Positions 1 to 64,000 of a stretch of 64,000 bases of DNA are shown piece by piece (position 1 is the first letter of the stretch; each line of letters opens with the position of its first letter). The notes beneath the pieces were generated by a model that was not told the DNA's origin, ran no database searches, and saw only the letters and a program-made list of their open reading frames with translations. The position numbers and the translations under genes are program-made. The DNA is from Selenomonas sp. AB3002 (lineage in GTDB: Bacteria > Bacillota > Negativicutes > Selenomonadales > Selenomonadaceae). Where the stretch lies: the NCBI RefSeq assembly GCF_000702545.1, contig NZ_JNIO01000008.1:1612001-1676000 (forward strand), read 5' to 3'.

Positions 1-1
1 T

Positions 2-36
2 GTTATCTCCCTGCCGCGAAGCGGCAGGGAGATAAC
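2..36. repeat. Perfect 16-bp palindrome with GAA loop
   Basis: Bases 2-17 and 21-36 are exact reverse complements around a three-base GAA loop. The stem is GC-rich in its inner half (CCCTGCCGC). No T-run follows on either strand, so this is not a standard rho-independent terminator. It may be a dispersed palindromic unit or the end of an element that lies mostly outside the window. Confidence 0.75.
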
Positions 37-45
37 GGAACGTAA

Positions 46-80
46 TTGTAATTTTAGGGAATTTTTTAGAGGTTCCCTTA
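46..80. repeat. 35-bp direct repeat, copy 1
   Basis: This stretch (starting TTGTAATTTTAGGGAATT) recurs at 1989-2023 in the same orientation with a single mismatch. The two copies bracket the amide-hydrolase gene and its small upstream ORF. A GGGAA/TTCCC pairing inside the repeat could form a short hairpin. The repeat may mark a duplication or the ends of an inserted segment; neither is proven. Confidence 0.8.
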
Positions 81-172
81 TGCATTCTCCCCTGAAGGGC
101 GGCTGCCCGCCCTCAAGTTCCATAGATGCCACTCTTGCAGTGAAAAAACTTTTCCCAAAAGCAGGCCGCTTT

Positions 173-1354
173 TCATTCGCCCAGCTTGAAGTCGTAATGC
201 TTGGCGTAATCCTCCTGAATGTTCAGGCGGAGCGTCCTGTTCGCCAGGTCGTAAACCGCCGTGTGCCAGGTCAGCCAGAAATTATCGGGCTGGATGTTCC
301 TGTCATGCAGCTTGTAGGTATCCATGCCGGCCTGGATCTTGGCCTTGAAATCCGCAGGCGCGCTTGCGGCTGTCAAATCTCCTACGGTATACTCCGTGTA
401 CCAGAAGGGCTCCGTGCTCGCTTCATAAGTCTGGGTATATTTCACACGCTCCATCAAGCTGGCCATGCCCTCAGCGGATTTCGCGCCCTCTGCATAATGC
501 TCCTTCAGGATGGCGTAGCGCTCAACGCCGCAGGCATGGGGCGTGAGAACCGGGAAGCCCTTGTAGGTTTTGCCCACGGCTGTCTGCCCTGCCTTCATGT
601 GCTTGGCATAGGGAGTATTCGCTGCGTAGTTGACATAGAAATTGGTCATGATGTTGTCCGTGTCGTTCCTGGCAACCAGCTTGCCGTCAATGCACTCGAT
701 GATGTAAGTCTCCTTCTCGTCAGAGAGCATCCAGTGAAGCCCCCAGGAGCCATAGCCGCCGTAAATGTCCATGTTCTTCATCAGCTCCACGCCATGGGCA
801 GCGGATTTCGCATGGTCAAGGACGTAGCGGACGACGGCAACGGCATGGATGCGCGGCTTGCCGTAATTGGTCGAAATCTTGGTGGCGAAGTCCAGATCGG
901 TGGCGGGAGCGACGTTGCAGTTCATGGCCACGCCGTTTTCATTGATGCCGTCAAAAGTCAGGTTGGGCATGGCGAGCAACTCAGCCTCCGAGACGTTGCC
1001 AACCCCCTTGGACTTCAGCGTGAGAATCGCGGCAAGCCCTATGCTGGCGTAGCGTCCCTCGGACTCTTTGGCGGCAACCTTGATCACAAATTCCGGGACG
1101 TCGGAGTAGTCAAGATCCAAATTGCGCCCGTAGAAGTTTCCGTTGCGTACAGCGGAGCAGGCGAAGCCGGTCTTGACCTTTTCGCCCGTCGTAAGGTCAG
1201 GCACATAGTCGGTGTACTCCATGTAGTACAGGTAATCAGCCAGCTTCTCAGGGGCCGTGAAAGGGGCTGCCTGCGCCGCTGAAACGCATACGGTGAAGCA
1301 GAAAGCCATAAGCGCAGACACAAAGAGACGGAACTCTTTTTTGAAAATACTCAT
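173..1354 (-). CDS. Secreted linear amide C-N hydrolase (choloylglycine/penicillin V acylase-like, Ntn fold)
   Basis: The 393-residue protein has a signal peptide (residues 1-30, ending AQAA). The stretch TGFACSAVRNGNFYGRNLDLDY follows the Ntn-hydrolase pattern in which the cysteine, here Cys66, becomes the N-terminal nucleophile after autoprocessing, and GRNLD is the conserved GRNxD motif. Later segments (NENGVAMNCNVA near 138-150, and GSWGLHWMLSD) fit the same family. Members cleave amide bonds in bile salts, penicillin V, N-acyl ethanolamines or acyl-homoserine lactones; the substrate here cannot be told. Because Cys66 lies well past the signal-peptide site, residues 31-65 may be a propeptide. 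The ATG has a good AGGAGGAG ribosome site. A weak hairpin with an AAAAGC/GCTTTT stem follows the stop codon. Confidence 0.82.
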   Translation of the reverse strand: MSIFKKEFRLFVSALMAFCFTVCVSAAQAAPFTAPEKLADYLYYMEYTDYVPDLTTGEKVKTGFACSAVRNGNFYGRNLDLDYSDVPEFVIKVAAKESEGRYASIGLAAILTLKSKGVGNVSEAELLAMPNLTFDGINENGVAMNCNVAPATDLDFATKISTNYGKPRIHAVAVVRYVLDHAKSAAHGVELMKNMDIYGGYGSWGLHWMLSDEKETYIIECIDGKLVARNDTDNIMTNFYVNYAANTPYAKHMKAGQTAVGKTYKGFPVLTPHACGVERYAILKEHYAEGAKSAEGMASLMERVKYTQTYEASTEPFWYTEYTVGDLTAASAPADFKAKIQAGMDTYKLHDRNIQPDNFWLTWHTAVYDLANRTLRLNIQEDYAKHYDFKLGE

Positions 1355-1396
1355 TGCCGATCTCCTCCTAGTTTTTTTCCTACAGCGTGCTATTTT

Positions 1397-1522
1397 TCAT
1401 TCCTGAAATTCCTGGGAAAACTTCGACTGGGCAAAAACTGCACCGGAGCCTGTGGCAAAGAGAGTGAACATCACTCCTGCCAGGGACGCAGTAAGTGCTT
1501 TCCTGAAAAAAGTTCGATTCAT
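1397..1522 (-). CDS. 41-residue signal-peptide ORF upstream of the amide hydrolase
   Basis: An ATG sits seven bases after a perfect AGGAGG (about 1530-1535). It opens a 41-codon frame: a basic start (NRTFFRK), a hydrophobic core, an AVFA cleavage-like site near residue 31, then ten residues ending FSQEFQE and a TGA. It lies 42 bases upstream of the hydrolase on the same strand. It is either a genuine small secreted peptide co-transcribed with the hydrolase or the 5' stump of a lost secreted-protein gene. Its size and position suit a peptide; the abrupt stop suits a stump. No homology is recognised. Confidence 0.45.
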   Translation of the reverse strand: MNRTFFRKALTASLAGVMFTLFATGSGAVFAQSKFSQEFQE

Positions 1523-1988
1523 AAGCTAACCTCCTATTACGAATTTCTCGTCCACATTGACGGGGCCGCAATCTCCTTGCTCCCAAAAATACTGCCGTGC
1601 CTCTCCTATGTGCTCATGATATCTCCCTCCTTTTTGCCTTTGCTGCTTGAACCTTCGTGCAATCAGGCCGAAATACTGCCAGGCCATAAAAAAGCGCCGA
1701 ATTTGACAGGGCATAGTTAGCCCCATCAAATTCGGCGGTCATCCGTCCCGAATGCCATATGCGGTTTTATGGCAGCAAAAAAGAGCGCAGTCAGCCTGTG
1801 CTGTGCTGTGCGAATCGTAACACCATTCTTCATGCGTTTCAAGTCCTTTCCCGATATGTCTTGACAAACTTCGACTGCGCCCGAAGGGCCAATCCCAAAG
1901 GCTCCTCCAGGCAGTACCATATATACTTCGATGTGCGATCACAGTAACAGTTTGATGAAATCCCTATGTGGCATATGTATTCTTCATT
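1523..1988. other. Intergenic region without a confident gene
   Basis: Nearly 470 bases hold one clear terminator hairpin (1688-1737) and no ORF with both a ribosome site and a recognisable product. A 54-codon minus-strand frame from 1687 to 1526 ends in the ribosome site of the small ORF downstream, but it starts within the terminator T-run and has no ribosome site. Frames between 1726 and 1942 resemble no known family. It could be decayed coding DNA between the two repeat copies. Confidence 0.5.
1688..1737 (-). terminator. Rho-independent terminator
   Basis: On the minus strand a 12-bp stem (CGCCGAATTTGA with its complement, 1695-1706 and 1726-1737) with extra GGGC/GCCC pairing is followed by C and six Ts. 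It lies about 280 bases after the amidohydrolase stop and would insulate that leftward operon from the small ORF and the amide hydrolase. Confidence 0.8.
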
Positions 1989-2023
1989 TTGTAATTTTAG
2001 GGAATTTTTTAGAGGTTTCCTTA
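1989..2023. repeat. 35-bp direct repeat, copy 2
   Basis: It matches 46-80 at 34 of 35 positions in the same orientation. Its right end includes the TAA stop of the amidohydrolase gene (minus strand, 2021-2023), so any recombination between the copies would delete the amide-hydrolase segment and leave the amidohydrolase intact. Confidence 0.8.
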
Positions 2024-3652
2024 GGCTTTGTAGACTTCTTCGCCGTCAATGATAGTGGCGATAATCTTTGCCTTTGCAACTTTTTCCAAATCGTCGTGCA
2101 GGAAATCGCAGTCGAACACCGTCATATTGGCGATTTTTCCGAACTCGATGGAACCCAGGCGGCTTTCCTCACGCCATTGACGGGCAACATTTATTGTCAT
2201 TGCACGAAGCGACTGTTCGCGGGTGATAGCTTCTTCCATATTGCGCGGTTTTGCTACCTTTCCGATCCCTTTTGGAAAGTCGCGCGCTTCGGCTGCGTAA
2301 AAGCTGTTTTTGATGTCAAACAGCGGCGACACGGGATAATCCGAATGAAATACCACGTTCGCGCCCGCATCATAGAAAGATTTTACCGGGTAACCTTTCT
2401 CCGCCAATTCTTCGCCGACGTATCTGACTTCCTGCTCGTAAATGTTCGCTTCTTTGGGGCACCAAAGAGTGAACACCGCCGGTACGGAGCCGGTATTTGC
2501 CATACGCTGAAAATCTTCTTCCCGGACAAATTGCAAGTGCGCCAAAATGTTGCGCTGATCCATATCGCCGGTAATCTTTTCCGCGTCCTCAATGCAATCA
2601 AGCATAAATTTAGTTGCGCCGTTTCCTATGGAATGAACGTGTACCGATAGCCCTTCGGCATCTGCCGCAACAATAAGCTCAACCATTTTGTCATGGTCGT
2701 TGAAACGTTCCAAGCCGTGATAACCGGGCGTATCAAGATAATCGTCAATTTGCCAGCCGGTATGCGCCTCGATTACGCCGTCCAGAAAAGCCTTTACGCC
2801 TACTACGTGAAAATATTCGTTGCTGTATTTTGCGCGGTCTGCGGCAATACGGGCAACCTCCGCTTTGGGATTTTCGGCGTTCTCGGGCACCATTAAAAAT
2901 GCGTAAGTGCGCATTTTCAGCTTGCCTTCCTTTTCAAGTTCATAATACGCTTGGGTAACGCTCGGATGGAGAAGTTCAACTCCGGCATCCGCTACAGCCG
3001 TAAATCCGTTTTGTATGGCGATATCCTGCCACGCCAGCAAAAAGTTTTTGAAGTCGTCAAATGATCGGGGAAGCTTAGGCACAATTTCATATAATGGTCC
3101 TTCGCAAACATAACCGTCCGGCTCGCCGTTTTCATCCACGTGTACCTGGTCATAGCCGTATTTTTTCGCATATTCGGCGTCAATGCCCGCCCATTCCAAC
3201 GCCTTTGTGTTAAACAACATAGAATGCCCGTCGATTGTGTTCATCATCAACGGCTTATCGGAATAAATTTCATCAAGATAGGCTTTGGTTTTATATTCCT
3301 CATTTTGAATCCAGCCCGCCGCCACATAAACTTCTTTATCGGGATTTTTCGCGATATAATCCTTGATAATTTCGCGGTATTTATCATAGTCGGTCAAACG
3401 AACCTGCGAAAGATTGGCCTGCCCGATAGCGCGGTCCCCCGCAAGAGCGCCGTGAGCGTGGGCTTCCAGGAAACCGGGATAAATGAAATTTTCGCCGTAA
3501 TCCAAGATTTTTGCGTCCGCACCGGCAAGCTTTTTCGCCTCGTCAGCGTCGCCGATATAGGCAAAAACGCCGTCTTTGACAAACGCCGCCTTGGCAAAGG
3601 GCCTCCTTTCGTCAACCGTGATGATGTTGCCGAGAATAACAGTCTTTTGCAT
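2021..3652 (-). CDS. YtcJ-like amidohydrolase (amidohydrolase family 3)
   Basis: This 543-residue metal-dependent hydrolase has an N-terminal strand typical of the composite domain (QKTVILGNI), then HAH at 65-67 as first metal ligands. Lys287 in VKAFLDG fits the bridging lysine. His338/His340 in HVHSIGN, His371 in NILAHLQ and Asp438 in HSDYP complete the expected ligand set. YtcJ relatives act on amides, formamides or cyclic ureas; the substrate is unknown. The ATG at 3652 was chosen over the longer frame to 3718 because GGGAGG lies eight bases upstream and the longer frame would overlap the esterase-like gene, which ends at 3673. It is the second gene of a two-gene leftward operon. No signal peptide is seen, so it should be cytoplasmic. 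Confidence 0.85.
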   Translation of the reverse strand: MQKTVILGNIITVDERRPFAKAAFVKDGVFAYIGDADEAKKLAGADAKILDYGENFIYPGFLEAHAHGALAGDRAIGQANLSQVRLTDYDKYREIIKDYIAKNPDKEVYVAAGWIQNEEYKTKAYLDEIYSDKPLMMNTIDGHSMLFNTKALEWAGIDAEYAKKYGYDQVHVDENGEPDGYVCEGPLYEIVPKLPRSFDDFKNFLLAWQDIAIQNGFTAVADAGVELLHPSVTQAYYELEKEGKLKMRTYAFLMVPENAENPKAEVARIAADRAKYSNEYFHVVGVKAFLDGVIEAHTGWQIDDYLDTPGYHGLERFNDHDKMVELIVAADAEGLSVHVHSIGNGATKFMLDCIEDAEKITGDMDQRNILAHLQFVREEDFQRMANTGSVPAVFTLWCPKEANIYEQEVRYVGEELAEKGYPVKSFYDAGANVVFHSDYPVSPLFDIKNSFYAAEARDFPKGIGKVAKPRNMEEAITREQSLRAMTINVARQWREESRLGSIEFGKIANMTVFDCDFLHDDLEKVAKAKIIATIIDGEEVYKA

Positions 3653-3672
3653 TTGAAGTACCTCCCATAATT

Positions 3673-5676
3673 TTATTCTCGCGCGAAAGTCGCGCCATTC
3701 CTCTTCATAAATTCCCATAACCCATCAATTTCATACAGCCTGTCTTCGATAGGTGCGCATTTAAAAATTTTATTTGAGACAATAAGCGCGCTGGGAAATT
3801 CTTTCCAGTCGATATCCTTAACGCCCTTGATTTCATTGTTGTAAAGGCTCATCGTTTCGCCGCTTATAAACTTCTTCAAGAAATGCTGAAGTATTTCGGA
3901 AATGGCGGAATCAATGACATTGCCGTACATTTGCGAAATTTTGCTGTCGCCGAACAAAGCCAAAACCACATCGACTGTGCCGGAGCCTAGATTTTCAATC
4001 AGCGGCTTTACGTCCCAATACATCAGATGAACTTTATTTCCGCCTGCCGCAAGCTGCATAGCGCTGAGATACATTGACAAAGTGTTCCATTGTTCATAGA
4101 ATTTTCCTTCTGCTTCAAGTGCGGTTGTATGCTTTGCCCGATTTTCAATGTACTTTCTCACGGCGGCGGCAGTATCGGCGTCAAGGTACGACGATAAAGT
4201 TTCTTCATTGTTTTCGGACACGAATTCCTCGAAATTTTCTTCGCCAATAAAAGATTTAAGGACATGTCCCTCATTGCTTGGAATTCCGACAATAAATTCT
4301 ATGCCGTCAGCCGCACCGTTTTTATAAGCGTCAAAAACATTTGCCGGAATAAGTTTGCCGTCGCAAGTCGGAGCTATTCTGTGCAAGCCGATTTTTTGAT
4401 TGAGGTCTTTTAATTGTGCGCTTGTGAGCCGTTGCAGCTCGTCCATTGACTTTGCCCCGGTTTCTTCCAAAAGTTTTTGGGCAAAAGCCCTTGCGGCATC
4501 CGGCGTAAGGTAGGAAAAATCGGGACTGCCGAAAAATATAAACGCCTTTTGGAACAAGCCTTTTGCGCGTTCGCAAACGGCAAGCAGACTGATTGAAATC
4601 GCGCCGGATTCAAAGCCCATTACCGTAATATTGCCGGGGTCGCCGCCAAAAGCGGAAATATTTTCTTTCACCCATTCAAGCGCCGCAATTTGGTCAAGCA
4701 AGCCAAGATTTAAAGCATCGGGATAATTTTCACCGCCGGGGACTTCGGAAAAATCAATGAAGCCGAATATGCCAAGACGATAATTAAAGCTTACGCCAAT
4801 GAAGCCAGAATACGTGTCGGCTATTTTTTCTAAATACATCAGCGGGTCGGCAGAACCGCCGTAAGAAAAATCGCCGTGATGAAAAAGCACCACTACAGGC
4901 TTTTTATCATTGTTATCTTTTTTGCCGACGCAAACGTTTAGCGTCAAACAATCTTCGCTTTGCCGATGGATTTTCAGGATTGAGCCTTTGTGTTCAACCT
5001 GTATGGCAGACGCGCCAAAATATTTTGCCTCGAATACTTCATCAGATGCGGGCAACGACTCGGGAGCTTTCCAGCGAAGCTTGCCCACCGGCGGCTTTGC
5101 GTAAGGGATTTCGCGATAAACGACGCCCTTTTTTTCCTTGTAGCCGACATATACGCCGGTTTTCGTTTTCACAGCCAATTTTGTATCATATTCGCCTTTG
5201 ATTTGCCGATTCTGCTTGTTAAACTCTTCAATCTCCTCGCTCGTGTACATATCGTCGTATAAGAATCCCTGACTGCCATCACCATAACGAACGCGAATTT
5301 TTCTGATTTGATACCAGCGAAATGCCATACTAAATACAAATCCCAAAACAGAAGGCAAAATCGAATATATATAATTTTCCACAAAATAATCTTTGAGGGA
5401 TAATCCCGTTAATTGCAACGCGACATACCCTCCTATAAGAAAAATGACAAACAGCGCAAAAAAAATCAGAGCCTTATTCATCGCGTTTTTTTGTACGGCT
5501 TTATTGAAGACAAGCTTTCTTGTCACCATATCAACCGCGCCGCCGATAATCAAGCAAAGGGGTAAAGCCGTCCAGATTCCCCAGCCGAGAAGCATGGGAA
5601 TTTCAAAACTCAAGCCGTATACAAGGGCCGAAATGAAGGCGATTATAAAATCATCAATCGTAAATAATTTTTTCAT
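3673..5676 (-). CDS. Membrane-anchored carboxylesterase-fold protein with altered catalytic motifs
   Basis: The 667-residue protein has about four membrane helices (near 10-30, 33-50, 69-90, 103-122) followed by a type-B carboxylesterase domain from about 170. Family landmarks are clear: REIPYAKPPVGKLRW (188-202), EDCLTLNV (241-248), FNYRLGIFGF (298-306) and FGGDPGNITV (343-352). The usual GESAGA nucleophile elbow reads GFESGA (354-359), placing Glu356 where the serine should be. The oxyanion HGGGF reads HHGDF (266-270). The segment expected to hold the catalytic histidine (GSGTVDVVLALFG) has none. An acidic NEG near the expected acid position remains. It is probably a non-catalytic binding protein or has altered chemistry, as with cholinesterase-like adhesion proteins. 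First gene of the operon, led by a consensus promoter. Confidence 0.8.
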   Translation of the reverse strand: MKKLFTIDDFIIAFISALVYGLSFEIPMLLGWGIWTALPLCLIIGGAVDMVTRKLVFNKAVQKNAMNKALIFFALFVIFLIGGYVALQLTGLSLKDYFVENYIYSILPSVLGFVFSMAFRWYQIRKIRVRYGDGSQGFLYDDMYTSEEIEEFNKQNRQIKGEYDTKLAVKTKTGVYVGYKEKKGVVYREIPYAKPPVGKLRWKAPESLPASDEVFEAKYFGASAIQVEHKGSILKIHRQSEDCLTLNVCVGKKDNNDKKPVVVLFHHGDFSYGGSADPLMYLEKIADTYSGFIGVSFNYRLGIFGFIDFSEVPGGENYPDALNLGLLDQIAALEWVKENISAFGGDPGNITVMGFESGAISISLLAVCERAKGLFQKAFIFFGSPDFSYLTPDAARAFAQKLLEETGAKSMDELQRLTSAQLKDLNQKIGLHRIAPTCDGKLIPANVFDAYKNGAADGIEFIVGIPSNEGHVLKSFIGEENFEEFVSENNEETLSSYLDADTAAAVRKYIENRAKHTTALEAEGKFYEQWNTLSMYLSAMQLAAGGNKVHLMYWDVKPLIENLGSGTVDVVLALFGDSKISQMYGNVIDSAISEILQHFLKKFISGETMSLYNNEIKGVKDIDWKEFPSALIVSNKIFKCAPIEDRLYEIDGLWEFMKRNGATFARE

Positions 5677-5747
5677 TGCCTCACTCCCTTTTGCTATATA
5701 TGTCTTTGTTAGAATTTACCACCAATTCGGTCTACACCTATAGTACA

Positions 5748-5776
5748 TTTATACACTATACATTGATTGCTGTCAA
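5748..5776 (-). promoter_or_regulatory. Consensus promoter of the esterase-like/amidohydrolase operon
   Basis: On the minus strand TTGACA (5776-5771) is followed after exactly 17 bases by TATAAA (5753-5748), about 70 bases upstream of the esterase-like start. This is near-perfect for the housekeeping sigma factor, so regulation is more likely by a bound factor than by weak promoter elements. Confidence 0.75.
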
Positions 5777-5780
5777 GATG

Positions 5781-5797
5781 TGTTCTGAATTGGAACA
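5781..5797. promoter_or_regulatory. Dyad TGTTC-N7-GAACA, candidate operator
   Basis: An inverted repeat with five-base arms lies five bases upstream of the leftward -35 box and 18 bases upstream of the rightward -35 box. Its position between divergent promoters, and the XRE-type HTH encoded next door, make it a candidate operator for that regulator. It is short, so chance is possible. Confidence 0.45.
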
Positions 5798-5814
5798 TTT
5801 TTCAAACAAAACTC

Positions 5815-5843
5815 TTGATTTTAGCGTCCCCTGCATGTAAACT
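5815..5843 (+). promoter_or_regulatory. Promoter of the two-component pair
   Basis: TTGATT (5815-5820), a 17-base spacer and TAAACT (5838-5843) lie about 33 bases upstream of the regulator start codon. It is weaker than the divergent promoter, as expected for a regulatory operon. A TGAGGA ribosome site precedes the ATG at 5876. Confidence 0.5.
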
Positions 5844-5875
5844 AAAAAAAACTAAAAATTTTTGAGGATTTTACA

Positions 5876-6475
5876 ATGAAAAGGAAATTTGCGGATACTT
5901 TAAAAAAATTAAGAACTTCCAAATTGATTTCTCAACATGAATTGGCGGAAAAAATTTTCGTTACGCGTTCAGCCATCGCTAAATGGGAAAACGGCTACAG
6001 TTTGCCGGATATGCTTATGATCAAAAGAATTTGCAAAGCGCTTGAGGTAAACGAATACGATTTAATGGAAATTTTGCTTGACGGCGACGACGAATTAAAC
6101 GTAATTATTCTTGACGACAGAAAAATTGTTGTGCAAGGTTCACTCTCCGTTGTCGAAGAAGTTTTGCCAAACGCAAATATTTTTGGGTTTACCAAACCTA
6201 TCGAAGCGGTTGAATTTGCCAAAAAAAAGAAAATTTCGCTGATTTTCTTGGATATTGAAATGGGGAAAACCAACGGACTTGATATTTGCAAGAATTTTTT
6301 GGAGATAAACCCGCAAACAAATATAATTTTTCTGACCGCTTTTGTTGAATATTCTTTTGAGGCATGGAGCACCGGAGCAAGCGGTTATCTGTTAAAGCCT
6401 ATTACGGCGGAAAATTTAAAAGCCCAATTAAAAAATCTGCGTTATCCTTTGATAAATTTGGGTGAAATTCTATGA
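5876..6475 (+). CDS. Response regulator with reversed domain order (XRE-type HTH then receiver)
   Basis: Residues 1-65 form a lambda-repressor-type HTH (LRTSKLISQHELAEKIFVTRSAIAKWENG, with SLPD after it). Residues about 74-190 form a complete receiver domain: acidic pair Asp80/Asp81, phosphoacceptor Asp126 in FLDIEMG, Thr154 in FLTAF and Lys174 in LLKP. Nothing follows the receiver, so the output must be the N-terminal HTH. This is the reverse of ordinary response regulators. The stop overlaps the kinase start (ATGA, 6472-6475), so the two are translationally coupled. Composition is strikingly AT-rich beside the recA side of the window. It probably controls itself and the divergent esterase-like/amidohydrolase operon. 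Confidence 0.85.
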   Translation: MKRKFADTLKKLRTSKLISQHELAEKIFVTRSAIAKWENGYSLPDMLMIKRICKALEVNEYDLMEILLDGDDELNVIILDDRKIVVQGSLSVVEEVLPNANIFGFTKPIEAVEFAKKKKISLIFLDIEMGKTNGLDICKNFLEINPQTNIIFLTAFVEYSFEAWSTGASGYLLKPITAENLKAQLKNLRYPLINLGEIL

Positions 6476-7728
6476 CGATTATGTGTGCGGCAAATTTTTT
6501 CCTTTGCGGCATAATGATGTCGCTGATGATTGCGGGAATTATCATATCCGCAATAACGCCTGACATGGAAAAATGGAAGAGAAAATTTTTTATCGCGCTT
6601 TTCACGATTTTAACGCTATTGGTAAGTACATATTTGATTGACTCGTTTATGTTATTATCTCCAAATGCGGCGATTGCAGGAAGAATTGCTGTTTTCTTTG
6701 AATATTTCTTTATTCCCGTCAATATATTTATGGTCGCCATTTTTTTGTTGCATTGTTGCGGAGAAAATTGGCGCAAGAGCAAATTTTTTTATTCGGTGCT
6801 CATCGTATATGTTGTATTTTTAATTTTGCTTGCAATAACTCAGTTTACAGGAATTTTTTATTATATAACGGATGAAAACATTTTTTATCGAAACGAACTG
6901 CACACAATCTTAATAGGCCAGTTAGTAGTAATGGCGTCTATAAATTTAATCGCGGTCATAAAACGCAGAAAAATGTTGTCGAAAAAGTATTATGTAGCGT
7001 TTATGGTCAATACTTTGTCGATGATGTTTGCGATACTTTTTCATACGATAATTTTTAATCCGTTGGTGGTTGCGATTGGAGTAACCCTTTCGGCGCTTGG
7101 AATGTTTGTCATAATTTTGATTGATCATATCGAAAAATTTTTACGACAACAGCGTGAAATTTTGGGTCAGCAAGCGAACATTTTGGTTTTGCAAATGCGT
7201 CCGCACTTCATATACAACACTATGACGAGTATTTATTATCTTTGTTCGCAAAATCCAAAACAAGCGCAGAAAGTTATGCTCGATTTTACAAATTACCTGC
7301 GAAAAAATTTTATGGCGATTACTCACAAAGGGACGATTTTATTTTCAGAAGAATTGGAGCATACAAAAGCGTATTTGTCGATTGAGCAGGCGCAGTTTGA
7401 AGAAAATTTATTTATCGAATACGACACGCCGTATGTGAATTTTAAGATTCCGCCGCTGACATTGCAACCGATTGTGGAAAATTGCATTAAGCATGGACTT
7501 GACCTTGATTCTGATCCCTTAAACATTTTAATTTTGACGCGCGAAACAGAATCGGGCAATGAAATTATCGTTGAGGACAACGGAGCAGGATTTGAACTTG
7601 ACGACGGCAGAGAAAATTTTGCGTTGAAAAATATTCAAAAACGATTGGAAATGTTCTGCGAAGGGAATTTAAGCATTTATCCGCGCGAATGCGGCGGAAC
7701 GATTGTAAAGATTTTTATACCATTTTAA
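6472..7728 (+). CDS. LytS-like sensor histidine kinase with multi-helix membrane domain
   Basis: The 418-residue protein starts with about seven hydrophobic segments (near 8-28, 40-60, 72-94, 106-126, 146-164, 174-194, 198-217). A linker leads to a His_kinase-family dimerisation box QMRPHFIYNTM with His245 as phosphoacceptor. An ATPase domain follows: N-box Asn337 in PIVENCIKHGL and G1 box VEDNGAGF near 368-374. Kinases of this class usually pair with LytTR regulators; here the partner is the XRE-receiver protein, whose gene overlaps by four bases. No separate extracellular sensor domain is seen, so the membrane helices probably sense the ligand. Strongly AT-rich. The terminator at 7771-7814 lies just downstream. 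Confidence 0.88.
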   Translation: MTIMCAANFFLCGIMMSLMIAGIIISAITPDMEKWKRKFFIALFTILTLLVSTYLIDSFMLLSPNAAIAGRIAVFFEYFFIPVNIFMVAIFLLHCCGENWRKSKFFYSVLIVYVVFLILLAITQFTGIFYYITDENIFYRNELHTILIGQLVVMASINLIAVIKRRKMLSKKYYVAFMVNTLSMMFAILFHTIIFNPLVVAIGVTLSALGMFVIILIDHIEKFLRQQREILGQQANILVLQMRPHFIYNTMTSIYYLCSQNPKQAQKVMLDFTNYLRKNFMAITHKGTILFSEELEHTKAYLSIEQAQFEENLFIEYDTPYVNFKIPPLTLQPIVENCIKHGLDLDSDPLNILILTRETESGNEIIVEDNGAGFELDDGRENFALKNIQKRLEMFCEGNLSIYPRECGGTIVKIFIPF

Positions 7729-7746
7729 AATATGTAAACCTAGCTA

Positions 7747-8514
7747 TTATGCCGCTGCTCCATAATCATGAAAAGCCTCGCAAGCCCATATACCAAGGGA
7801 CTGCGAGGCTTTTTCGTTGCCGTTTGCTTGTATCAAATACGCTTGTCTTTTGTCAAGCACAGGCACGACTTTGTGATCCTCGAAGACATCATCCGCCCCC
7901 TCAGCCAGCAGGATTTCCACCATGACCTTGATGACATCACGCCCCGTGTAATGGTCACCAGCCTCGGCATTTTCAGAGAAGCGGCGAATCAAATCCTCGA
8001 AGATATAGCCCATCTTAACATTGTCGATAATTGCCGGGTCAAGGTCCACCTCAGAGAAGGACTCCACCACCCGATAGAGGCGGTTATGCTTGTCCATCTT
8101 GACAATTTCCTTCTCGAACTCCAGATTGGCAATGATATTTTTGACATTATCCGAAAAGCCCTGCAGATAAGCCTTGAAATTCTCAGCCAGATTATCCGGG
8201 TCATTCAACAGTTCACAGAGGGACAAACGGCTCTTATTGTAAAAAGCATACCCTGCTGTCTTATAGAGCACCTTATCCGGCACATTCGGCATAGCCGCCA
8301 CCTTATCCAGCACAGCCTGCTTCGTCTGTTCCAGCGCACACTCAAACCGACGGATAATCGTCATGGGGATAATGACATTCTTATATTTGTCGCTCTGATA
8401 GGGGCCACGCAGCTTATTGGCTATAGACCAGATGAGATTGACTTCCTCAGTAACATCCACGGGAGTATCATCCCAGATAACATTCTTCATCTTATTATTT
8501 GCATCTTGTGACAA
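7747..8514 (-). pseudogene. hsdM: Truncated type I restriction-modification methylase (HsdM N-terminal remnant)
   Basis: The first ~200 codons match the HsdM N-terminal helical domain (NLIWSIANKLRGPYQSDKYKNVIIPMTIIRRFE, then GYIFEDLIRRFSENAEAGDHYTGRDVIKVMVEIL). Intact HsdM is about 500 or more residues. Here the frame leaves homology just before the SAM-binding DPACGTGG motif, and the NPPF catalytic motif is absent. The last ~20 codons read through a terminator hairpin, so the 3' end is junk. No hsdS or hsdR is adjacent. The stated start is a TTG; ATG at 8490 is an alternative. It is a non-functional remnant, probably broken when the adjacent AT-rich block arrived. Confidence 0.8.
7771..7814. 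terminator. Bidirectional terminator
   Basis: The arms AAAAGCCTCGCA (7771-7782) and TGCGAGGCTTTT (7802-7813) pair perfectly, with extra CCC/GGG pairing inside, and give T-runs on both strands. It follows the histidine kinase stop by about 40 bases on the plus strand and lies inside the 3' tail of the hsdM remnant. Confidence 0.85.
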
Positions 8515-8577
8515 AATTATTACACATCCTTAAAAAAATTGCCGCCCTTACAGCGGCGACAATTATAACTACAACTC

Positions 8578-8913
8578 CTACTTCACAGGCACAGCCTTCA
8601 ATTCATTTGTAACCGCCCTTGCAATAAAAGCATTCAACGACATTCCCAAAATTTTCGCTGCTACCGTGGCCTGCTGATGAAGCTCTGGCTGGAAGCGAAC
8701 ATTGAATTTCCCCGAATACGGCTTCTCCGGCTCCACACCATCCTGGGCACACCAATCCAAATAATCATCTACAGATTCCTTGAAAGCTGTCTCCAATTCT
8801 TTTACAGAATCACCTTGAAAAGTTATCACCGAACGAGTGTTGATTACCTCTCCCGAAAAAATATGATTCTCTTCATCGTATTCTACTTTTCCGATATACC
8901 CCTTATAGTTCAT
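8578..8913 (-). CDS. hicB: HicB-type antitoxin
   Basis: The 111-residue protein has the HicB partial RNase-H-like fold (YKGYIGKVEYDEENHIFSGEV, then DSVKELETAFKESVDDYLDWC) and a C-terminal ribbon-helix-helix segment (GKFNVRFQPELHQQATVAAKILGMSLNAFIARAV) expected to bind its own operator. The ATG at 8913 is preferred to the in-frame TTG at 8916. It overlaps the hicA 3' end by 11 bases, coupling antitoxin to toxin translation. A GGGGGTGA site lies just upstream. Confidence 0.92.
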   Translation of the reverse strand: MNYKGYIGKVEYDEENHIFSGEVINTRSVITFQGDSVKELETAFKESVDDYLDWCAQDGVEPEKPYSGKFNVRFQPELHQQATVAAKILGMSLNAFIARAVTNELKAVPVK

Positions 8914-9166
8914 CAATCGTCACCCCCGCATTGAGCAAAAATCTGCGCATAGACTTAATAGCCCCCTTGTCGGTTGTATTTTCTGGGTGAGGCCTGTGAA
9001 ACACAGCACGCTCACCATTAAGAAGTATACGAATCCGGGAGCCATTTCCTTCTGTTATTACAGCCCCTGCCGCCACCAGCAGAGCCTCTATATCTGACCA
9101 TTTCACATTTGACCTGACCGGGTCACTGTAAATAGCCTTATACGTCTGTTTATGTTTATTATTCAT
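8903..9166 (-). CDS. hicA: HicA-type mRNA interferase toxin
   Basis: The 87-residue protein belongs to the longer HicA subgroup beginning NNKHKQTYKAIYSDPVRSNVKW. It keeps the double-stranded-RNA-binding-like fold with GNGSRIRILLNGERAVFHRPHPE, whose first histidine is the expected catalytic residue, and the closing MRRFLLNAGV. HicA cleaves mRNA and is neutralised by HicB. Toxin-first order is usual for hic operons. All visible key residues are intact, so the pair looks functional. It sits between the hsdM remnant and recX, a typical accessory-gene position. Confidence 0.92.
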   Translation of the reverse strand: MNNKHKQTYKAIYSDPVRSNVKWSDIEALLVAAGAVITEGNGSRIRILLNGERAVFHRPHPENTTDKGAIKSMRRFLLNAGVTIDEL

Positions 9167-9172
9167 ATCTCA

Positions 9173-9201
9173 ATGGTATCACTTTTTGGTACTTAGGTCA
9201 A
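9173..9201 (-). promoter_or_regulatory. hicAB promoter with overlapping partial repeat
   Basis: On the minus strand TTGACC (9201-9196), a 17-base spacer and TACCAT (9178-9173) end seven bases before the hicA ATG. The spacer and -10 box contain a repeated GTACC/GATACC pair around an A-tract, a plausible HicB-binding site for autorepression. Confidence 0.6.
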
Positions 9202-9207
9202 TGAAAT

Positions 9208-9254
9208 AAAAATATCCCTGTAAGGATAACCAATCCAAAGGCACCCTTACAGGG
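9208..9254 (-). terminator. recX terminator
   Basis: A 10-bp stem CCCTGTAAGG/CCTTACAGGG (9216-9225 and 9245-9254) lies about 15 bases after the recX stop. On the minus strand it is followed by ATATTTTT. Confidence 0.75.
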
Positions 9255-9268
9255 AAACATATCATTAT

Positions 9269-9727
9269 CTATAAATTTTCTTCTTCCGCCTCAGCCGTGA
9301 ATTCTTCCACTGCCTCCCGGCAGACGGAGGTGCCGAAGCCCTGCCTGTAAAGGCTGGCCAGCATCTTCTGCTGGTCAGCGGAGGGCTTGAATTTCAGTCT
9401 CAGGTTCTTCAGGGCCGCCTTCTGTTCACGCTCAAAGGTATCACTGGGCACGCACTGCCTGACCAGGCTGCCCTCGAATCCCCTTTGCTGGAGCTTGAGA
9501 CATATTTGCCGCACTGAGCTGCGGCTTTCGCGGTAGAGGTAGTCAAACTGCCGCTGGCAGGCTTCTTCGTCATTGAGGTAATGCTTTTCGTGAAGCCTCG
9601 CCATGGCGGCGTCGATTTCTTCCTCCTCATAGCCCTTGCGGGCGAGCTTTTCCCGCAGGCGCCTTTCGCTCTGTTCCTGACGGGCCAGCAGATCCACCGC
9701 ATACATGAGGGCGGTTTTCTTATTCAT
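9269..9727 (-). CDS. recX: Regulatory protein RecX
   Basis: The 152-residue protein shows the RecX three-helix repeat pattern ([28 protein letters not shown], then a second repeat with [12 protein letters not shown] and a third with [23 protein letters not shown]). RecX binds RecA filaments and limits their activity. The ATG at 9727 was chosen because it overlaps the recA stop (ATGAATAA), a classical coupled arrangement; the longer frame to 9745 would only extend into recA. Same transcript as recA. Confidence 0.9.
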
Positions 9728-10832
9728 CCTCAGCTTCAACCTCATCCTCGGCGGACTTCATGGCCTGGGCCACTTCGGTGTTGGCTTCCGTCTGCTGGGA
9801 TTCCATGAGCTTCTGACGGATCTTCTTCTCTATTTCCTCACAGGTCTCGGGATTCTCTGCCAGATACTTCTTGGCATTTTCCTTGCCCTGTCCCACGCGG
9901 GTGCCATTGTAGGAGAACCAGGCGCCGCTCTTGTCGATGATGTCAAGTTCCACGCCCATGTCAACCACGCAGCCCAGACGGGAAACGCCCTCGCCGTACA
10001 TGATATCGAACTCTGCCTGCTTGAAGGGAGGCGCTACCTTGTTCTTCACCACCTTGATGATGGTGTGGCTGCCGATTACATCCTGTCCCTGGGTGATCTT
10101 ATCCTTCTTGCGCACATCCATGCGCACAGAGGAATAGAACTTCAGGGCACGGCCGCCAGTAGTGGTCTCCGGGTTGCCGAACATGACGCCAACCTTTTCA
10201 CGGATCTGGTTGATGAACACCACCACCGTGCGGGACTTGCTGATGATGCCCGTGAGCTTGCGCATGGCCTGGCTCATGAGACGGGCGTGGAGGCCCACGT
10301 GGCTGTCACCCATCTCGCCCTCGATCTCTGCCTTGGGCACCAAAGCTGCCACGGAGTCCACCACGATGATGTCCAGGGCGCCGCTGTGCACCAGGGCGTC
10401 CACGATGTCCAAAGCCTGCTCGCCGGTGTCCGGCTGGGAAATCAGCAGGTCATCGATATTTACTCCCAGCTTCTGGGCATAGATGGGGTCAAGGGCGTGC
10501 TCTGCATCAATGAAAGCCGCGATGCCGCCGTTCTTCTGGGCCTCGGCAATCATGTGCAGGGTGACGGTGGTCTTGCCGGAAGACTCAGGGCCGTAGATTT
10601 CCACAATACGTCCCCGGGGCACGCCGCCTACGCCCAAAGCAATATCCAGGGGCAGGATGCCGGTTGGTATGACTTCCACGTTCATACTGGACTTGGCATC
10701 CCCCAGCCGCATAATGGAGCCCTTGCCGAAATCTTTTTCAATCTGTTTCAGTGCTGAAGCCAGGGCGGCCTTGCGCCCTTCCATGTCGTCCAGGGCGGGC
10801 AGCTCCCTCTGTACTGTCTTTTCCTTTGCCAT
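9720..10832 (-). CDS. recA: Recombinase RecA
   Basis: The 370-residue protein has Walker [10 protein letters not shown] (81-89), the catalytic-glutamate region [10 protein letters not shown], Walker B IIVVDSV, loop 2 [20 protein letters not shown] and an acidic C-terminal tail (EDEVEAEDE). It catalyses homologous strand exchange and stimulates LexA self-cleavage. A GGAG site precedes the ATG. Upstream lie a promoter and a possible SOS box. recX follows with overlap. Length and motifs are normal. Confidence 0.98.
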
Positions 10833-10858
10833 TAATTTTTCGCTCCTCTCTAGTGAAA

Positions 10859-10876
10859 GGCGGCTAAACAGCCGCC
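10859..10876. terminator. Short hairpin between recA and the upstream gene
   Basis: The 7-bp stem GGCGGCT/AGCCGCC has a four-base loop. T-tracts are short (TTTT on the plus strand, TTT on the minus strand). It lies downstream of the inferred recA transcription start, so it is either part of the recA 5' leader or a weak terminator of the two-TM gene upstream. Confidence 0.5.
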
Positions 10877-10880
10877 TTTT

Positions 10881-10894
10881 CGAACCTATATTCT
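10881..10894. promoter_or_regulatory. Possible SOS (LexA/DinR) box of recA
   Basis: CGAAC-CTAT-ATTCT compares with the Gram-positive SOS consensus CGAAC-N4-GTTCG: one half is exact and the other degenerate. It sits directly downstream of the inferred -10 box, where a repressor would block transcription. The call rests on position as much as on sequence. Confidence 0.4.
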
Positions 10895-10924
10895 ATTTTA
10901 CACTATATCTACCGGTTTTGCCAA
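10895..10924 (-). promoter_or_regulatory. recA promoter
   Basis: On the minus strand TTGGCA (10924-10919) and TAAAAT (10900-10895) are separated by 18 bases, about 65 bases upstream of the recA start. An alternative TATAGT lies closer to the -35 but with poor spacing. Confidence 0.5.
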
Positions 10925-10949
10925 CCATTAACAGCAAAATAAGATGGCT

Positions 10950-11777
10950 TCACAACCCCCGAACGTCTGTCACGATGCCATTTTTCGTATAGACATAGAT
11001 ATTACGGCTGTTGTGCCGGAAGACATACTGCTTGGGCTCGTCCTTGTCCATACCTTCATTGACGTACACAGGCTGGCCGAAAGCCGGCACCAGCTTGCTC
11101 TCCGGGTCGCCTTTGGCAATCAGTCCGTACTCACCCTGCTCCATCTTTTCCTTATGCTCAGCCATATCCCTGGCATCCTGCTGGGACTTCTTGTCCCCTT
11201 CCGATTTCATGGCCAGGATCATATTGCGCACAGGCAGGATCTTTTCCGCCAGTGTCCCGGCGTACTGGGCAGGAATAGCCAGGGCTGCTTCCACCAGTGG
11301 GCCGTCCTGGGCTACCACACGGCTGCTCAGCCCTTCCTCATGGCGGGAAACAGCCAACAGCAGTTTCGTATAGGAGAGCAGTACCGGCACATCCGGATAC
11401 TTCTCCACCAGGATATCGGCCATGTGTCCGTTGCCGTCAATGGCCTCCAAATCCTGCTGGGCTGCCTTGAGGCTCCTTATGTCCGCATTCTGCAGGGAGA
11501 CCGCCCGCAGAAGCACCACGGCTTCCTGATAGCTGGTCTCTGCCTGCTCCAGCGTGCTGCTCTCGTAGGAGCTGACCTGGGCTTCTACCGCCTGCTGGCT
11601 GGAGTCACGGAACATGCAGACTCCGTAGCTTCCCACAGCTACCAAAATAGCCACCATCAAAATCAGCACAGTCCCCGCCTTGCGCCTTCCCCGGCGCACA
11701 AACGACACTGCCATGACCAGAACTGCCAGCAGGAGCAACACCAGAATGCCCCCTGCTGCATATATAAGGTCTGACAT
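10950..11777 (-). CDS. Unknown protein with two N-terminal membrane helices
   Basis: The 275-residue protein is not recognised. It has two hydrophobic helices (about 5-27 and 38-57) flanking a basic loop RRGRRKAG, then a helical, glutamine- and glutamate-rich region to about 215. The end has a compact domain with AFGQPVYVNEGM and QYVFRHNSRNIYVYTKNGIVTDVRG. That tail recalls small outer-membrane-assembly (SmpA/OmlA) or stress domains in which a Y-x-F line precedes an exposed hairpin; this is weak. It is monocistronic, between truA and recA, and has a GGGGGA ribosome site. Confidence 0.65.
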   Translation of the reverse strand: MSDLIYAAGGILVLLLLAVLVMAVSFVRRGRRKAGTVLILMVAILVAVGSYGVCMFRDSSQQAVEAQVSSYESSTLEQAETSYQEAVVLLRAVSLQNADIRSLKAAQQDLEAIDGNGHMADILVEKYPDVPVLLSYTKLLLAVSRHEEGLSSRVVAQDGPLVEAALAIPAQYAGTLAEKILPVRNMILAMKSEGDKKSQQDARDMAEHKEKMEQGEYGLIAKGDPESKLVPAFGQPVYVNEGMDKDEPKQYVFRHNSRNIYVYTKNGIVTDVRGL

Positions 11778-11902
11778 ATAATTCCCCCATTTACTTATAC
11801 ATACCTTCTGTCCAAAAAGAAAATTCCTACTTTATAATGAAATTTCCTTTCAATACCATTTAAAATATACCATAAAATCATCTTTCATGTCCAATCCAAT
11901 AA

Positions 11903-11920
11903 GGGGGAGCTGCCTCCCCC
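11903..11920 (-). terminator. truA terminator (weak)
   Basis: The GGGGGAG/CTCCCCC stem with a four-base loop lies just past the truA stop on the minus strand and is followed by TTATT. The stem is strong and the T-tract poor. Confidence 0.5.
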
Positions 11921-11925
11921 TGCTG

Positions 11926-12702
11926 TCAATATTCCACCTCATAAAGGTACAGCCCACAGGCCGGAGCCGTGGGGCTGGCCTTGCCGCGGTCATGGGCTTC
12001 AAGGATTTCCCCGAAACGCCGGGGCGTGATCCTCCCCTTGCCCACATCCACCACCGTGCCCACGATATTGCGCACCATGTGGTAGAGGAAGCCGTTGCCA
12101 TGAATGACAAATTCCAGCATCTCCCCCTCGCGTTCTTCAATATCCGCCCGGTAAAGGGTACGCACCGGGCTCATGGGAGCGCCGCCAGCTGCCCGGAAGG
12201 AACTGAAATCATGGGTCCCCAGAAGCATGGAGAGGGCCTCCCTCATGGCAGGAAGGTCAAGGGAACGGTTCACATACCAGGCGTAGCGGTCAGTGAAGGG
12301 ATTCCTCACCGCCCCCTGCTGCACCCGGTAGAGGTAGGTCTTGGACTTGGCGCTGTGCCGGGCAGAGAAGTCATAGCCCCCTTCCCAGGCCTCCACCACC
12401 GTGATATCTTCCGGCAGCAGGCTATTGGCGGCCTGCACGATCCTCTCCGTGGGAATCCTGCCGTTGGTGAAGAAGTTCACCACCTGGCCGTAGGCGTGCA
12501 CCCCTGCATCCGTACGGCCGGCTGCCGCCATCTCTATGGAATCGCCGAACATCTTGCCCAGCTGCTTTTCCAGCACATTCTGCACCGCCACCACTGGAGG
12601 ACTCTGGCGCTGGAAACCGTGGTACCTGGTGCCGTCATAAGCCACCTTCAGGCAGATATTGCGGCTCCTTTGCTTCATTTCCTCTTTATGCTCGCGTTTC
12701 AA
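11926..12702 (-). CDS. truA: tRNA pseudouridine synthase A (TruA)
   Basis: The 258-residue enzyme converts uridines 38-40 of tRNA anticodon arms to pseudouridine. The catalytic aspartate is in AAGRTDAGVHAYGQV. The start VAYDGTRYHGFQRQ, SLLPEDITV and the C-terminal MVRNIVGTVVDVGKGRI are family signatures. The frame begins with TTG at 12702 (AGGAG 14 bases upstream); ATG at 12678 is equally possible because homologous sequence begins only at NICLKVAYDG. It stands alone between two terminators. Confidence 0.95.
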   Translation of the reverse strand: MKREHKEEMKQRSRNICLKVAYDGTRYHGFQRQSPPVVAVQNVLEKQLGKMFGDSIEMAAAGRTDAGVHAYGQVVNFFTNGRIPTERIVQAANSLLPEDITVVEAWEGGYDFSARHSAKSKTYLYRVQQGAVRNPFTDRYAWYVNRSLDLPAMREALSMLLGTHDFSSFRAAGGAPMSPVRTLYRADIEEREGEMLEFVIHGNGFLYHMVRNIVGTVVDVGKGRITPRRFGEILEAHDRGKASPTAPACGLYLYEVEY

Positions 12703-12736
12703 TTTGCTTTTTCACTGCTCCTGCATTCTTACTTAC

Positions 12737-12766
12737 AAAAAAAATCAAGACGGAGCATCTGCTCCG
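12737..12766 (-). terminator. Terminator of the metal-binding lipoprotein gene
   Basis: On the minus strand a CGGAGCA/TGCTCCG stem is followed by TCTTGA and eight Ts. It lies about 27 bases after the stop codon. Confidence 0.8.
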
Positions 12767-12792
12767 CCTCTGATTCTAAACTATGGCTTCTC

Positions 12793-13701
12793 TTATTGCA
12801 AGGCTTCCTTCAGCACCTTCATGTTTTCCCTCATGGTATTGAGGTAGGCATCCTTTGCTTCCGGCTTCGCCTCTCCTGTCACCACCGGGTCCAGCTGATA
12901 GAGCTTCGCTCCCGTTTCCCGGGCAATAGTCTCTGCTGCCACAGGAGAATACTGGGGCTCTGCAAAGAGGACTTTCACCGGCAGAGCCTTCACCTGTGCA
13001 ATGAGTTCCTCCAGTTCCTTGGGAGATGGCTCCGTGCCCGGCTCCCGCTCCACCACGCTGACTATGTTCAGCCTGAACTCCTTGGCCAGGTAGGGGAAAG
13101 CTTCATGGAAGGTCACGATATCCTTGTTGGGCAAATTATCCAGCTCTCCGTGCATTTCTTCACGCAGGTTCATCAGTTTCTCCACGTAAGCCATGGCATT
13201 ATCCCTATACTGCTTTTCATGGGCAGGGTCAGCCTCACAGAGCTGGCTTGTAATGGCCTTCACCTGCTCAATGGCGTAGGTCACGGACAGCCACACATGG
13301 GGATTTTCCTCATCCCCGTCTTTCAGGAAATTGATCTTGTCGCTCTTGGAGGCATCGATGATCTTAAGATTCTTCTGCTGGGAGGTGACCTTGTCCAGGA
13401 AGCTCTCCATGCCCCCTCCGTTCACCACAAAAGCATCAGCGCTTTCCAAAGTCTTCAGATCCTCGGTGGTGAGCTGGTAGTCGTGCAGGCAGCCGGTCTG
13501 AGGCTTGGTCATGTTCACCACCTTAACACCTTCCACCCCGTCAGTGATGTTCAGCACATCAATATACATAGGGTAAAAAGAAGTGACAATCACAAACTCC
13601 CCGTCCTTGCTCCCTTTCTGGGCCTCTTGCCCTCCGCAGCCCGCAGCCAGCAGGGAAAGCATCACCATCATGGCGCACAGTACATACTTAAATCTTTTCA
13701 A
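12793..13701 (-). CDS. Zinc/manganese ABC transporter substrate-binding lipoprotein (ZnuA/TroA family)
   Basis: The 302-residue lipoprotein has a signal peptide ending in the lipobox LAAGC (Cys22). Expected metal ligands are visible: His in GCLHDYQLT, His in NPHVW, His in FHEAFPYLAKEF, and an acidic residue near LFAEPQY. There is no long histidine-rich loop, so zinc or manganese cannot be decided. The start is TTG at 13701, with AGGAG seven bases upstream; the longer frame to 13797 lacks a ribosome site. No permease or ATPase gene is next to it, which is unusual for a transporter component. A stem-loop precedes the gene and a terminator follows. Confidence 0.88.
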   Translation of the reverse strand: MKRFKYVLCAMMVMLSLLAAGCGGQEAQKGSKDGEFVIVTSFYPMYIDVLNITDGVEGVKVVNMTKPQTGCLHDYQLTTEDLKTLESADAFVVNGGGMESFLDKVTSQQKNLKIIDASKSDKINFLKDGDEENPHVWLSVTYAIEQVKAITSQLCEADPAHEKQYRDNAMAYVEKLMNLREEMHGELDNLPNKDIVTFHEAFPYLAKEFRLNIVSVVEREPGTEPSPKELEELIAQVKALPVKVLFAEPQYSPVAAETIARETGAKLYQLDPVVTGEAKPEAKDAYLNTMRENMKVLKEALQ

Positions 13702-13734
13702 ATGAATACTCCTTCCTACGTTCTTCCCATACAA

Positions 13735-13779
13735 AGAGGACGCTGATATCGCACCAAAGCACTGATATCGGCGTCCTCT
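13735..13779 (-). terminator. Large stem-loop between rng and the lipoprotein gene
   Basis: AGAGGACGC and GCGTCCTCT pair perfectly, and GATATC blocks inside extend the stem with a single mismatch. On the minus strand it is followed by TTTGT. It may end the rng transcript or serve as a leader structure for the lipoprotein gene, which starts 34 bases later. The T-tract is weak. Confidence 0.5.
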
Positions 13780-13859
13780 GCTTATTCCCAAATACAATAC
13801 ATCAGGCCTCTCAAAAGACCTACACTATCAGTATAGCAAACCTGTCAAGAGGTGAAATT

Positions 13860-15320
13860 TCAGTCAGGGCTGGTCTGGGTAATGGTATAGCTTTCCGGGT
13901 GGAAGTCCGGGCGGGCAATGACCTTGAGGTCAAAGGCAAACTCTGCTGCCAGGTTCATGAGCAGCTGGTTGGCCCCCAGTTCGTCAGCCACGCTGTCATG
14001 TACTTCTATGTCATAGCCGTCCACCGCATGGCACTTCTTCTCCAGCCGCCGTATATCCCGGCTGATGCGGATGCTGACAGTCTCGGGAGACTCCACCCGC
14101 CCCCTGCCGTGGCAGACGGGACACTCGGCGTAGATAAGTGTCTCCAGATTGGTGCGTGACTTCTTCCTGGTGATTTCCACCAGACCAAGACTGGTAATGT
14201 CCACAATGGTCATCTTCGTGCGGTCTTTGGCCGTAAGCTCCCGCAGTCTCTGCAGGAGGCTTTCCTTCTGCTCGGCCGCATCCATGTCGATGAAGTCCAC
14301 GATGATGATGCCGCCGATGTCCCGCAGGCGGATCTGCTTCATGATTTCCGCCGCCGCCTCCAGATTCATCTGATAGACGGTATCCGAAAGATTGGAGCGG
14401 CCCACGAAGCTGCCGGTGTTCACATCGATAACGGTGAGCGCCTCGGTCTTGTCTATGACCAGAAAGCCCCCGTTCTTCAGCTCCACCTGCCGGTCTCCCA
14501 GCTTCTCCAGCTCCCTTTCCACCTGATATTCCTTGAAAAGGGGGCGCTTGCCCTCGTAATACTTCACCCGGTCAGCCAGCTCCGGGGTCAGGGCCTCAGC
14601 CAGTTCCTTCACCCTGAGGTAGGCCTGGCGGTCATCTACTACCAAAGCGGAGATATCCTCCGTCAGCTGGTCTCTCACCCAGCGGATCAGCAGGTCTGCG
14701 TCACGGTAGAGCAGAGCTCCCTTGCGCTGTCCCTTGAGCTTGAAGCGGGCCAGGATGGAGTTCCAGATGCGGAGCTGGGCTTCGGCATCAGCTTTCAGCT
14801 CCTCTTCACTGGCCCCTGCCGCCGCCGTGCGGATGATGAGGCCCATGCCCTCAGGGCAGATACGCCCTGCAATATCATGCAGCCTGCTCCGCTCGCCTTC
14901 ATCTGTGATCCTGCGGGAAAGGCCGATATAGGCTGCCGTGGGCATCAGCACCAGCATCCTGCCGGGCAGGGAAATGTGCATGGTAGCCCTTGGACCCTTG
15001 GTGCCCACGGCGTCTTTCACAATCTGCACTGGCAGTATCTGTCCGATATGGATTTTCTGGTGGGGCAGCTGGCGGGCCTCCCCCTCGCCGTAGGGCAGGC
15101 CGTCACCTATGTAGAGGAAGGCGTTTTTCTCTCCTCCGATATCCACAAAGGCCGCCTGCATCCCCGGCAGCACGTTCTGCACCTGCCCCCGGTAGATGTT
15201 GCCCACCAGGTGGGCCTGGCTTGCCCGTTCAAATTCCACCATCTCCAGTTCGCCGTCGGCGTCACTTACCATGGCCAGCCGGGTTTCCTCCGGCACCACA
15301 TTAGCCAGGATGGTCTTCAT
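13860..15320 (-). CDS. rng: Ribonuclease G/E family endoribonuclease
   Basis: The 486-residue protein has an N-terminal S1-type RNA-binding segment (GNIYRGQVQNVLPGMQAAFVDIG), the catalytic magnesium site in the region DVNTGSFVG and GGIIIVDFIDM, and the zinc-link motif CPVCHGRGRV. It takes part in mRNA decay and 16S rRNA 5' processing. It is short like RNase G and lacks the long C-terminal scaffold of RNase E. A GGAGG site precedes the ATG. rng at the end of the mre-min-rod block is a common arrangement; here a 130-bp inverted-repeat element separates it from the upstream gene. Confidence 0.95.
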   Translation of the reverse strand: MKTILANVVPEETRLAMVSDADGELEMVEFERASQAHLVGNIYRGQVQNVLPGMQAAFVDIGGEKNAFLYIGDGLPYGEGEARQLPHQKIHIGQILPVQIVKDAVGTKGPRATMHISLPGRMLVLMPTAAYIGLSRRITDEGERSRLHDIAGRICPEGMGLIIRTAAAGASEEELKADAEAQLRIWNSILARFKLKGQRKGALLYRDADLLIRWVRDQLTEDISALVVDDRQAYLRVKELAEALTPELADRVKYYEGKRPLFKEYQVERELEKLGDRQVELKNGGFLVIDKTEALTVIDVNTGSFVGRSNLSDTVYQMNLEAAAEIMKQIRLRDIGGIIIVDFIDMDAAEQKESLLQRLRELTAKDRTKMTIVDITSLGLVEITRKKSRTNLETLIYAECPVCHGRGRVESPETVSIRISRDIRRLEKKCHAVDGYDIEVHDSVADELGANQLLMNLAAEFAFDLKVIARPDFHPESYTITQTSPD

Positions 15321-15347
15321 TGCTGTACCTCCAAGAGTGTTTTTAAC

Positions 15348-15477
15348 GCCTTCCCCTTGAGGGGAAGGTGGCAGCCCGAAGGGCTGACGGATGAGGTGGC
15401 CTGCTATGCAAAAGTTTCTTCAACGAGACACCTCATCCACCGCCTTCAGCGGTTCCCCTTCCCCTCAAGGGGAAGGC
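15348..15477. mobile_element. 130-bp MITE- or REP-like element with 21-bp terminal inverted repeats
   Basis: The left end (15348-15368) and right end (15457-15477) are perfect 21-bp inverted repeats, and each end is itself a hairpin (CCTTCCCC/GGGGAAGG). A second inverted pair, GATGAGGTG/CACCTCATC, sits inside. The interior has GCAGCCCGAAGGGCTG and no ORF. Such CCTCATCCGTCAGCC-type units are common dispersed elements in Firmicutes genomes. It lies between the radical-SAM gene and rng and would form a strong RNA structure in the joint transcript. Confidence 0.8.
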
Positions 15478-15484
15478 TTTTAGG

Positions 15485-15901
15485 TTAGTTCACTAAATCA
15501 ATCAGCCTGCGCCCCTTGCCCATGAGAGCTGTGCGCTCGATGCGGGCCTGATTGGGCTGGGCCTTGAGGCCGAAGCTCTCCACAATCACCGTGAACACCT
15601 CCAGGGGCTTCACGCTGCCCTCGGGAGTGACGGAAATGTCGAAGTCCAGCTGCAGCTCGCCGTCAGCTATGGAAGCTTCTACCGGCTTCAGCATATACTG
15701 CTTAGTTTCAATCTCCCGCTTCTTCTTGGGTGTCACCCGGTTGTAGACGGCCTCAGGCGCCTTGTTATAAGCCGCAACGGCAGCCCCGGCCTCTTCCTCC
15801 GTACCTTCATAGGGAACCACCAGGCTGTAGCGGGCCTCGTCAGTCTGGGCCATCAGGGCAGGAGCTTTCTCCTTCAGGAGCTTCAATTCCCTGACTTCCA
15901 C
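15485..15901 (-). CDS. DUF2344/TIGR03936 protein, C-terminal part separated by a frameshift
   Basis: This frame carries the C-terminal ~138 residues of the radical-SAM-linked DUF2344 family (VEVRELKLLKEKAPALMAQTDEARYSLVV onward, ending RIERTALMGKGRRLIDLVN). Its first half (YVSHLDYANIFLRAFDRSKLPMAYSEGFNPHMKVAFA) lies in the other frame at the end of the upstream gene. The frames overlap at 15883-15901. Adding one G to the minus-strand CCCCGGGAG run at 15903-15909 restores LPRG-VEVRELKLL, as expected for an intact protein. GTG at 15901 could start it, but an independent C-terminal protein is not usual. Likely a mutation or a sequencing error. Confidence 0.75.
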   Translation of the reverse strand: MEVRELKLLKEKAPALMAQTDEARYSLVVPYEGTEEEAGAAVAAYNKAPEAVYNRVTPKKKREIETKQYMLKPVEASIADGELQLDFDISVTPEGSVKPLEVFTVIVESFGLKAQPNQARIERTALMGKGRRLIDLVN

Positions 15902-18204
15902 TCCCGGGGCAGCTGGGCCTTCAGCTTGTCCCAGACCTCGGGCTGGGCCATTTCCCTGGTCAGCTCAAAGTCCATATACTCTGCCCGGCTGGTAACCCCC
16001 AGGGAAAGAGCAGAGGCAAAGGCCACCTTCATGTGGGGGTTGAAGCCCTCGGAATAGGCCATGGGGAGCTTGCTGCGGTCAAAGGCCCGCAGGAAGATAT
16101 TGGCGTAGTCCAGGTGGGACACATAGCGCAGCTCATCACCCTTGGTGATTTCCGCCCGGTACTTGTAGAGCTTCCGCTGGGTGCCGGGATGCTGGGGAGA
16201 CCCCTTCACTGCCTTCTGGGGCTTGAAGGTGCCCTCGCCATCGGCGGCGCCGCTGCCCAGAGCTTCCTGCACAGCTTCGCCCTCGCCTCTGACACTGGCG
16301 GCAAAGGCTTCTTCTGCCTTGATCATTTCCTCTTCTTTGGCAAAATCCACCACGTTCACCTTGAGATTGGTGCAGATGCCGCAGGCAGAGCAGCGGCCCC
16401 GGCGGCAGTCCTCAGTGAGAGCGCCCTGCATGGCCTTTTCCCACTCCCTGCGCAGGAACTCCTCATTCACGCCGGGAGAAGTGTGCGCCCAGGGCAGGGC
16501 TTCGCCAAACTCCCGGTGGCGGGCATTGTAGTAAGAGAGGTCAATGCCGCATTTCTTGAAGGCCTCATGCCAGATTTCGTCCTTGTAAAGGTCAGACCAG
16601 CCATCGAACTTGGCCCCGTCTGCCCAGGCCTGATAAATGACTTTGGCCAGGCGCCGGTCACCCCGGGCCAGCACGCCTTCGATGACGGACAGCCGCGCAT
16701 CATGGTAGTTGAAGGTGATGGCCCTGTCTCTGATATGCTCCTTCAGAAGCCGCTGACGGCGCTCAAATTCCTCGATGGGCAGCTGGCCAAACCACTGGAA
16801 GGGGGTGAAGGGCTTGGGCACGAAGCAGGACACGGAAATGGTGACCTTCACGCCACGGCGTCCCTTGATCTCCGTATAGAGATCCACCACCTTCTTGGCC
16901 AGTTCCGCAATGCCGATGATATCCTCGTCTGTTTCCGTAGGCAGGCCCATCATGAAGTAGAGCTTCACCTGCTTCCAGCCCTGACGGAAAGCGGCGCCGC
17001 AGGCGGTGAGGAGGTTTTCTTCCGTCACGCCCTTGTTGATGACATCGCGCATGCGCTGGGTGCCTGCCTCAGGGGCGAAGGTAAGGCCGGACTTCCTGAC
17101 CTGCTGCATCTTGTGGGCCAGGTCAATGGAAAAGCTGTCTATGCGCAGGGAGGGCAGGGAGAAGCTCACCTTCTCCTCCTTGAAGTCAGCCAGCAAATCA
17201 TCCACCAGCCTGCCCAGGCAGGAGTAATCTGCCGAGGACAGGGAAGTGAGGCTCATCTCATCATAGCCGGAGGAATCCACCAGGTTTCTGGCCATCTTCC
17301 TGAGATTCTCCTCCCGGCGCTCACGGGCCGGACGGTAGCAGATGCCAGCCTGGCAGAAGCGGCAGCCGCGGGAACAGCCGCGGAACAGCTCCAGCATAAT
17401 TCGGTTATGCACGATATCCATGAAGGGCACCAGAGGCTTTTCCACGGACTTGGCCGTATTCATGTCCTTGATGACCCGCTTGTAGATGATGGGCTGCGCC
17501 TTGGGGGTCAAGGGCTGCAGGGCCTTGAAATCCCCTTCTTCACCTGCGCCGGTATATTCAGGCTGGTAGAAGGAAGGCACATAGATGCCGGGAATCTCCA
17601 GCAGGCGCTCCAGGAAGCCGCGGCGGCCGCCGGGACGACCTTCCCCTTTCCACTCTATCAGGGCAGCGGAAACCTCCTTCACCGCATCTTCGCCCTCACC
17701 GATGATGAAGAAGTCAAAGAAATCCGCCAAGGGCTCCACATTGTAAACGCAGGGACCGCCCCCCAGGATAAATGGCATATCCTCCCCGCGGTCTTTGGCC
17801 CAAAGGGGAATCCCCGCCAAATCCAGCATATTCAGCACATTGGAGTAGATCATCTCGTACTGGAGAGAGAAGCCCAGGAAGTCAAAGGCAGAAATCTCAT
17901 GCTTGGACTCCAGGGAGAACAGGGGCATCTTGCGGGCCCGCATCTCCTCTTCCATATCCGTCCAGGGAGCATAGACCCGCTCGGCCACAATCTTTTCCTC
18001 AGAATTGAGGATTTCATAAAGGATAGCCAGCCCCAGGTTGCTCATGCCCACTTCGTAGACATCCGGCAAAGCCAAAGCCCAGCGGCAGTCCACCGAATCC
18101 CAATCCTTATGCACCGCATTCCACTCCCCGCCAGTATAGCGGGAGGGCTTCAAAACAGCCTGCAGCACCTCATGAGGCACCTGTACGGTCCTTGCTTTTG
18201 ACAT
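15883..18204 (-). CDS. Radical SAM protein (TIGR03960) fused to the N-terminal half of DUF2344
   Basis: The 773-residue frame has an N-terminal cobalamin-binding-like domain (YEVGMSNLGLAILYEILN, FILGGGPCVYNVEPLADFFDFFIIGEGE), then a radical SAM core whose iron-sulfur motif is CSRGCRFC near residues 278-285. A cysteine-rich segment follows (DCRRGRCSACGICTN). After a linker, the DUF2344 N-terminal half begins at YKYRAEITKGDELRYVSHLDYANI. Its frame stops at GN* after an apparent one-base loss. Function is unknown; the family sits beside rng and ribosome-related genes and may modify RNA or protein. ATG at 18204 has GGAG eight bases upstream. Downstream of rodA in the same direction. Confidence 0.85.
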   Translation of the reverse strand: MSKARTVQVPHEVLQAVLKPSRYTGGEWNAVHKDWDSVDCRWALALPDVYEVGMSNLGLAILYEILNSEEKIVAERVYAPWTDMEEEMRARKMPLFSLESKHEISAFDFLGFSLQYEMIYSNVLNMLDLAGIPLWAKDRGEDMPFILGGGPCVYNVEPLADFFDFFIIGEGEDAVKEVSAALIEWKGEGRPGGRRGFLERLLEIPGIYVPSFYQPEYTGAGEEGDFKALQPLTPKAQPIIYKRVIKDMNTAKSVEKPLVPFMDIVHNRIMLELFRGCSRGCRFCQAGICYRPARERREENLRKMARNLVDSSGYDEMSLTSLSSADYSCLGRLVDDLLADFKEEKVSFSLPSLRIDSFSIDLAHKMQQVRKSGLTFAPEAGTQRMRDVINKGVTEENLLTACGAAFRQGWKQVKLYFMMGLPTETDEDIIGIAELAKKVVDLYTEIKGRRGVKVTISVSCFVPKPFTPFQWFGQLPIEEFERRQRLLKEHIRDRAITFNYHDARLSVIEGVLARGDRRLAKVIYQAWADGAKFDGWSDLYKDEIWHEAFKKCGIDLSYYNARHREFGEALPWAHTSPGVNEEFLRREWEKAMQGALTEDCRRGRCSACGICTNLKVNVVDFAKEEEMIKAEEAFAASVRGEGEAVQEALGSGAADGEGTFKPQKAVKGSPQHPGTQRKLYKYRAEITKGDELRYVSHLDYANIFLRAFDRSKLPMAYSEGFNPHMKVAFASALSLGVTSRAEYMDFELTREMAQPEVWDKLKAQLPREWKSGN

Positions 18205-18280
18205 GCTTTCGTTCTCCTTCACAATAATAGAAAAGACAAAGGAAGACCCCGCATCAAGCACCGGGATCTCCCCACAAATA

Positions 18281-19384
18281 CTAAAATAACAATTTCTGCT
18301 TTCTAAGCTGAATATTCATAAGTATAGCTATAGCCATGATATTGGTAGTCAGCGAACTCACTCCATAGCTCATGAGCGGCAGCGGAATGCCCGTCACAGG
18401 CATGATGCCCATGGTCATGCCCACATTCACCAGCACATGGAAGGCAAACATAGAAGTGATGCCCACTGCCAGCAACCTGCCGAAGACATCGCCGGCATCC
18501 TTGGCAATCTGCACCCCCCGCCACAATACCACAAGGTAGAGCAGCAGCAGTAACACCGCGCCAATAAAGCCAAGTTCCTCTCCCACCACGGCAAAAATGA
18601 AGTCCGTGTGGTTCTCCGGCAAAAAATTCAGCTGGCTCTGGGTGCCCTCAAAGAGCCCCTTGCCAAAGAGCATGCCGGAGCCGATGGCAATCTTGGACTG
18701 GATGATATGATAGCCAGAACCTAAGGGGTCAACATTGGGATCCATAAAGACCATGATGCGCATTTTCTGGTAATCTTTCAGAAAATGCCACAGAAGGGGC
18801 ATAGCGGCAATGCCCGCCCCAAAAATCCCAAAGAGCAGCTTCAGCCTGATACCCGACACGAAGACCATGCCAAAAAAGATGGCCATGAACACCAGAGATG
18901 TGCCCAAATCCGGCTGCTTCAAAACCAGCAGGAACGGCACCCCGATGTAGGCCGCCACAGGCATCAGGTCATCCAAGGTATTGAGCTTGCCCACCCTTTC
19001 TTCCAGCACCGAAGCCAGGCAGACAATCATGATAAGCTTGGAAAACTCCGAAGGCTGGATGCTGATGGGTCCTATGGAAATCCAGCGCTGGGCTCCCAGT
19101 GCCGACTGGCCCACCAGCATGACCGCCAACAGCATCACCAGGTTGAAGATATAGAGCTTCTTGCCGTAGCCCTGCAGCATCTTGTAGTCGAAGTTCATGA
19201 AAAAAGCCGCGGCTGCGATGTTCAGGATAGTGAAGATGCCCTGGCGCTGTACAAAATAATAGCGTTCCTCTCCGGGAGTATTGATATGAGTGGCGCTGCC
19301 GATGATGACCAGGCTCATGATAATGATGCCCAGCGCAGCCATCAGCAGGGTAAAATCCATGCGCCTCAGCATTCCTTTTTTCAC
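18281..19384 (-). CDS. rodA: Rod-shape peptidoglycan polymerase RodA (SEDS family)
   Basis: The 367-residue integral membrane protein has about ten helices and SEDS signatures: GAQRWISIGPISIQPSEFSKL, LKQPDLGTSLVF, FLPENHTDFIFAVVGEELGF and MPVTGIPLPLMSYGVSSL. It polymerises glycan strands with its partner PBP2 (mrdA, encoded in the same block). The GTG start overlaps the minE stop (GTGA). Placement after mre and min genes marks it as RodA, not FtsW. Confidence 0.95.
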   Translation of the reverse strand: MKKGMLRRMDFTLLMAALGIIIMSLVIIGSATHINTPGEERYYFVQRQGIFTILNIAAAAFFMNFDYKMLQGYGKKLYIFNLVMLLAVMLVGQSALGAQRWISIGPISIQPSEFSKLIMIVCLASVLEERVGKLNTLDDLMPVAAYIGVPFLLVLKQPDLGTSLVFMAIFFGMVFVSGIRLKLLFGIFGAGIAAMPLLWHFLKDYQKMRIMVFMDPNVDPLGSGYHIIQSKIAIGSGMLFGKGLFEGTQSQLNFLPENHTDFIFAVVGEELGFIGAVLLLLLYLVVLWRGVQIAKDAGDVFGRLLAVGITSMFAFHVLVNVGMTMGIMPVTGIPLPLMSYGVSSLTTNIMAIAILMNIQLRKQKLLF

Positions 19385-19656
19385 TTGCCGTCGCCCTTAT
19401 CATGTTTCATGCGGCTCACGGGGATATTGGCCACCAGAGCCACGGAATCATCATCATTGGCCAGGGACATCTCCATGGCATTCATGTCGATATCCACATA
19501 TCTGGAAATGACCTTCACAATGTCATTCCTCATGTTTTCCATGATTTCCGGGGAAATATTTATCCTGTCATGTACAAGTACCACCTTCAGGCGATTGCGG
19601 GCCACCTTGCCGGACGGCTCCTTCTTGCCGAAGATTTTCATCAATGCTTCCATCAT
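19381..19656 (-). CDS. minE: Cell division topological specificity factor MinE
   Basis: The 91-residue protein has the MinD-interacting helix region ARNRLKVVLVHDR and the dimerisation domain (MENMRNDIVKVISRYVDIDMNAMEMSLAND). MinE drives MinCD oscillation or redistribution so that the division site is placed mid-cell. It follows minD after 18 bases and overlaps rodA by four. Confidence 0.95.
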   Translation of the reverse strand: MMEALMKIFGKKEPSGKVARNRLKVVLVHDRINISPEIMENMRNDIVKVISRYVDIDMNAMEMSLANDDDSVALVANIPVSRMKHDKGDGK

Positions 19657-19674
19657 ATGTTAAGCGACCTCCCC

Positions 19675-20469
19675 TTAAAGACCAAAGACATGTTTGAGCT
19701 TAGTGAACCAGCCTTCCTTCTGAAAGGTCATGAAGGGGATGGGCTCACCGCAGATGCGGCCCACAATATTCCTGTAGGCCTGGCCTGCCTGGGAACCATT
19801 CAGGGCCACGCAGGGCTCACCACGGTTGGTGCTGGTAACCACCATCTCATCATCGGGCACCTGACCGATGCACTCCAGGGAGAGAATGTCATTGATGTCA
19901 TCCATATCCAGCATATCCCCGCTCTGCACCATCTGGGGACGAATGCGGTTGACGATGAGCTTGATGTTCTCCTTGTCAGCCCTGCCCAGCTCGCCGATGA
20001 TCTTGTCAGCATCACGGACAGCGGAAATCTCCGGCATAGTCACTACGATAGCCACATCAGCAGCGGCAATGGCGGTCTTGAACCCCTGCTCGATGCCTGC
20101 AGGGCAGTCGATGAGGATGTAGTCGAACTCCTGGCGCAGCTCTTCACAAAGCTTTACCACCTGCTCCGGATTCACAGCCGTCTTGTCCTTCACCTGGGAA
20201 GTAGGCAGCAGGAACAAGTTCTCGTACTTCTTGTGACGCACCAGAGCTTTCTTGTAAGGCACCCGGCCCTCGGTGACATCGATCAAATCGTACATGATGC
20301 GGTTCTCAAGCCCCAGCAGGAGGTCAAGATTCCTAAGGCCCGTATCGGTGTCCACCAATACTACCTTCTTGCCCCGCATGGCAAGGCCCATACCAAGATT
20401 AGCAGTAGTCGTGGTCTTGCCAACGCCGCCCTTGCCAGAGGTGATTACATAGATTTCGCTCATTTGCAA
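19675..20469 (-). CDS. minD: Septum-site-determining ATPase MinD
   Basis: The 264-residue ParA-type ATPase has the deviant Walker A GKGGVGKTTTTANLG, switch region VDTDTGLRNLDLLLGL and DCPAGIEQGF. The C-terminal amphipathic helix (GWFTKLKHVFGL) fits the membrane-targeting sequence. It recruits MinC to the membrane and is stimulated by MinE. It is in the order minC-minD-minE. Confidence 0.97.
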   Translation of the reverse strand: MQMSEIYVITSGKGGVGKTTTTANLGMGLAMRGKKVVLVDTDTGLRNLDLLLGLENRIMYDLIDVTEGRVPYKKALVRHKKYENLFLLPTSQVKDKTAVNPEQVVKLCEELRQEFDYILIDCPAGIEQGFKTAIAAADVAIVVTMPEISAVRDADKIIGELGRADKENIKLIVNRIRPQMVQSGDMLDMDDINDILSLECIGQVPDDEMVVTSTNRGEPCVALNGSQAGQAYRNIVGRICGEPIPFMTFQKEGWFTKLKHVFGL

Positions 20470-20473
20470 ATTC

Positions 20474-21139
20474 CTACCTTTCTATTGGTTCGATAACGAT
20501 CTGCCCATCCTTGATGGACGCCCGCTCGGCTTTTTCTGTCATATCCATGTGGTCCGGAGACCTTGCAATAAAACTTGCAATGCGTATCTGCGTAGGCATG
20601 AGATGGTCTGCCACCACAATGGCGGAAGTATCTCCATAGGCCCCGGCATGAACCATGCCCCGGCAGATGCCCCTGACATCAATGCTGCCCCCGGCGATGA
20701 TCTGCGCACCGGGATTCACATTGCCGCACACCAGCACAGAGCTCTTGGTGCGGATTTCCTGCCCTCCCCGGAGGGTTTTATTCACCACCAGCATTTCCTG
20801 AGTATCAGGATTCTGAGGAGCTTCTGCCTGGGGCTGGCTTTCGGCAGGTACAGACGCCGGCTGCGCTTTGGGCTGCTGCTCCAGAGGATTTTCCCCCTCC
20901 AACGGCTGCAGCCTGCAGATAAGGCCATGCTCATGGAAGAGCTTCTGCAGCTTTTCCCGCTGCCCATCCGTCAACACATCCCGGGGGAGAAACACCATGG
21001 TCCCCCTCAGGAAAAAGCCGGAGCCAGACTCCAGTTTTTCCTGCAGGTGCTGCAGGATGTCCTCAAAACTTGCCTGGGGAGCAAAAGTCAGGGAAAGGCC
21101 TGACCTGCCGCCCTTGATCTTCACCATCTCTTCACTCAT
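20474..21139 (-). CDS. minC: Septum-site-determining protein MinC
   Basis: The 221-residue protein has an N-terminal FtsZ-inhibiting domain (about 1-100), a proline/glutamine-rich linker (PKAQPASVPAESQPQAEAPQ) and a C-terminal beta-helix (VLVCGNVNPGAQIIAGGSIDVRGICRGMVHAGAYGD). The ATG at 21139 was chosen because GAGG lies seven bases upstream; the frame extends to 21160 without a better site. The stop is four bases before minD, so they are coupled. Confidence 0.93.
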   Translation of the reverse strand: MSEEMVKIKGGRSGLSLTFAPQASFEDILQHLQEKLESGSGFFLRGTMVFLPRDVLTDGQREKLQKLFHEHGLICRLQPLEGENPLEQQPKAQPASVPAESQPQAEAPQNPDTQEMLVVNKTLRGGQEIRTKSSVLVCGNVNPGAQIIAGGSIDVRGICRGMVHAGAYGDTSAIVVADHLMPTQIRIASFIARSPDHMDMTEKAERASIKDGQIVIEPIER

Positions 21140-21174
21140 AGTTATCCTCATTTCAATCAAGATATGAAAATAAG

Positions 21175-22974
21175 TTACTGCTTGCCTTGCTTATCCTTGC
21201 TTTCCTGCGGCTTTTCTATGCCGAAGGCTGCCTCCAGGATCTCACGACCGATAGGCACAGCGGACTGGGCGCCGTAGCCGCCCTGCTCCACTACCACAGC
21301 TACTACCACCGTGGGATTGTCAAAGGGTCCATAGGCTACGAACCAGCCGTGGTCCTTGCCGTGGGGGTTCTCCGCCGTTCCCGTCTTGCCTGCAATCTGC
21401 ACCGGGAAGCCCCGGAAGATGGAAGCTGCTGTACCGTAAGTGGACACTTCGTGGAGGCCTTCCTGGACCAACCTGATAACCTCCGGCCTCACATCAAGTG
21501 AGGAAAGGAGTTCCGGCTTGAATTCCTTCACGGTCTTGCCATCAGGCCCCACGATGCGGTTCACCAGATGAGGCTTGAACCGCTTGCCATCTGCTGCAAT
21601 CTCCCCCATGACCATGGCGGCCTGCAGGGGAGTCACAAGATTGAAGCCCTGGCCGATGGCAGCATCGAAGGTCTCGGACAGGTACCAGTCTCCGTCCTCG
21701 AAGTTCTTTTCCTTGTACTTGCGGTTGGCCACCAGACCGTCAGACTCATAGGGCAGGTCAATGCCCGTGACAGCGCCCAGGCCAAACATGCGGGCATAGC
21801 GCTCCAGTCTGTCTATCCCCAAACGGTTGCCCATCTCGTAAAAGTACACGTTATCCGAATGGGCCATGGCTGCGCGGAAATCCAGCCAGCCCAGAGCCTC
21901 ACCGTCAGCATTGCCTTTGGGAATGATCCAGTGATGGCCTGAATCGAAAATCTGCTCCCCGGGTGTTACCACGCCCTCAGTGAGAGCTGCTGTACCCGTG
22001 ACTATCTTGAAGGTTGACCCCGGCGGGTATTCGCCGGTGATGGTCTTGTTGTCCATGGGATGGTAGGGATTGTTGTTGAGCTTGTTCCACTCCTTCACGG
22101 AAATCCCCCGGGCAAAGAGATTCGGGTTGAAGGCCGGGCGGCTAACCATGGCCAGCACTTCGCCGGTCTGGGGATTCAAAACCACTGCCGCCGCCGCATT
22201 GGCATGTATCATCTTCAAGCGTTCATCTACAGCCTTTTCCGCCGCTTCCTGGATGTGCTTGTCAATGGTGAGGTAAAGGTCATCACCGGGGCGTGGTTCC
22301 TTACGGCCCAGGCGCTGGACGGGCTTGCCTGCCACATCCACTTCCACCTGCTCGCCGCCATCGGCTCCCCGCAGCTCATGGTCATATACTTTTTCCAGAC
22401 CGAACTTGCCGATGATGTCACCGGACTTGTAGCCCTCGTCCTTCTTCTTCTCCAGCTCTACATCATTGATTTCACTGACATAGCCGAAGGTGTGGGCTCC
22501 TTCCTCATTCAGGATATAATCCCTGATGGGCTGTGTCTCAATGACCACCCCAGGATATTTTTCCTTCTGCTCCTCGATGACAGAGTACACATCTGCTGCC
22601 ACATCCGTCTTGATGCGGATGGGGTCAAAGCCCACATGGGCATCGATCTTCTTCTGGATGTCCTCCTTGGGCATCTTCAAGAGCTCCGAGAGCCTGTCCA
22701 CCACCTCGTCAGAAACAGGCTCATTGAGGGGCAGCAGAGAAACGGTGAAGCCGGGCCGGTTGACAACCAGGAGCTCGCCATTCCTGTCGAAAAAATTGCC
22801 CCGGGGGGCCATGGCAGGTATCAGGCGAATGCGGTTGCCGTCTGCCAGACGGGCATAGTATTCCCCGTCATAAATCTGCAAATAGCAGGCTCTGGCAATA
22901 AGGACCACTATGACCAGCACCGCCAGCCAGCCAACGACCTTCAGCCTGTCGCCGTATTCATCAATCTCCGTCAA
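21175..22974 (-). CDS. mrdA: Penicillin-binding protein 2 (elongation transpeptidase)
   Basis: The 599-residue class B PBP has a single membrane helix (about 13-32), a pedestal domain (MAPRGNFFDRNGELLVVNRPGF) and the transpeptidase motifs: SxxK as STFK near residue 320, SxN as SDN in AHSDNVYFYEMG and KTG in IAGKTGTAENPHGKDHGWF. It cross-links side-wall peptidoglycan with RodA. It lies between mreD and minC. Confidence 0.96.
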   Translation of the reverse strand: MTEIDEYGDRLKVVGWLAVLVIVVLIARACYLQIYDGEYYARLADGNRIRLIPAMAPRGNFFDRNGELLVVNRPGFTVSLLPLNEPVSDEVVDRLSELLKMPKEDIQKKIDAHVGFDPIRIKTDVAADVYSVIEEQKEKYPGVVIETQPIRDYILNEEGAHTFGYVSEINDVELEKKKDEGYKSGDIIGKFGLEKVYDHELRGADGGEQVEVDVAGKPVQRLGRKEPRPGDDLYLTIDKHIQEAAEKAVDERLKMIHANAAAAVVLNPQTGEVLAMVSRPAFNPNLFARGISVKEWNKLNNNPYHPMDNKTITGEYPPGSTFKIVTGTAALTEGVVTPGEQIFDSGHHWIIPKGNADGEALGWLDFRAAMAHSDNVYFYEMGNRLGIDRLERYARMFGLGAVTGIDLPYESDGLVANRKYKEKNFEDGDWYLSETFDAAIGQGFNLVTPLQAAMVMGEIAADGKRFKPHLVNRIVGPDGKTVKEFKPELLSSLDVRPEVIRLVQEGLHEVSTYGTAASIFRGFPVQIAGKTGTAENPHGKDHGWFVAYGPFDNPTVVVAVVVEQGGYGAQSAVPIGREILEAAFGIEKPQESKDKQGKQ

Positions 22975-23014
22975 AACAATCTCCCCTGGAATACTCGGTT
23001 CACTACATTAAGCA

Positions 23015-23040
23015 AGGCACCCTTTATATATAAGGTGCCT
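23015..23040. other. Hairpin in the mreD-mrdA gap
   Basis: AGGCACC and GGTGCCT flank a self-complementary TTTATATATAA core. There is no T-run on the minus strand, so termination is not supported. It could be an RNA-processing or stability element in the long operon. Confidence 0.45.
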
Positions 23041-23056
23041 GCTTCAATCTTCATAA

Positions 23057-23551
23057 TTACTTTTTTTCTTCCAGACGCTTGTCCAGCCTGTAAGTAAGAT
23101 AATGTACAGGATAGGCAAAGGCCAGCTGATAAAGGAGCATGGGCACAAGCATCTGCTGCATATGGCTTTCCAGATTAAAGCGGTAACCTAATAATACCAT
23201 AAGCAGGGCCAAAATAAAATAGTTGAGTATGGTCACAGCCATAGAAGCCAGCACCGGCAGGAAAAACTGCTCCTTGAAGACCCTGTCGGAAAACTGTCCA
23301 AAGAGCAGGCCCATCAGGGTGCGGGCCAGGGTATTCACTCCGAAGTAGGTGCCCGTGGCCAGATCCTGCATCAGCCCCACAGAAAATCCCATGAACGCGC
23401 CCTGCTTCGCCCCCCGCAAAAAAGCAAAGGAAACAGTCAGCAGGAGCATCAGGTCAGCGGTGATGCCATGGTAGGCCATCAAGGGCAGGATGGAAGTCTG
23501 GAGGACGAAGAGGGCGGCGGCAAAGGCTGCCCATTTGCCTATCTTTTTCAA
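23057..23551 (-). CDS. mreD: Rod shape-determining protein MreD
   Basis: The 164-residue protein is mostly membrane-embedded, with about five helices and the family pattern ADLMLLLTVSFAFLRGAKQGAFMGFSVGLMQDLATGTYFGVNTLARTLMGLLFGQ. It links cytoplasmic MreB to MreC in the elongation complex. It starts two bases after mreC ends. Confidence 0.92.
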   Translation of the reverse strand: MKKIGKWAAFAAALFVLQTSILPLMAYHGITADLMLLLTVSFAFLRGAKQGAFMGFSVGLMQDLATGTYFGVNTLARTLMGLLFGQFSDRVFKEQFFLPVLASMAVTILNYFILALLMVLLGYRFNLESHMQQMLVPMLLYQLAFAYPVHYLTYRLDKRLEEKK

Positions 23552-23553
23552 GC

Positions 23554-24495
23554 TCAGTTCCCCTGCCCTTCTGCATTCCTAGGCTCTCCCGTGGCAGGAT
23601 CTGTCTCTGTGCCAGGGGTCTGGACAGGAGGCTTCAAGGGCTCAGGCGGTGCCTCTCTGGAGGCAACGATTACCGCCACATCTTCCAGCTTCTGGAAGTC
23701 CACCGCAGGCTCCAGCACCGCAATCTTCAAAAGCCCCCCGTCATCATTCTTCAAGGTAGTGACCAGCCCCACAGGCAGCCCCTTGGGGAACACGCCGCCA
23801 TAGCCAGAGGTGATGATGAGATCTCCCTCCTGCACGTCGGCAGTCTTCGGGATATTCACCATATCCGGCATGGTGGGATTATCCATATCCCCCACCACAA
23901 TGCCAGTGACCCGGGACTCTGCCCGCTGCACCAGTGTGCCCACGGAGGAACGGGGGTCAAGGATCAGCTGCACCTTGGAAGAGTTCGGACCGGCTTCTAT
24001 TACCCGGCCCACCAGGCCCTTTTCCGTAACCACAGCCATATCCTTGTCCACACCGTCTCCCAGGCCCTTGTTGATGACCACCATGCTGGACCAGGTAGCA
24101 GACTCACGGCCAATGACTCTGGCTGCCACCAGGTCAAACTGGGTGGCAGCCTGCTTGTAGCCCAAAAGCTCACGCAGGCGGGCATTCTCTGCCGCAAAGT
24201 CGCTGGCCTGGAGATTCTGCTGGCGCAACTGGTTCACTTCATTCCTGAGCATCTTGTTCTGCTCATGGACGGTGACAATCTCCCAGATATTGCTGGTGAC
24301 ATAATTTATCTCCCCCCCCACCCAGGACACAGCCTGCTGAAAGGGCGAAAGAATAAGTGATACTGTCTGGCTGGCTATGGGCACCTGGAAGCGCCCCCTG
24401 GCTGCAAAAAGAATCAGGCAGAACAGGCTGACGAGGACAAACAGCAGTGCCCAAAACCTCTTAGGGGACTTTTTATCACGTCTTACCCGGCTCAC
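23554..24495 (-). CDS. mreC: Rod shape-determining protein MreC
   Basis: The 313-residue protein has one N-terminal membrane helix (about 13-31), a coiled coil ([34 protein letters not shown]) and the beta-barrel domain with [23 protein letters not shown] and [11 protein letters not shown]. It activates PBP2/RodA from the outside of the membrane. The proline-rich tail ([17 protein letters not shown]) is disordered. It overlaps mreB by four bases. Confidence 0.95.
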
Positions 24496-25535
24496 GAGTT
24501 CAGCTTCTTGCTCGTCATGACGACGCGCTTCAGGAGTTCAATATTCTCAAGAGACTTGCCCGTGCCCTCGCCTACACAGGAAAGTGCATCCTCGGAAACC
24601 AGCACCGGCATCCCCGTCTCATTGGAAAGAAGCTTGTCCAGGTTGGTGAGCAGGGCTCCGCCACCGGTCATCATGATGCCGTGATCCATGACATCAGCTG
24701 CCAGCTCAGGAGGAGTTTTCTCCAGAGTGCTCTTGACAGCATCGATGATCTTGTAGATGGGCTCATTGAGAGCCTCGCGGATTTCCTTGGCCTGAATGGT
24801 CAGGGTCTTGGGCAGGCCACTGACCAGGTCACGACCGCGGATGTCCATGGTGCGGTCAGTTTCAGGGGTGACAATGGCCGTACCAATCTCAATCTTGATA
24901 TCCTCAGCAGTGCGCTCGCCAATCATCAGGTTGTACATGCGCTTGATGTACTGGACGATGGAAGTATCCATCTCATCGCCGCCCACGCGGATAGAGCGGC
25001 TGGTGACAATGCCCCCCAGGGAAATCACTGCGATTTCCGTAGTGCCGCCACCGATGTCAACTACCATGGAACCGGTAGCATCTTCCACCGGCAGGCCTGC
25101 GCCGATTGCTGCTGCCATAGGCTCCTCAATCAGGTAAGCCTCACGGGCACCTGCCTGCTGGGCAGCATCGATGACCGCACGCTTCTCCACCTCGGTGACG
25201 CCGGAAGGCACACCCACCACTACCCGAGGCTTGGAAATCAGGGTCTTTGAATTCATGGCCTTGGCAATGAAATACTTCAGCATGGCCTGAGTCACATCGA
25301 AGTCTGCAATGACGCCGTCCTTCATGGGACGGATAGCCACGATGTTGCCGGGGGTACGGCCGATCATGCGCTTGGCTTCCTCACCTACGGCCAGGATGTC
25401 GCCGGTATCGCTCTTGATAGCCACCACAGAAGGCTCACGCAGCACAATGCCCCTGCCCTTCACGTGCACCAGCGTATTTGCGGTACCCAAATCGATACCC
25501 ATATCGTGAGAAAAACCACCAAAAAGACTCCACAT
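24492..25535 (-). CDS. mreB: Rod shape-determining actin homologue MreB
   Basis: The 347-residue protein carries actin-fold motifs: phosphate 1 [41 protein letters not shown], phosphate 2 [18 protein letters not shown] and adenosine-binding [15 protein letters not shown]. It polymerises under the membrane and guides side-wall synthesis. It is the first gene of the mre-mrd-min-rod block. An AGGGAG site lies 12 bases before the ATG. The 127 bases to radC show no clear terminator. Confidence 0.97.
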
Positions 25536-25662
25536 GTTGATTTATAAACTCCCTTCAGAAATTCATTCATAGACAAATAATACAAGCATCATTGTAGCAC
25601 AACTTATGAAGCTTTGGGGGATTTTTTTTGCAAATGCAGGCACTTTTTCTGCAGTCACTTCC

Positions 25663-26358
25663 TCAGTTCCCCATAAGTCCTTTTTCCTTCAGGCTGGCAA
25701 AGGAATTATTTCCTATTATTACATGGTCCAGTACAGGTATATCCATGACCTGTCCTGCCTTCACCAAACGCTGTGTGACAGCAATATCCTCCCGGCTGGG
25801 ACTGGGGTCGCCTGAGGGATGATTGTGCAGGAGTATCATGGAGGCCGCCGAGTGCCGCACCGCCGCCTCAAATACCTCCCGGGGATGCACCACGGAAGCC
25901 GTCAGACTTCCCTGGGAGATAAGGGGCATGGCCAGGATGTGGTTCTTGGTGTTCAGCAGCAGCACCGCAAAGTGTTCCTTCGTCTCATGGCGAAAATGAG
26001 GCATAGCAAAACGGGCCGCGTCCTCCGGCCCGTGTATCACTTCTATCCTGGCTTCTGCCACAGAAAGCCTCCTGCCCAGCTCAACTGCCGCCAGGATTGT
26101 GGCAGCCTTGCCTGGGCCCAGGCCATTGATTTTCGCCAGCTCCTCCACGGACATGTGCACCATGGCTGCAAGGCCCCTGTCCTTGCAGTAGGCCAGCACC
26201 CTCTCTGCCAGGCGCAGCACAGATTCCCCTCTGGTGCCGGTCCTCAGGAGGATGGCCAAAAGCTCTGCATTAGAAAGAGCTGACGGCCCGTAGCTTACAA
26301 GTTTTTCTCTCGGCCTCTCCTCAAGGGGCAAATCCCTGACCATAATCGTCTCTGCCAT
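25663..26358 (-). CDS. radC: RadC family JAMM/MPN protein
   Basis: The 231-residue protein has an N-terminal helix-hairpin-helix (KINGLGPGKAATILAAVELGRRL) and a JAMM metalloprotease-like domain with NTKNHILAMPLISQGSLTASVVHPREVF and HNHPSGDPSPSREDIAVT. The biochemical role of RadC remains unsettled despite its DNA-repair name. The start at 26358 gives AETIMVRDLPLEERPREKL, matching homologues; the longer frame to 26517 lies inside maf. It overlaps maf by 38 bases. Confidence 0.9.
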   Translation of the reverse strand: MAETIMVRDLPLEERPREKLVSYGPSALSNAELLAILLRTGTRGESVLRLAERVLAYCKDRGLAAMVHMSVEELAKINGLGPGKAATILAAVELGRRLSVAEARIEVIHGPEDAARFAMPHFRHETKEHFAVLLLNTKNHILAMPLISQGSLTASVVHPREVFEAAVRHSAASMILLHNHPSGDPSPSREDIAVTQRLVKAGQVMDIPVLDHVIIGNNSFASLKEKGLMGN

Positions 26359-26917
26359 AAATATCGACCCCCGCTCTTCGGGCCAGGGCCGCCGTGGCAA
26401 AGAGGGGCAGCCCCACCACATTGCTGTAAGAACCTTCGATACCTTCAATGAAGACAGCGGCCTCGCCCTGCAGGGCATAAGCCCCAGCCTTGTCCAGCGG
26501 CTCGCCGCCTGCCACATACCTGTCGATTTCCGTCTCTGCCAGCTGGGCGAATTTCACATTGGTGGAGATGACCTCGGAAAAAGTATGTCCATCCTTCACC
26601 CAGGCAATGCCTGTCAACACTTCATGGACTTTCCCGGACAGGGTCTTCAACATCTCCCTCGCTTCTTCCTCGTCACGTGGCTTGCCGAAAATCCTTCCTT
26701 CCAGAGCCACCACCGTATCAGCTCCCAACACCGGCAGAGTCTTGTGAATGCGGGCCACAGCCTCGGCCTTGGCCTCTGCATTGTGCCGCACCAGCTGAAA
26801 AGGCTCGTAACCGTCACCTTTAAGCTCTGCCGCATCACTGATGGCCACCCGGAACCTGGCGCCAATCTGTTTCAAAAGCTCCCGCCGCCTGGGAGAACCC
26901 GAAGCCAAAATAAACAA
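26321..26917 (-). CDS. maf: Maf nucleotide pyrophosphatase
   Basis: The 198-residue protein starts with the Maf signature LASGSPRRRELL and keeps VLGADTVVALEGRIFGKPRDEEEAREML and GGEPLDKAGAYALQGEAAVFIEGIEGSYSNVVGLP. Maf proteins hydrolyse non-canonical or pyrimidine nucleoside triphosphates (dTTP/UTP or m7GTP). It is the second gene of a DUF4321-maf-radC unit. Confidence 0.95.
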   Translation of the reverse strand: MFILASGSPRRRELLKQIGARFRVAISDAAELKGDGYEPFQLVRHNAEAKAEAVARIHKTLPVLGADTVVALEGRIFGKPRDEEEAREMLKTLSGKVHEVLTGIAWVKDGHTFSEVISTNVKFAQLAETEIDRYVAGGEPLDKAGAYALQGEAAVFIEGIEGSYSNVVGLPLFATAALARRAGVDIYGRDDYGQGFAP

Positions 26918-26929
26918 AATCCTTCCCCC

Positions 26930-27199
26930 TCAATATTTCTTGAACAAATAGATAGCCAGCACCACACCAAGGATACTCATGAGGTTCGGTGCAAAAGAAA
27001 GCCCCAAAGTGAACTGCAATACATAAAGATTCACCGTCACAGGTGCTATGTCGAACACCTGATAAGTAGTTACCAGATAAGGAGCCACCCCGGAGAGCAT
27101 ATCACTCATCTTGATAAGCTCTCCCAAAAGCCCCCCCAGAATGGCACCTACCACCACATACAAGGCACAAAGACCGCTGCCGCCGCCAAATCTAGCCAA
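26930..27199 (-). CDS. Small membrane protein, DUF4321-like
   Basis: The 89-residue protein has two or three hydrophobic segments (GLCALYVVVGAILGGLLGELI and a C-terminal SILGVVLAIYLFKKY) around an external-looking loop, a layout typical of DUF4321 proteins encoded next to maf/radC/mre genes. Function is unknown. TTG at 27199 was chosen because AGGAGGG lies seven bases upstream; the ATG at 27220 would place that site inside the gene. First gene after a consensus promoter. Confidence 0.75.
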   Translation of the reverse strand: MARFGGGSGLCALYVVVGAILGGLLGELIKMSDMLSGVAPYLVTTYQVFDIAPVTVNLYVLQFTLGLSFAPNLMSILGVVLAIYLFKKY

Positions 27200-27272
27200 A
27201 AGAATCCCTCCTGAGAACACCTTCTATGTTCTTCAATCTTATTGAAAATCCTTCTTTGTCTCCCAAAACAAT

Positions 27273-27301
27273 ATTATGGACAATAGCATAGAAAATTTCA
27301 A
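27273..27301 (-). promoter_or_regulatory. Promoter of the DUF4321-maf-radC unit
   Basis: On the minus strand TTGAAA (27301-27296), a 17-base spacer and CATAAT (27278-27273). It lies about 75 bases upstream of the TTG start and diverges from the tRNA promoter 17 bases away. Confidence 0.6.
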
Positions 27302-27317
27302 GTACCTGAAAAGTTAG

Positions 27318-27346
27318 TTGACAGAATCGATGCAGGTGTATATAAT
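27318..27346 (+). promoter_or_regulatory. Perfect-consensus promoter of the tRNA pair
   Basis: TTGACA (27318-27323), a 17-base spacer and TATAAT (27341-27346) match the housekeeping consensus exactly, 14 bases before the first tRNA base. Such strength is typical of stable-RNA genes. Confidence 0.9.
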
Positions 27347-27360
27347 ATTAAGGTATGTGA

Positions 27361-27437
27361 CGGGATGTAGCGCAGTTTGGTAGCGCGCCTGCTTTGGGAG
27401 CAGGATGTCGCAGGTTCGAATCCTGTCATCCCGACCA
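27361..27437 (+). tRNA. tRNA-Pro (anticodon TGG)
   Basis: Cloverleaf with acceptor stem CGGGATG/CATCCCG, anticodon loop TTTGGGA (anticodon TGG), T-loop GTTCGAATC and an encoded CCA end. All stems pair. Confidence 0.97.
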
Positions 27438-27440
27438 TTT

Positions 27441-27517
<77 letters not shown>

Positions 27518-27527
27518 GGAAATACAA

Positions 27528-27557
27528 GGGGTCTGACGTTTGTCAGGCTCCTTTTTT
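27528..27557 (+). terminator. Terminator of the tRNA pair
   Basis: The 10-bp stem GGGGTCTGAC/GTCAGGCTCC (two G-T pairs) with a GTTT loop is followed by six Ts, ten bases after the tRNA-Arg CCA. Confidence 0.88.
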
Positions 27558-27576
27558 GATGTTTGCCAGCGAAAAG

Positions 27577-27605
27577 TTGACAACTTTACATATAGATGGT
27601 ATTCT
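27577..27605 (+). promoter_or_regulatory. trpD promoter
   Basis: TTGACA (27577-27582), a 17-base spacer and TATTCT (27600-27605) lie about 58 bases upstream of the trpD start, just after the tRNA terminator. No leader peptide or trp attenuator is seen in the short leader. Confidence 0.7.
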
Positions 27606-27662
27606 TTTTCTGTTATTTCTTATATGTTACGAACTGATTCCCCCTCAAAGGAGCGGATGTGC

Positions 27663-28679
27663 ATGATCAAAGAAGCCATTGAGAAAGTAGTCAGCAAGCA
27701 GGACCTTACCTACGATGAAGCTTACACCGTCATGAATGAGATCATGAACGGGGAAACCAGCCAGGTGCAGAATGCAGCCTACCTGGCCGCCCTTTCCACC
27801 AAGAGTACCAAGGCAGAGACCATTGCGGAGATTTCTGGCTCTGCCGCTGCCATGCGGGACCATGCCCTGAAAGTGGAGCATGATATGGATGTGCTGGAAA
27901 TCGTAGGCACCGGCGGTGACCACGCCCACAGCATCAATATCTCTACCACCGCCGCTTTCATCATCTCTGCAGCAGGTGTCAAGGTTGCCAAGCACGGCAA
28001 CAGGGCAGCCTCCTCAAAATCCGGGGCAGCGGATTGCCTGGAATCTTTAGGAGTGAATTTGGACCAGCCGCCTGAGAAGGCCGTGCAGGAACTGAAGGAA
28101 ATAGGGCTCTGCTTCCTCTTTGCCCAGAAATACCACAGCTCCATGAAGTATGTAGGAGCAGTACGCAAGGAACTGGGCATCCGCACGGTTTTCAATATCC
28201 TTGGTCCTCTCACCAATCCCGCCCACCCCAAGCGCATGCTGCTGGGTGTTTACGATGAGTATCTGCTGGAGCCGCTGGCCAAGGTCCTGCTCTCTCTCGG
28301 TGTGGAGCGCGGTCTGGTGGTCTATGGCCAGGACTGCCTGGATGAGCTCTCCATGAGTGCCCCCACCAGTGTCTGCGAGTTCAAGGAGGGTTGGTTCCGC
28401 CGTTATACCATAAAACCAGAGGACTTCGGCTTTACCCGCTGTGAGAAGAAAGACATCCAAGGCGGCACGCCTGAGGAAAATGCTGCCGATACCCTGGCAA
28501 TTCTCAAGGGGGCTCAGGGTCCCAAGACAGATATCGTGCTGCTCAATGCCGGAGCCGCCATCTACATCGGCGGCAAGGCAGACTCTATTGCCGAGGGCAT
28601 AGAAAAAGCCCGCCAGCTCATCGCCAGCGGGGCAGCCTTGCGTCAGGTCGAAGAATTCAAGCGAATTTCAAACCTCTAA
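27663..28679 (+). CDS. trpD: Anthranilate phosphoribosyltransferase (stand-alone TrpD)
   Basis: The 338-residue enzyme joins anthranilate to PRPP in tryptophan synthesis. It keeps the PRPP loop as [14 protein letters not shown], then [22 protein letters not shown] and [24 protein letters not shown] at 27663 was chosen because AGGAG lies nine bases upstream; the frame opens earlier, within the tRNA terminator. No other trp gene is adjacent, so it is either a displaced pathway gene or a paralogue with another aromatic acceptor. It has its own promoter and terminator. Confidence 0.88.
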
Positions 28680-28714
28680 AAGAATAATTGCAACAGTGTC
28701 CATGATTGGACGCC

Positions 28715-28761
28715 AACAGCGGCCCTTCGTGTTTGAGAATCAAACCGGGGCCGCTGTTTTT
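28715..28761. terminator. Convergent terminator between trpD and the flagellar-cluster end
   Basis: Outer arms AACAGCGGCCC and GGGCCGCTGTT and inner arms GTTTGA/TCAAAC form a long hairpin with TTTTT on the plus strand. It ends trpD. On the minus strand it directly follows the stop of the coiled-coil gene at 28760. Confidence 0.85.
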
Positions 28762-29635
28762 ATTGTACTTTTTCCAACTCATGGCGGCTCATTTCCCTGA
28801 CCAGCTCCACAGCTCTTTTCCCCAGACCTGTGTCCCGGGAAACCTCCTCTATCGAGTAACCGCTCAGGAGCATTGCTCTTGCCTTAGCCGCTGCCGTGTC
28901 CGGTGTAGGACCAGGATGACTCTTGCCTGCTGGCACATTACCGCCTCCTCTGTCAGGCTCCTTGAAAAGCTCCTCAGGCGCAGGTTCCCAATTGGTCATG
29001 GCCTCAGCCAGGCCTGCGGCCTGTTGGGCATTCACCAGGGGCTGACCTTCCTGCGGAGGCTCCTGAGGCGGCTCTCCTATCAGCGAGTGCCTGGAAGTTG
29101 CTGCTTCCTGGGCAGGATCATTCTCCTCCTCTGCCGCCCCCCTCTGGATGGAATTCTGCAGCACCTGGGCAAAATCCAGGGCATCCACCCGCTGGGGCAT
29201 CTGCCGTTCTTCCTCCTGGCGCTGCTGAATCTCACGCCGTTGACGGCTCAGTTCCTCCTGCTGCCTCAGCTGGCTTTCCCGGGCCTCGCTGAGACGCCGG
29301 TTCTCTGCTCTGGCATCCTCAAGATTTCTCTCCAGATCCTTGAGCTGCCGCCTGAAATCCTCCTCCATGCGGCGTGATTCAGAGAGCCGTTCCGACAACT
29401 GGGCATTCTTCTCATCTGCCTCGCGGATCAGGTTCTCCAAATGAGCCACATGGCTGCCCAAGCGCTTCACCACAGCGTCCCCGGAACGTTCAAGCTCTGC
29501 TTTCAGGCGCTTGGTGGACTGCTGCATATCTTCCTGCATTTCCTGGGCTTTCGCCTGCCTGCTGGTTAAATATCTGACTCCCAAAACCAGGACTGCTCCG
29601 ACTGCAATCATCAAACCTAATACTTCTGTGACCAT
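28760..29635 (-). CDS. Membrane-anchored coiled-coil protein with C-terminal HTH-like segment
   Basis: The 291-residue protein has one N-terminal helix (about 4-24), a long charged coiled coil to about 155 (rich in R, E, Q), a proline-rich linker and a C-terminal helix-turn-helix-like tail (KARAMLLSGYSIEEVSRDTGLGKRAVELVREMSR). This layout recurs in small proteins at the end of clostridial and Negativicutes flagellar operons; the function is not known to me. Last gene of the flagellar run, bounded by a terminator. Confidence 0.7.
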   Translation of the reverse strand: MVTEVLGLMIAVGAVLVLGVRYLTSRQAKAQEMQEDMQQSTKRLKAELERSGDAVVKRLGSHVAHLENLIREADEKNAQLSERLSESRRMEEDFRRQLKDLERNLEDARAENRRLSEARESQLRQQEELSRQRREIQQRQEEERQMPQRVDALDFAQVLQNSIQRGAAEEENDPAQEAATSRHSLIGEPPQEPPQEGQPLVNAQQAAGLAEAMTNWEPAPEELFKEPDRGGGNVPAGKSHPGPTPDTAAAKARAMLLSGYSIEEVSRDTGLGKRAVELVREMSRHELEKVQ

Positions 29636-29672
29636 AACTAAAAAAAGAGCCTCCTGCTGCCATAGATTATCC

Positions 29673-30002
29673 TCAATACCTTATGTCCAGGAACTGCCCC
29701 CTTGACGGGTCACGGGCAAAAAGCTCCAACTGAGGCTCTTCCTCCTCTGCCTCAGCCTGTCTTCCACGCCTGCTTCCTGCGTAGCTGCCCTTGTTCCTGT
29801 GCTCCGGGTCATCCTTGATTTTCCCATCCTCGGGGTTATCCTTATTCCGCACCTGCTGCTGCTTGAGCCGGGCATCCTCTTTCTGCCGCACATCCTCGAA
29901 GGCCTGCTGCAAGGCACCTGCCTGATTGAGATTGTGCTGTACCTGTCCCGCCTCGGTAGATTGGGGCACCACCATCTGCATGCTGATGGGTGTCACATTC
30001 AT
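29673..30002 (-). CDS. Unknown 109-residue hydrophilic protein of the flagellar cluster
   Basis: A short protein beginning NVTPISMQMVVPQSTEAGQVQHNLNQAGALQQAFE, followed by a charged, low-complexity tail and ending with DPSRGQFLDIRY. No membrane segment or known domain is recognised. Its placement just after the FapA-like gene suggests a flagellar or signalling accessory. A GGGGGG-rich ribosome site precedes the ATG. Confidence 0.6.
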   Translation of the reverse strand: MNVTPISMQMVVPQSTEAGQVQHNLNQAGALQQAFEDVRQKEDARLKQQQVRNKDNPEDGKIKDDPEHRNKGSYAGSRRGRQAEAEEEEPQLELFARDPSRGQFLDIRY

Positions 30003-30032
30003 AGCTGCTCCCCCCTCTCTTTCTTAAGAAAC

Positions 30033-31736
30033 TCAGCCGTCATAAAGCCCTACCGTAACTTCATCTCCCTGCACCGTCAGGGTACAGCGCTGAAGCTCTG
30101 ACTGTATGTTCTTCTTCAAGGAATTTATGGTGATCCGCACCCCCGGGTAAATGATAGAAGAAGCCGATACCTTACCGTTCTTCATATGGGAAAGCTCCTC
30201 CGCCATGGCAGCAATCTCCGCCTCCTGCCGCTTGAGCTTGCCCACCAAAGGGAACTGGGAGCGGGTCAGGGAATTTATCTGCTCCACCCGCTGAGGCGGC
30301 AGCTTGCTCACATCAATCTTTGAAAGGGTGTTGAGCATCTGGGTTATTTCCGTAAGACGCTTCTTGGTTTCCTTGTACTCATTGCAGGCATGATTATACT
30401 TGTTCTGCAGCGTAGGGTCTATGCCCACGGAAATATTGGTGACCACGCAGGCCTGATTGCCTATGACATTGGCCCTGATCTCCTCTCCGGCAGCTGCCAG
30501 CCCACCGGTAATCTGTCCCCGGCGGTCCTCCACATAGATATGCCTGCCTGCCCTGATGTTTGAGTGCAGGGACACATCAGAAATGTATATGTCCTGCCCC
30601 GCCTCAATCCTGGCATTTTCTGCAAAAGACACCCTCACATCCGCATCAGCAGTAACCTGTCCACGGCCCATGCCGTTGACCCCGCCGCTGACAAAGACGT
30701 TGCGGCCATGCACGTCGCCGCCGCTGACCACGCCGCCAATCTCGATGTCGCCGGTTGCCTTGACCATGAAGCCGGCTTCCACATTGCCCTTGATTTCCAC
30801 ACTGCCGTCAAAGTCAATATTGCCAGTCCCCACACCTACACTGCTCTTTATGACCAAATGCGGGTCTATGGCAATCTTGTTCTTGCTGTCCACAATCTGC
30901 CCGTCAATGGCAGCTATCACCGTATTCTCCCCCTGCTGGGCAGTTCCCTTGCCTAAGGGCAGGGGCAGAGGACGGCCATTCCTGGCCATGACTTCAGCTC
31001 CCAGCACATTCCTGCCCGGCACACCCTGGGTCTGGGGAATGCGCACTGCCAGCACATCACCCTTTTTCACCAGCACGAAAAGATTCAGGTTCTTGTAATC
31101 CACCCGGTCATACTTGTCTATGACAGGACGCCCCTTGACACCCAGGTCAAATTTTCTCTCAATGACAGCATTCTCTCCATGCTGGGGCGGCACCCCTTGG
31201 GCTGCCACAAATGGATTGAGGGCCTGCGCCCCCTTCTTGATGGCATTCAGGTTGATGCCAAAAACTACCTTCTTGGCCTCCAGCGCCTCCTGTATATCAC
31301 TGACAGAACGCAGCCCCTTGCCCTTGCGGGTGTCAAAGCGCACAGTTGCCTGCATGCGGTCACGGCTGATCTCCACAATGATATCTGCCGGTATAGCCGC
31401 CAGGGCCGCCTCCTCCTCAGAGAGCGGGGCCTCCTCTGCAGCCTCACCTTCAGGCTTTTTCTCACCTTCCAGCAAAGCCTTCATTTCCTCGGGGGACAAA
31501 AAGGAATCTGAAAGCTTGTGGGCTTCACCTGAGGACTCCCTGACTATGCGGGCAAGGCTCACCACATCATAGTCCACTACGCCGCACTCCTGGAGTATCT
31601 GCCGGATATCTGACAGCTCAAAGAGGATTCCGTTGGAATCCGGGAAAATAGTGATGTAAACACCTGTTTCCCTGAATTCCAGCAAATAACCGGCTCCTGC
31701 CCCGCCAACGGGGGAGCGCAGCTCCTTCTCAGCCAT
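30033..31736 (-). CDS. FapA/DUF342 polymer-forming-like protein
   Basis: The 567-residue protein has an N-terminal region with an ALLEGEKKPEGE linker, then the DUF342 core: tandem right-handed beta-helix repeats (GVGTGNIDFDGSVEIKGNVEAGFMVKATGDIEIGGVVSGGDVHGRNVFVSGGVNG) and a C-terminal coiled coil (NHACNEYKETKKRLTEITQMLNTLS). DUF342 proteins are typical of Firmicutes fla/che operons next to sigD/fliA; a role in flagellar or polar assembly is proposed but not settled. Confidence 0.85.
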   Translation of the reverse strand: MAEKELRSPVGGAGAGYLLEFRETGVYITIFPDSNGILFELSDIRQILQECGVVDYDVVSLARIVRESSGEAHKLSDSFLSPEEMKALLEGEKKPEGEAAEEAPLSEEEAALAAIPADIIVEISRDRMQATVRFDTRKGKGLRSVSDIQEALEAKKVVFGINLNAIKKGAQALNPFVAAQGVPPQHGENAVIERKFDLGVKGRPVIDKYDRVDYKNLNLFVLVKKGDVLAVRIPQTQGVPGRNVLGAEVMARNGRPLPLPLGKGTAQQGENTVIAAIDGQIVDSKNKIAIDPHLVIKSSVGVGTGNIDFDGSVEIKGNVEAGFMVKATGDIEIGGVVSGGDVHGRNVFVSGGVNGMGRGQVTADADVRVSFAENARIEAGQDIYISDVSLHSNIRAGRHIYVEDRRGQITGGLAAAGEEIRANVIGNQACVVTNISVGIDPTLQNKYNHACNEYKETKKRLTEITQMLNTLSKIDVSKLPPQRVEQINSLTRSQFPLVGKLKRQEAEIAAMAEELSHMKNGKVSASSIIYPGVRITINSLKKNIQSELQRCTLTVQGDEVTVGLYDG

Positions 31737-31763
31737 GATTCCCAGCCCCCTCTATCCTAAGAC

Positions 31764-31789
31764 GCCCTTTCATGCTGACATGAAAGGGC
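31764..31789. other. Perfect 11-bp hairpin in the fliA-fapA gap
   Basis: GCCCTTTCATG and CATGAAAGGGC flank a CTGA loop. There is no T-run on the minus strand, so it is not a standard terminator. It may set the relative level of the FapA-like mRNA segment. Confidence 0.55.
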
Positions 31790-31821
31790 ATAATCTCAAT
31801 CTGAAGCACCCTTGTGCCTAT

Positions 31822-32580
31822 CTATACCAAGCTGGCCTTCATGCGGGAAAGATACCCCCGCATCCTGAATACTGCCTTGGTGTGCAACTGCGAAATGCGC
31901 GCCTCGGAAAGCTCCATGACCAGGCTTATTTCTTTCAAAGTCATTTCTTCATAATAATAAAGAGCTACTACCTTCTTTTCCTTTTCCGGAAGTCTCTGTA
32001 TGGCCTGAGCCAGAGTTTCCCTGAGTTCCTGCTTTTCCAGCTTCTCCACGGGCTCAGGGTCTGCCCCGCCAGGCATATCTGCCCGCAGGTAATCGTCCAG
32101 TGGAATCACCGTAGCGGCACTGATCTGGCTCTCCAGATTCTGGAGCTCCTTGACGGTCAGCCCCATCTCTCCCGCCAGATCCTCATCTGTGGCAGAACGG
32201 CCCAGACGGCTTTCCACTTCCAGCACCGCCTGCTCATAGCGACGGATTTTCTGCCGCATAGTCACGGGCACCCAGTCCTTGGAGCGCAGATAGTCCAGCA
32301 TGGCTCCACGGACCCTGACACCTGCATAAGTCTCGAACTTGTTCTTGCGATCCGGCTCAAACCTGTCAATGGCATCTATCAGGCCAAAAAAGCCACTGCT
32401 TAAGAGATCGTCCCTATCCACATGGCTGGGCAGGCTGATGGCAAGCCGCCCGGCAACGACCTTAACCAGCGGCAGGTAATACTCTGCCAGTTCATTGCGC
32501 AGGGCGCTGTCCTTGCTTTTTTTATAACGCCTCCAAAGAGACTCCAGCTGCACTTCAGTCAAGGTCTCATTCAAGGCCAT
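31822..32580 (-). CDS. fliA: Flagellar sigma factor FliA (sigma-28)
   Basis: The 252-residue sigma factor has region 2 (YLPLVKVVAGRLAISLPSHVDRDDLLSSGFFGLIDAIDRFEP and FETYAGVRVRGAMLDYLRSKDWVP), region 3 and region 4 (LPEKEKKVVALYYYEEMTLKEISLVMELSEARISQLHTKAV). SLPSHVDRDDL is diagnostic of FliA/WhiG. It transcribes late flagellar and chemotaxis genes and is held by FlgM, which is not in the window. ATG at 32580 was preferred over an in-frame GTG that lies in the GGAGGTGG ribosome site. Confidence 0.95.
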   Translation of the reverse strand: MALNETLTEVQLESLWRRYKKSKDSALRNELAEYYLPLVKVVAGRLAISLPSHVDRDDLLSSGFFGLIDAIDRFEPDRKNKFETYAGVRVRGAMLDYLRSKDWVPVTMRQKIRRYEQAVLEVESRLGRSATDEDLAGEMGLTVKELQNLESQISAATVIPLDDYLRADMPGGADPEPVEKLEKQELRETLAQAIQRLPEKEKKVVALYYYEEMTLKEISLVMELSEARISQLHTKAVFRMRGYLSRMKASLV

Positions 32581-32624
32581 AGGCGCCACCTCCCCACTGC
32601 CTCCCTAAGCTGACCAGCATATTA

Positions 32625-32981
32625 TCAGGGGGGCTCAACACGATTAAGGTTCTCCGGGGAAAAAGGCGTAAAGCCTCCTTCCTCCGTGACCTCCTCAGCA
32701 GGTGCACCTGTCTCCTCCTCCTGACCGCCCTCCTCATCTTCAGGAGAGCCTTCTTCCGGCTTCCCATCAAGGGAGGCCAGCACGAGATTTTTGTCAAAAT
32801 CCGCCCATTCCTTGGCTTCAAGGACAAATGCCACCAAATAACTCAAAAGCCCTGCCAGCAGAAAGCCCAACAGGCTCCGCAAAAAGGCGGTAGCGAGGGT
32901 CACATCTGCCAAGAGGCCCGCCAGGCCGATGGCAAAAGCTGCCACCAGCCCAAAGGCCAGGGCCAAGCATAACTTGAACAA
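32625..32981 (-). CDS. Small membrane protein with acidic tail
   Basis: The 118-residue protein has two hydrophobic helices (about 4-25 and 32-53) and a very acidic, proline-rich tail (PEEGSPEDEEGGQEEETGAPAEEVTEEGG). Not recognised. It lies between cheD and fliA, where many Firmicutes encode a small poorly conserved protein such as SwrB in Bacillus; only the position is similar. Confidence 0.6.
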   Translation of the reverse strand: MFKLCLALAFGLVAAFAIGLAGLLADVTLATAFLRSLLGFLLAGLLSYLVAFVLEAKEWADFDKNLVLASLDGKPEEGSPEDEEGGQEEETGAPAEEVTEEGGFTPFSPENLNRVEPP

Positions 32982-33001
32982 TGCGCCTCACCACCCGCCT
33001 C

Positions 33002-33487
33002 TTAAATCACTGCTTCACCCTTGTTGACCGTCTTGACTATATAGCTGCCATCCTCAAGATTGATGGAAACCGTACGGCCATAGGTGCCGCCAGTATCTTC
33101 GGCAATCAGCCTTATCCCCAGGTCCTTCAGCATTTTCTTGGAAGCCTCAGCATTCCTGGCTCCCACCCGCATGACATCCGTAGCATTGGCAAAGGCAAAC
33201 ATCTGGGCACCACCGGCGATCTTGGCTACCAGCCGGGACTTGGAAGCCCCCAAAGCCAGTACATCCTTCAGCAAAAGTGGCAGACCAGTATCTGCGAACT
33301 TGGCAGGATTATCGGTGCCCCTGGCCTGGGTGCTGTCAGGCAGCATGATGTGCAGGAGGCCGCCCACCTTGAGCTGGGGGTCATAGAGGGAAATTCCTAT
33401 GCAGGACCCCAAGCCATAGCTGATAATGGTGGCGGGAGCTTTGCCTACCTTGTAGTCTGCCATGCCCACTCGAATCAGTTCTGGCAT
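33002..33487 (-). CDS. cheD: Chemoreceptor glutamine deamidase CheD
   Basis: The 161-residue protein has the CheD core VGMADYKVGKAPATIISYGLGSCIGISLYDP with catalytic cysteine in GSCIG, histidine in GGLLHIMLPDS and threonine/asparagine positions near VGARNAEASKKML. It deamidates receptor glutamines and, with CheC, feeds back on receptor output. ATG at 33487, with AGGAG nine bases upstream, overlaps the end of cheC. Confidence 0.95.
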   Translation of the reverse strand: MPELIRVGMADYKVGKAPATIISYGLGSCIGISLYDPQLKVGGLLHIMLPDSTQARGTDNPAKFADTGLPLLLKDVLALGASKSRLVAKIAGGAQMFAFANATDVMRVGARNAEASKKMLKDLGIRLIAEDTGGTYGRTVSINLEDGSYIVKTVNKGEAVI

Positions 33488-33488
33488 A

Positions 33489-34103
33489 TCACTCAACTCC
33501 TACTGCAGATATTATCGTCTCCAATGAACCAGGATCCGGCACCAGGAAGAAGTGCCCGTTGATACCGTCATCCTCAGAAAGGAATTCTGTCTCAATAACC
33601 AGGGCCTGGTCACCCATCTGGCCCAGCTGCACCAGCACCACATTCAGGATAGCACCTGCCATATCCATAGCCAGAGCCGGGATGGAGGGAAGCATAGCCA
33701 GCTGGGTGAAGGTGAAGAAGGCATTGAGGTAAGCACCTGCCAGAATATTGCCGATTTCCATGAGTGCAGACTCATCCATGAAGTCCAGTTTGGTGGTAGT
33801 GCCCTGAGGACGCCCCATCAAAGTGTCAACCAGATAAAAAGCACTGTTCTTGGGCAGAAGGAAGAGGATATTGCCCGGAGCCTTGCCATAAACCCGGAGG
33901 AAAACCCCCACCACAATGGCATCAGGTCCTCCTACCAGATCAGGTACAGCTTCCAGAGGCACCAGAGCCACCTTGGGCACATTCATATCAATGCGGCGGT
34001 TGATGACCTGGGACAGGGCGGTGGCGGAATTGCCCGCCCCGATATTGCCTATTTCTTTTAGCGCATCAAGTTGCGCCGGGGACAAATCGAGTTCATCATT
34101 CAT
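33489..34103 (-). CDS. cheC: CheY-P phosphatase CheC
   Basis: The 204-residue protein shows the two symmetric CheC active-site motifs, DALKEIGNIGAGNSATALS near 14-32 and SALMEIGNILAGAYLNAF near 110-128, both with the catalytic E-x2-N pattern. It dephosphorylates CheY-P and binds CheD. The next gene, cheD, overlaps slightly. Confidence 0.95.
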   Translation of the reverse strand: MNDELDLSPAQLDALKEIGNIGAGNSATALSQVINRRIDMNVPKVALVPLEAVPDLVGGPDAIVVGVFLRVYGKAPGNILFLLPKNSAFYLVDTLMGRPQGTTTKLDFMDESALMEIGNILAGAYLNAFFTFTQLAMLPSIPALAMDMAGAILNVVLVQLGQMGDQALVIETEFLSEDDGINGHFFLVPDPGSLETIISAVGVE

Positions 34104-34160
34104 ATTCTGACACCTCGCTGTGTGAACTGCTTCGCGGCTTCAAAATTCCAGTTCTCCGGG

Positions 34161-34628
34161 TTACTTGCCATCCTTTGGCAGCCCTACAATCTCCTCCAGG
34201 TTCAGCATGATGATAAGCCGGCCTTCTACATTGCCTATGCCAGAAAGGAACCTGGTATCCTTGGCGTTGATAGCCTTCTTGGTATCCACGGGCTTGGCCT
34301 CGATGGTCATGACCTCTGTCACTGCGTCCACCAGCATGCCCACATGCAGATCGTCCACCGTCACGGTAACGATACGGGTGCTGTCGGTGTAAGGAGTCTC
34401 AGCCAATCCCAGGCGCTGCTTAAGGTCAATGACCGGCAGCACAGAACCGCGGAGATTGATGACCCCTTTGATGAATTCAGCAGCAAAGGGCACTCTGGTA
34501 ATATCAGTCAGATTACGGATTTCCTGTACATTTAGGATGCTTACACCATACTCCTCGTCATGGAGCTTGAATGCCACAACCTGCAATCCTTCCTGGACTT
34601 CGTTCTTGGTCGTATCTTCGTTTGCCAT
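34161..34628 (-). CDS. cheW: Chemotaxis coupling protein CheW
   Basis: The 155-residue protein has the CheW SH3-like fold (VVAFKLHDEEYGVSILNVQEIRNLTDITRVPFAAEFIKGVINLRGSVLPVIDLKQRLGL). It bridges receptors and CheA. It lies 14 bases after cheA. Confidence 0.97.
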   Translation of the reverse strand: MANEDTTKNEVQEGLQVVAFKLHDEEYGVSILNVQEIRNLTDITRVPFAAEFIKGVINLRGSVLPVIDLKQRLGLAETPYTDSTRIVTVTVDDLHVGMLVDAVTEVMTIEAKPVDTKKAINAKDTRFLSGIGNVEGRLIIMLNLEEIVGLPKDGK

Positions 34629-34642
34629 CTTAGTTGCCCTCC

Positions 34643-36766
34643 TTACTGCATCATGGTAGCCACATCGAGGATCAGTGCCACACGGCCATCACCCAGGACG
34701 GTAGCGCCGGAGAACATCTTCAGTCCGGCAAAGAGGTTGCCCAGGGTCTTGATAACAATTTCCTGTTGGCCAATGAGGTTGTCCACCACAATGCCGGCCT
34801 TGGCTTCGCCTGCATGCACCACCACCACGAAGATTTCGTCGTAGTCCTTCACATGAGGTACCTGCAGCAGTTCGCCCATACGGATGATGGGGATGATCTC
34901 CCCGCGCAGGACAATGACTTCCTTGTTCTGCACCGTCTGGATATCCGTTTCCTGGATGTTGATGGTGCTGTCGATGGAGCCAAGGGGAATAGCGTACATC
35001 TCTTCCTGTACCTTCACCAGCATGGCCTGGATGATAGCCAGGGTCAGGGGCAGCTTGATCTTGAAGACAGAGCCTTCATCCACATGGGTTTCAACATCCA
35101 CATGGCCGGACAGTGACTCAATCTTGCTGCGCACCACATCCATGCCCACGCCGCGGCCGGAAATATCGGAAATCTGCTCGGCAGTAGAGAAACCAGGCAG
35201 GAAAATCAGGCGTACAGCATCTGCATCGTCCAGTTTGTCTGCTTCCTCCTGAGAAATCATGCCCTTTTCCACGGCCTTCTTGCGGATCTTGTCCGCATTG
35301 ATGCCGGCACCATCATCGGTGACCATGATGACCACGTTGTTGCCTTCGTGGCGGGCGATGAGGCCAACCTCACCTGTGCGGGGCTTGCCCTTGGCCTCGC
35401 GGTCATCCGGGTGCTCCACGCCATGATCCAGGGAGTTTCTGAGGAGGTGCATGATGGGATCGCCGATTTCATCGATAACGGTACGATCCAGTTCTGTTTC
35501 CTCACCCTCGATGGTAAGGTTGATTTCCTTGTTGAGTTCCTTGGAAACGTCGCGAACCATGCGGGGGAAGCGGTTGAACACGGCACTTACCGGCACCATG
35601 CGCACCTTCATGACTATGTTCTGCAGATCCGTAGTGACGCGGTCCATCTGCTCCAGCGTCTCGGTGAGTTCTGTGAGCCTGTGAGTCTGGCCAATCTGCT
35701 CCAGACGAACCTTGTTGATTACCAGCTCGCCCATGAGGTTCATGAGAGTATCGAGTTTCTCGATATCCACGCGGACGCTCTGGCTCTGATGAGCCTTCTT
35801 CTGAGCGGAGGCGGCTGCAGGAGCTGCTGCCTTGGGCGGTGCCTTCTTGGCGGCAGGTGCAGGAGGAGCTGCTGCAGGAGGCGGTGCTGCCGCCGCTGCA
35901 GGCGCAGGAGCAGGTGCCGCTGCTGCGGCAGGAGCAGGTGCTGCTGCAGGCGCAGCTGCCTTATCGGGATCAACCAACTCCACCACAATCTTATCGATTT
36001 CAGAAATGGTGGTCAGAGCTTCCTCCACCACCTTGGGCTCAGAGCCGCTGACCATGAGAATGTCAAAGCTCTGCTCGAATTTTTCCTGCTCCAGTTCTTC
36101 AGCAGGAGGCACTGTCTTGATCACATCTCCCAGTTCATCCAGGGCATTCATGACCATGTAAGAACGGGCTGACTTCAAAAGGCAGGTATCAGAGAGGGTC
36201 ACCTGAATATGGATTCCCTGCAGGCCCCCTTCCTTGGCCTGGCGGATCATATTCTTGTCAGTCTCACTGAGCTGCAAAGCTGCCTCAGCTGCAGAAGGTG
36301 CTGCTGCAGGCGCAGGGGCAGGAGCTGCTGCTGCCGGTGCCGCCGCTGCCGGTGTTTCAGCAGCTGCCGGTGCCGGCGCGCCATCGCCTTTGGAAATGGA
36401 AGAAAGCTTGCTGACCAGGTCAGATACGTCAATAAGGTCTTCCGGGTCTCCATTGCCCACATTGTCAACCATCTGCTCCAAGGAGTCCAGGCATTTGAAC
36501 AGCGTATCAACGATGTCCTCAGTGAGCTTGATCTGCTCTTTGCGGATAAGGTCCAGTACATCCTCCATCTCATGGGTCAGCTCAGCAATCTTATTGAAGC
36601 CCATGGTGGCAGACATACCCTTCAGGGTATGAGCGTTGCGGAATATCTCATTAACAACGGAAATGTCTTCGGAGTTCTCCTCCAGTACCAGCAGGCCGTC
36701 ATTAAGAGACTGCAAATGTTCATGGGATTCATCCAAGAACATATCCATGTACTGATTCGTTTCCAT
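34643..36766 (-). CDS. cheA: Chemotaxis histidine kinase CheA
   Basis: The 707-residue kinase has an HPt domain with phospho-His46 in AHTLKG, a CheY-binding P2-like domain (LQGIHIQVTLSDTCLLKSARSYMVMNALDELGDV), P3 dimerisation (VRVDIEKLDTLMNLMGELVINKVRLEQI), ATPase P4 (LRNSLDHGVEHPDDREAKGKP, DDGAGINADKI, GRGVGMDVVRSKIESLSG) and a CheW-like P5. Two long Ala-Pro linkers (around 135-165 and 275-330) are encoded by GC-rich repeats. It phosphorylates CheY and CheB. Confidence 0.97.
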   Translation of the reverse strand: METNQYMDMFLDESHEHLQSLNDGLLVLEENSEDISVVNEIFRNAHTLKGMSATMGFNKIAELTHEMEDVLDLIRKEQIKLTEDIVDTLFKCLDSLEQMVDNVGNGDPEDLIDVSDLVSKLSSISKGDGAPAPAAAETPAAAAPAAAAPAPAPAAAPSAAEAALQLSETDKNMIRQAKEGGLQGIHIQVTLSDTCLLKSARSYMVMNALDELGDVIKTVPPAEELEQEKFEQSFDILMVSGSEPKVVEEALTTISEIDKIVVELVDPDKAAAPAAAPAPAAAAAPAPAPAAAAAPPPAAAPPAPAAKKAPPKAAAPAAASAQKKAHQSQSVRVDIEKLDTLMNLMGELVINKVRLEQIGQTHRLTELTETLEQMDRVTTDLQNIVMKVRMVPVSAVFNRFPRMVRDVSKELNKEINLTIEGEETELDRTVIDEIGDPIMHLLRNSLDHGVEHPDDREAKGKPRTGEVGLIARHEGNNVVIMVTDDGAGINADKIRKKAVEKGMISQEEADKLDDADAVRLIFLPGFSTAEQISDISGRGVGMDVVRSKIESLSGHVDVETHVDEGSVFKIKLPLTLAIIQAMLVKVQEEMYAIPLGSIDSTINIQETDIQTVQNKEVIVLRGEIIPIIRMGELLQVPHVKDYDEIFVVVVHAGEAKAGIVVDNLIGQQEIVIKTLGNLFAGLKMFSGATVLGDGRVALILDVATMMQ

Positions 36767-36787
36767 TTGTATTCCCCCTATTTAATC

Positions 36788-37990
36788 TTATCGCTTCACA
36801 GCCTCTACAATGGCCTGGGCTATATTCTGCACCGGCTTTATCTCATCTGCCAGCCCTGCATCCACTACGGCTTTGGGCATGCCGTAAACCACGCAGGTTG
36901 GTTCATCCTGGGCTATGCTGTAGCCGCCGGCCTTCTTTATCTCCCTCATGCCATCACAGCCATCACAGCCCATGCCAGTCATTATGACTGCCACCAGCTT
37001 GCGCCCCAGGCTGGCTACGGAAGAAAACATCACATTCACAGCCGGGCGATGGTTGCCCACAGGCGGATCCTGTCCCAGGACTATCTGGGTGCCGTTCTTG
37101 ATGCGCAAGTGATAATTTCCTGGCGCTATGTAAACCATGCCAGGTTTTATGCCCTCGCCATCCTCCGCTTCTTTCACAGCAATGTCGGAAATGGCATTGA
37201 GCCGGTCAGCCAGGGCTTTTGTAAAACCTGCAGGCATGTGCTGCACTACCACCACCCCGCAGGGCAGATTGCCCGGAAGTCTGGTAATCACATTCTGGAG
37301 AGCTTGCGGACCGCCTGTAGAGGTGCCTATGACCACCAGCTTCTCTGCCCCCCTGCCCATACTGGTCATGGGCACAGCGGATGGCTTGCTGGGGGGGACA
37401 GGCGGATTGGCATTGCGTTTCAGCAGGGGATTATTGCGCTTGGCATAAGTATTGGCCGGAGTCGCAAGCTCCGGAGGCTTCACTGCCATGCGGTCCGGCA
37501 GCTTATGCCCCTGCCGCAAGGGGAGCTGTATGCGCTTCATAACCGGCGGTCCGGGAGGTGCTGATGACCTCGCAGGTACAGAGGGTGTTTTCCTGGCATG
37601 AGCCTTGGCCGCTGCCCGGCACTTTTCCAGGATTTCACCGGTTATGCCGTCAATGCGCGAAATGGAACCTCCAGCCTTGCTGATGAAATCCACCGCTCCC
37701 AGGGCCAGAGCCTTCACTGTCTGCTCCGTCCCCTTCTGGGTGAGGCTTGAGAGCATGACCACGGGAATGGGATGCTCCTTCATGATTATATCCAGAGCCT
37801 CCAATCCGTCCATGACGGGCATATTCACATCCAAAGTCACCAGGTCGGGAGAAAGCTCCCTGACCTTTTCCACGGTTTCCTGACCATTGCGGGCTGTGCC
37901 AGCCACTTCAAAGTCCGGCTGTGATGCAAACATATCCGCTAAGACTTTTCGCATGAACGCCGAATCATCGGCGATCAACACACGGATCAT
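36788..37990 (-). CDS. cheB: Protein-glutamate methylesterase CheB
   Basis: The 400-residue response regulator has a receiver domain (IRVLIADDSAFMRKVL; phospho-Asp in VTLDVNMPVMDG) and a C-terminal methylesterase with the serine in GTSTGGPQALQ, histidine in VVVQHMPAGFTKALADRLN and aspartate in MTGMGCDGCDGMREI. It removes methyl groups from receptors; the partner CheR is not in the window. ATG at 37990 (GAGG eight bases upstream) was chosen over GTG at 37999. A proline-rich linker of about 75 residues is longer than usual. Confidence 0.95.
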   Translation of the reverse strand: MIRVLIADDSAFMRKVLADMFASQPDFEVAGTARNGQETVEKVRELSPDLVTLDVNMPVMDGLEALDIIMKEHPIPVVMLSSLTQKGTEQTVKALALGAVDFISKAGGSISRIDGITGEILEKCRAAAKAHARKTPSVPARSSAPPGPPVMKRIQLPLRQGHKLPDRMAVKPPELATPANTYAKRNNPLLKRNANPPVPPSKPSAVPMTSMGRGAEKLVVIGTSTGGPQALQNVITRLPGNLPCGVVVVQHMPAGFTKALADRLNAISDIAVKEAEDGEGIKPGMVYIAPGNYHLRIKNGTQIVLGQDPPVGNHRPAVNVMFSSVASLGRKLVAVIMTGMGCDGCDGMREIKKAGGYSIAQDEPTCVVYGMPKAVVDAGLADEIKPVQNIAQAIVEAVKR

Positions 37991-38056
37991 CTGGCTCACC
38001 TCACCTATCAGTTCACAGTAACCTCTCGGTCTGCAAATAGCAGCATGAATGATTTC

Positions 38057-38743
38057 TTATTTTCTCAGCCAGCTGGCCCGGTTGATGCGCTCCCGCTGGA
38101 CTGTGAAAAGATAACGCACTATTCTGTTGACGTCAGCCCTGGGCAGATGCCCAAAACTCACCCCCACATGATACCTGGGATAGACGGCCTTTGGGTTGAC
38201 CACCTTGCACTTGCGGGCTCTGCCCAGGAGCGCCAGAGTGCCAACCTCAGGGATGCTGTTTATCTCCAGGGCAACCTGAAGCCCGGGCTCCACAGCCTCG
38301 CCAATCTCAAAACTCAAGCCGCTGCCGCTGAGGTCAAGCATGCGCACGCGCTTCCTGGCTCCGATGGAGCCATCACTGCCAATCAGGCGCACCTCCAGCG
38401 GAAGCTCCACACTTACCCGCACAAAAGCACGATTCTGGGAATGTTCCACCTTTTCAGGCAAAGAAGTGTGCCAAAGGGAAACCTTTCCTCTGGTTTCCTG
38501 TTTCAGGAAAGTGACAGCGAATTGATACTCGCTGTTTTTTACCTGCACCAGTCCCTTGAAAGTCACCTGGGGCACCAAGGCCAGGGGCATGCCGGACGGG
38601 TCCACAGGGGTAGCCACCTGAAGCTCCTTCTCTGACACAGAGATAAGGTAGCTCTGGTAACGGTCCCCTTCCTCGTCCAGATAGAATTCCACCTTCTGGC
38701 CCGCTCTCAAAACTTCCCCTGTTCTTAATAATTCGCCCGCCAT
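38057..38743 (-). CDS. PilZ-domain protein (YcgR-like, c-di-GMP-responsive)
   Basis: The 228-residue protein has an N-terminal YcgR-like domain (AGQKVEFYLDEEGDRYQSYLISVSEKELQVATP) and a C-terminal PilZ domain with the c-di-GMP motifs RxxxR in NRAFVRVSVELP and DxSxSG in LDLSGSGLSFEI. It probably slows or modulates the flagellar motor, or links c-di-GMP to assembly. It lies between flhG and cheB, where Bacillus and Clostridium often carry the same gene. Confidence 0.9.
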   Translation of the reverse strand: MAGELLRTGEVLRAGQKVEFYLDEEGDRYQSYLISVSEKELQVATPVDPSGMPLALVPQVTFKGLVQVKNSEYQFAVTFLKQETRGKVSLWHTSLPEKVEHSQNRAFVRVSVELPLEVRLIGSDGSIGARKRVRMLDLSGSGLSFEIGEAVEPGLQVALEINSIPEVGTLALLGRARKCKVVNPKAVYPRYHVGVSFGHLPRADVNRIVRYLFTVQRERINRASWLRK

Positions 38744-38761
38744 AAAAAAGTTCCTCCATAG

Positions 38762-39676
38762 TTAGTGCGAAAAATTAAAAATTTGCTGTAAAAATCCTCT
38801 CCACCCCTTCTTTACGGTCATTTTGCTGCCGTAAAGCACACTGGAGGCAAGTCCCTTGATACATCTGGAGGCGGTACCTGAGGGATTTGTCACCAAAAAG
38901 GGTTTCTGACTGCGCACTGCCTTCATGACCCCCGGGTCCTCAAAGATATAACCCAGGCACTCCAAGGGAAGATGCAGGAAACGCTCGGAGGTCTGCTGCA
39001 GCTTGGCCACCACCTCACGGCTTTCGGATTCATCATAGACCCTGTTCACCACCAGCTTCAGGCTGGGAGCAGAGGCGTACATGCTGTAGGCCTTCATCAC
39101 TGCATAAGCATCAGTGAGGGCCGTGGGCTCTGGAGTGGTGACCAGCAGCACCTCATCTGCTGCCAGGATGAATTCCATGACGTTCTTCCCAAGACCTGCC
39201 CCCGTGTCCACCAGGATGATGTCCGCTATCTGGCCGCAGCCCGTAAGCTTCTGCATGAGCCGCTGGCGTTCCTCAAAGGTGAAATCAGCCGCCTTCTCAA
39301 TGCCGGAGCCCCCGGAGATATAATCCACGCCATAGGGGCCATGCACCAGCACATCCTCAAGCTCCACCCCTTCTTCCAGGAGGTTCAGCAGATGCGTGCG
39401 GGAAAGGCTGCCCAGGACTACGTCCACATTGGCCATGCCCAGATCCGCATCAATGAGCAGCACCCTGAGACCTGCTTCCCTGAGGGCAATGGCCAGGTTC
39501 ACAGACAAGTTGGTCTTGCCCACACCGCCCTTGCCGCTGGTGATGGCGATGACCCGCACGTTGTCGGAGTTTGCAGTTTTTCTTTTTTGGGGAGAAAGCA
39601 TCTGTTCCTCCCTGATGTCTTCTGGCAGCGGGCTTCCTCCCACCAGCTGCCTCAATCTAGTCGCTTGATCTGCCAT
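38762..39676 (-). CDS. flhG: Flagellar number regulator FlhG (YlxH, MinD-like ATPase)
   Basis: The 304-residue ParA-type ATPase has the deviant Walker A SGKGGVGKTNLSVNLA, switch I DADLGMANVDVVLG and switch II DTGAGLGKNVMEF. An N-terminal segment with RLRQLV fits the DQAxxLR motif that stimulates the FlhF GTPase. It ends near a basic region expected at the membrane. It controls flagellar number and placement and is adjacent to flhF. Confidence 0.95.
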   Translation of the reverse strand: MADQATRLRQLVGGSPLPEDIREEQMLSPQKRKTANSDNVRVIAITSGKGGVGKTNLSVNLAIALREAGLRVLLIDADLGMANVDVVLGSLSRTHLLNLLEEGVELEDVLVHGPYGVDYISGGSGIEKAADFTFEERQRLMQKLTGCGQIADIILVDTGAGLGKNVMEFILAADEVLLVTTPEPTALTDAYAVMKAYSMYASAPSLKLVVNRVYDESESREVVAKLQQTSERFLHLPLECLGYIFEDPGVMKAVRSQKPFLVTNPSGTASRCIKGLASSVLYGSKMTVKKGWRGFLQQIFNFSH

Positions 39677-39677
39677 A

Positions 39678-41048
39678 TCAAACCCTCAACAATAGCCGGG
39701 CCAATTCTGCAGGGGTGGCGGGGATGATATCGTCCGGCACGCTCTGCCCATTGGTCAAAAAGGAAATCGCAATCTCTCTCTTGCTAAGCAGGTTCAAGAT
39801 AAGCCCCACGCTGCTGGTCTCATCAGTCTTAGTAAAAATCACCCGGTCAGGCCTGCACACAGAAAACTTTTCCAGAATGTCTTCTGCATCTCTCTCCTTG
39901 GTAGTGGCACTCATGACCAGATGCTTTTCAATGCGGCCGTCCACAGCCAGGAAGTCCTGAAGCTCCTTCATCTGATAATCATTGTGCTGGCTACGGCCTG
40001 CGGTATCTATAAGCACCAGGTCCTTATCCTTGTGCTTGTGGATGGCCACCTTCAGCTCATCGGGAGAATATACTATCTCCAAAGGCAGGCCGATGATATC
40101 TGAATAGGTCTTTAATTGCTCCACCGCAGAAATGCGGTAAGTATCGGCAGTGATAAGGGCCGCCTTGACTCCCTTTTCCAGCACGAAGCGGGCCGCAATC
40201 TTGGCAAGAGTCGTGGTCTTGCCCACCCCTGTGGCACCGATGAGGGATACGATGCGCACCCCATGGCGGTTCAGCTGGATTCCCTCTGAGAAATTGACCA
40301 CTTTGTCCAGATAATCTGCCAGGATATCCTTGGCCTTGGGATCAAGGCAGTTCACCAGGGTGTCGCCTGCGGCCGATTTGGCAGCCATATCCCGGAGGAT
40401 TTCCTCCTCTACCTCCTGATTCCTCAAGGCCTCCTGCAGAGAAATCTCATCCTGAGGCATATCCTTGCTCATGACCTGGGCCAGCAGGGTCTTCATCTGG
40501 GAGAGCTCTGCCTCCAGCTTCTGTATCTTTTCTGTATCTTCCTGCTTTGACTGTTGCATATGTGTCTCTGCCGCTTTCTCTTCAGGCTCTTTTTCCCGCG
40601 CTTCTTCCTCTGCCCCTGGAAGCAGCTCCATGGGCATCACTGCCTCAGCAGCGGTGCCGGCTTCCACTTCCTGGCTGGCAGGACGAGGCTCGAAACTTGG
40701 CATTTCCAAAGGAGGAGACACTATATCCACCCCCGCCTGGGTGCCATTGGTCTTGTACTGGTTGAGTATATTGGCCGGGAATACGGGCATAGGACGCTCC
40801 CCAGCCCGTGTCTGGGGAGCATTTTCCTCCACCGTCTCCACTGCCTTGGGAGCGCGTTTTCCCTGTCCCTTGGCAGGTGCATCTTCTATGGCTGCCGTCA
40901 CTTCCACCACATCCTTGCTGTGATAACCCAGGAAACCACCCTCGCGATATTTCTTGGTGTGCAGGATGACTGCGTCACGGCCTAATTCATTTTTTACTTC
41001 TTCCATGGCTTCCTTCATAGAAGGAGCCTTCACAACTTTGATCTGCAC
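39678..41048 (-). CDS. flhF: Flagellar SRP-type GTPase FlhF
   Basis: The 456-residue protein has an N-terminal basic start (MQIKVVKAPSMKEAMEEVKNELGRDAVILHTKKYR), a long charged linker and an SRP GTPase domain: G1 SLIGATGVGKTTTLAKIAARF, DTAGRSQHN, TKTDET. It marks the pole where flagella form, with FlhG. Confidence 0.96.
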   Translation of the reverse strand: MQIKVVKAPSMKEAMEEVKNELGRDAVILHTKKYREGGFLGYHSKDVVEVTAAIEDAPAKGQGKRAPKAVETVEENAPQTRAGERPMPVFPANILNQYKTNGTQAGVDIVSPPLEMPSFEPRPASQEVEAGTAAEAVMPMELLPGAEEEAREKEPEEKAAETHMQQSKQEDTEKIQKLEAELSQMKTLLAQVMSKDMPQDEISLQEALRNQEVEEEILRDMAAKSAAGDTLVNCLDPKAKDILADYLDKVVNFSEGIQLNRHGVRIVSLIGATGVGKTTTLAKIAARFVLEKGVKAALITADTYRISAVEQLKTYSDIIGLPLEIVYSPDELKVAIHKHKDKDLVLIDTAGRSQHNDYQMKELQDFLAVDGRIEKHLVMSATTKERDAEDILEKFSVCRPDRVIFTKTDETSSVGLILNLLSKREIAISFLTNGQSVPDDIIPATPAELARLLLRV

Positions 41049-41049
41049 C

Positions 41050-43131
41050 TTAGATCTTCACCACCCCTAAAATCTGTATCTCAACGCTTTGCTCTATTTC
41101 TGCATGGGAAAGGACGATAAGTCCCGGCACGGAGCGCTCCACCAGCTTGCGGAAGTAAAGCCTTACGGCAGGGCTGGTGAGGACGATGGGCTGATAGCCC
41201 ATATTGGTAAGCTTCTGGAGCTCTGTATCCAGTGACTGCAGGAGCCTCTGCATGGAATCCGGATCCAGGCTCACATAGGAGCCATGGTCCGTGCGCTGCA
41301 CGCCGCCGGCTATCCTGTTCTCCAACGCCGGATCCAAAGTCACGCAGGGCAGGATCCCATTCTGCACATTGGCCTGGGTAAGAGACCTGGCCATGGCATG
41401 GCGCACATACTCTGTAAGGATTTCCGTATCTTTGGTGGCGTGGCCATAATCCGCCAGCACCTCCATGATGGTGGCCATATCCCTGATGGAAATACGCTCC
41501 CTGAGGAGGTTGGCCAGTACCTTCTGCACATCGCCCACGCTGAGGATATCCGGCACCACCTCGTCCACCAGAGACTGGTTGGACTTCTTGAGGTTGTCGA
41601 TGAGGTTCTGGGTTTCCTGACGGCCCAGGATCTCATCGGCATGCTGCTTGATGACCTCTGTGAGGTGAGTGGCCAGCACTGACACGGCATCCACCACTGT
41701 GTAGCCGTTGAGCTCTGCCTGCTCCCGCTCGCTCTCAGGAATCCAAAGTGCAGGCAGGCCGAAGGCCGGCTCCACGGTCTCGATGCCCGGCACTTCCTCA
41801 AAGACAGTGCCGGAATTCATAGCCAGGTAATGGTCAAGCATCAATTCGCCCTTGGCTATCTCAATGCCCTTCAATTTGATGATGTAGGCATTGGGCTTGA
41901 TCTGGATGTTGTCGCGGATGCGGATAGTAGGCACAACCAAACCAAGTTCCAAAGCGCACTGACGGCGGATCATGACAATGCGGTCCAGCAGGTCGCCGCC
42001 CTGTCCCGTATCTACCAACGGAATCAGGCTGTAGCCGATTTCCAGCTCCATGGGATCCACCTGCAGCAGAGAAACGATGTTCTCCGGCGTTGTGGCCTCC
42101 TTCTTGGCCTGAGCTTTTTTCTCCACCTTCTTGGTTTCCACCTTCACCTCATGGCTCTTCTTCAGATTGTAACCTATGAACGCACAGAGAAGAGAAAGAG
42201 CCATAAAGGGCACACCTGGCAGGCCTGGCACCAGCGCCAGGAACACCAGCACGCCGCAGAGGATGAAGAAAATGCGCTCATTGCGGAACATCTGATTCAC
42301 CAGATCGCTGCCCAGATTCCCCTCCGCAGCAGAACGGGTGACGATAAGACCCGTAGCCGTGGAAATCAGGAGCGCCGGGATCTGGCTCACCAGGCCCTCA
42401 CCTACTGTCAACAGGGTGTAAGTCTGGAGCGCCTGTGAAGCTTCCAGCCCCCGCTGCAGCATGCCGATGACAAAACCGCCGGAAATGTTGATGAACATGA
42501 TGATGATAGCGGCAATGGCATCGCCCTTGACAAACTTGGAAGCACCGTCCATGGCGCCGAAGAAATCTGATTCCCGCTGAATCTTCTCGCGGCGGATCTT
42601 GGCCTCAGCGTCTGTGATGGCCCCCTGATTGAGGTCTGCATCAATGGACATCTGCTTGCCGGGCATAGCATCCAAAGTGAAGCGGGCAGAAACCTCTGCC
42701 ACACGCTCGGAGCCCTTGGTGATGACGATGAAGTTGATAACCACCAAAATGATGAATACTATGAAACCTACTACTGCATTACCACCGACAACGAAGTTGC
42801 CGAAAGCTGTGATGACCTCTCCTGCATAACCATCCAACAGAATGAGACGGGTGGAAGATATATTCAGTGCCAGGCGGAACAGCGTGGTAATGAGCAAGAG
42901 TGACGGGAAAATAGATAAGTCCAGCGCCTCCACATTGTAAATGGCAGACATGACCACCAGGAGGGCAATGGTAATATTAAGGCACAGCAAGAGATCCAAA
43001 AGGAGGGTGGGCAACGGAATGATCATCATGATGACGATGGTCACGATGGCCACCGCTATGAGGACATCGCTGTATTTCTGTATGAGGGAACCGCCTTTCA
43101 GGGGGTCCGCCGCAGCACTTGGTGCAGCCAT
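41050..43131 (-). CDS. flhA: Flagellar export gate protein FlhA
   Basis: The 693-residue protein has about eight N-terminal membrane helices and the FHIPEP-type conserved loop (ARFTLDAMPGKQMSIDADLNQGAITDAEAKIRRE), then a cytoplasmic domain (about 345-693) including VADYGHATKDTEILTEYVRHAMARSLT. It forms the export-gate ring and receives chaperone-substrate complexes. Starts two bases before the flhF region. Confidence 0.97.
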   Translation of the reverse strand: MAAPSAAADPLKGGSLIQKYSDVLIAVAIVTIVIMMIIPLPTLLLDLLLCLNITIALLVVMSAIYNVEALDLSIFPSLLLITTLFRLALNISSTRLILLDGYAGEVITAFGNFVVGGNAVVGFIVFIILVVINFIVITKGSERVAEVSARFTLDAMPGKQMSIDADLNQGAITDAEAKIRREKIQRESDFFGAMDGASKFVKGDAIAAIIIMFINISGGFVIGMLQRGLEASQALQTYTLLTVGEGLVSQIPALLISTATGLIVTRSAAEGNLGSDLVNQMFRNERIFFILCGVLVFLALVPGLPGVPFMALSLLCAFIGYNLKKSHEVKVETKKVEKKAQAKKEATTPENIVSLLQVDPMELEIGYSLIPLVDTGQGGDLLDRIVMIRRQCALELGLVVPTIRIRDNIQIKPNAYIIKLKGIEIAKGELMLDHYLAMNSGTVFEEVPGIETVEPAFGLPALWIPESEREQAELNGYTVVDAVSVLATHLTEVIKQHADEILGRQETQNLIDNLKKSNQSLVDEVVPDILSVGDVQKVLANLLRERISIRDMATIMEVLADYGHATKDTEILTEYVRHAMARSLTQANVQNGILPCVTLDPALENRIAGGVQRTDHGSYVSLDPDSMQRLLQSLDTELQKLTNMGYQPIVLTSPAVRLYFRKLVERSVPGLIVLSHAEIEQSVEIQILGVVKI

Positions 43132-43173
43132 GTTCTCACCTCCCCATGCCTTTCACGTAAAATTTCAAAAAAA

Positions 43174-44322
43174 TCATGCTCTTTTGCGGTGCTTGAGCCT
43201 GTAGACATAAGCCAGCACTTCTGCCACAGCCTGGTAAAGTTCCTGGGGCACCGAGTCCCCGATTTCCGTGCTGGCAAAGAGTGCCCTGGCCAGCGGCTTG
43301 TTCTCCACCAGAGGCACGCCGGACTCCCGGCCTATCTCCTTGATGCGTTGGGCTACCAGATCCTGGCCTTTGGCAATGACTCTGGGGGCCACCATACCCT
43401 TATGATACTCAAGAGCTACTGCAAAATGAGTCGGGTTGGTGACAATCACATCTGCCTTGGGCACTTCCTGCATCATGCGGGCCATGGCCATCTGGCGCTG
43501 TTTCTGCTTGATCTTGCCCTTGATCTGGGGATCGCCTTCGGACTGCTTGAACTCATCCTTGACTTCCTGCTTGGTCATCTTGAGGTCCTGGGTGGTCTGC
43601 CATTTCTGATAAGCAAGGTCAAGCACGCCCAACACCAGGATAAGTCCACAGACCTTGAAAGCCATGTTGAAAATGATATCCGCAATCTGTCCCAGGCTGT
43701 TCTCCAGCCCGAAGAAGATAAATTGCGGCATGGACAGCACGTGGTCAACGAGCACCACATACAAGGCCGCACCAATGACAATGATCTTGAAAATAGACTT
43801 TACCATTTCCACCAAAGCCCGTTTGGAAAAAATCCTGCCAAAACCATTGATGGGATTCAGCTTGTCAAGTTTCGGCTCCATGGCCTCCGTGTTGAAGTGC
43901 AGCCCCACCTGAAAGAAGTTGATGCCAAGACCTATGAACATAATAGCCAGCATGATGGGAAAAGACGTCTTGGCCAGCAGTTCCACCATGCCCAAAAACA
44001 GCTGTATGACAGTCTCCGTATCCACCGTCTGGGCCGGATGTGACAGTATGTACTTGGTATATTCTGCAATGTTCAGGTAGATGGTATCCCAGAGGATCTT
44101 CAGCATGAAGAAGCCCATAAGCAGCACAAAAGCCGTATTTAGCTCCTGGCTCTTGCCCACCTGGCCTTTCTTGCGGGCATCCTCCCTCTTCTTGGCTGTA
44201 GGCTCCTCTGTCTTGTCCCCATCAGCAAAAAGCTGCAGGTCAAAGCGCCATTCCCTGTCATCTTCCAGATATGTGCGCCATTCCCTATTGCAGGGCCCGC
44301 AGGGCAATGCCGATATTGCCAT
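43174..44322 (-). CDS. flhB: Flagellar export gate protein FlhB
   Basis: The protein contains FDLQLFADGDKTEEPTAKKREDARKKGQVGKSQEL, four membrane helices and the autocleavage site NPTH in ADVIVTNPTHFAVALEYH. It switches export specificity from hook to filament, in concert with FliK. The start is unresolved. The given ATG (44322) has no ribosome site; TTG at 44307 and a CTG at 44268 are alternatives, and none of ATG/GTG/TTG lies between the fliR stop and ADGDKTEEP. Translation is probably coupled to fliR. A 12-base direct repeat (AGGGAATGGCGC) occurs twice, 30 bases apart, at this point. Confidence 0.9.
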   Translation of the reverse strand: MAISALPCGPCNREWRTYLEDDREWRFDLQLFADGDKTEEPTAKKREDARKKGQVGKSQELNTAFVLLMGFFMLKILWDTIYLNIAEYTKYILSHPAQTVDTETVIQLFLGMVELLAKTSFPIMLAIMFIGLGINFFQVGLHFNTEAMEPKLDKLNPINGFGRIFSKRALVEMVKSIFKIIVIGAALYVVLVDHVLSMPQFIFFGLENSLGQIADIIFNMAFKVCGLILVLGVLDLAYQKWQTTQDLKMTKQEVKDEFKQSEGDPQIKGKIKQKQRQMAMARMMQEVPKADVIVTNPTHFAVALEYHKGMVAPRVIAKGQDLVAQRIKEIGRESGVPLVENKPLARALFASTEIGDSVPQELYQAVAEVLAYVYRLKHRKRA

Positions 44323-45067
44323 ACATTTCATTGAACACCACATCCAAAAAAAGCACATAAAAAGGTATCAGCATCATCAGCATGGAAAGGCCAATCATGA
44401 TATGCATAGGCAGGCCCACCACGAAGATATTGAGCTGGGGCATGGTACGAGCCAATATCCCCAGTCCTGTATTAGTCAGCAGAATGGAAAAAGTCACGGG
44501 CATGGCAATCTTCATGCCCGTCAGGAAAATTCCTGCGGTAAAATCCAAAATTATAATCGGCAGCGACATGCTGGCATCCATGGTCAGGAGCGGCACCCGA
44601 TGAAAGCTTTCCACCAGGGAGGCAATCACCATGTGATGGCCATTAGTCACCAGAAAGATGATTACGCTCAGATTATAAAGAAAACTTCCGATAAGCGGAA
44701 TCTGCTGACCGGAAGTTGGATCCATAACGTTTACTATAGCAAACCCCACCTGCATATCCATGATTTTTCCGCCCATGTTAATGGCAGAAAAGCCTATATA
44801 GGCCACAAAGCCTATCAGCCAGCCAACGAACATCTCCCCCAGCACTGCCAAAACATACATGGCCACAGTGGCAGGCGGTTCCACAATGCCCAGCTTGTCC
44901 ACTACAGGAAAAAGCACCAGGGCAAAGGCAAAAGAAGTGCCGGCCCTGAAGTAAATGGGCACGTTCATGCTGCCGAAAAAGGGAGAAATCATGAAAATCC
45001 CTGTAATCCTCGTGAGAAGCAGCAGGAATATTGCTGCATGCTCATGGTAAATCTCAAAGAAATCCAT
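44285..45067 (-). CDS. fliR: Flagellar export gate protein FliR
   Basis: The 260-residue membrane protein has about six helices, with FliR features such as LLLTRITGIFMISPFFGSMNVPIYFRAGTSFAFALVLFP and GKIMDMQVGFAIVNVMDPTSGQQIPLIGSF. It forms the core of the export gate with FliP and FliQ. Its end overlaps the presumed start of flhB. Confidence 0.96.
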   Translation of the reverse strand: MDFFEIYHEHAAIFLLLLTRITGIFMISPFFGSMNVPIYFRAGTSFAFALVLFPVVDKLGIVEPPATVAMYVLAVLGEMFVGWLIGFVAYIGFSAINMGGKIMDMQVGFAIVNVMDPTSGQQIPLIGSFLYNLSVIIFLVTNGHHMVIASLVESFHRVPLLTMDASMSLPIIILDFTAGIFLTGMKIAMPVTFSILLTNTGLGILARTMPQLNIFVVGLPMHIMIGLSMLMMLIPFYVLFLDVVFNEMYGNIGIALRALQ

Positions 45068-45090
45068 CTCACCTTACCCCTTCCGCAGCC

Positions 45091-45360
45091 TCAGCCGATG
45101 TAAAAAGGCAGGTTGACAAAGATATTGGTGACAAATTCCACCATGATGCGCAGCATCCAGGGACCAAAAATAAGAATAGCCACAAACACTGCCACAATCT
45201 TTGGGATAAAGGCCAAAGTCTGCTCCTGAATGGAGGTAGTGGCCTGAAAGACGCTGACCATAAGGCCGACAATAAGTCCCAATCCCAGCATGGGAGCTGC
45301 CACGATGAGAACGACCATCAAAGCCTGCTGTGCAAGCTGGATAACCAAATCCCCGGACAT
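45091..45360 (-). CDS. fliQ: Flagellar export gate protein FliQ
   Basis: The 89-residue protein has two membrane helices and the typical sequence VLIVAAPMLGLGLIVGLMVSVFQATTSIQEQTLAFIPKIVAVFVAI. The gate contains four copies. It lies between fliP and fliR. Confidence 0.97.
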   Translation of the reverse strand: MSGDLVIQLAQQALMVVLIVAAPMLGLGLIVGLMVSVFQATTSIQEQTLAFIPKIVAVFVAILIFGPWMLRIMVEFVTNIFVNLPFYIG

Positions 45361-45372
45361 ATCGCTCCCCCC

Positions 45373-46134
45373 TTACTTGAAGCTCATGATAAGAGACTGG
45401 ATCAGGAGATGCCAGCCATCCACCATGACAAAAAGCAAAATCTTGAAAGGCAGCGAAATCATCACTGGCGGCAGCATCATCATGCCCATGGACATGAGGG
45501 TACTGGCCACTATCATGTCAATGACAATGAAGGGAATGTAAATCATGAAGCCCATCTGGAAAGCCGTTTTCAGCTCGCTGATGATAAAGGCGGGAATCAG
45601 GGTGAAGGTCGATACATCATCCTGTGAATCAGGACGCGGTGCATCAGCCAGGTTCACAAACAGGGCCAGGTCTGCCTCCCTGGTCTGCTTGAACATGAAT
45701 ACCCGCATGGGCTCCACTACATTCTGCAAAGCCTCTTCCTGGGTAATCTGCCCCGCCAGATATGGCTGCAGCCCCTGCTCATTAGCCTCTCCCCAATAGG
45801 GAGCCATGATATAAAAAGTCAAAAACAGAGACAAAGCAATGACCACCTGATTAGGCGGAACATTCTGGGTGGACAGGGCATTGCGGAGGAAACCTATGAC
45901 CACTACAATCCTCACAAAGGAAGTAGTCATCATGAGAATTGCAGGTGCCAACGAAACAATGGTCAGCACTGCCATGACCTGCAGGGTAACAGCCACATCC
46001 TGAGGACTGTCAGAGGTACCCAGGCCGATATTCACGCTGGGCAGAGGTGCCGCCAATGCTTCAACGGGCTGTCCCAGGATCAGGACCAGTCCCCCAAGCA
46101 ATCCCAAGGCCTTCAGGCCTCTCACATCTCCCAC
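45373..46134 (-). CDS. fliP: Flagellar export gate protein FliP
   Basis: The 253-residue protein has a cleavable signal peptide (about 1-28) and the core VMAVLTIVSLAPAILMMTTSFVRIVVVIGFLRNALSTQNVPPNQVVIALSLFLTFYIM. The C-terminal segment is FQMGFMIYIPFIVIDMIVASTLMSMGMMMLPPVMISLPFKILLFVMVDGW. Five copies form the gate channel. Confidence 0.97.
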   Translation of the reverse strand: MGDVRGLKALGLLGGLVLILGQPVEALAAPLPSVNIGLGTSDSPQDVAVTLQVMAVLTIVSLAPAILMMTTSFVRIVVVIGFLRNALSTQNVPPNQVVIALSLFLTFYIMAPYWGEANEQGLQPYLAGQITQEEALQNVVEPMRVFMFKQTREADLALFVNLADAPRPDSQDDVSTFTLIPAFIISELKTAFQMGFMIYIPFIVIDMIVASTLMSMGMMMLPPVMISLPFKILLFVMVDGWHLLIQSLIMSFK

Positions 46135-46161
46135 CCCCAGCTTTTACTAGATATAAGTGCA

Positions 46162-46683
46162 TCATTTGCGAAGGAAAGGCGGTATCTTCTGTGCCAGTCC
46201 CGACAGGGAACCCAGTTGCTGGGAGAACATATCCCCGGACAGGCTTATGTCTGAATCCATCCGGCGAAGTTTTTCTATCTCTTCCGAATCTGTGATTTCC
46301 CTGAGAAGGGTTATCTCATGCTCCGTAACCCCCAGGAGCAGGAAATATCCTGCCACTTCCACAATGCAGACTGACCTGCCCGGCCCCAGAGGCAGATGGG
46401 TCACGATGCGCCCTGCGGAAGTCTTCACAGGCTTCCCAAAATGACCGCCCAGAAATCTGGCTGCCAGATACGCCATACCCACCACGAAGGCAAAAATAAC
46501 AAAGAGGCTGACCAGATAAGCAGCGGTAGACCACCAAGACATCGCTGCCGGCTGCGGGATACTGGTGTCGTAACCGGACAGATACCCCCCCTGAGCAGCC
46601 TCCTCGGCTGCCAGGGCAGGCTCCGTCGCAGCTGCGAACAGCAGCCCCGCCAAACACGCCAGCACATAATATCTCTTGCCCAT
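46162..46683 (-). CDS. fliO: Flagellar biosynthesis protein FliO (FliZ-like)
   Basis: The 173-residue protein has a signal peptide (residues 1-25), a membrane helix (AYLVSLFVIFAFVVGMAYLAARFLG) and a cytoplasmic part with LGPGRSVCIVEVAGYFLLLGVTEHEITLLREI. FliO stabilises FliP during gate assembly. Its ATG overlaps the cheY stop by one base (TGATG). Confidence 0.9.
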   Translation of the reverse strand: MGKRYYVLACLAGLLFAAATEPALAAEEAAQGGYLSGYDTSIPQPAAMSWWSTAAYLVSLFVIFAFVVGMAYLAARFLGGHFGKPVKTSAGRIVTHLPLGPGRSVCIVEVAGYFLLLGVTEHEITLLREITDSEEIEKLRRMDSDISLSGDMFSQQLGSLSGLAQKIPPFLRK

Positions 46684-47045
46684 CAGCCCACTGCTTTGCG
46701 GACAGCCTCCAAAACGCGGTCAGCCTGGAACGGCTTGACAATGAAGTCACGCGCACCAGCCTGAATAGCCTCGATAACCATGGCCTGCTGGCCCATTGCA
46801 CTGCACATGACAATCTTCGCGTTGGGGTCAACCTTTTTGATTTCCTTGACAGCGCTGATGCCGTCCATTTCAGGCATCGTGATGTCCATGGTAACAAGAT
46901 CCGGCTTCAGTTCCTGGTATTTCTCCAAGGCCTTCATGCCGTTCTCGGCCTCGCCGACGACCTCATAGCCATTCTTAGACAAAATGTCCTTGACCATCAT
47001 TCTCATGAATGCTGCGTCATCAACGACCAATACTCTTACTGCCAT
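46683..47045 (-). CDS. cheY: Chemotaxis response regulator CheY
   Basis: The 120-residue single receiver domain has Asp9/Asp10, phospho-Asp54 in VTMDITMPEMDG, a serine switch residue in VMCSAMG and lysine in FIVKPFQ. CheY-P binds FliM/FliY and changes rotation. A consensus promoter lies about 55 bases upstream. A GGAGAG site precedes the ATG. Confidence 0.97.
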   Translation of the reverse strand: MAVRVLVVDDAAFMRMMVKDILSKNGYEVVGEAENGMKALEKYQELKPDLVTMDITMPEMDGISAVKEIKKVDPNAKIVMCSAMGQQAMVIEAIQAGARDFIVKPFQADRVLEAVRKAVG

Positions 47046-47099
47046 GTTTCATCTCTCCTCACCTTAAAAGAAACTTGGATGTACTTCAAAGCTAGTTTA

Positions 47100-47128
47100 A
47101 TTATATAGGAAATTCTGCCTTTAGACAA
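47100..47128 (-). promoter_or_regulatory. Internal promoter upstream of cheY
   Basis: On the minus strand TTGTCT (47128-47123), a 17-base spacer and a perfect TATAAT (47105-47100). It lies in the 116-base fliY-cheY gap and would let cheY-fliO-fliP and following genes be expressed apart from the upstream genes. Confidence 0.65.
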
Positions 47129-47161
47129 GGGTCTATCCAAGCCGCACTGCCCTCACGGGGC

Positions 47162-48442
47162 TTACTGCAGCTTGGCCGCCCTCTCAGCAGGACTTGCTAT
47201 CTCTGTGATGCGGACACCGAAATTCTCATCGATGACCACCACTTCCCCTTTGGCCAGGAACTTGCCGTTGACCTGGATGTCCACCGGCTCACCAGCCAGC
47301 TTGTCCAGCTCCACAATGGAACCGTTGGTAAGTTCCAGCACCTCTTTGATGGACTTGTGGGTCCTGCCCAGCTCAACCGTCACCTTCAGGGGCACATCCA
47401 GGATAAGGCCGATATTGGCATCATTTACCTGCACAGGCTCCATATTGAGAGGCACAAAGGCCGCTGGCTGCACTGGCACATTGGCCGCCATCTGCTGCTG
47501 GGACATCATGGGAGCGCCATAACCGTAGCCATAACCTCCGCCAGGAGGCATCCCACCGGGTGCCATAGGCGGTGGTGCCGCTGCCATAGCAGGCGGAGCT
47601 GCTGCCATAGGCGGTGGTGCTGCCGCCGGAGGCGGAGCTGCTGCCGGGGCAGCTGGCGGCGGTGGAGCAGGTGCCGGCGCAGGTGCCGGATCCACGTTGG
47701 CCTCGCCATTCATCAGCGACTCTACCATTTCCTTTGCCACATGAACAGGCAGGATCTGCATGATTTCACTATCTATGAGACCATCCACTTCCATGCGGAA
47801 GGAAATGCGCACGATGGGGTCATCGTTGCCGATGATTTCCGTGACCTTGTCCTCCGCCCCCAAATCGATAAGATTCACCTTAGGTGGCGAAATATCAATC
47901 TTCTTGTTGAACATGGAGGACAGCGACGTGGCCACAGTACCCATCATCTGGTTCATGGACTCGCCCACGGCACTCATCTGTATCTCACCGATATTGGTGT
48001 CAGGATTGGTGCCATCGCCTCCCATCATGAGATCTGCTATGATGGCAGCGTCCTGGGCCTGGATAGCCAGCACATTGTTGCCATCAATGCCTATGGTGTA
48101 GCCCACCTCCACAATGAGGTAGGGCATGGGATAATGTTCCTTGATGAGGCTCATGGTGGACACGGACACCGTAGGTGTGGTGATGTTCACCTTGTGGCCC
48201 AGCAGCACCGAAAGGGTGGTAGCTGCACTGCCCATGGAGATATTGCCTATCTCCCCCAAAGCGTCTTTCTCTATATCTGACAGCACATCTGCGAACTGAG
48301 ATGAATCATCAGACCCTGCCTCTGCTGGTCCGCCGCCTCCATCTGCCGACTCTCCCGCTGGTGCATCATCGCCTCCTGCCGGTGGCAAGCCGCCGTTCAA
48401 GAGAGCATCTATTTCCTCTTGCGAGATCATATCGTCACTCAT
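47162..48442 (-). CDS. fliY: Flagellar motor switch phosphatase FliY (FliN-CheC fusion)
   Basis: The 426-residue protein has an N-terminal FliM-like CheY-binding peptide (MISQEEIDALLNG), a CheC-type domain with DALGEIGNISMGSAATTLSVLLG and ESMNQMMGTVATSLS, a long Ala-Pro-Met linker (about 245-330) and a C-terminal SpoA/FliN domain (LILDVPLKVTVELGRTHKSIKEVLELTNGSIVELDKLAGEPVDIQVNGKFLAKGEVVVIDENFGVRI). It sits in the switch C-ring and dephosphorylates CheY-P. ATG at 48442 overlaps the fliM stop (ATGAGTGA). Confidence 0.96.
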   Translation of the reverse strand: MSDDMISQEEIDALLNGGLPPAGGDDAPAGESADGGGGPAEAGSDDSSQFADVLSDIEKDALGEIGNISMGSAATTLSVLLGHKVNITTPTVSVSTMSLIKEHYPMPYLIVEVGYTIGIDGNNVLAIQAQDAAIIADLMMGGDGTNPDTNIGEIQMSAVGESMNQMMGTVATSLSSMFNKKIDISPPKVNLIDLGAEDKVTEIIGNDDPIVRISFRMEVDGLIDSEIMQILPVHVAKEMVESLMNGEANVDPAPAPAPAPPPPAAPAAAPPPAAAPPPMAAAPPAMAAAPPPMAPGGMPPGGGYGYGYGAPMMSQQQMAANVPVQPAAFVPLNMEPVQVNDANIGLILDVPLKVTVELGRTHKSIKEVLELTNGSIVELDKLAGEPVDIQVNGKFLAKGEVVVIDENFGVRITEIASPAERAAKLQ

Positions 48443-49457
48443 TGGCTTCTTCATCTCCTTCGTTCAGGATCTCATCTTCATTGAGTATCCTGGTAATTTG
48501 TACCGCCATCTTCTTGCCTGAAGTTCCCGGGCGACAGAAGAACTTGGCCTTGCGGCCTATCCTGCATTTGAGTTCATCATCCACCTTGGTATCAAGCTGG
48601 AGTACGTCCCCAAACCCCAGGGTAAGGAATTCATTGATGGTAATGTTGATATCTCCCATTTCCACCAGGAAGGGCACCCTGGTTCTCTCAATCTTCCGCT
48701 GGAGGATTTTCACCTGTTCCGGGTCATCATCCTTGGAAACCGAGGATGCTACCCAGAAAGTAGTTGTGAGCTTGGACATGACAGGTTCCAATACCAGGTA
48801 GGGTATGCAGATATTCATCATGCCCTCTACCTCCCCCACCTTCATCTGAATGGTGACGATAACCACCATATCGCTGGGGGGCACAATCTGGGTGAACTGG
48901 GGATTGGACTCAGTGGCCTCAAGACTGGGATAGAACTCCACCACATTGGCCCAAGCTTCCTTCAGATGGGCTGTGGCCTTCTCCACGAAGCGCCTCATGA
49001 CAGCTTCCTCTATCTCAGTGAGAACACGGGTTTTGATGCCGCTCTTGCCCTCACCGCCAAAGACCCTGTCTATGAAAGCAAAGGCTATTTCCGTGTTCAC
49101 CTCCATGATGATGTTGCCCTTCAGGGGCGGCACCGCCAGGATGCTGATCACCGAAGGATTGGCCAGGGACTGGACAAATTCCTGGTAGGTCAGCTGCTCC
49201 ACCGAAGCCACTTCCACATTCACAATGGTGCGAAGATGGGTGGAGAGATAGGTATTAAGAAGCCTTGAGAAACTCTCATGCAGCATGAACAGAGTGCGAA
49301 TCTGATCCTTGGAAAATTTATCCGGACGCTTGAAGTCATAAGACTTGACTTTTTTCTGTTCTTCGTCTGCCTTGACCTCTTCCGCAGATACTGAACCGTC
49401 CGACAAAGCGGACAGCAGTTTGTCTATCTCGGATTGGGAAAGTACATCTTCTGCCAA
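48435..49457 (-). CDS. fliM: Flagellar motor switch protein FliM
   Basis: The 340-residue protein has the CheY-binding N-terminal peptide LSQSEIDKLLSAL, a CheC-like middle domain (TLFMLHESFSRLLNTYLSTHLRTIVNVEVASVEQLTYQEFVQSL) and a C-terminal SpoA domain (RVPFLVEMGDINITINEFLTLGFGDVLQLDTKVDDELKCRIGRKAKF). It forms the C-ring with FliG and FliY. Confidence 0.97.
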   Translation of the reverse strand: MAEDVLSQSEIDKLLSALSDGSVSAEEVKADEEQKKVKSYDFKRPDKFSKDQIRTLFMLHESFSRLLNTYLSTHLRTIVNVEVASVEQLTYQEFVQSLANPSVISILAVPPLKGNIIMEVNTEIAFAFIDRVFGGEGKSGIKTRVLTEIEEAVMRRFVEKATAHLKEAWANVVEFYPSLEATESNPQFTQIVPPSDMVVIVTIQMKVGEVEGMMNICIPYLVLEPVMSKLTTTFWVASSVSKDDDPEQVKILQRKIERTRVPFLVEMGDINITINEFLTLGFGDVLQLDTKVDDELKCRIGRKAKFFCRPGTSGKKMAVQITRILNEDEILNEGDEEANE

Positions 49458-49491
49458 TCTTCGCCCTCCTTCCTGCTTTATTTAAGTCAGG

Positions 49492-49995
49492 TCACTGGAG
49501 CAGGAAGCTAGTTATATAGACATCATACACAGAACCTTGCCCTAAACGCTCATTGAGCTCGTCCTTCAGCTTCTTCTTCAGTTCATCCTGCTTGGCAGCG
49601 TCAAACTCATCAAGTTTGGCACTTCTGAGCATCTGCATAGTGGTATCAAGAATCTTGGTCTCAGCCATAGGCTGGAGGACTCCCTCCACGATATTATCCT
49701 TCTTGCCAGGATTCATTTCCAGCACGATGCTGGCCTTGAGGAACTTGCCAGCCTTCTGGCCGCCTACATTTACAAGAATTCCCTCCTTGGCATCTCCCAG
49801 TTTGATGAAGACTCCCGGGTCATGGTGCTCATTGACTGACTCAGTCTGGGGATTGGACATCATCTTCGTAGTCACGAAGAAGGAAATGCCACCTGCCAGC
49901 ACAAGGCCTACCAGCACAAGCACTACGACCAATATGATGGGAGATTTCTTTTTTTCTTCTGGCGCAGCTTCTTGTTCTTTTTCTTCGTCAGCCAT
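49492..49995 (-). CDS. fliL: Flagellar basal body-associated protein FliL
   Basis: The 167-residue protein has a single membrane helix (about 18-40) after a charged N-terminus and the FliL periplasmic domain ending DELNERLGQGSVYDVYITSFLLQ. It supports stator function. It follows flbD in transcription. Confidence 0.93.
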   Translation of the reverse strand: MADEEKEQEAAPEEKKKSPIILVVVLVLVGLVLAGGISFFVTTKMMSNPQTESVNEHHDPGVFIKLGDAKEGILVNVGGQKAGKFLKASIVLEMNPGKKDNIVEGVLQPMAETKILDTTMQMLRSAKLDEFDAAKQDELKKKLKDELNERLGQGSVYDVYITSFLLQ

Positions 49996-50033
49996 TTATA
50001 AATCCCTCCATTTGAGCACAGCCTGAATATCCA

Positions 50034-50231
50034 TTAGAATTTAAGCGCCTTGCGATACTTCATCACCCGGCGGACGATTTCGTCCATGGGCTCCTCCACA
50101 ATCAGCTTCTTGCCGTTTAGAAGGGTGATGACTGTGTCCGGCGTCTCTTCCACAGTTTCTATTATTTCGGCATTGAGTACAAATTCTCCTTTTTTATTTG
50201 TCTGGGAATTAAATCTTGTGAGTTTTATCAT
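50034..50231 (-). CDS. flbD: FlbD/SwrD family protein
   Basis: The 65-residue protein (MIKLTRFN, FVLNAEIIETVEETPDTVITLLNGKKLIVEEPMDEIVRRVMKYR) belongs to the small family that raises flagellar motor torque in Bacillus (SwrD). ATG at 50231 has GGGGG eight bases upstream; the longer frame to 50264 is not needed. It lies between flgD and fliL. The expected flgE is missing from the gap upstream. Confidence 0.9.
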   Translation of the reverse strand: MIKLTRFNSQTNKKGEFVLNAEIIETVEETPDTVITLLNGKKLIVEEPMDEIVRRVMKYRKALKF

Positions 50232-50366
50232 TTTTTGCATCCCCCTGACTTTAAGCAATCCCACTGCTCTCCTAAAAGCCCCCTGAGGCTCCTCAGAAAT
50301 GCTCTTGTCCTGTACTTTTCGTCATAAGCAGGCCATTTCCCTTTTTTTCTTCTCATTTTTCCCATG

Positions 50367-50405
50367 AAAAAAAGGCAGCCGGCTCTTGCGAGCCGAAAAA
50401 CTGCC
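50367..50405 (-). terminator. Terminator after flgD
   Basis: On the minus strand GGCAG...CGGCTC-GCAA-GAGCCG...CTGCC is followed by seven Ts. It lies 22 bases after the flgD stop and would split the fla/che operon between flgD and flbD. No convincing promoter was found in the remaining 135 bases before flbD. Confidence 0.85.
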
Positions 50406-50427
50406 CTGCGACCATCTAAAAACCTAG

Positions 50428-50961
50428 TCAGCCGTCACTTGCTGCTGCCCCCGCCCCTATGCGGGTAATATCGCCTACCTTCACCTGATAGGTCTTGCCG
50501 CCTTCTTCGGCAATGATGGTGGGACTGCCATCGGAAATGCTGACCCCCGTGACTTTCCCCTCATGCTTCACGGAATCTACCCTCAGATTGCCTTCCTCAT
50601 CTGTATAGCTGGTAGACTCGCTCCACTGCAAGTCCTGACCAATCATGTGGCTAAGCTGTCCCACCAGCACAGAAGTATCGATATTGCCCACCAGCTTGGA
50701 AACTTCAGACAGTCCGTCTGACACATTGGTCATCTGCTCAAGGGCAGAGAACTGAGCCAGCTGGGCCAGGTATTCACCGTTATCCTGTGGATCCAGGGGA
50801 TCCTGATACTGCATCTGGGTTACCAGAAGCTGCAAGAAAGCATCCTTGCCCAAAGCAGAGTTATCCTTAACGGTCTTTGCTGCCTTCTCAGCTGCATATT
50901 TGGCGGCGTCATAAGTTATGCCATCCACGGTAATGGTATTGAGCGCTGTTGAATCCGACAT
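50428..50961 (-). CDS. flgD: Flagellar hook assembly scaffold FlgD
   Basis: The 177-residue protein contains the FlgD N-terminal signature LGKDAFLQLLVTQMQYQDPLDPQDNGEYLAQLAQFSALEQM. It caps the growing hook for FlgE polymerisation. It ends with a short Tudor-like beta domain. A terminator follows in place of flgE. Confidence 0.95.
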   Translation of the reverse strand: MSDSTALNTITVDGITYDAAKYAAEKAAKTVKDNSALGKDAFLQLLVTQMQYQDPLDPQDNGEYLAQLAQFSALEQMTNVSDGLSEVSKLVGNIDTSVLVGQLSHMIGQDLQWSESTSYTDEEGNLRVDSVKHEGKVTGVSISDGSPTIIAEEGGKTYQVKVGDITRIGAGAAASDG

Positions 50962-50975
50962 AATATCCCTCTTCT

Positions 50976-53588
50976 CTACACGCGGTAATCCACGCCATCA
51001 TCAGCCACGTTTTCCTGTCCCTGGGCCAGCGCTGCTGCGGCCAGATCATCTGCTTCTTCTGCATAGTCTTCAGGCTTTCTCTCCCCGCTGAATCTTCCCT
51101 GGGAGCCCTGCTGCCAGGCCTGCTGTCCCTGTCCCTGAGGCAGCTGCCCATCCGGCAGTCCGGAAAAGACCTCCACGCTGTCCACCTTCAGGCCCTGGTC
51201 GCTTAACTCCTGCCGGAGCTGCACAAGGCTGTTTTCGATGATGGTGCGCACCTGGGCATTGTCGCTGTGGAATGATGCTGTCACAGCTCCGCCTTCAGTC
51301 ACAGAAATCTTCAAGGTGAGGTCACCCAGATGCTCCGGCTTCAAGTGGATCACCATTTCCGTGCTGTCGCCGCTGCGAATCAGCCGGGCCTGCTCCACAA
51401 TCTGCCTGGGCACCTCAAAGTCTGTCTGGGACTCCGAAGTTGCCTGAGGTGTATCTGCAGGAGCAGCTGCTTCCTGCAGCTGTTGCTGGAAATTGCTTCC
51501 CTGCACAGCCCCTGCATTATGCTGCGCAGCCTGAAGAGGAACTGCCCCTTCCTCGTTTTCCACAGGTGCTGCCAGCTGCTGTGCCCTTTCGAAAGACCTG
51601 GCACTGTCGTCCTGATTCTGCTGGAAAGAACTCTCTCCCTGAGCTGTCTGATTGTGCATTACCCGCAAAGGCTCAAGTTCAGCCTCTGCCTGTTCTGCAT
51701 GCACCTCACTGCCCAGAAGCACATGCTGCCCCTCCTGTCTCGGCGCCACACTCTCAGCAGCAGAAGATGCCATCTGCACCTGTGGAATCTCCTGCTGAGA
51801 CATATGCTGCGTTACCTGCTGTATTAATTGCGGTGTTACCGGCTGGGTTACTTGCTGATGTACCGGCTGCACCACTTGCTGGGGCATCTGATGCATTGCT
51901 TGCTGGGGGTCCGGCTGCGCTGCTTGCTGAGGCATCTGCTGCGTCACTTGCTGGGGCATCTGCTGCTCCACTTGCTGGGACATCTGCTGCGTCACTTGCT
52001 GGGGCATCTGCTGCGTCACTTGCTGGGGCATCTGCTGCGTCACTTGCTGGGGCATCTGCTGCGTCACTTGCTGGGGCATCTGCTGCGTCACTTGCTGGGG
52101 CATCTGCTGCGTCACTTGCCGGGGCATCTGCTGCGTCACTTGCTGGGGCATCTGCTGCGTCACTTGCTGAGGCATCTGCTGCGTCACTTGCTGGGGCATC
52201 TGCTGCGTCACTTGCCGGGGCATCTGCTGCGTCACTTGCTGGGGCATCTGCTGCGTCACTTGCCGGGGCATCTGCTGCGTCACTTGCTGGGGCATCTGCT
52301 GCGTCACTTGCTGAGGCATCTGCTGCGTCACTTGCTGGGGCATCTGCTGCGTCACTTGCCGGGGCATCTGCTGCGTCACTTGCTGGGGCATCTGCTGCGT
52401 CACTTGCTGGGGTATCTGCTGCGTCACTTGCTGGGGCATCTGCTGCGTCACTTGCTGGGACACCGGCTGCGTTGTTTGCTGGGGTACCTGCTGCGCTGCT
52501 TGCGGGGACATCTGCTGCGTCACTTGCTGGTGGGACACCTGCTGCGTCATTTGTAGGCGTAACTGCTGCGTTGCTTGCTGGGGCACCTGCTGCATTACTT
52601 GCTTGGGTTCCGGCTGCGCTACTTGTTGCATTACTTGCTGGGATACCTGCTGCGTTGCTTGCTGGGGTATTTGCTGCATTATTTGCTGAGACATCCGCAA
52701 AGTCACTTGCTGGAGCACCTGCGGGGTAACCTGCGGGGGCATCTGCTGAGTCATCTGCACAGTCTGACTGGTTTGGCCAACTTGCACAGTCCGGTCCGGC
52801 AATGCAGAAGCAATCACCCTCTCAGACTGCTCCATCTGTCCTTGCATCTCAGGCTGGGAAGCCTGCTGCCAGGTTCTTGCGGTCTGTCTCAATGCCAGAG
52901 CCAGCGGATCTGTTGGTTCTGCTTCCTGCAATGACCGACCAAGGATCTGTATATTCTGCCTGTTCTGAACATCTGTGGGCAGCGCCTGCTGCTGAAACAT
53001 CTTGCCTGGCACTGGTTCAGACTGCTGCCTGATGCCTTCTGCCACACCTTCTTCCTGTGCCTGCGGCACCTGCCAGGCAGCTGACAGCCTGCCCCTGGCT
53101 TCCTGCCTCTGGCTGGAGGTAAGATCTCCCGAGAGCATGGCCAGAAAATCGCTATTCTTCACTGCCGATTCTTCGCTTTGGGGCAAAAGGCTTCTAAGGC
53201 TCTGCCCAGATTTCTCCGGCATGATATCCTGTGCCTTTATCAAATCTCCACTCAGGGGTGCTTCACTGGAAAATTCTATCACAGCAGCCGGTGCCTCGAC
53301 AGGCACATCTTCAGATAAAAGCTGCTGCACTGGCAGCACCGCCCCCATAACCAACGAGTGATGGGGTGCGCCTTCCCTGCCGCTGCCGCCATCCCGTGCA
53401 TCCATATCCTGTGGAGCTTCATCCTTGTCACTTAACGTGATTTCTCCCTGGGCCTCTTGTTGCAGACGACCCAATGCTTCATCGAAATTCCCTTTCGATG
53501 TGTCCGGACCCTTGAGTATGCTCCTGCTGCCACCCTTAGAAGCAGCCTCTGCCTGCATCCCCATGGCCATAACATTTGTGTTAGTCAT
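50976..53588 (-). CDS. fliK: Flagellar hook-length control protein FliK with a large octapeptide repeat
   Basis: The 870-residue protein has an N-terminal export/ruler region, a Gln-rich stretch from about residue 280 to 600, and a C-terminal Flg_hook domain (EMVIHLKPEHLGDLTLKISVTEGGAVTASFHSDNAQVRTIIENSLVQLRQELSDQGLKVDSVEV). Residues about 375-551 are 22 near-identical copies of QQVTQQMP, flanked by decayed copies. FliK is secreted and measures hook length, then switches FlhB specificity. Typical FliK is about 400-500 residues, so this one is long. ATG at 53588 has AGGAGG nine bases upstream; the frame extends to 53675. Composition differs sharply from its neighbours within the repeat. Confidence 0.93.
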   Translation of the reverse strand: MTNTNVMAMGMQAEAASKGGSRSILKGPDTSKGNFDEALGRLQQEAQGEITLSDKDEAPQDMDARDGGSGREGAPHHSLVMGAVLPVQQLLSEDVPVEAPAAVIEFSSEAPLSGDLIKAQDIMPEKSGQSLRSLLPQSEESAVKNSDFLAMLSGDLTSSQRQEARGRLSAAWQVPQAQEEGVAEGIRQQSEPVPGKMFQQQALPTDVQNRQNIQILGRSLQEAEPTDPLALALRQTARTWQQASQPEMQGQMEQSERVIASALPDRTVQVGQTSQTVQMTQQMPPQVTPQVLQQVTLRMSQQIMQQIPQQATQQVSQQVMQQVAQPEPKQVMQQVPQQATQQLRLQMTQQVSHQQVTQQMSPQAAQQVPQQTTQPVSQQVTQQMPQQVTQQIPQQVTQQMPQQVTQQMPRQVTQQMPQQVTQQMPQQVTQQMPQQVTQQMPRQVTQQMPQQVTQQMPRQVTQQMPQQVTQQMPQQVTQQMPQQVTQQMPRQVTQQMPQQVTQQMPQQVTQQMPQQVTQQMPQQVTQQMPQQVTQQMSQQVEQQMPQQVTQQMPQQAAQPDPQQAMHQMPQQVVQPVHQQVTQPVTPQLIQQVTQHMSQQEIPQVQMASSAAESVAPRQEGQHVLLGSEVHAEQAEAELEPLRVMHNQTAQGESSFQQNQDDSARSFERAQQLAAPVENEEGAVPLQAAQHNAGAVQGSNFQQQLQEAAAPADTPQATSESQTDFEVPRQIVEQARLIRSGDSTEMVIHLKPEHLGDLTLKISVTEGGAVTASFHSDNAQVRTIIENSLVQLRQELSDQGLKVDSVEVFSGLPDGQLPQGQGQQAWQQGSQGRFSGERKPEDYAEEADDLAAAALAQGQENVADDGVDYRV
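51937..52464. repeat. Tandem array of 22 copies of a 24-bp unit in fliK
   Basis: The unit TGCTGCGTCACTTGCTGGGG CATC (plus-strand phase) repeats 22 times without gaps; differences are mainly single bases (TGCTGG to TGCCGG, CATC to TATC, TGGGG to TGAGG). The unit length is a multiple of three, so copy gain or loss keeps the fliK frame. Degenerate copies continue on both sides, from roughly 51,790 to 52,750. Long open frames on the opposite strand are by-products of the repeat. Confidence 0.97.
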
Positions 53589-53687
53589 CCGGCTCACACC
53601 TCCTCTCAGATTATGTATCGACAAAAAAGACGGATTCCTTAAGCCTAAAATGGAATCCGTCCCTGAATTTGCCACTTATTTCTCATT

Positions 53688-54314
53688 TTATTCAGAAGGA
53701 GCCTCCCCATTCTTGTTCTCTGCTCCTTCACCCTGACGAGCCTCTAGTTCCAGCTGCTTTTCAATATCCGCCGCAGTCTGGAGATTCTTCTTGGTGCCCT
53801 CGTAGATAATCTGGGTCAGTCTGGCAGCCTTGGCCGGCTCAAATTCCGACAGGACTTTGGCAGCCGTACCCTCATCCATTTTCTGGAGAATAGTCACAGC
53901 CAGGTCGTCATCCAGGGCATCAAGAGCCTCTGCCGCATCCTTGGGCTTCATGCCATTGTACAGCCGGGCCAGCTTTGAGACCCTTTTCTTCTCCGCAGCT
54001 TCTCTTTGCTGCATCTGTTCCTCTATTTCCTTCTTGGACAGGGTCAGTTTCTTGGACTGCTTCTTGTCCTCAGCCTTGGGCTTCACATCCTCCACAGGCT
54101 TTTCTTCCATTTCCTCCTGTTCCGGAGGGGGCTTCACGAAATACTGGCCCACCACCGGCAGGTTATAAAGCCCCAGCTTTTCATTCATTTCCGCTGTATC
54201 AAAGATGCGCAGATAAACTCCCAGAGCAAAGCCGCCTATGACTAGCACCAGGAGCAGGAAAAGCATCAGTATGACCTTGAAGATTTTCTTTCCCCCGCCT
54301 TTTTTCTCTGCCAT
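53688..54314 (-). CDS. YlxF/MotE-like flagellar protein (MgtE N-like domain)
   Basis: The 208-residue protein has one membrane helix (about 12-34), a charged Pro-Lys-Glu linker, then a helical MgtE-N-like domain (VSKLARLYNGMKPKDAAEALDALDDDLAVTILQKMDEGTAAKVLSEFEPAKAARLTQII). YlxF occupies this place in Bacillus fla/che; MotE-type relatives assist the stator. ATG at 54314 with AGGAG close upstream. Confidence 0.82.
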   Translation of the reverse strand: MAEKKGGGKKIFKVILMLFLLLVLVIGGFALGVYLRIFDTAEMNEKLGLYNLPVVGQYFVKPPPEQEEMEEKPVEDVKPKAEDKKQSKKLTLSKKEIEEQMQQREAAEKKRVSKLARLYNGMKPKDAAEALDALDDDLAVTILQKMDEGTAAKVLSEFEPAKAARLTQIIYEGTKKNLQTAADIEKQLELEARQGEGAENKNGEAPSE

Positions 54315-54348
54315 CTTATCTCCTGCCTTCATTCATAGTGTATTTGCT

Positions 54349-55023
54349 TCAGCGATACAAATCGAGAACCTTGTCCACGTAATTTTGCGTCTCCGGATAG
54401 GGAGGCACTCCGTCGTACTTCTTCACGGCATTGGGGCCTGCATTATAGGCTGCCACAGCCTTCTTCACATCTCCCCCGAAACTGTCCAGCATCTGTCTGA
54501 GATATCTGGCTCCCCCTTCGATATTCTGCTGCTTGTCATAGGGATTTACCCCCAGGGAAGCTGCCGTATCAGGCATCAGCTGCATGACGCCTATGGCGCC
54601 TGCCGGAGATTCCGCCCCCTGATTGCCGCCTGATTCAACCTCTGCCACAGCAGAAACAAGTTTGGGGTCCACCTGATACTTCTCCGAAGCCGCCTTCACC
54701 ATCTGGCTAAGGGAGGCATCAGAAAGAAGGATTCCCCCGCCTTTGGTATGAGGAGCATAGCCCGTAAGCTTTACCTCTCTGGTGGCCCTTGCTTCCTGCT
54801 GCTTTTCCGCGCCTGTCCCGGCACTGGCTGCTTCCACCACAGCCGCAGCAGCTGTCTCCTCCTTTTGGGCAGCCTGGCCCGGCTTCTCTCCCTTATGCAT
54901 GGCCTTATTCAGCACATTGTCAAAGTCCAGCCCCGGCACACCGCCTGGAATGCCGAACCTCTCCTGAATATCCGCTATGCGGGCCTGTATATGCCTTACA
55001 CCTGACAAGTCCATCGAAATCAT
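54349..55023 (-). CDS. Flagellar lytic transglycosylase (SLT domain)
   Basis: The 224-residue protein has a Slt/goose-lysozyme-type domain in its C-terminal half: catalytic glutamate in AVAEVESGGNQGAESPAGAIGVMQLMPDTAASLGV and the AAYNAGPNAV motif. It opens the peptidoglycan for rod or filament passage. No signal peptide is visible, so export through the flagellar apparatus is possible. It overlaps fliJ (ATGA) and is inserted between fliJ and the YlxF-like gene. Confidence 0.92.
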   Translation of the reverse strand: MISMDLSGVRHIQARIADIQERFGIPGGVPGLDFDNVLNKAMHKGEKPGQAAQKEETAAAAVVEAASAGTGAEKQQEARATREVKLTGYAPHTKGGGILLSDASLSQMVKAASEKYQVDPKLVSAVAEVESGGNQGAESPAGAIGVMQLMPDTAASLGVNPYDKQQNIEGGARYLRQMLDSFGGDVKKAVAAYNAGPNAVKKYDGVPPYPETQNYVDKVLDLYR

Positions 55024-55484
55024 GAAGCTGCCTCCCTCCGGGCCCTCATAGTAAGCTGCAATCCCAGCTCATCGAGGAACTTCTGCTCCTCAAACATCAC
55101 CTGCTCATTGTATTCCCGCAGGCGTTTTTCCTTGAGCTGCTCAATGCTCTTCAGGTAGGTCATAACCTCCATCAGGATCTTGAGCTTCTTCTGCTTCTCC
55201 CCCTGTGTCTGAAGGATGATGCCCCTCTGAATCTCTATCTGCTCCCGCTTCCAGGCAAAGAAGCGGTTAAAGCTCATAAGCCTGCCAATGGTGACCCTGG
55301 TTCCCTCCTGGGAGATATTCTCATAGTCACGCTGGCCCTGCTCCATTTCATTTATAAGGAGCTGGAGCTGTTCCTTCTGTTCCTCCAGCCGTCTGGAAAC
55401 CTCTGCAAACTTGACCTCAGCATCTTCCTTTTTCATGCGGGTTACTTTCAGCAAAGTCTCCAGCTGGAACTTGAATTTTTTCAT
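55020..55484 (-). CDS. fliJ: Flagellar export protein FliJ
   Basis: The 154-residue protein is a two-stranded coiled coil throughout (KFKFQLETLLKVTRMKKEDAEVKFAEVSRRLEEQKEQLQLLI). FliJ is the central stalk of the export ATPase and shuttles chaperones. It follows fliI after six bases. Confidence 0.92.
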   Translation of the reverse strand: MKKFKFQLETLLKVTRMKKEDAEVKFAEVSRRLEEQKEQLQLLINEMEQGQRDYENISQEGTRVTIGRLMSFNRFFAWKREQIEIQRGIILQTQGEKQKKLKILMEVMTYLKSIEQLKEKRLREYNEQVMFEEQKFLDELGLQLTMRARREAAS

Positions 55485-55490
55485 GGCACA

Positions 55491-56816
55491 TCACCCTGAG
55501 ATGCCTGTCAGCTTCTGTTCCGTTACTTCAAAAGAATCAACTTCAAAAATGCCCTGGCAGAGAAAATCATTGATGCTGTCGATTTTTTGCACAGCTTCAT
55601 CTATCTTCTTGCTGGAGCCCTTCACATAAGCCCCGATGTGAATGAGGTCCTCTGCCTCCTTATAGACAGCCATCAGCTGCCGCATGGACTGGGCAGCCTT
55701 CAGATGCCTTTCCTCCACCACTTCATTCATGACACGGCTGACGCTGCCCAGGATATCTATAGCCGGAAAGTGGTTCTGGGCAGCAATAGCCCTGGAAAGG
55801 ACAATATGTCCATCAAGGATGCTTCGCACAGCATCAGCAATGGGCTCATTCATGTCGTCACCATCTACCAGCACTGTGTAGATGCCAGTGATAGAGCCCT
55901 TTTCGCTGGTACCCGCCCTCTCCAAAAGTCTTGGCAGCAATGCAAAGACCGAAGGGGTATATCCACGGGTAGCAGGCGGCTCTCCGATAGTCAGCCCCAC
56001 CTCACGCTGGGCCATGGCAAAGCGGGTGACGGAATCCATCATGAGTATGACCTTGTGGCCCTGGTCGCGGAAATACTCCGCAATGGCCGTGGCGGTCATA
56101 GCTCCTTTGATGCGCACAAGAGCAGGTGTATCCGAGGTAGCCACTACCACCACAGAGCGCTTGAGGCCTTCCTCTCCCAAATCCCTTTCAATGAAATCGC
56201 GCACCTCACGGCCGCGCTCTCCCACCAGGGCGATGACGCTGATATCAGCTTCGGTATTTCTTGCAATCATGGAAAGCAGGGTGGACTTGCCCACCCCGGA
56301 ACCTGCCATGATGCCGATGCGCTGGCCTTCCCCCATGGTAATGAGGCCGTCTATGGCCCTGACTCCCACATAAAGACTGTCCTTGATACGGGGGCGGGTA
56401 AGAGGAGGTGGCGGCGGCGCCTGCAGGGGATACTCCTTCTTCATCAGCAGCGGTCCCTTGCCATCCATGGGATTGCCCAGGCCGTCAAGCACCCGGCCCA
56501 AAAGCTCCGGGCCAACTTTCACCTGCAGCATTTTCTGGGCAGATACCACTTCGCAGCCAGGGCCTATGCCATGCATCTCCCCTACGGGCATCAGCATGAC
56601 ATACCCTTCCCTGAAACCTACTACTTCTGCCGGTATGGGGGGCACATCAGGGAAGTGGGAACTGACATAGCACAATTCCCCCACGCTGACGGTGGGCCCC
56701 TGTGATTCTATGACCAGGCCGATAACCTGAGTAACCTTGCCTGTGAGCTTCATGCTGTGGCAATCTGCAATGGCTTCCTTGAACTTGGCTATATTGACCT
56801 GCACCGGCCCCTGCAT
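55491..56816 (-). CDS. fliI: Flagellum-specific ATPase FliI
   Basis: The 441-residue F1-beta-like ATPase has Walker A GIMAGSGVGKSTLLSMIA, GERGREVRDFIE, Walker B VILMMDSVTRFAMAQREVGL and GSITGIYTVLVDGDDMNEPIAD. It powers early steps of type III export with FliH and FliJ. Confidence 0.97.
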   Translation of the reverse strand: MQGPVQVNIAKFKEAIADCHSMKLTGKVTQVIGLVIESQGPTVSVGELCYVSSHFPDVPPIPAEVVGFREGYVMLMPVGEMHGIGPGCEVVSAQKMLQVKVGPELLGRVLDGLGNPMDGKGPLLMKKEYPLQAPPPPPLTRPRIKDSLYVGVRAIDGLITMGEGQRIGIMAGSGVGKSTLLSMIARNTEADISVIALVGERGREVRDFIERDLGEEGLKRSVVVVATSDTPALVRIKGAMTATAIAEYFRDQGHKVILMMDSVTRFAMAQREVGLTIGEPPATRGYTPSVFALLPRLLERAGTSEKGSITGIYTVLVDGDDMNEPIADAVRSILDGHIVLSRAIAAQNHFPAIDILGSVSRVMNEVVEERHLKAAQSMRQLMAVYKEAEDLIHIGAYVKGSSKKIDEAVQKIDSINDFLCQGIFEVDSFEVTEQKLTGISG

Positions 56817-56841
56817 GCCCAGCCCCCCTTATACCGAAAAT

Positions 56842-57633
56842 CTACATCTTCACTTCCAGCACGGCCTGGCGGATAAGTTCCATCTGAGTAGCCAGTCTTG
56901 CATCCACACTGCCATTTGGCGTCTCCACCAGACAGTCGCCTGGCTTCAGAGCTTCATCGGCATGGATTTCCAGCACAGCATCGCCAGCAGTGAGAATCTG
57001 CCTGAGCTCATCCCTGGCCATGAGCACAAAATCATAAGAAGCGGGTGGCACACTTACCACCAGCCTCTTTTGGTCATTTACTTTCAGGATAGCTTCTCTC
57101 ACCAGGGGGAGCACCATCTGAGGCACATCGATGAAGTGCTGCGGCAGCACCTTCTCAACTACCCCCATGGCTATAGCTACCACATCATCCTCGGCTTTCT
57201 GCAGGTAGTCAAAGGTGGCTTCCTCTGCATCACGCAGGGTTTTCTCTGCCCTGGCGTTGGCAGCGTTCAGCTCGTCCTGCAGGCTCTGGCGGATTTCCTT
57301 CTCACCGTCTTCCCTGCCCTGCTTCAGCCCTTCTTCATAGCCACGACTTCTGGCCTCTTCCTTCTCAGCCTCTATCTCTGCCCTGGCTTCTTCCATCAGC
57401 CGGTCATACTCAGCCTGTCCCTCCTGTTTTAAGAGCGCAGCCTGTTTTTCGGCTTCCTTGACTAAGTCCTTAGCCCTTTGTTCCCTGGAAGATATTTCCT
57501 CCAGCATACGGGCCAGAGCCTCCTCATCCACTTCCGGCTCCGCCTCTGCTTCCAAAGGCTTTTGGGGAGCCGCCGGCGCTTCTATGGATCGGGGAGTCTC
57601 CTTCCACTGGGCGTACTTGATGACCTTAGACAA
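56842..57633 (-). CDS. fliH: Flagellar assembly protein FliH
   Basis: The 263-residue protein has a charged coiled coil in the middle (EEISSREQRAKDLVKEAEKQAALLKQEGQAEYDRLMEEARAEIEAEKEEARSRGYEEGLKQGREDG) and a C-terminal FliH/HrpE domain ending DARLATQMELIRQAVLEV. It regulates FliI and anchors it to the C-ring. It overlaps fliG by eight bases. Confidence 0.93.
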   Translation of the reverse strand: MSKVIKYAQWKETPRSIEAPAAPQKPLEAEAEPEVDEEALARMLEEISSREQRAKDLVKEAEKQAALLKQEGQAEYDRLMEEARAEIEAEKEEARSRGYEEGLKQGREDGEKEIRQSLQDELNAANARAEKTLRDAEEATFDYLQKAEDDVVAIAMGVVEKVLPQHFIDVPQMVLPLVREAILKVNDQKRLVVSVPPASYDFVLMARDELRQILTAGDAVLEIHADEALKPGDCLVETPNGSVDARLATQMELIRQAVLEVKM

Positions 57634-58654
57634 TCATCTCGTCTCCCTGTCCGCGGGAAATCACAATCTCGCCCTTGTCCTCCAGCGCCCTGATGACATT
57701 GACGACCTTCTGTTGTGCTTCCTCCACATCCCTGATTTTCACAGGGCCCATGAACTCGATTTCTTCACGCAGCATATCTGCTGCACGCTTGGACATATTC
57801 CTGTAGACCTTGTCTGCCACTTCCCCCTGGGTGCCTTTGAGCGCCAGGGACAAATCCTTGGTATCCACCTCTCTGAGCACCATCTGCAGGGAGCGGTCGT
57901 CCAGCTGGACAATATCCTCGAACACGAACATGAGGCGCTTGATGTCCTCGGCCAGTTCCGGATTGTCCACTTCCAAGGTCTCGATAATGGATTTCTCTGT
58001 AGTGCGGTCCACCCGGTTGAGGACTTCCACCACAGCCTTGATGCCGCCTGCGGTAGTGAAGTCCTGGGTAACCAGAGCCGACAGCTTCCTTTCCAGCACG
58101 CGCTCCACCTCCCTGACAATGTCCGGTGATGTGCGATCCATGACCGCAATGCGCCGGGCCACATCAGCCTGAGACTCCGGTGGCAGGGACCCCAGGATGG
58201 TACTGGCCTGGTCCGGATCCAGATATGCCATGATGAGGGCTATAGTCTGGGGATGCTCATTCTGAATGAAGTTCATGAGCTGGGACGGGTCAGTCTTCCT
58301 GAGGAAATCAAAGGGACGCACCTGGAGGCTGGTAGTAAGGCGGTTGATAATATCCATGGCCTTGTCGGCCCCCAGGGCCTTCTCCAGCACGTTCTGGGCA
58401 TATTCCAGGCCACCGCTGGAGATGTAGTCACGGGCCATGGCCATCTGGTAGAATTCGCTGATGACCTCGGCCTTCTGTTCTGCGCTGACCTGCTTATGGT
58501 TGGCAATCTCCAGGGTGATCCTCTCGATTTCTTCATCATCCATATGCTGGAACAGCTTGGCCGAGTACTCCGGCCCCAACGCTATAAATAAGATGGCAGC
58601 TTTTTCCTGATTGGAAAGTTCGCCTTCATCTTCATCATCATACATGCCAGCCAT
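57626..58654 (-). CDS. fliG: Flagellar motor switch protein FliG
   Basis: The 342-residue protein has FliG N, middle and C domains. The middle motif is NEHPQTIALIMAYLDPDQAS, and charged torque residues lie in the C domain (FEDIVQLDDRSLQMVLREVDTKDLSLALKG). It binds FliF and interacts with the stator. Six bases after fliF. Confidence 0.97.
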   Translation of the reverse strand: MAGMYDDEDEGELSNQEKAAILFIALGPEYSAKLFQHMDDEEIERITLEIANHKQVSAEQKAEVISEFYQMAMARDYISSGGLEYAQNVLEKALGADKAMDIINRLTTSLQVRPFDFLRKTDPSQLMNFIQNEHPQTIALIMAYLDPDQASTILGSLPPESQADVARRIAVMDRTSPDIVREVERVLERKLSALVTQDFTTAGGIKAVVEVLNRVDRTTEKSIIETLEVDNPELAEDIKRLMFVFEDIVQLDDRSLQMVLREVDTKDLSLALKGTQGEVADKVYRNMSKRAADMLREEIEFMGPVKIRDVEEAQQKVVNVIRALEDKGEIVISRGQGDEMIV

Positions 58655-58660
58655 AAGCCA

Positions 58661-60250
58661 TCATTCCTCCGCAAGCCAGGTCTTGATGAGCATAGCAACC
58701 TCCGCCGGTTTCTGGTCGATAAGCTGCTGCAGCGTCTGCTTTTCTGAGAGCTGCCTCTGCTCCTCCTCGGTAAGTTCTTCTTCCTCGATTTCTCCTGCTT
58801 CCACCAGTGCCGCCCTCTCTGCAGCAATCCGCTTCTCCTCTTCCTCCTGAGCCAGACGGGCAGCTTCTGCAGCTGCTGCCTCCTCCTGCAGCCTCTTGCG
58901 GCGCCGCATGTAAAGGGCGAAGGCAATGAGGACGATGATGAGGAGGGGAATGCCCACCTGCATGTAGAAGATGCGGTCCTGACGGTCCTTCTCAGCCTGT
59001 TCGGCAGCAGCCCTGCGGTCTGCGGCCTCGGTGCTGAAGGGCAGGGGCTCCACGGAGATGGTGTCACCGCGCTCGGCATTGATGCCGGCTGCGCTGGACA
59101 CGCTGCGCATGATGCTCTCCTGCTGAGTGGTATTGATGTCATCATTCACCAGCACCGCCACCGTCAGGCGCTTGATGGAGCCGGGAGAAGCCACTGTGCG
59201 CTGCTTCTCTTCATTTATCTCGTAATTTTTCGTGGATTCCTTTTTCTCATAGTTGGCATTGGCCGTGCCTTCCTGGGCTACATAGCCCGGCACATTCGAT
59301 TCAACGCCGGCAGGGCCTCCCGGATTGTTGGAAGTACCCTCATATGTCTCGTTGATATCCTGTTGGCTGCGGATGATGCCGGATTCGTCCACCACAGGGG
59401 TGAAAGTCTGGCGGTCCGTCTGCCTGTCATCGAAGTCAAGCTCCACACTGACCCTGGCAAAAGCCCTGCCTTCGCCCAGGGACTGATCCAAAAGGCTCTG
59501 GACATTCTTCTGGATGTTGTCCTGGACCTTCCTGGTCATTTCCAGCTGGGTCATGGTTTTCTGCTTGACGCTCTGCTCTTCATTTTCATCAGGGTCATTG
59601 AGAATCTGCCCAGTATCATCCACAATGGTGATATTCTCAGGCTGCAAGCCCTGAATGCTGTGGGCAGCCAGGTTCACAATGCCCTTGATTTCCTTCTTGG
59701 AAAGCTCGATGTTGGGACGGAGCCTCAACATGATGGAAGCCGTGGCAGGCTTCTCATTCTTCTTGTAGAGGCTGTCCTCCGGCAGCACTATGTGCACCCG
59801 GGCCTTTTCCACCGCTGCAATCTGCTCGATGGTGCGGGTGAGCTCCCCCTGGAGGGCCTGCAGATAGTTCACCTTGTTCTGGAACTCTGTGACTCCCAGT
59901 TTGCTGTCATCAAAGATTTCAAAGCCCTTCTGTCCCCGGGGCAGGCCCTGGGTGGACAGATCAAGCCTTGCATCATGCACATTCTTGGACGGTACAAGGA
60001 TATTGGTTCCCAGCTTCGTTTCCTGTATCTCATATTCTATTTTGCTTTCTTTAAGCTTTGCTGCCACCTCGCCGGCATCCTTGGTTTCCATGCCTGTAAA
60101 CAAAGGCACCATATCCGGCTTGCTGCCATACCAGAAACTTATCCCCAGTATGACAAAGAGGAGAGCCAAAGCGGATCCTAACATGATATAACGCTGTCTT
60201 TTGGTGAATTTCTCCCACAGCGCCAGATACCGCTCTTTCCAATCTCCCAT
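58661..60250 (-). CDS. fliF: Flagellar MS-ring protein FliF
   Basis: The 529-residue protein has two membrane helices (about 22-44 and 440-460), a periplasmic ring-building region (ARLDLSTQGLPRGQKGFEIFDDSKLGVTEFQNKVNYLQALQGELTRTIEQIAAVEKARVHIVLPE) and a C-terminal FliG-binding tail ending LIDQKPAEVAMLIKTWLAEE. It is the base of the flagellum. Confidence 0.97.
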   Translation of the reverse strand: MGDWKERYLALWEKFTKRQRYIMLGSALALLFVILGISFWYGSKPDMVPLFTGMETKDAGEVAAKLKESKIEYEIQETKLGTNILVPSKNVHDARLDLSTQGLPRGQKGFEIFDDSKLGVTEFQNKVNYLQALQGELTRTIEQIAAVEKARVHIVLPEDSLYKKNEKPATASIMLRLRPNIELSKKEIKGIVNLAAHSIQGLQPENITIVDDTGQILNDPDENEEQSVKQKTMTQLEMTRKVQDNIQKNVQSLLDQSLGEGRAFARVSVELDFDDRQTDRQTFTPVVDESGIIRSQQDINETYEGTSNNPGGPAGVESNVPGYVAQEGTANANYEKKESTKNYEINEEKQRTVASPGSIKRLTVAVLVNDDINTTQQESIMRSVSSAAGINAERGDTISVEPLPFSTEAADRRAAAEQAEKDRQDRIFYMQVGIPLLIIVLIAFALYMRRRKRLQEEAAAAEAARLAQEEEEKRIAAERAALVEAGEIEEEELTEEEQRQLSEKQTLQQLIDQKPAEVAMLIKTWLAEE

Positions 60251-60292
60251 GGTCTCAATCCCTTCGCGTCATCATTTAAGCCCTATACAAGG

Positions 60293-60595
60293 TCAAACCT
60301 GCATGCGCATGATTTCCTGATAGGCCTGCGTAGCCTTGTTGCGCAGCTGAAGGGTCAGCTGCAGGGCAAGCTCGGCCTTTTGGGCCGCTACTACGACTTG
60401 CGATATATCCTCTGCTCTGCCAGCGGCCAGAAGGGCGTTCTGGCGGTCGGATTCTATTTGCAGATTGTTTACCTCTTTCAAGGCCCCCTTCAGGTATTCG
60501 GCAAAGCTCTTCACTTCCTCAGGCTTTTCCATTTCCCCTAAATGGCTGGTGGCGTGCATGCTCACCGGTGTCATCTGCAAAGGTTCTATTTCCAT
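60293..60595 (-). CDS. fliE: Flagellar rod/hook-basal body protein FliE
   Basis: The 100-residue protein has the FliE pattern (KSFAEYLKGALKEVNNLQIESDRQNALLAAGRAEDISQVVVAAQKAELALQLTLQLRNKATQAYQEIMRMQV). It joins the MS ring to the rod and is among the first exported subunits. Confidence 0.96.
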   Translation of the reverse strand: MEIEPLQMTPVSMHATSHLGEMEKPEEVKSFAEYLKGALKEVNNLQIESDRQNALLAAGRAEDISQVVVAAQKAELALQLTLQLRNKATQAYQEIMRMQV

Positions 60596-60631
60596 AACTA
60601 TCCCCTCCCCCTTCGGACCTTAGGAACTCTG

Positions 60632-61078
60632 TTATTTGCTCATATCCAGAGCCTTGCTGTACATGGACTTGGCGGCGTTGATACTGGTAGTATTAGCTTC
60701 ATAGGCCCGGGAGGCGGTAATCATGTCCACCATCTCCGCCACCACGTTCACATTGGGCCTTTCCACATACCCCTCAGCATTGGCATCCGGGTGGCCGGGG
60801 TCATACACCAGGGGCCCCTGTTCATTATCCTCCCTGATCATCACGGCCCTGACGCCTTCGCCGGCTTTCAGCTTGTCCATTGACCTTTCCAGGAAATCAT
60901 TGAAAGTCTTCTTCCCCGTCCCCCGGGGCTCAAAGACCACGAAGCGGCGATGGTAAGCTCCTCCCCGCTCCGTCCTGGTAGTGTTGGCATTGGCGATATT
61001 GTTGGAAATCACATCCATGCGCAGCCGCTCGGCGGTGAGGCCGGAGGCTGCCGTATCTATCCCCAGGAACATGCTCAT
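60632..61078 (-). CDS. flgC: Flagellar rod protein FlgC
   Basis: The 148-residue protein has the flagellar rod signatures ASGLTAERLRMDVISNNIANANTTRTERGGAYHRRFVVFE and MVDMITASRAYEANTTSINAAKSMYSKALDM. It forms the proximal rod with FlgB. Confidence 0.96.
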   Translation of the reverse strand: MSMFLGIDTAASGLTAERLRMDVISNNIANANTTRTERGGAYHRRFVVFEPRGTGKKTFNDFLERSMDKLKAGEGVRAVMIREDNEQGPLVYDPGHPDANAEGYVERPNVNVVAEMVDMITASRAYEANTTSINAAKSMYSKALDMSK

Positions 61079-61104
61079 GATAGTACCTCTTGCTTTCTTA
61101 CAGC

Positions 61105-61527
61105 TTAGTTCTGCCCGCTGGTAATGACGTTCTTCATCTTGGTGACAAAACCTCCCAGCTGGGTTGCCATGGCATTGTAATACAGCTGGTTCTTGGCCAT
61201 GTTGGCCATTTCCACATCGATGTCCACATTGTTGTGGTCCACTCTCATAGTGGTGGTATCATCGCGCTCTATGACAGGCTGCGCTGCCCCCCGCATGGGA
61301 ATGGGCAGGTGACGGTCATGGGTGCGGACTATATCCAGCTTTCCCTGCTCGTCGTCAAGATGAAGCTCCTTGGCCAGCAGCTCCTCAAAACGCACATAGC
61401 TGCGCTTGAACTTAGGCGTATTGACGTTGGCTATATTGTCGCTGATTACCTCATGCCTCATGGTCGCTGCCTGCATCCCCCGGGACAGGTAGTTCATATT
61501 GGGGGAATTGGTGATCTGTTCCAGCAT
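61105..61527 (-). CDS. flgB: Flagellar rod protein FlgB
   Basis: The 140-residue protein has the N-terminal rod motif MRHEVISDNIANVNTPKFKRSYVRFEELLAKEL and the C-terminal motif VDHNNVDIDVEMANMAKNQLYYNAMATQLGGFVTKMKNVI. It is the first gene of the fla/che operon. ATG at 61527 was preferred because AGAGGAAG lies at a better distance than for the GTG at 61539. Upstream bases contain only a weak promoter-like match. Confidence 0.95.
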   Translation of the reverse strand: MLEQITNSPNMNYLSRGMQAATMRHEVISDNIANVNTPKFKRSYVRFEELLAKELHLDDEQGKLDIVRTHDRHLPIPMRGAAQPVIERDDTTTMRVDHNNVDIDVEMANMAKNQLYYNAMATQLGGFVTKMKNVITSGQN

Positions 61528-61669
61528 GACAAGCTTCACTTCCTCTCATCTTAGCGCATAAGTGCCCCCATGTATAGACTTCTAAGGATTTATTTTCTAC
61601 ACGATGCCCTTTTATCCTGCCCAAGGCAAGATTTTTTTCCTGTTGATATTTGATTTATCCCTTTTTTGT

Positions 61670-61704
61670 AAAAAAATAAGGCCATTCTCAAAGAGAACAA
61701 CCTT
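61670..61704 (-). terminator. Terminator of the DUF4127 gene
   Basis: On the minus strand AAGGTTGTTCTC and GAGAATGGCCTT pair (with G-T pairs), followed by A and seven Ts. It begins eight bases after the DUF4127 stop and separates that unit from the flagellar operon. Confidence 0.88.
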
Positions 61705-61711
61705 AATTCCG

Positions 61712-63355
61712 TCAATGTTTCAGATAATCCATAGGATAAAGTTCTTTGGCGTGGACGACATCTGCCTCAAACATGCGGTTCCAGGGGAAGCGCACCTCAA
61801 TCTCCCTGAGGGATTCAAAGGGAGGAAAATTGCTATCCACAAAGCGCTGCATCATGCGGGCGGACCTTTCAGATACTGCCTGGCGCTTGCTGTCCAAACT
61901 GCCGTAGACCCCGTCACCCCGCAGCCAGGTGAGCTGGCGGGCAATGGTATTCCTGACATTGGCCTGATAAGCCCAATCATCCAGATAACGGGTCAGCAAC
62001 AGGTCAGTCACCGCATCTTCCTTCATGTACTTCACCAGCATGCCCTCGCCGATGACAAAGCCTGAGCTGTTGGTAGGAGTGTTCCAGCCTCCATAAGCCT
62101 TGATCTTGAAGAGCATATCCTTCTTCCTGAGATTCTCCATCAGGGCGTTGTCAGAACCGTTGGCATAGGCCACATCAGCTATGGCTACCGGATATCCCTT
62201 GCCCACATAGTCACTCACCAGGTCCATGAAGTAGTCAGTGCCCTCCCGGGAACTGCCGTCATTGCTGCGCCAGTTGGCCTCATAAGTCTTGCCATTGGGA
62301 TTGGTATTGACCACCAGCACCAGGTCGGCCTTCTCCGGGGAATTCACCTGCAAGCCGCCGCTTGCGTTGATGGCAGAATCAATGGAAGCCCCCATGGTTT
62401 CGTCAGAATAGGCGGGGATGGTCTTTGCGCCACGACCCCAGTTGTACCGAACGTAAACAAAGGGAACTTCACGCCTGATGTCATTTACCGCCCGGGCCAT
62501 GAGGAGCATGCCTATCTCATCAATGCCTGCCATGGCCTGGAACTTGGATGCATCCAGCTTTCCGGCCGCAGCCAACAGATGACGGCTCTCCAGATGAGTC
62601 TGGGACAGGGGGGCGTTATCATCCCTGCCCAGCACCAGATAATTGAAGGTGTTGTTGCCTGCCAGTTTCATCAGGCTTTCATTGGCAGCGTAGTTCTTCT
62701 TCCGGCGTCCCAGCCAGTCCTGAAGGTCTTTTTTGGGTATCAGCCGCTCCAGGAATGACACTTCCTTGCGTTCCCGGGAAGTAAGGCCCTCCGTTTCTTC
62801 CTTGTCCTTCAGCCCCGTATACCTGAAGATGTCAGCCCCATAACGCCTGTAATAATCCGGTTCCTCATGACCTGAGGCCTCACCATTCCTGGGAGTGCGC
62901 ATGATGGAACTGAAGACATAGAGCTGCATGTTGGGATGATTCGCGCGAAATTCCCTGAAGCGTTTTACTCTGGCCTCCACCTCTGCCTGGGAGAAATTAT
63001 GCTTGCGGGAGCCCACCAGGCTGCCGTAAAGCATGGCATCAGAGGAAATCACTGCCGCATCTGCTTCCTCAGAGTTTTCCTCCAGCCACTGCCAGAGCAC
63101 TTCAGGATTCCCCAGATTGGTACGGTTCCCCAGCTTTTCATCCGGCGGCACCACCACCTGATAGCCGATTTTTTCCACCACTTCCGCCGTCTGCTTGTTG
63201 GAAATGGGGCGATTGTCGTGGGGCACATAGATGATCTTGGGCACGGGGTTTTCTACTTTCTTCCGCGCCTCACCTGCCAAAGGCATCATAAGCAGGGCAG
63301 CCCCCACCAGTGCTGCCGCTGCTTTCATGAAATTTTTCCCTGCTGTAATCCTCAT
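61712..63355 (-). CDS. Secreted DUF4127 family protein
   Basis: The 547-residue protein has a signal peptide (about 1-30) and the DUF4127 start PKIIYVPHDNRPISNKQTAEVVEKIGYQVVVPP, with LGRDDNAPLSQTHLESRHL and YVRYNWGRGAKTIPAYSDETMGASI later. The family has no established reaction; the conserved DNRP and D/H positions suggest a hydrolase or glycan-related role. ATG at 63355 directly follows the TAA of the upstream gene and has GGGAAG five bases before it. Confidence 0.82.
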   Translation of the reverse strand: MRITAGKNFMKAAAALVGAALLMMPLAGEARKKVENPVPKIIYVPHDNRPISNKQTAEVVEKIGYQVVVPPDEKLGNRTNLGNPEVLWQWLEENSEEADAAVISSDAMLYGSLVGSRKHNFSQAEVEARVKRFREFRANHPNMQLYVFSSIMRTPRNGEASGHEEPDYYRRYGADIFRYTGLKDKEETEGLTSRERKEVSFLERLIPKKDLQDWLGRRKKNYAANESLMKLAGNNTFNYLVLGRDDNAPLSQTHLESRHLLAAAGKLDASKFQAMAGIDEIGMLLMARAVNDIRREVPFVYVRYNWGRGAKTIPAYSDETMGASIDSAINASGGLQVNSPEKADLVLVVNTNPNGKTYEANWRSNDGSSREGTDYFMDLVSDYVGKGYPVAIADVAYANGSDNALMENLRKKDMLFKIKAYGGWNTPTNSSGFVIGEGMLVKYMKEDAVTDLLLTRYLDDWAYQANVRNTIARQLTWLRGDGVYGSLDSKRQAVSERSARMMQRFVDSNFPPFESLREIEVRFPWNRMFEADVVHAKELYPMDYLKH

Positions 63356-63356
63356 T

Positions 63357-64000
63357 TTACTTCCCATCATTTCCTGCCTTTATCTCCTCCCCTTTGCCTT
63401 TGAGAAGGCCCTTCAGGTCATCTTTCACATCATCCGGTATATGCAGTTCCGTCTGGAACTCTATGCCGTTTTCCTTGGGAGTGGCACCTTTTATTTCAAT
63501 CATATCCAGCAGCCTGTGGCCGTGGAAGCGGGTCTGGCCAAAAGTAGAAGCAGCCAGCACCTGACCGCAGTCCACCTTCACATCATTGTGGCGGATGTCC
63601 ACAGGCAGATTGTCAAAGGCATCTGCCTTCCCCACCATGCGCTCCACCATGGACAGGGAAACCCGGGAGAAAATCCAGGACATGAGGCCATGGCCCGGCA
63701 TTTTTTTCTGCTGCACCTGGTAGACCATATAGGTCTTGTCTCCCTGGTGAATGAACTCTTTGATTTTCCCGGACAGCTTCAATTCTCCCTTTTGGGTAGA
63801 AGCTTCGATATCCAGCTTCCCATTCTCGTGAGAATGAAGCGCCAGCCTGTCCAGTCCCTGCTGAGGCTTCTTTTGCAATCCCTGCATGAGGGCTTCATTG
63901 ATGACCTCATCAGGCACGAAGAGCTTGCCCTCGCTGATTTCCTTCAGACTTTCCCTGGACCAGGTGCCGCGCACCACCTTGAGGGCGGGGCCGTAATCCT
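63357..64000 (-). CDS. DUF2993/LmeA-like protein, 5' end beyond the window
   Basis: The frame is open to the right edge (DYGPALKVVRGTW upstream of the listed Met), so the gene is partial. The visible ~210 residues match the DUF2993/LmeA-like beta-sandwich pattern (NEALMQGLQKK...LALHSHENGKLDIEASTQKGELKLSGKIKEF). Such proteins bind lipids or polyprenols at the envelope in actinobacteria; here only the fold-like pattern is seen. Four bases separate its stop from the DUF4127 start region, so the two are probably cotranscribed. Confidence 0.6.
   Translation of the reverse strand, partial: DYGPALKVVRGTWSRESLKEISEGKLFVPDEVINEALMQGLQKKPQQGLDRLALHSHENGKLDIEASTQKGELKLSGKIKEFIHQGDKTYMVYQVQQKKMPGHGLMSWIFSRVSLSMVERMVGKADAFDNLPVDIRHNDVKVDCGQVLAASTFGQTRFHGHRLLDMIEIKGATPKENGIEFQTELHIPDDVKDDLKGLLKGKGEEIKAGNDGK

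Follow-up and report, generated by a model that had tools for sequence, protein, structure and literature searches.

In-frame repeat turnover in fliK, the putative hook-length ruler gene of Selenomonadaceae

The fliK locus of Selenomonas sp. AB3002

The window analysed here is a stretch of 64,000 nucleotides from Selenomonas sp. AB3002 (contig NZ_JNIO01000008.1, positions 1,612,001 to 1,676,000). It holds a flagellar gene cluster that includes fliK on the minus strand. A tandem array sits inside fliK, with a conserved N-terminal block on one side and the C-terminal Flg_hook domain on the other (Table 1).

Judged by its sequence, the array-bearing gene is fliK, as an earlier note on this DNA had proposed. 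The C-terminal 159 residues match PF02120 with 70.7 bits (curated cut-off 29.8), and this match (1663144-1663377 on contig 8) is the only one to PF02120 in the genome, which makes the gene single copy. A profile built from 30 relatives has a sole hit, at E 4.1e-6, to 2rrl, the solved structure of a hook-length control protein. When the full-length FliK is scanned PF02120 goes unmatched, although the C-terminal part alone passes the cut-off. The reason is probably biased composition. For annotation this means that FliK can escape standard profile scans because of its repeats. The likely start is the ATG at 53588, from which the FliKs of relatives align (alignment of nine FliKs). Secretion during hook growth, binding of FlgD, FlgE and FlhB, and the setting of hook length are putative roles of the product. 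A search of a plasmid collection for FliK relatives gave one distant match, from Acetoanaerobium.

Table 1. Features of the fliK region (positions in the window)
Feature	Position	Strand	Remark	Basis
flgD (hook cap)	50428..50961	minus	directly downstream of fliK	PF03963
fliK	50976..53588	minus	870 aa from ATG at 53588; 899 aa if GTG at 53675	ORF listing
Flg_hook domain (PF02120)	51144..51377	minus	C-terminal export-switch core	PF02120 match and 2rrl profile match
Degenerate downstream repeat units	51786..51929	minus		
Core array	51930..52457	minus	22 head-to-tail 24-bp units coding QQVTQQMP	codon register
Units 10-15	52074..52217	minus	second copy of the six-unit (144-bp) block	unit types, permutation test, self-match
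Units 4-9	52218..52361	minus	first copy of the duplicated six-unit (144-bp) block	unit types, permutation test, self-match
Degenerate upstream repeats	52458..52745	minus	QQ[VMIA]x tetrapeptide pattern; includes near-perfect unit	
Conserved N-terminal block	53127..53198	minus	LRSLLPQ...DFLAMLSG; 5' of array	invariant columns L131-G154, alignment of nine FliKs
MgtE_N-like protein of flagellar cluster	53688..54332	minus	directly upstream of fliK	PF03448
fliI-type export ATPase	55491..56816	minus	same flagellar cluster	PF00006 and T3SS_ATPase_C

The units of the core array have the consensus CAGCAAGTGACGCAGCAGATGCCC. The 22 head-to-tail copies that the earlier note described are real, and the interval it gave (51937-52464) has the same length of 528 bases but is shifted by 7 from the codon register. 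Twelve of the 22 are identical to the consensus, and six types of unit can be told apart. Units 4, 8, 10, and 14 carry a Gln-to-Arg variant and units 5, 11, and 21 a silent one. The remaining three have Ile, Ser and, through a two-base change, Glu. One further copy, the 23rd, lies apart at 52506-52529 and has a single mismatch. TRF reports 30.8 copies (51866-52607, 88%, score 1107) because degenerate copies flank the 22-unit core.

This is an intragenic array of near-identical head-to-tail units beyond chance. Codon-shuffled versions of fliK reach a TRF score of at most 65 over 100 shuffles, against 1107 for the real gene, which rules out a chance origin. It also outscores every other tandem array in the 464 kb of the genome that were scanned (the window plus 20 stretches of 20 kb), where the runner-up scores 385. 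Searching the whole genome for the unit at up to two mismatches gives 23 matches, all of them in fliK, and no copy elsewhere. Could the assembly have produced the wrong copy number, or even a false array? Tandem arrays are often misassembled, according to the abstract of PMC6868369, and the AB3002 genome is a draft of 8 contigs. However, the array lies well within a contig of 2.14 Mb, its unit variants are distinct, its flanks are degenerate and its frame is kept. Similar arrays also occur in many other assemblies. An artefact is thus highly improbable, the least credible of the explanations considered here, although the exact copy number may still be off.

Origin of the array

When the unit is split into halves of 12 bp, these share 8 of their 12 bases, and the unit seems to be a doubled QQ[VM]x motif. 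Together with the tetrapeptide pattern of the flanks, this suggests that a 12-bp motif was doubled and then expanded. A series of six units has itself been duplicated (p 0.007, 20,000 permutations of unit order), and the longest exact self-match in the array is 191 bp at an offset of 144. The homogenisation pattern seen in the earlier note is backed by both observations. Unit variants combined with a block duplication are what repeated slippage or unequal recombination would leave, and we infer that one or both of these processes changed the array. As a side point, exact self-identity over 191 bp is a length on which recombination can act.

One clue to constraint is the kind of base change. 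There are 11 changes relative to the consensus, of which 3 are silent, and 18% would be expected without selection on the residues. The silent share is near that expectation and so the array residues look unconstrained in sequence, on small numbers.

FliK length and repeats across the family

A FliK match is present in 160 of 189 Selenomonadaceae genomes. One fliK gene was taken from each of 120 matched genomes, hand-picked mostly by the rank of the C-terminal match, which left out most genomes of group g6 and many low-ranked or short matches. With the window this makes 121 genes, of which 100 are intact and the other 21 are truncated at the end of a contig. Each species is represented by one genome, and draft assemblies may give wrong array counts. 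Lengths are those of stop-to-stop open frames (first-ATG lengths are 6-29 residues shorter in ten genes checked), and an array is a TRF score of at least 100.

It is clear that FliK length varies widely and that it tracks array content. The 100 intact FliKs range from 362 to 1466 aa with a median of 609. An array is found in 34 of them, the window's included, and these have a median length of 782 aa (362-1466) compared with 581 aa (524-802) for the array-less ones. The spread of the array-less proteins means that repeats are not the sole source of length variation. Over all 100 intact genes, open-frame length equals 608 + 0.97 x array residues (r 0.85), and within the genus-like group g11 the slope is 0.77 (r2 0.64). 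The control protein FlhA spans 688-754 aa among the full-length family matches listed, a set without the weaker, fragmentary ones. In a phylum sample of 61 genomes (52 matched), the 899-aa frame of AB3002 ranks third among those listed, behind frames of 961 (G151) and 937 aa (G229); a relative, G149, has a FliK frame of 821 aa.

Turnover of the repeats is family-wide. A tree of the 100 intact genes, built from the short C-terminal part only, has at least 16 switches between array and no array. Among 12 independent pairs, the mean number in which the array-bearer belongs to the longer class is 6.1, against 0.0 for the shorter class and 5.9 with no difference (median p 0.03). Arrays that score at least 150 occur in 44 genes (31 intact, 13 cut), with main units of 6-83 residues that fall into 24 unit clusters, a clustering that is crude for units so rich in Q and P. 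The 10,112 pooled array residues are 25% Q, 14% P, 9% T, and 9% V, with zero cysteine and hardly any aromatics.

Reading frame and site are kept throughout. All 89 TRF rows with a score of 100 or more (47 genes) have a period divisible by 3, although these rows overlap and are not 89 independent arrays. Frame preservation, which the earlier note had claimed for the 24-bp units of AB3002, therefore extends to the family. In the intact genes no array reaches into the C-terminal domain, the smallest gap being 36 aa (L115), and the earliest array start is residue 38, in the 362-aa gene L063. Recurrent in-frame turnover with unrelated units points to one main route by which ruler length has evolved between Selenomonadaceae lineages. 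The reading that we favor, and think probable though far from certain, is that this turnover changes the length of the FliK ruler between lineages, with hook length probably following. The family-wide turnover is a more interesting finding than the single array.

Close relatives and named strains

Nine close pairs were aligned across FliK, and some close relatives differ by whole repeat units. L054 and L056 (97.5% identical C-terminal DNA) are one repeat-like block of 13 residues apart. L133 and L151 (96.3%) differ by 6 residues, VANAEN beside VANAAD. Several blocks separate L135 from L139, one of which has 27 residues and is as long as a single unit of their array, and L097 differs from L127 by one 12-residue block plus small changes. 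The effect is not universal. The difference between L131 and L132 is confined to the start, L149/L152, L230/L234 and L144/L148 show many scattered gaps, and several of the nine pairs differ by gaps that have no clear repeat-unit nature. L139/L173 is the sole pair from one species. Compared with L174 (RUG12654), the named copy of L139, L173 (UBA3715) is 98.1-98.4% identical over about 10 kb. The unit sequences of the two arrays are arranged differently, and the 81-bp array of L173 is interrupted by an assembly gap of 61 Ns.

The sister species of AB3002 tell a similar story. In the same stretch of fliK, L059 (803 aa) has a 120-bp unit with a score of 509 and L153 (645 aa) a 30-bp unit with a score of 97. 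Two further sister species, at 564 and 582 aa, have no array that scores 100, and in a fifth fliK is cut by a contig end. The earlier note had claimed that copy-number change alters FliK length, and over evolution this is borne out by relatives that gain and lose units.

Strain names could be assigned for 62 of 80 named loci, which have the same length and identical last 900 bases as surveyed genes. By this name matching, the genus to which AB3002 belongs is made up of Selenomonas genomes of rumen type, some of them filed as S. ruminantium. The S. ruminantium group falls in g22, the Quinella genome 2Q5 (L217) in g11 and S. massiliensis (L181) in g6. Six S. ruminantium strains have FliK frames of 524 (WCT3), 545 (GACV-9), 702 (Z108), 705 (S137), 744 (HD4), and 961 aa (ATCC 12561), and among these six only Z108 and ATCC 12561 have an array that scores at least 100. 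The frame of Selenomonas sp. ND2010 is 529 aa. Seven named strains, most of them from the human mouth (S. infelix, S. flueggei, S. artemidis, S. felix, Centipeda periodontii, oral taxon 892 and FOBRC6), have frames of 548-585 aa.

From FliK length to hook length

Salmonella FliK has the same C-terminal domain as FliK of AB3002 and a similar layout of N-terminal part, flexible middle and C-terminal switch. According to passages of PMC6972891, residues 1-207 of the Salmonella protein are the ruler, residues 208-267 form a flexible, proline-rich linker that contributes to the ruler as well, and residues 268-405 are the switch. The AB3002 array falls where Salmonella FliK has its ruler or linker, in agreement with its placement in the earlier note. 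However, Salmonella FliK has 405 aa (PMC6972891), whereas that of AB3002 has 870-899 aa and a middle made of near-identical tandem units. In Salmonella, a longer FliK middle is known to give longer hooks. Passages of PMC6126814 report that Salmonella FliKs of 363-785 aa give hooks of 42-135 nm, a linear relationship of 0.2 nm per residue. In this engineered series, FliK lengthened in its middle is functional with tight length control up to 785 aa, and motility is lowered by FliKs of at least 520 aa (PMC6126814). Long rulers would therefore be costly in Selenomonadaceae as well, if the same slope held. The engineered proteins contain inserted helical parts of YscP, whereas those of Selenomonadaceae contain natural, Q/P-rich and probably unfolded repeats in frames of up to 1466 aa.

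By analogy with Salmonella, the array would be expected to affect hook length. In the mechanism that we propose, a 12-bp and then a 24-bp motif would have expanded recently, by slippage or unequal recombination, in a secreted and probably unfolded ruler/linker stretch of FliK. Each unit would lengthen the Q/P-rich chain between the N-terminal block and the switch domain by 8 residues, and a longer chain would permit more hook growth before the C-terminal domain meets FlhB and ends hook export. Selection would act on total length and a secretable composition rather than on the repeat sequence, and the array would not be an on/off switch. At the Salmonella slope the core array, with its 176 residues, would lengthen the hook by about 35 nm, or by 65 nm if fully extended (0.37 nm per residue). 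In AlphaFold2 models (9 sequences) the mean pLDDT is 42, which is too weak to fix the nm per residue. The array, at about 38, has no secondary structure in these models, which would fit an unfolded chain and proves nothing.

To our knowledge, phage tail tape measure proteins and FliK are unrelated. They are nevertheless alike as rulers, and the repeat number of tape measure proteins is proportional to tail length, as cited in PMC8616913. The differences are that the tape measure serves another machine and has 11-aa units with aromatic markers, whereas the fliK arrays have hardly any aromatics.

What if FliK length changes and the hook does not follow? In this scenario a tolerant low-complexity stretch would drift, and the hook would be unaffected by way of a slack linker or of compensating affinities of FlhB and FlgE. 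This would suit the apparent lack of constraint on array residues, the wholly different repeat units of many species and the length variation among array-less relatives. Salmonella linker deletions, moreover, partly hit FlhB binding and loosen control beyond length (passages of PMC6972891). Against it stand the linear relationship in Salmonella between 363 and 785 aa (PMC6126814) and the FliK frames of g6, which stay between 544 and 599 aa in the 13 genomes listed of 14, a narrowness that pure drift does not predict. We consider length-neutral drift unlikely, if far from negligible, and prefer the reading in which hook length probably follows the repeats.

A bolder version of the preferred reading is that FliK acts as an evolutionary tuning knob in Selenomonadaceae, above all in the rumen group to which Quinella belongs and which has the longest FliKs. 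FliK would have undergone unrelated in-frame expansions, hooks would be several-fold longer than 55 nm, the textbook value, and repeat number might still be changing within species. This is a tentative proposal, one that we think could be right but would not bet on. If the Salmonella slope held, the hook would measure about 150 nm in the species of AB3002 and up to about 270 nm for the 1466-aa frame. Haya and colleagues reportedly found in 2011 that the S. ruminantium hook is almost twice as long as that of Salmonella. The passages of an open-licence paper that names both S. ruminantium and hook length do not give the hook length of S. ruminantium. A search of open-licence papers gave none that deals, by title or abstract, with repeat variation in fliK. 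Passages of PMC5015957 and of some other matching papers are silent on repeats in fliK.

A slow change or a switch?

One unit would add 1.6-3 nm to the hook. In wild type Salmonella the standard deviation of hook length is 4.5-5.6 nm (passages of PMC6972891), so single-unit slips should be nearly invisible. Selection could act on larger steps, for example the duplicated block of six units (about 10 nm). With so small a step per unit, slow tuning or drift of length is a better fit than a switch. The earlier note had raised the possibility of a phase-variation device, and this part of it is not supported: a gain or loss of 24-bp units leaves the frame intact and so offers no on/off control of the gene, and 1.6 nm per unit is below the scatter of the hooks. 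An on/off contingency gene was likewise rejected, there being an in-frame 24-bp unit and no unit that shifts the frame or a promoter.

Contig breaks were considered as a sign of array instability. Twelve of the 21 contig-cut fliK genes end inside an array. In g11, a contig end truncates fliK in 15 of the 40 genomes read, and FlhA is fragmented in 2 of the 37 in which it was found (Fisher p 0.0008; FlhA fragments were counted by eye from the match listing). Counting the 3 FlhA-less genomes as failures gives 5 of 40 for FlhA (p 0.019). We reject the breaks as a sign of instability; they show only that arrays exceed the read length.

Perhaps copy number changes frequently within a population all the same, so that cells differ in hook length. 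Exact repeats of 191 bp are good recombination substrates, close relatives differ by whole units and assemblies are often broken by the arrays. However, any repeat that exceeds the read length would be expected to cause such breaks too, and a single unit would be lost in the hook scatter. Intragenic repeats of Legionella pneumophila offer a parallel, in that they are in frame with units divisible by three, and in some genes their copy number varies between strains (passages of PMC2639597). Over three months of passage none of 26 such arrays was altered (PMC2639597). The effect per copy of the Legionella repeats is unknown, whereas a ruler gives a direct prediction of length. Neither fliK nor "flagell" occurs in the main text of PMC2639597. 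A contingency locus is accordingly very unlikely in our estimate, and the repeats are better read as a source of ruler-length change between lineages.

Implications

The evidence for a ruler cited here comes from engineered length mutants of Salmonella. A FliK that goes from about 520 to more than 1400 residues between species, through visible gains of repeats, is a natural experiment on an organelle-length ruler outside Salmonella. It bears on the hook length that suits lateral flagellar tufts and on the evolution of length control. If hook length does follow the repeats, FliK of Selenomonadaceae would be a clear case of repeat copy number mapping onto a measurable dimension.

Recognition of FliK by family profiles

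Routine annotation can miss FliK owing to its biased repeats. Searched at full length, the FliK of the window (50976-53588) is without any Pfam or NCBIfam match; its C-terminal part, searched alone, gives a good match to PF02120 (Flg_hook, the C-terminal domain of FliK). The same family is matched by eight of the nine long FliK relatives tested, the sole failure being the 866-aa FliK of locus L048, in which a PF02120 match is absent. The arrays themselves may also mislead. Those of two other FliK loci (L076 and L089) draw doubtful matches to Fibrinogen_BP, below its cut-off, and Lysostaphin_N, above its cut-off, and it is possible that wrong annotation stems from such matches.

Many Selenomonadaceae genomes have two matches each. 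One genome of the family (G002) has, in addition to its true FliK, a second protein at locus L007, which is weakly PF02120-like and rich in QGQ repeats.

Other repeats and opposing frames

Two further stretches of degenerate repeats in the window lie in the linkers of two putative proteins (see table). Across the 464 kb of this genome that were scanned, the strongest tandem array after that of fliK is a 42-bp unit present 7.1 times (L246:3160-3454). The long plus-strand frames opposite fliK probably stay open only because the fliK repeat has no stops in those frames.

Repeats and open frames in the window
Feature	Position	Strand	Basis or relation
Short degenerate Ala/Pro-rich repeats, linker of putative CheA-like ORF	35858-35959	minus	repeat scan
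Putative CheA-like ORF, 707 aa	34643-36766		name by reading of ORF
Degenerate Pro/Ala/Gly repeats, linker of putative FliY/FliN-like ORF	47561-47690	minus	repeat scan
Putative FliY/FliN-like switch protein ORF, 430 aa	47162-48454		name by reading of ORF
Open frame, 429 codons	51440-52729	plus	antisense to fliK
Open frame, 242 codons	51828-52556	plus	antisense to fliK

FliK length across lineages

In the genus-level group g6 (oral-type Selenomonas), FliK frames are steady at 544-599 aa (13 of 14 g6 genomes, those among the matches listed). In contrast, FliK is often expanded in rumen lineages, namely the Quinella (g11) and S. ruminantium (g22) groups. This difference could stem from lifestyle or from cell size.
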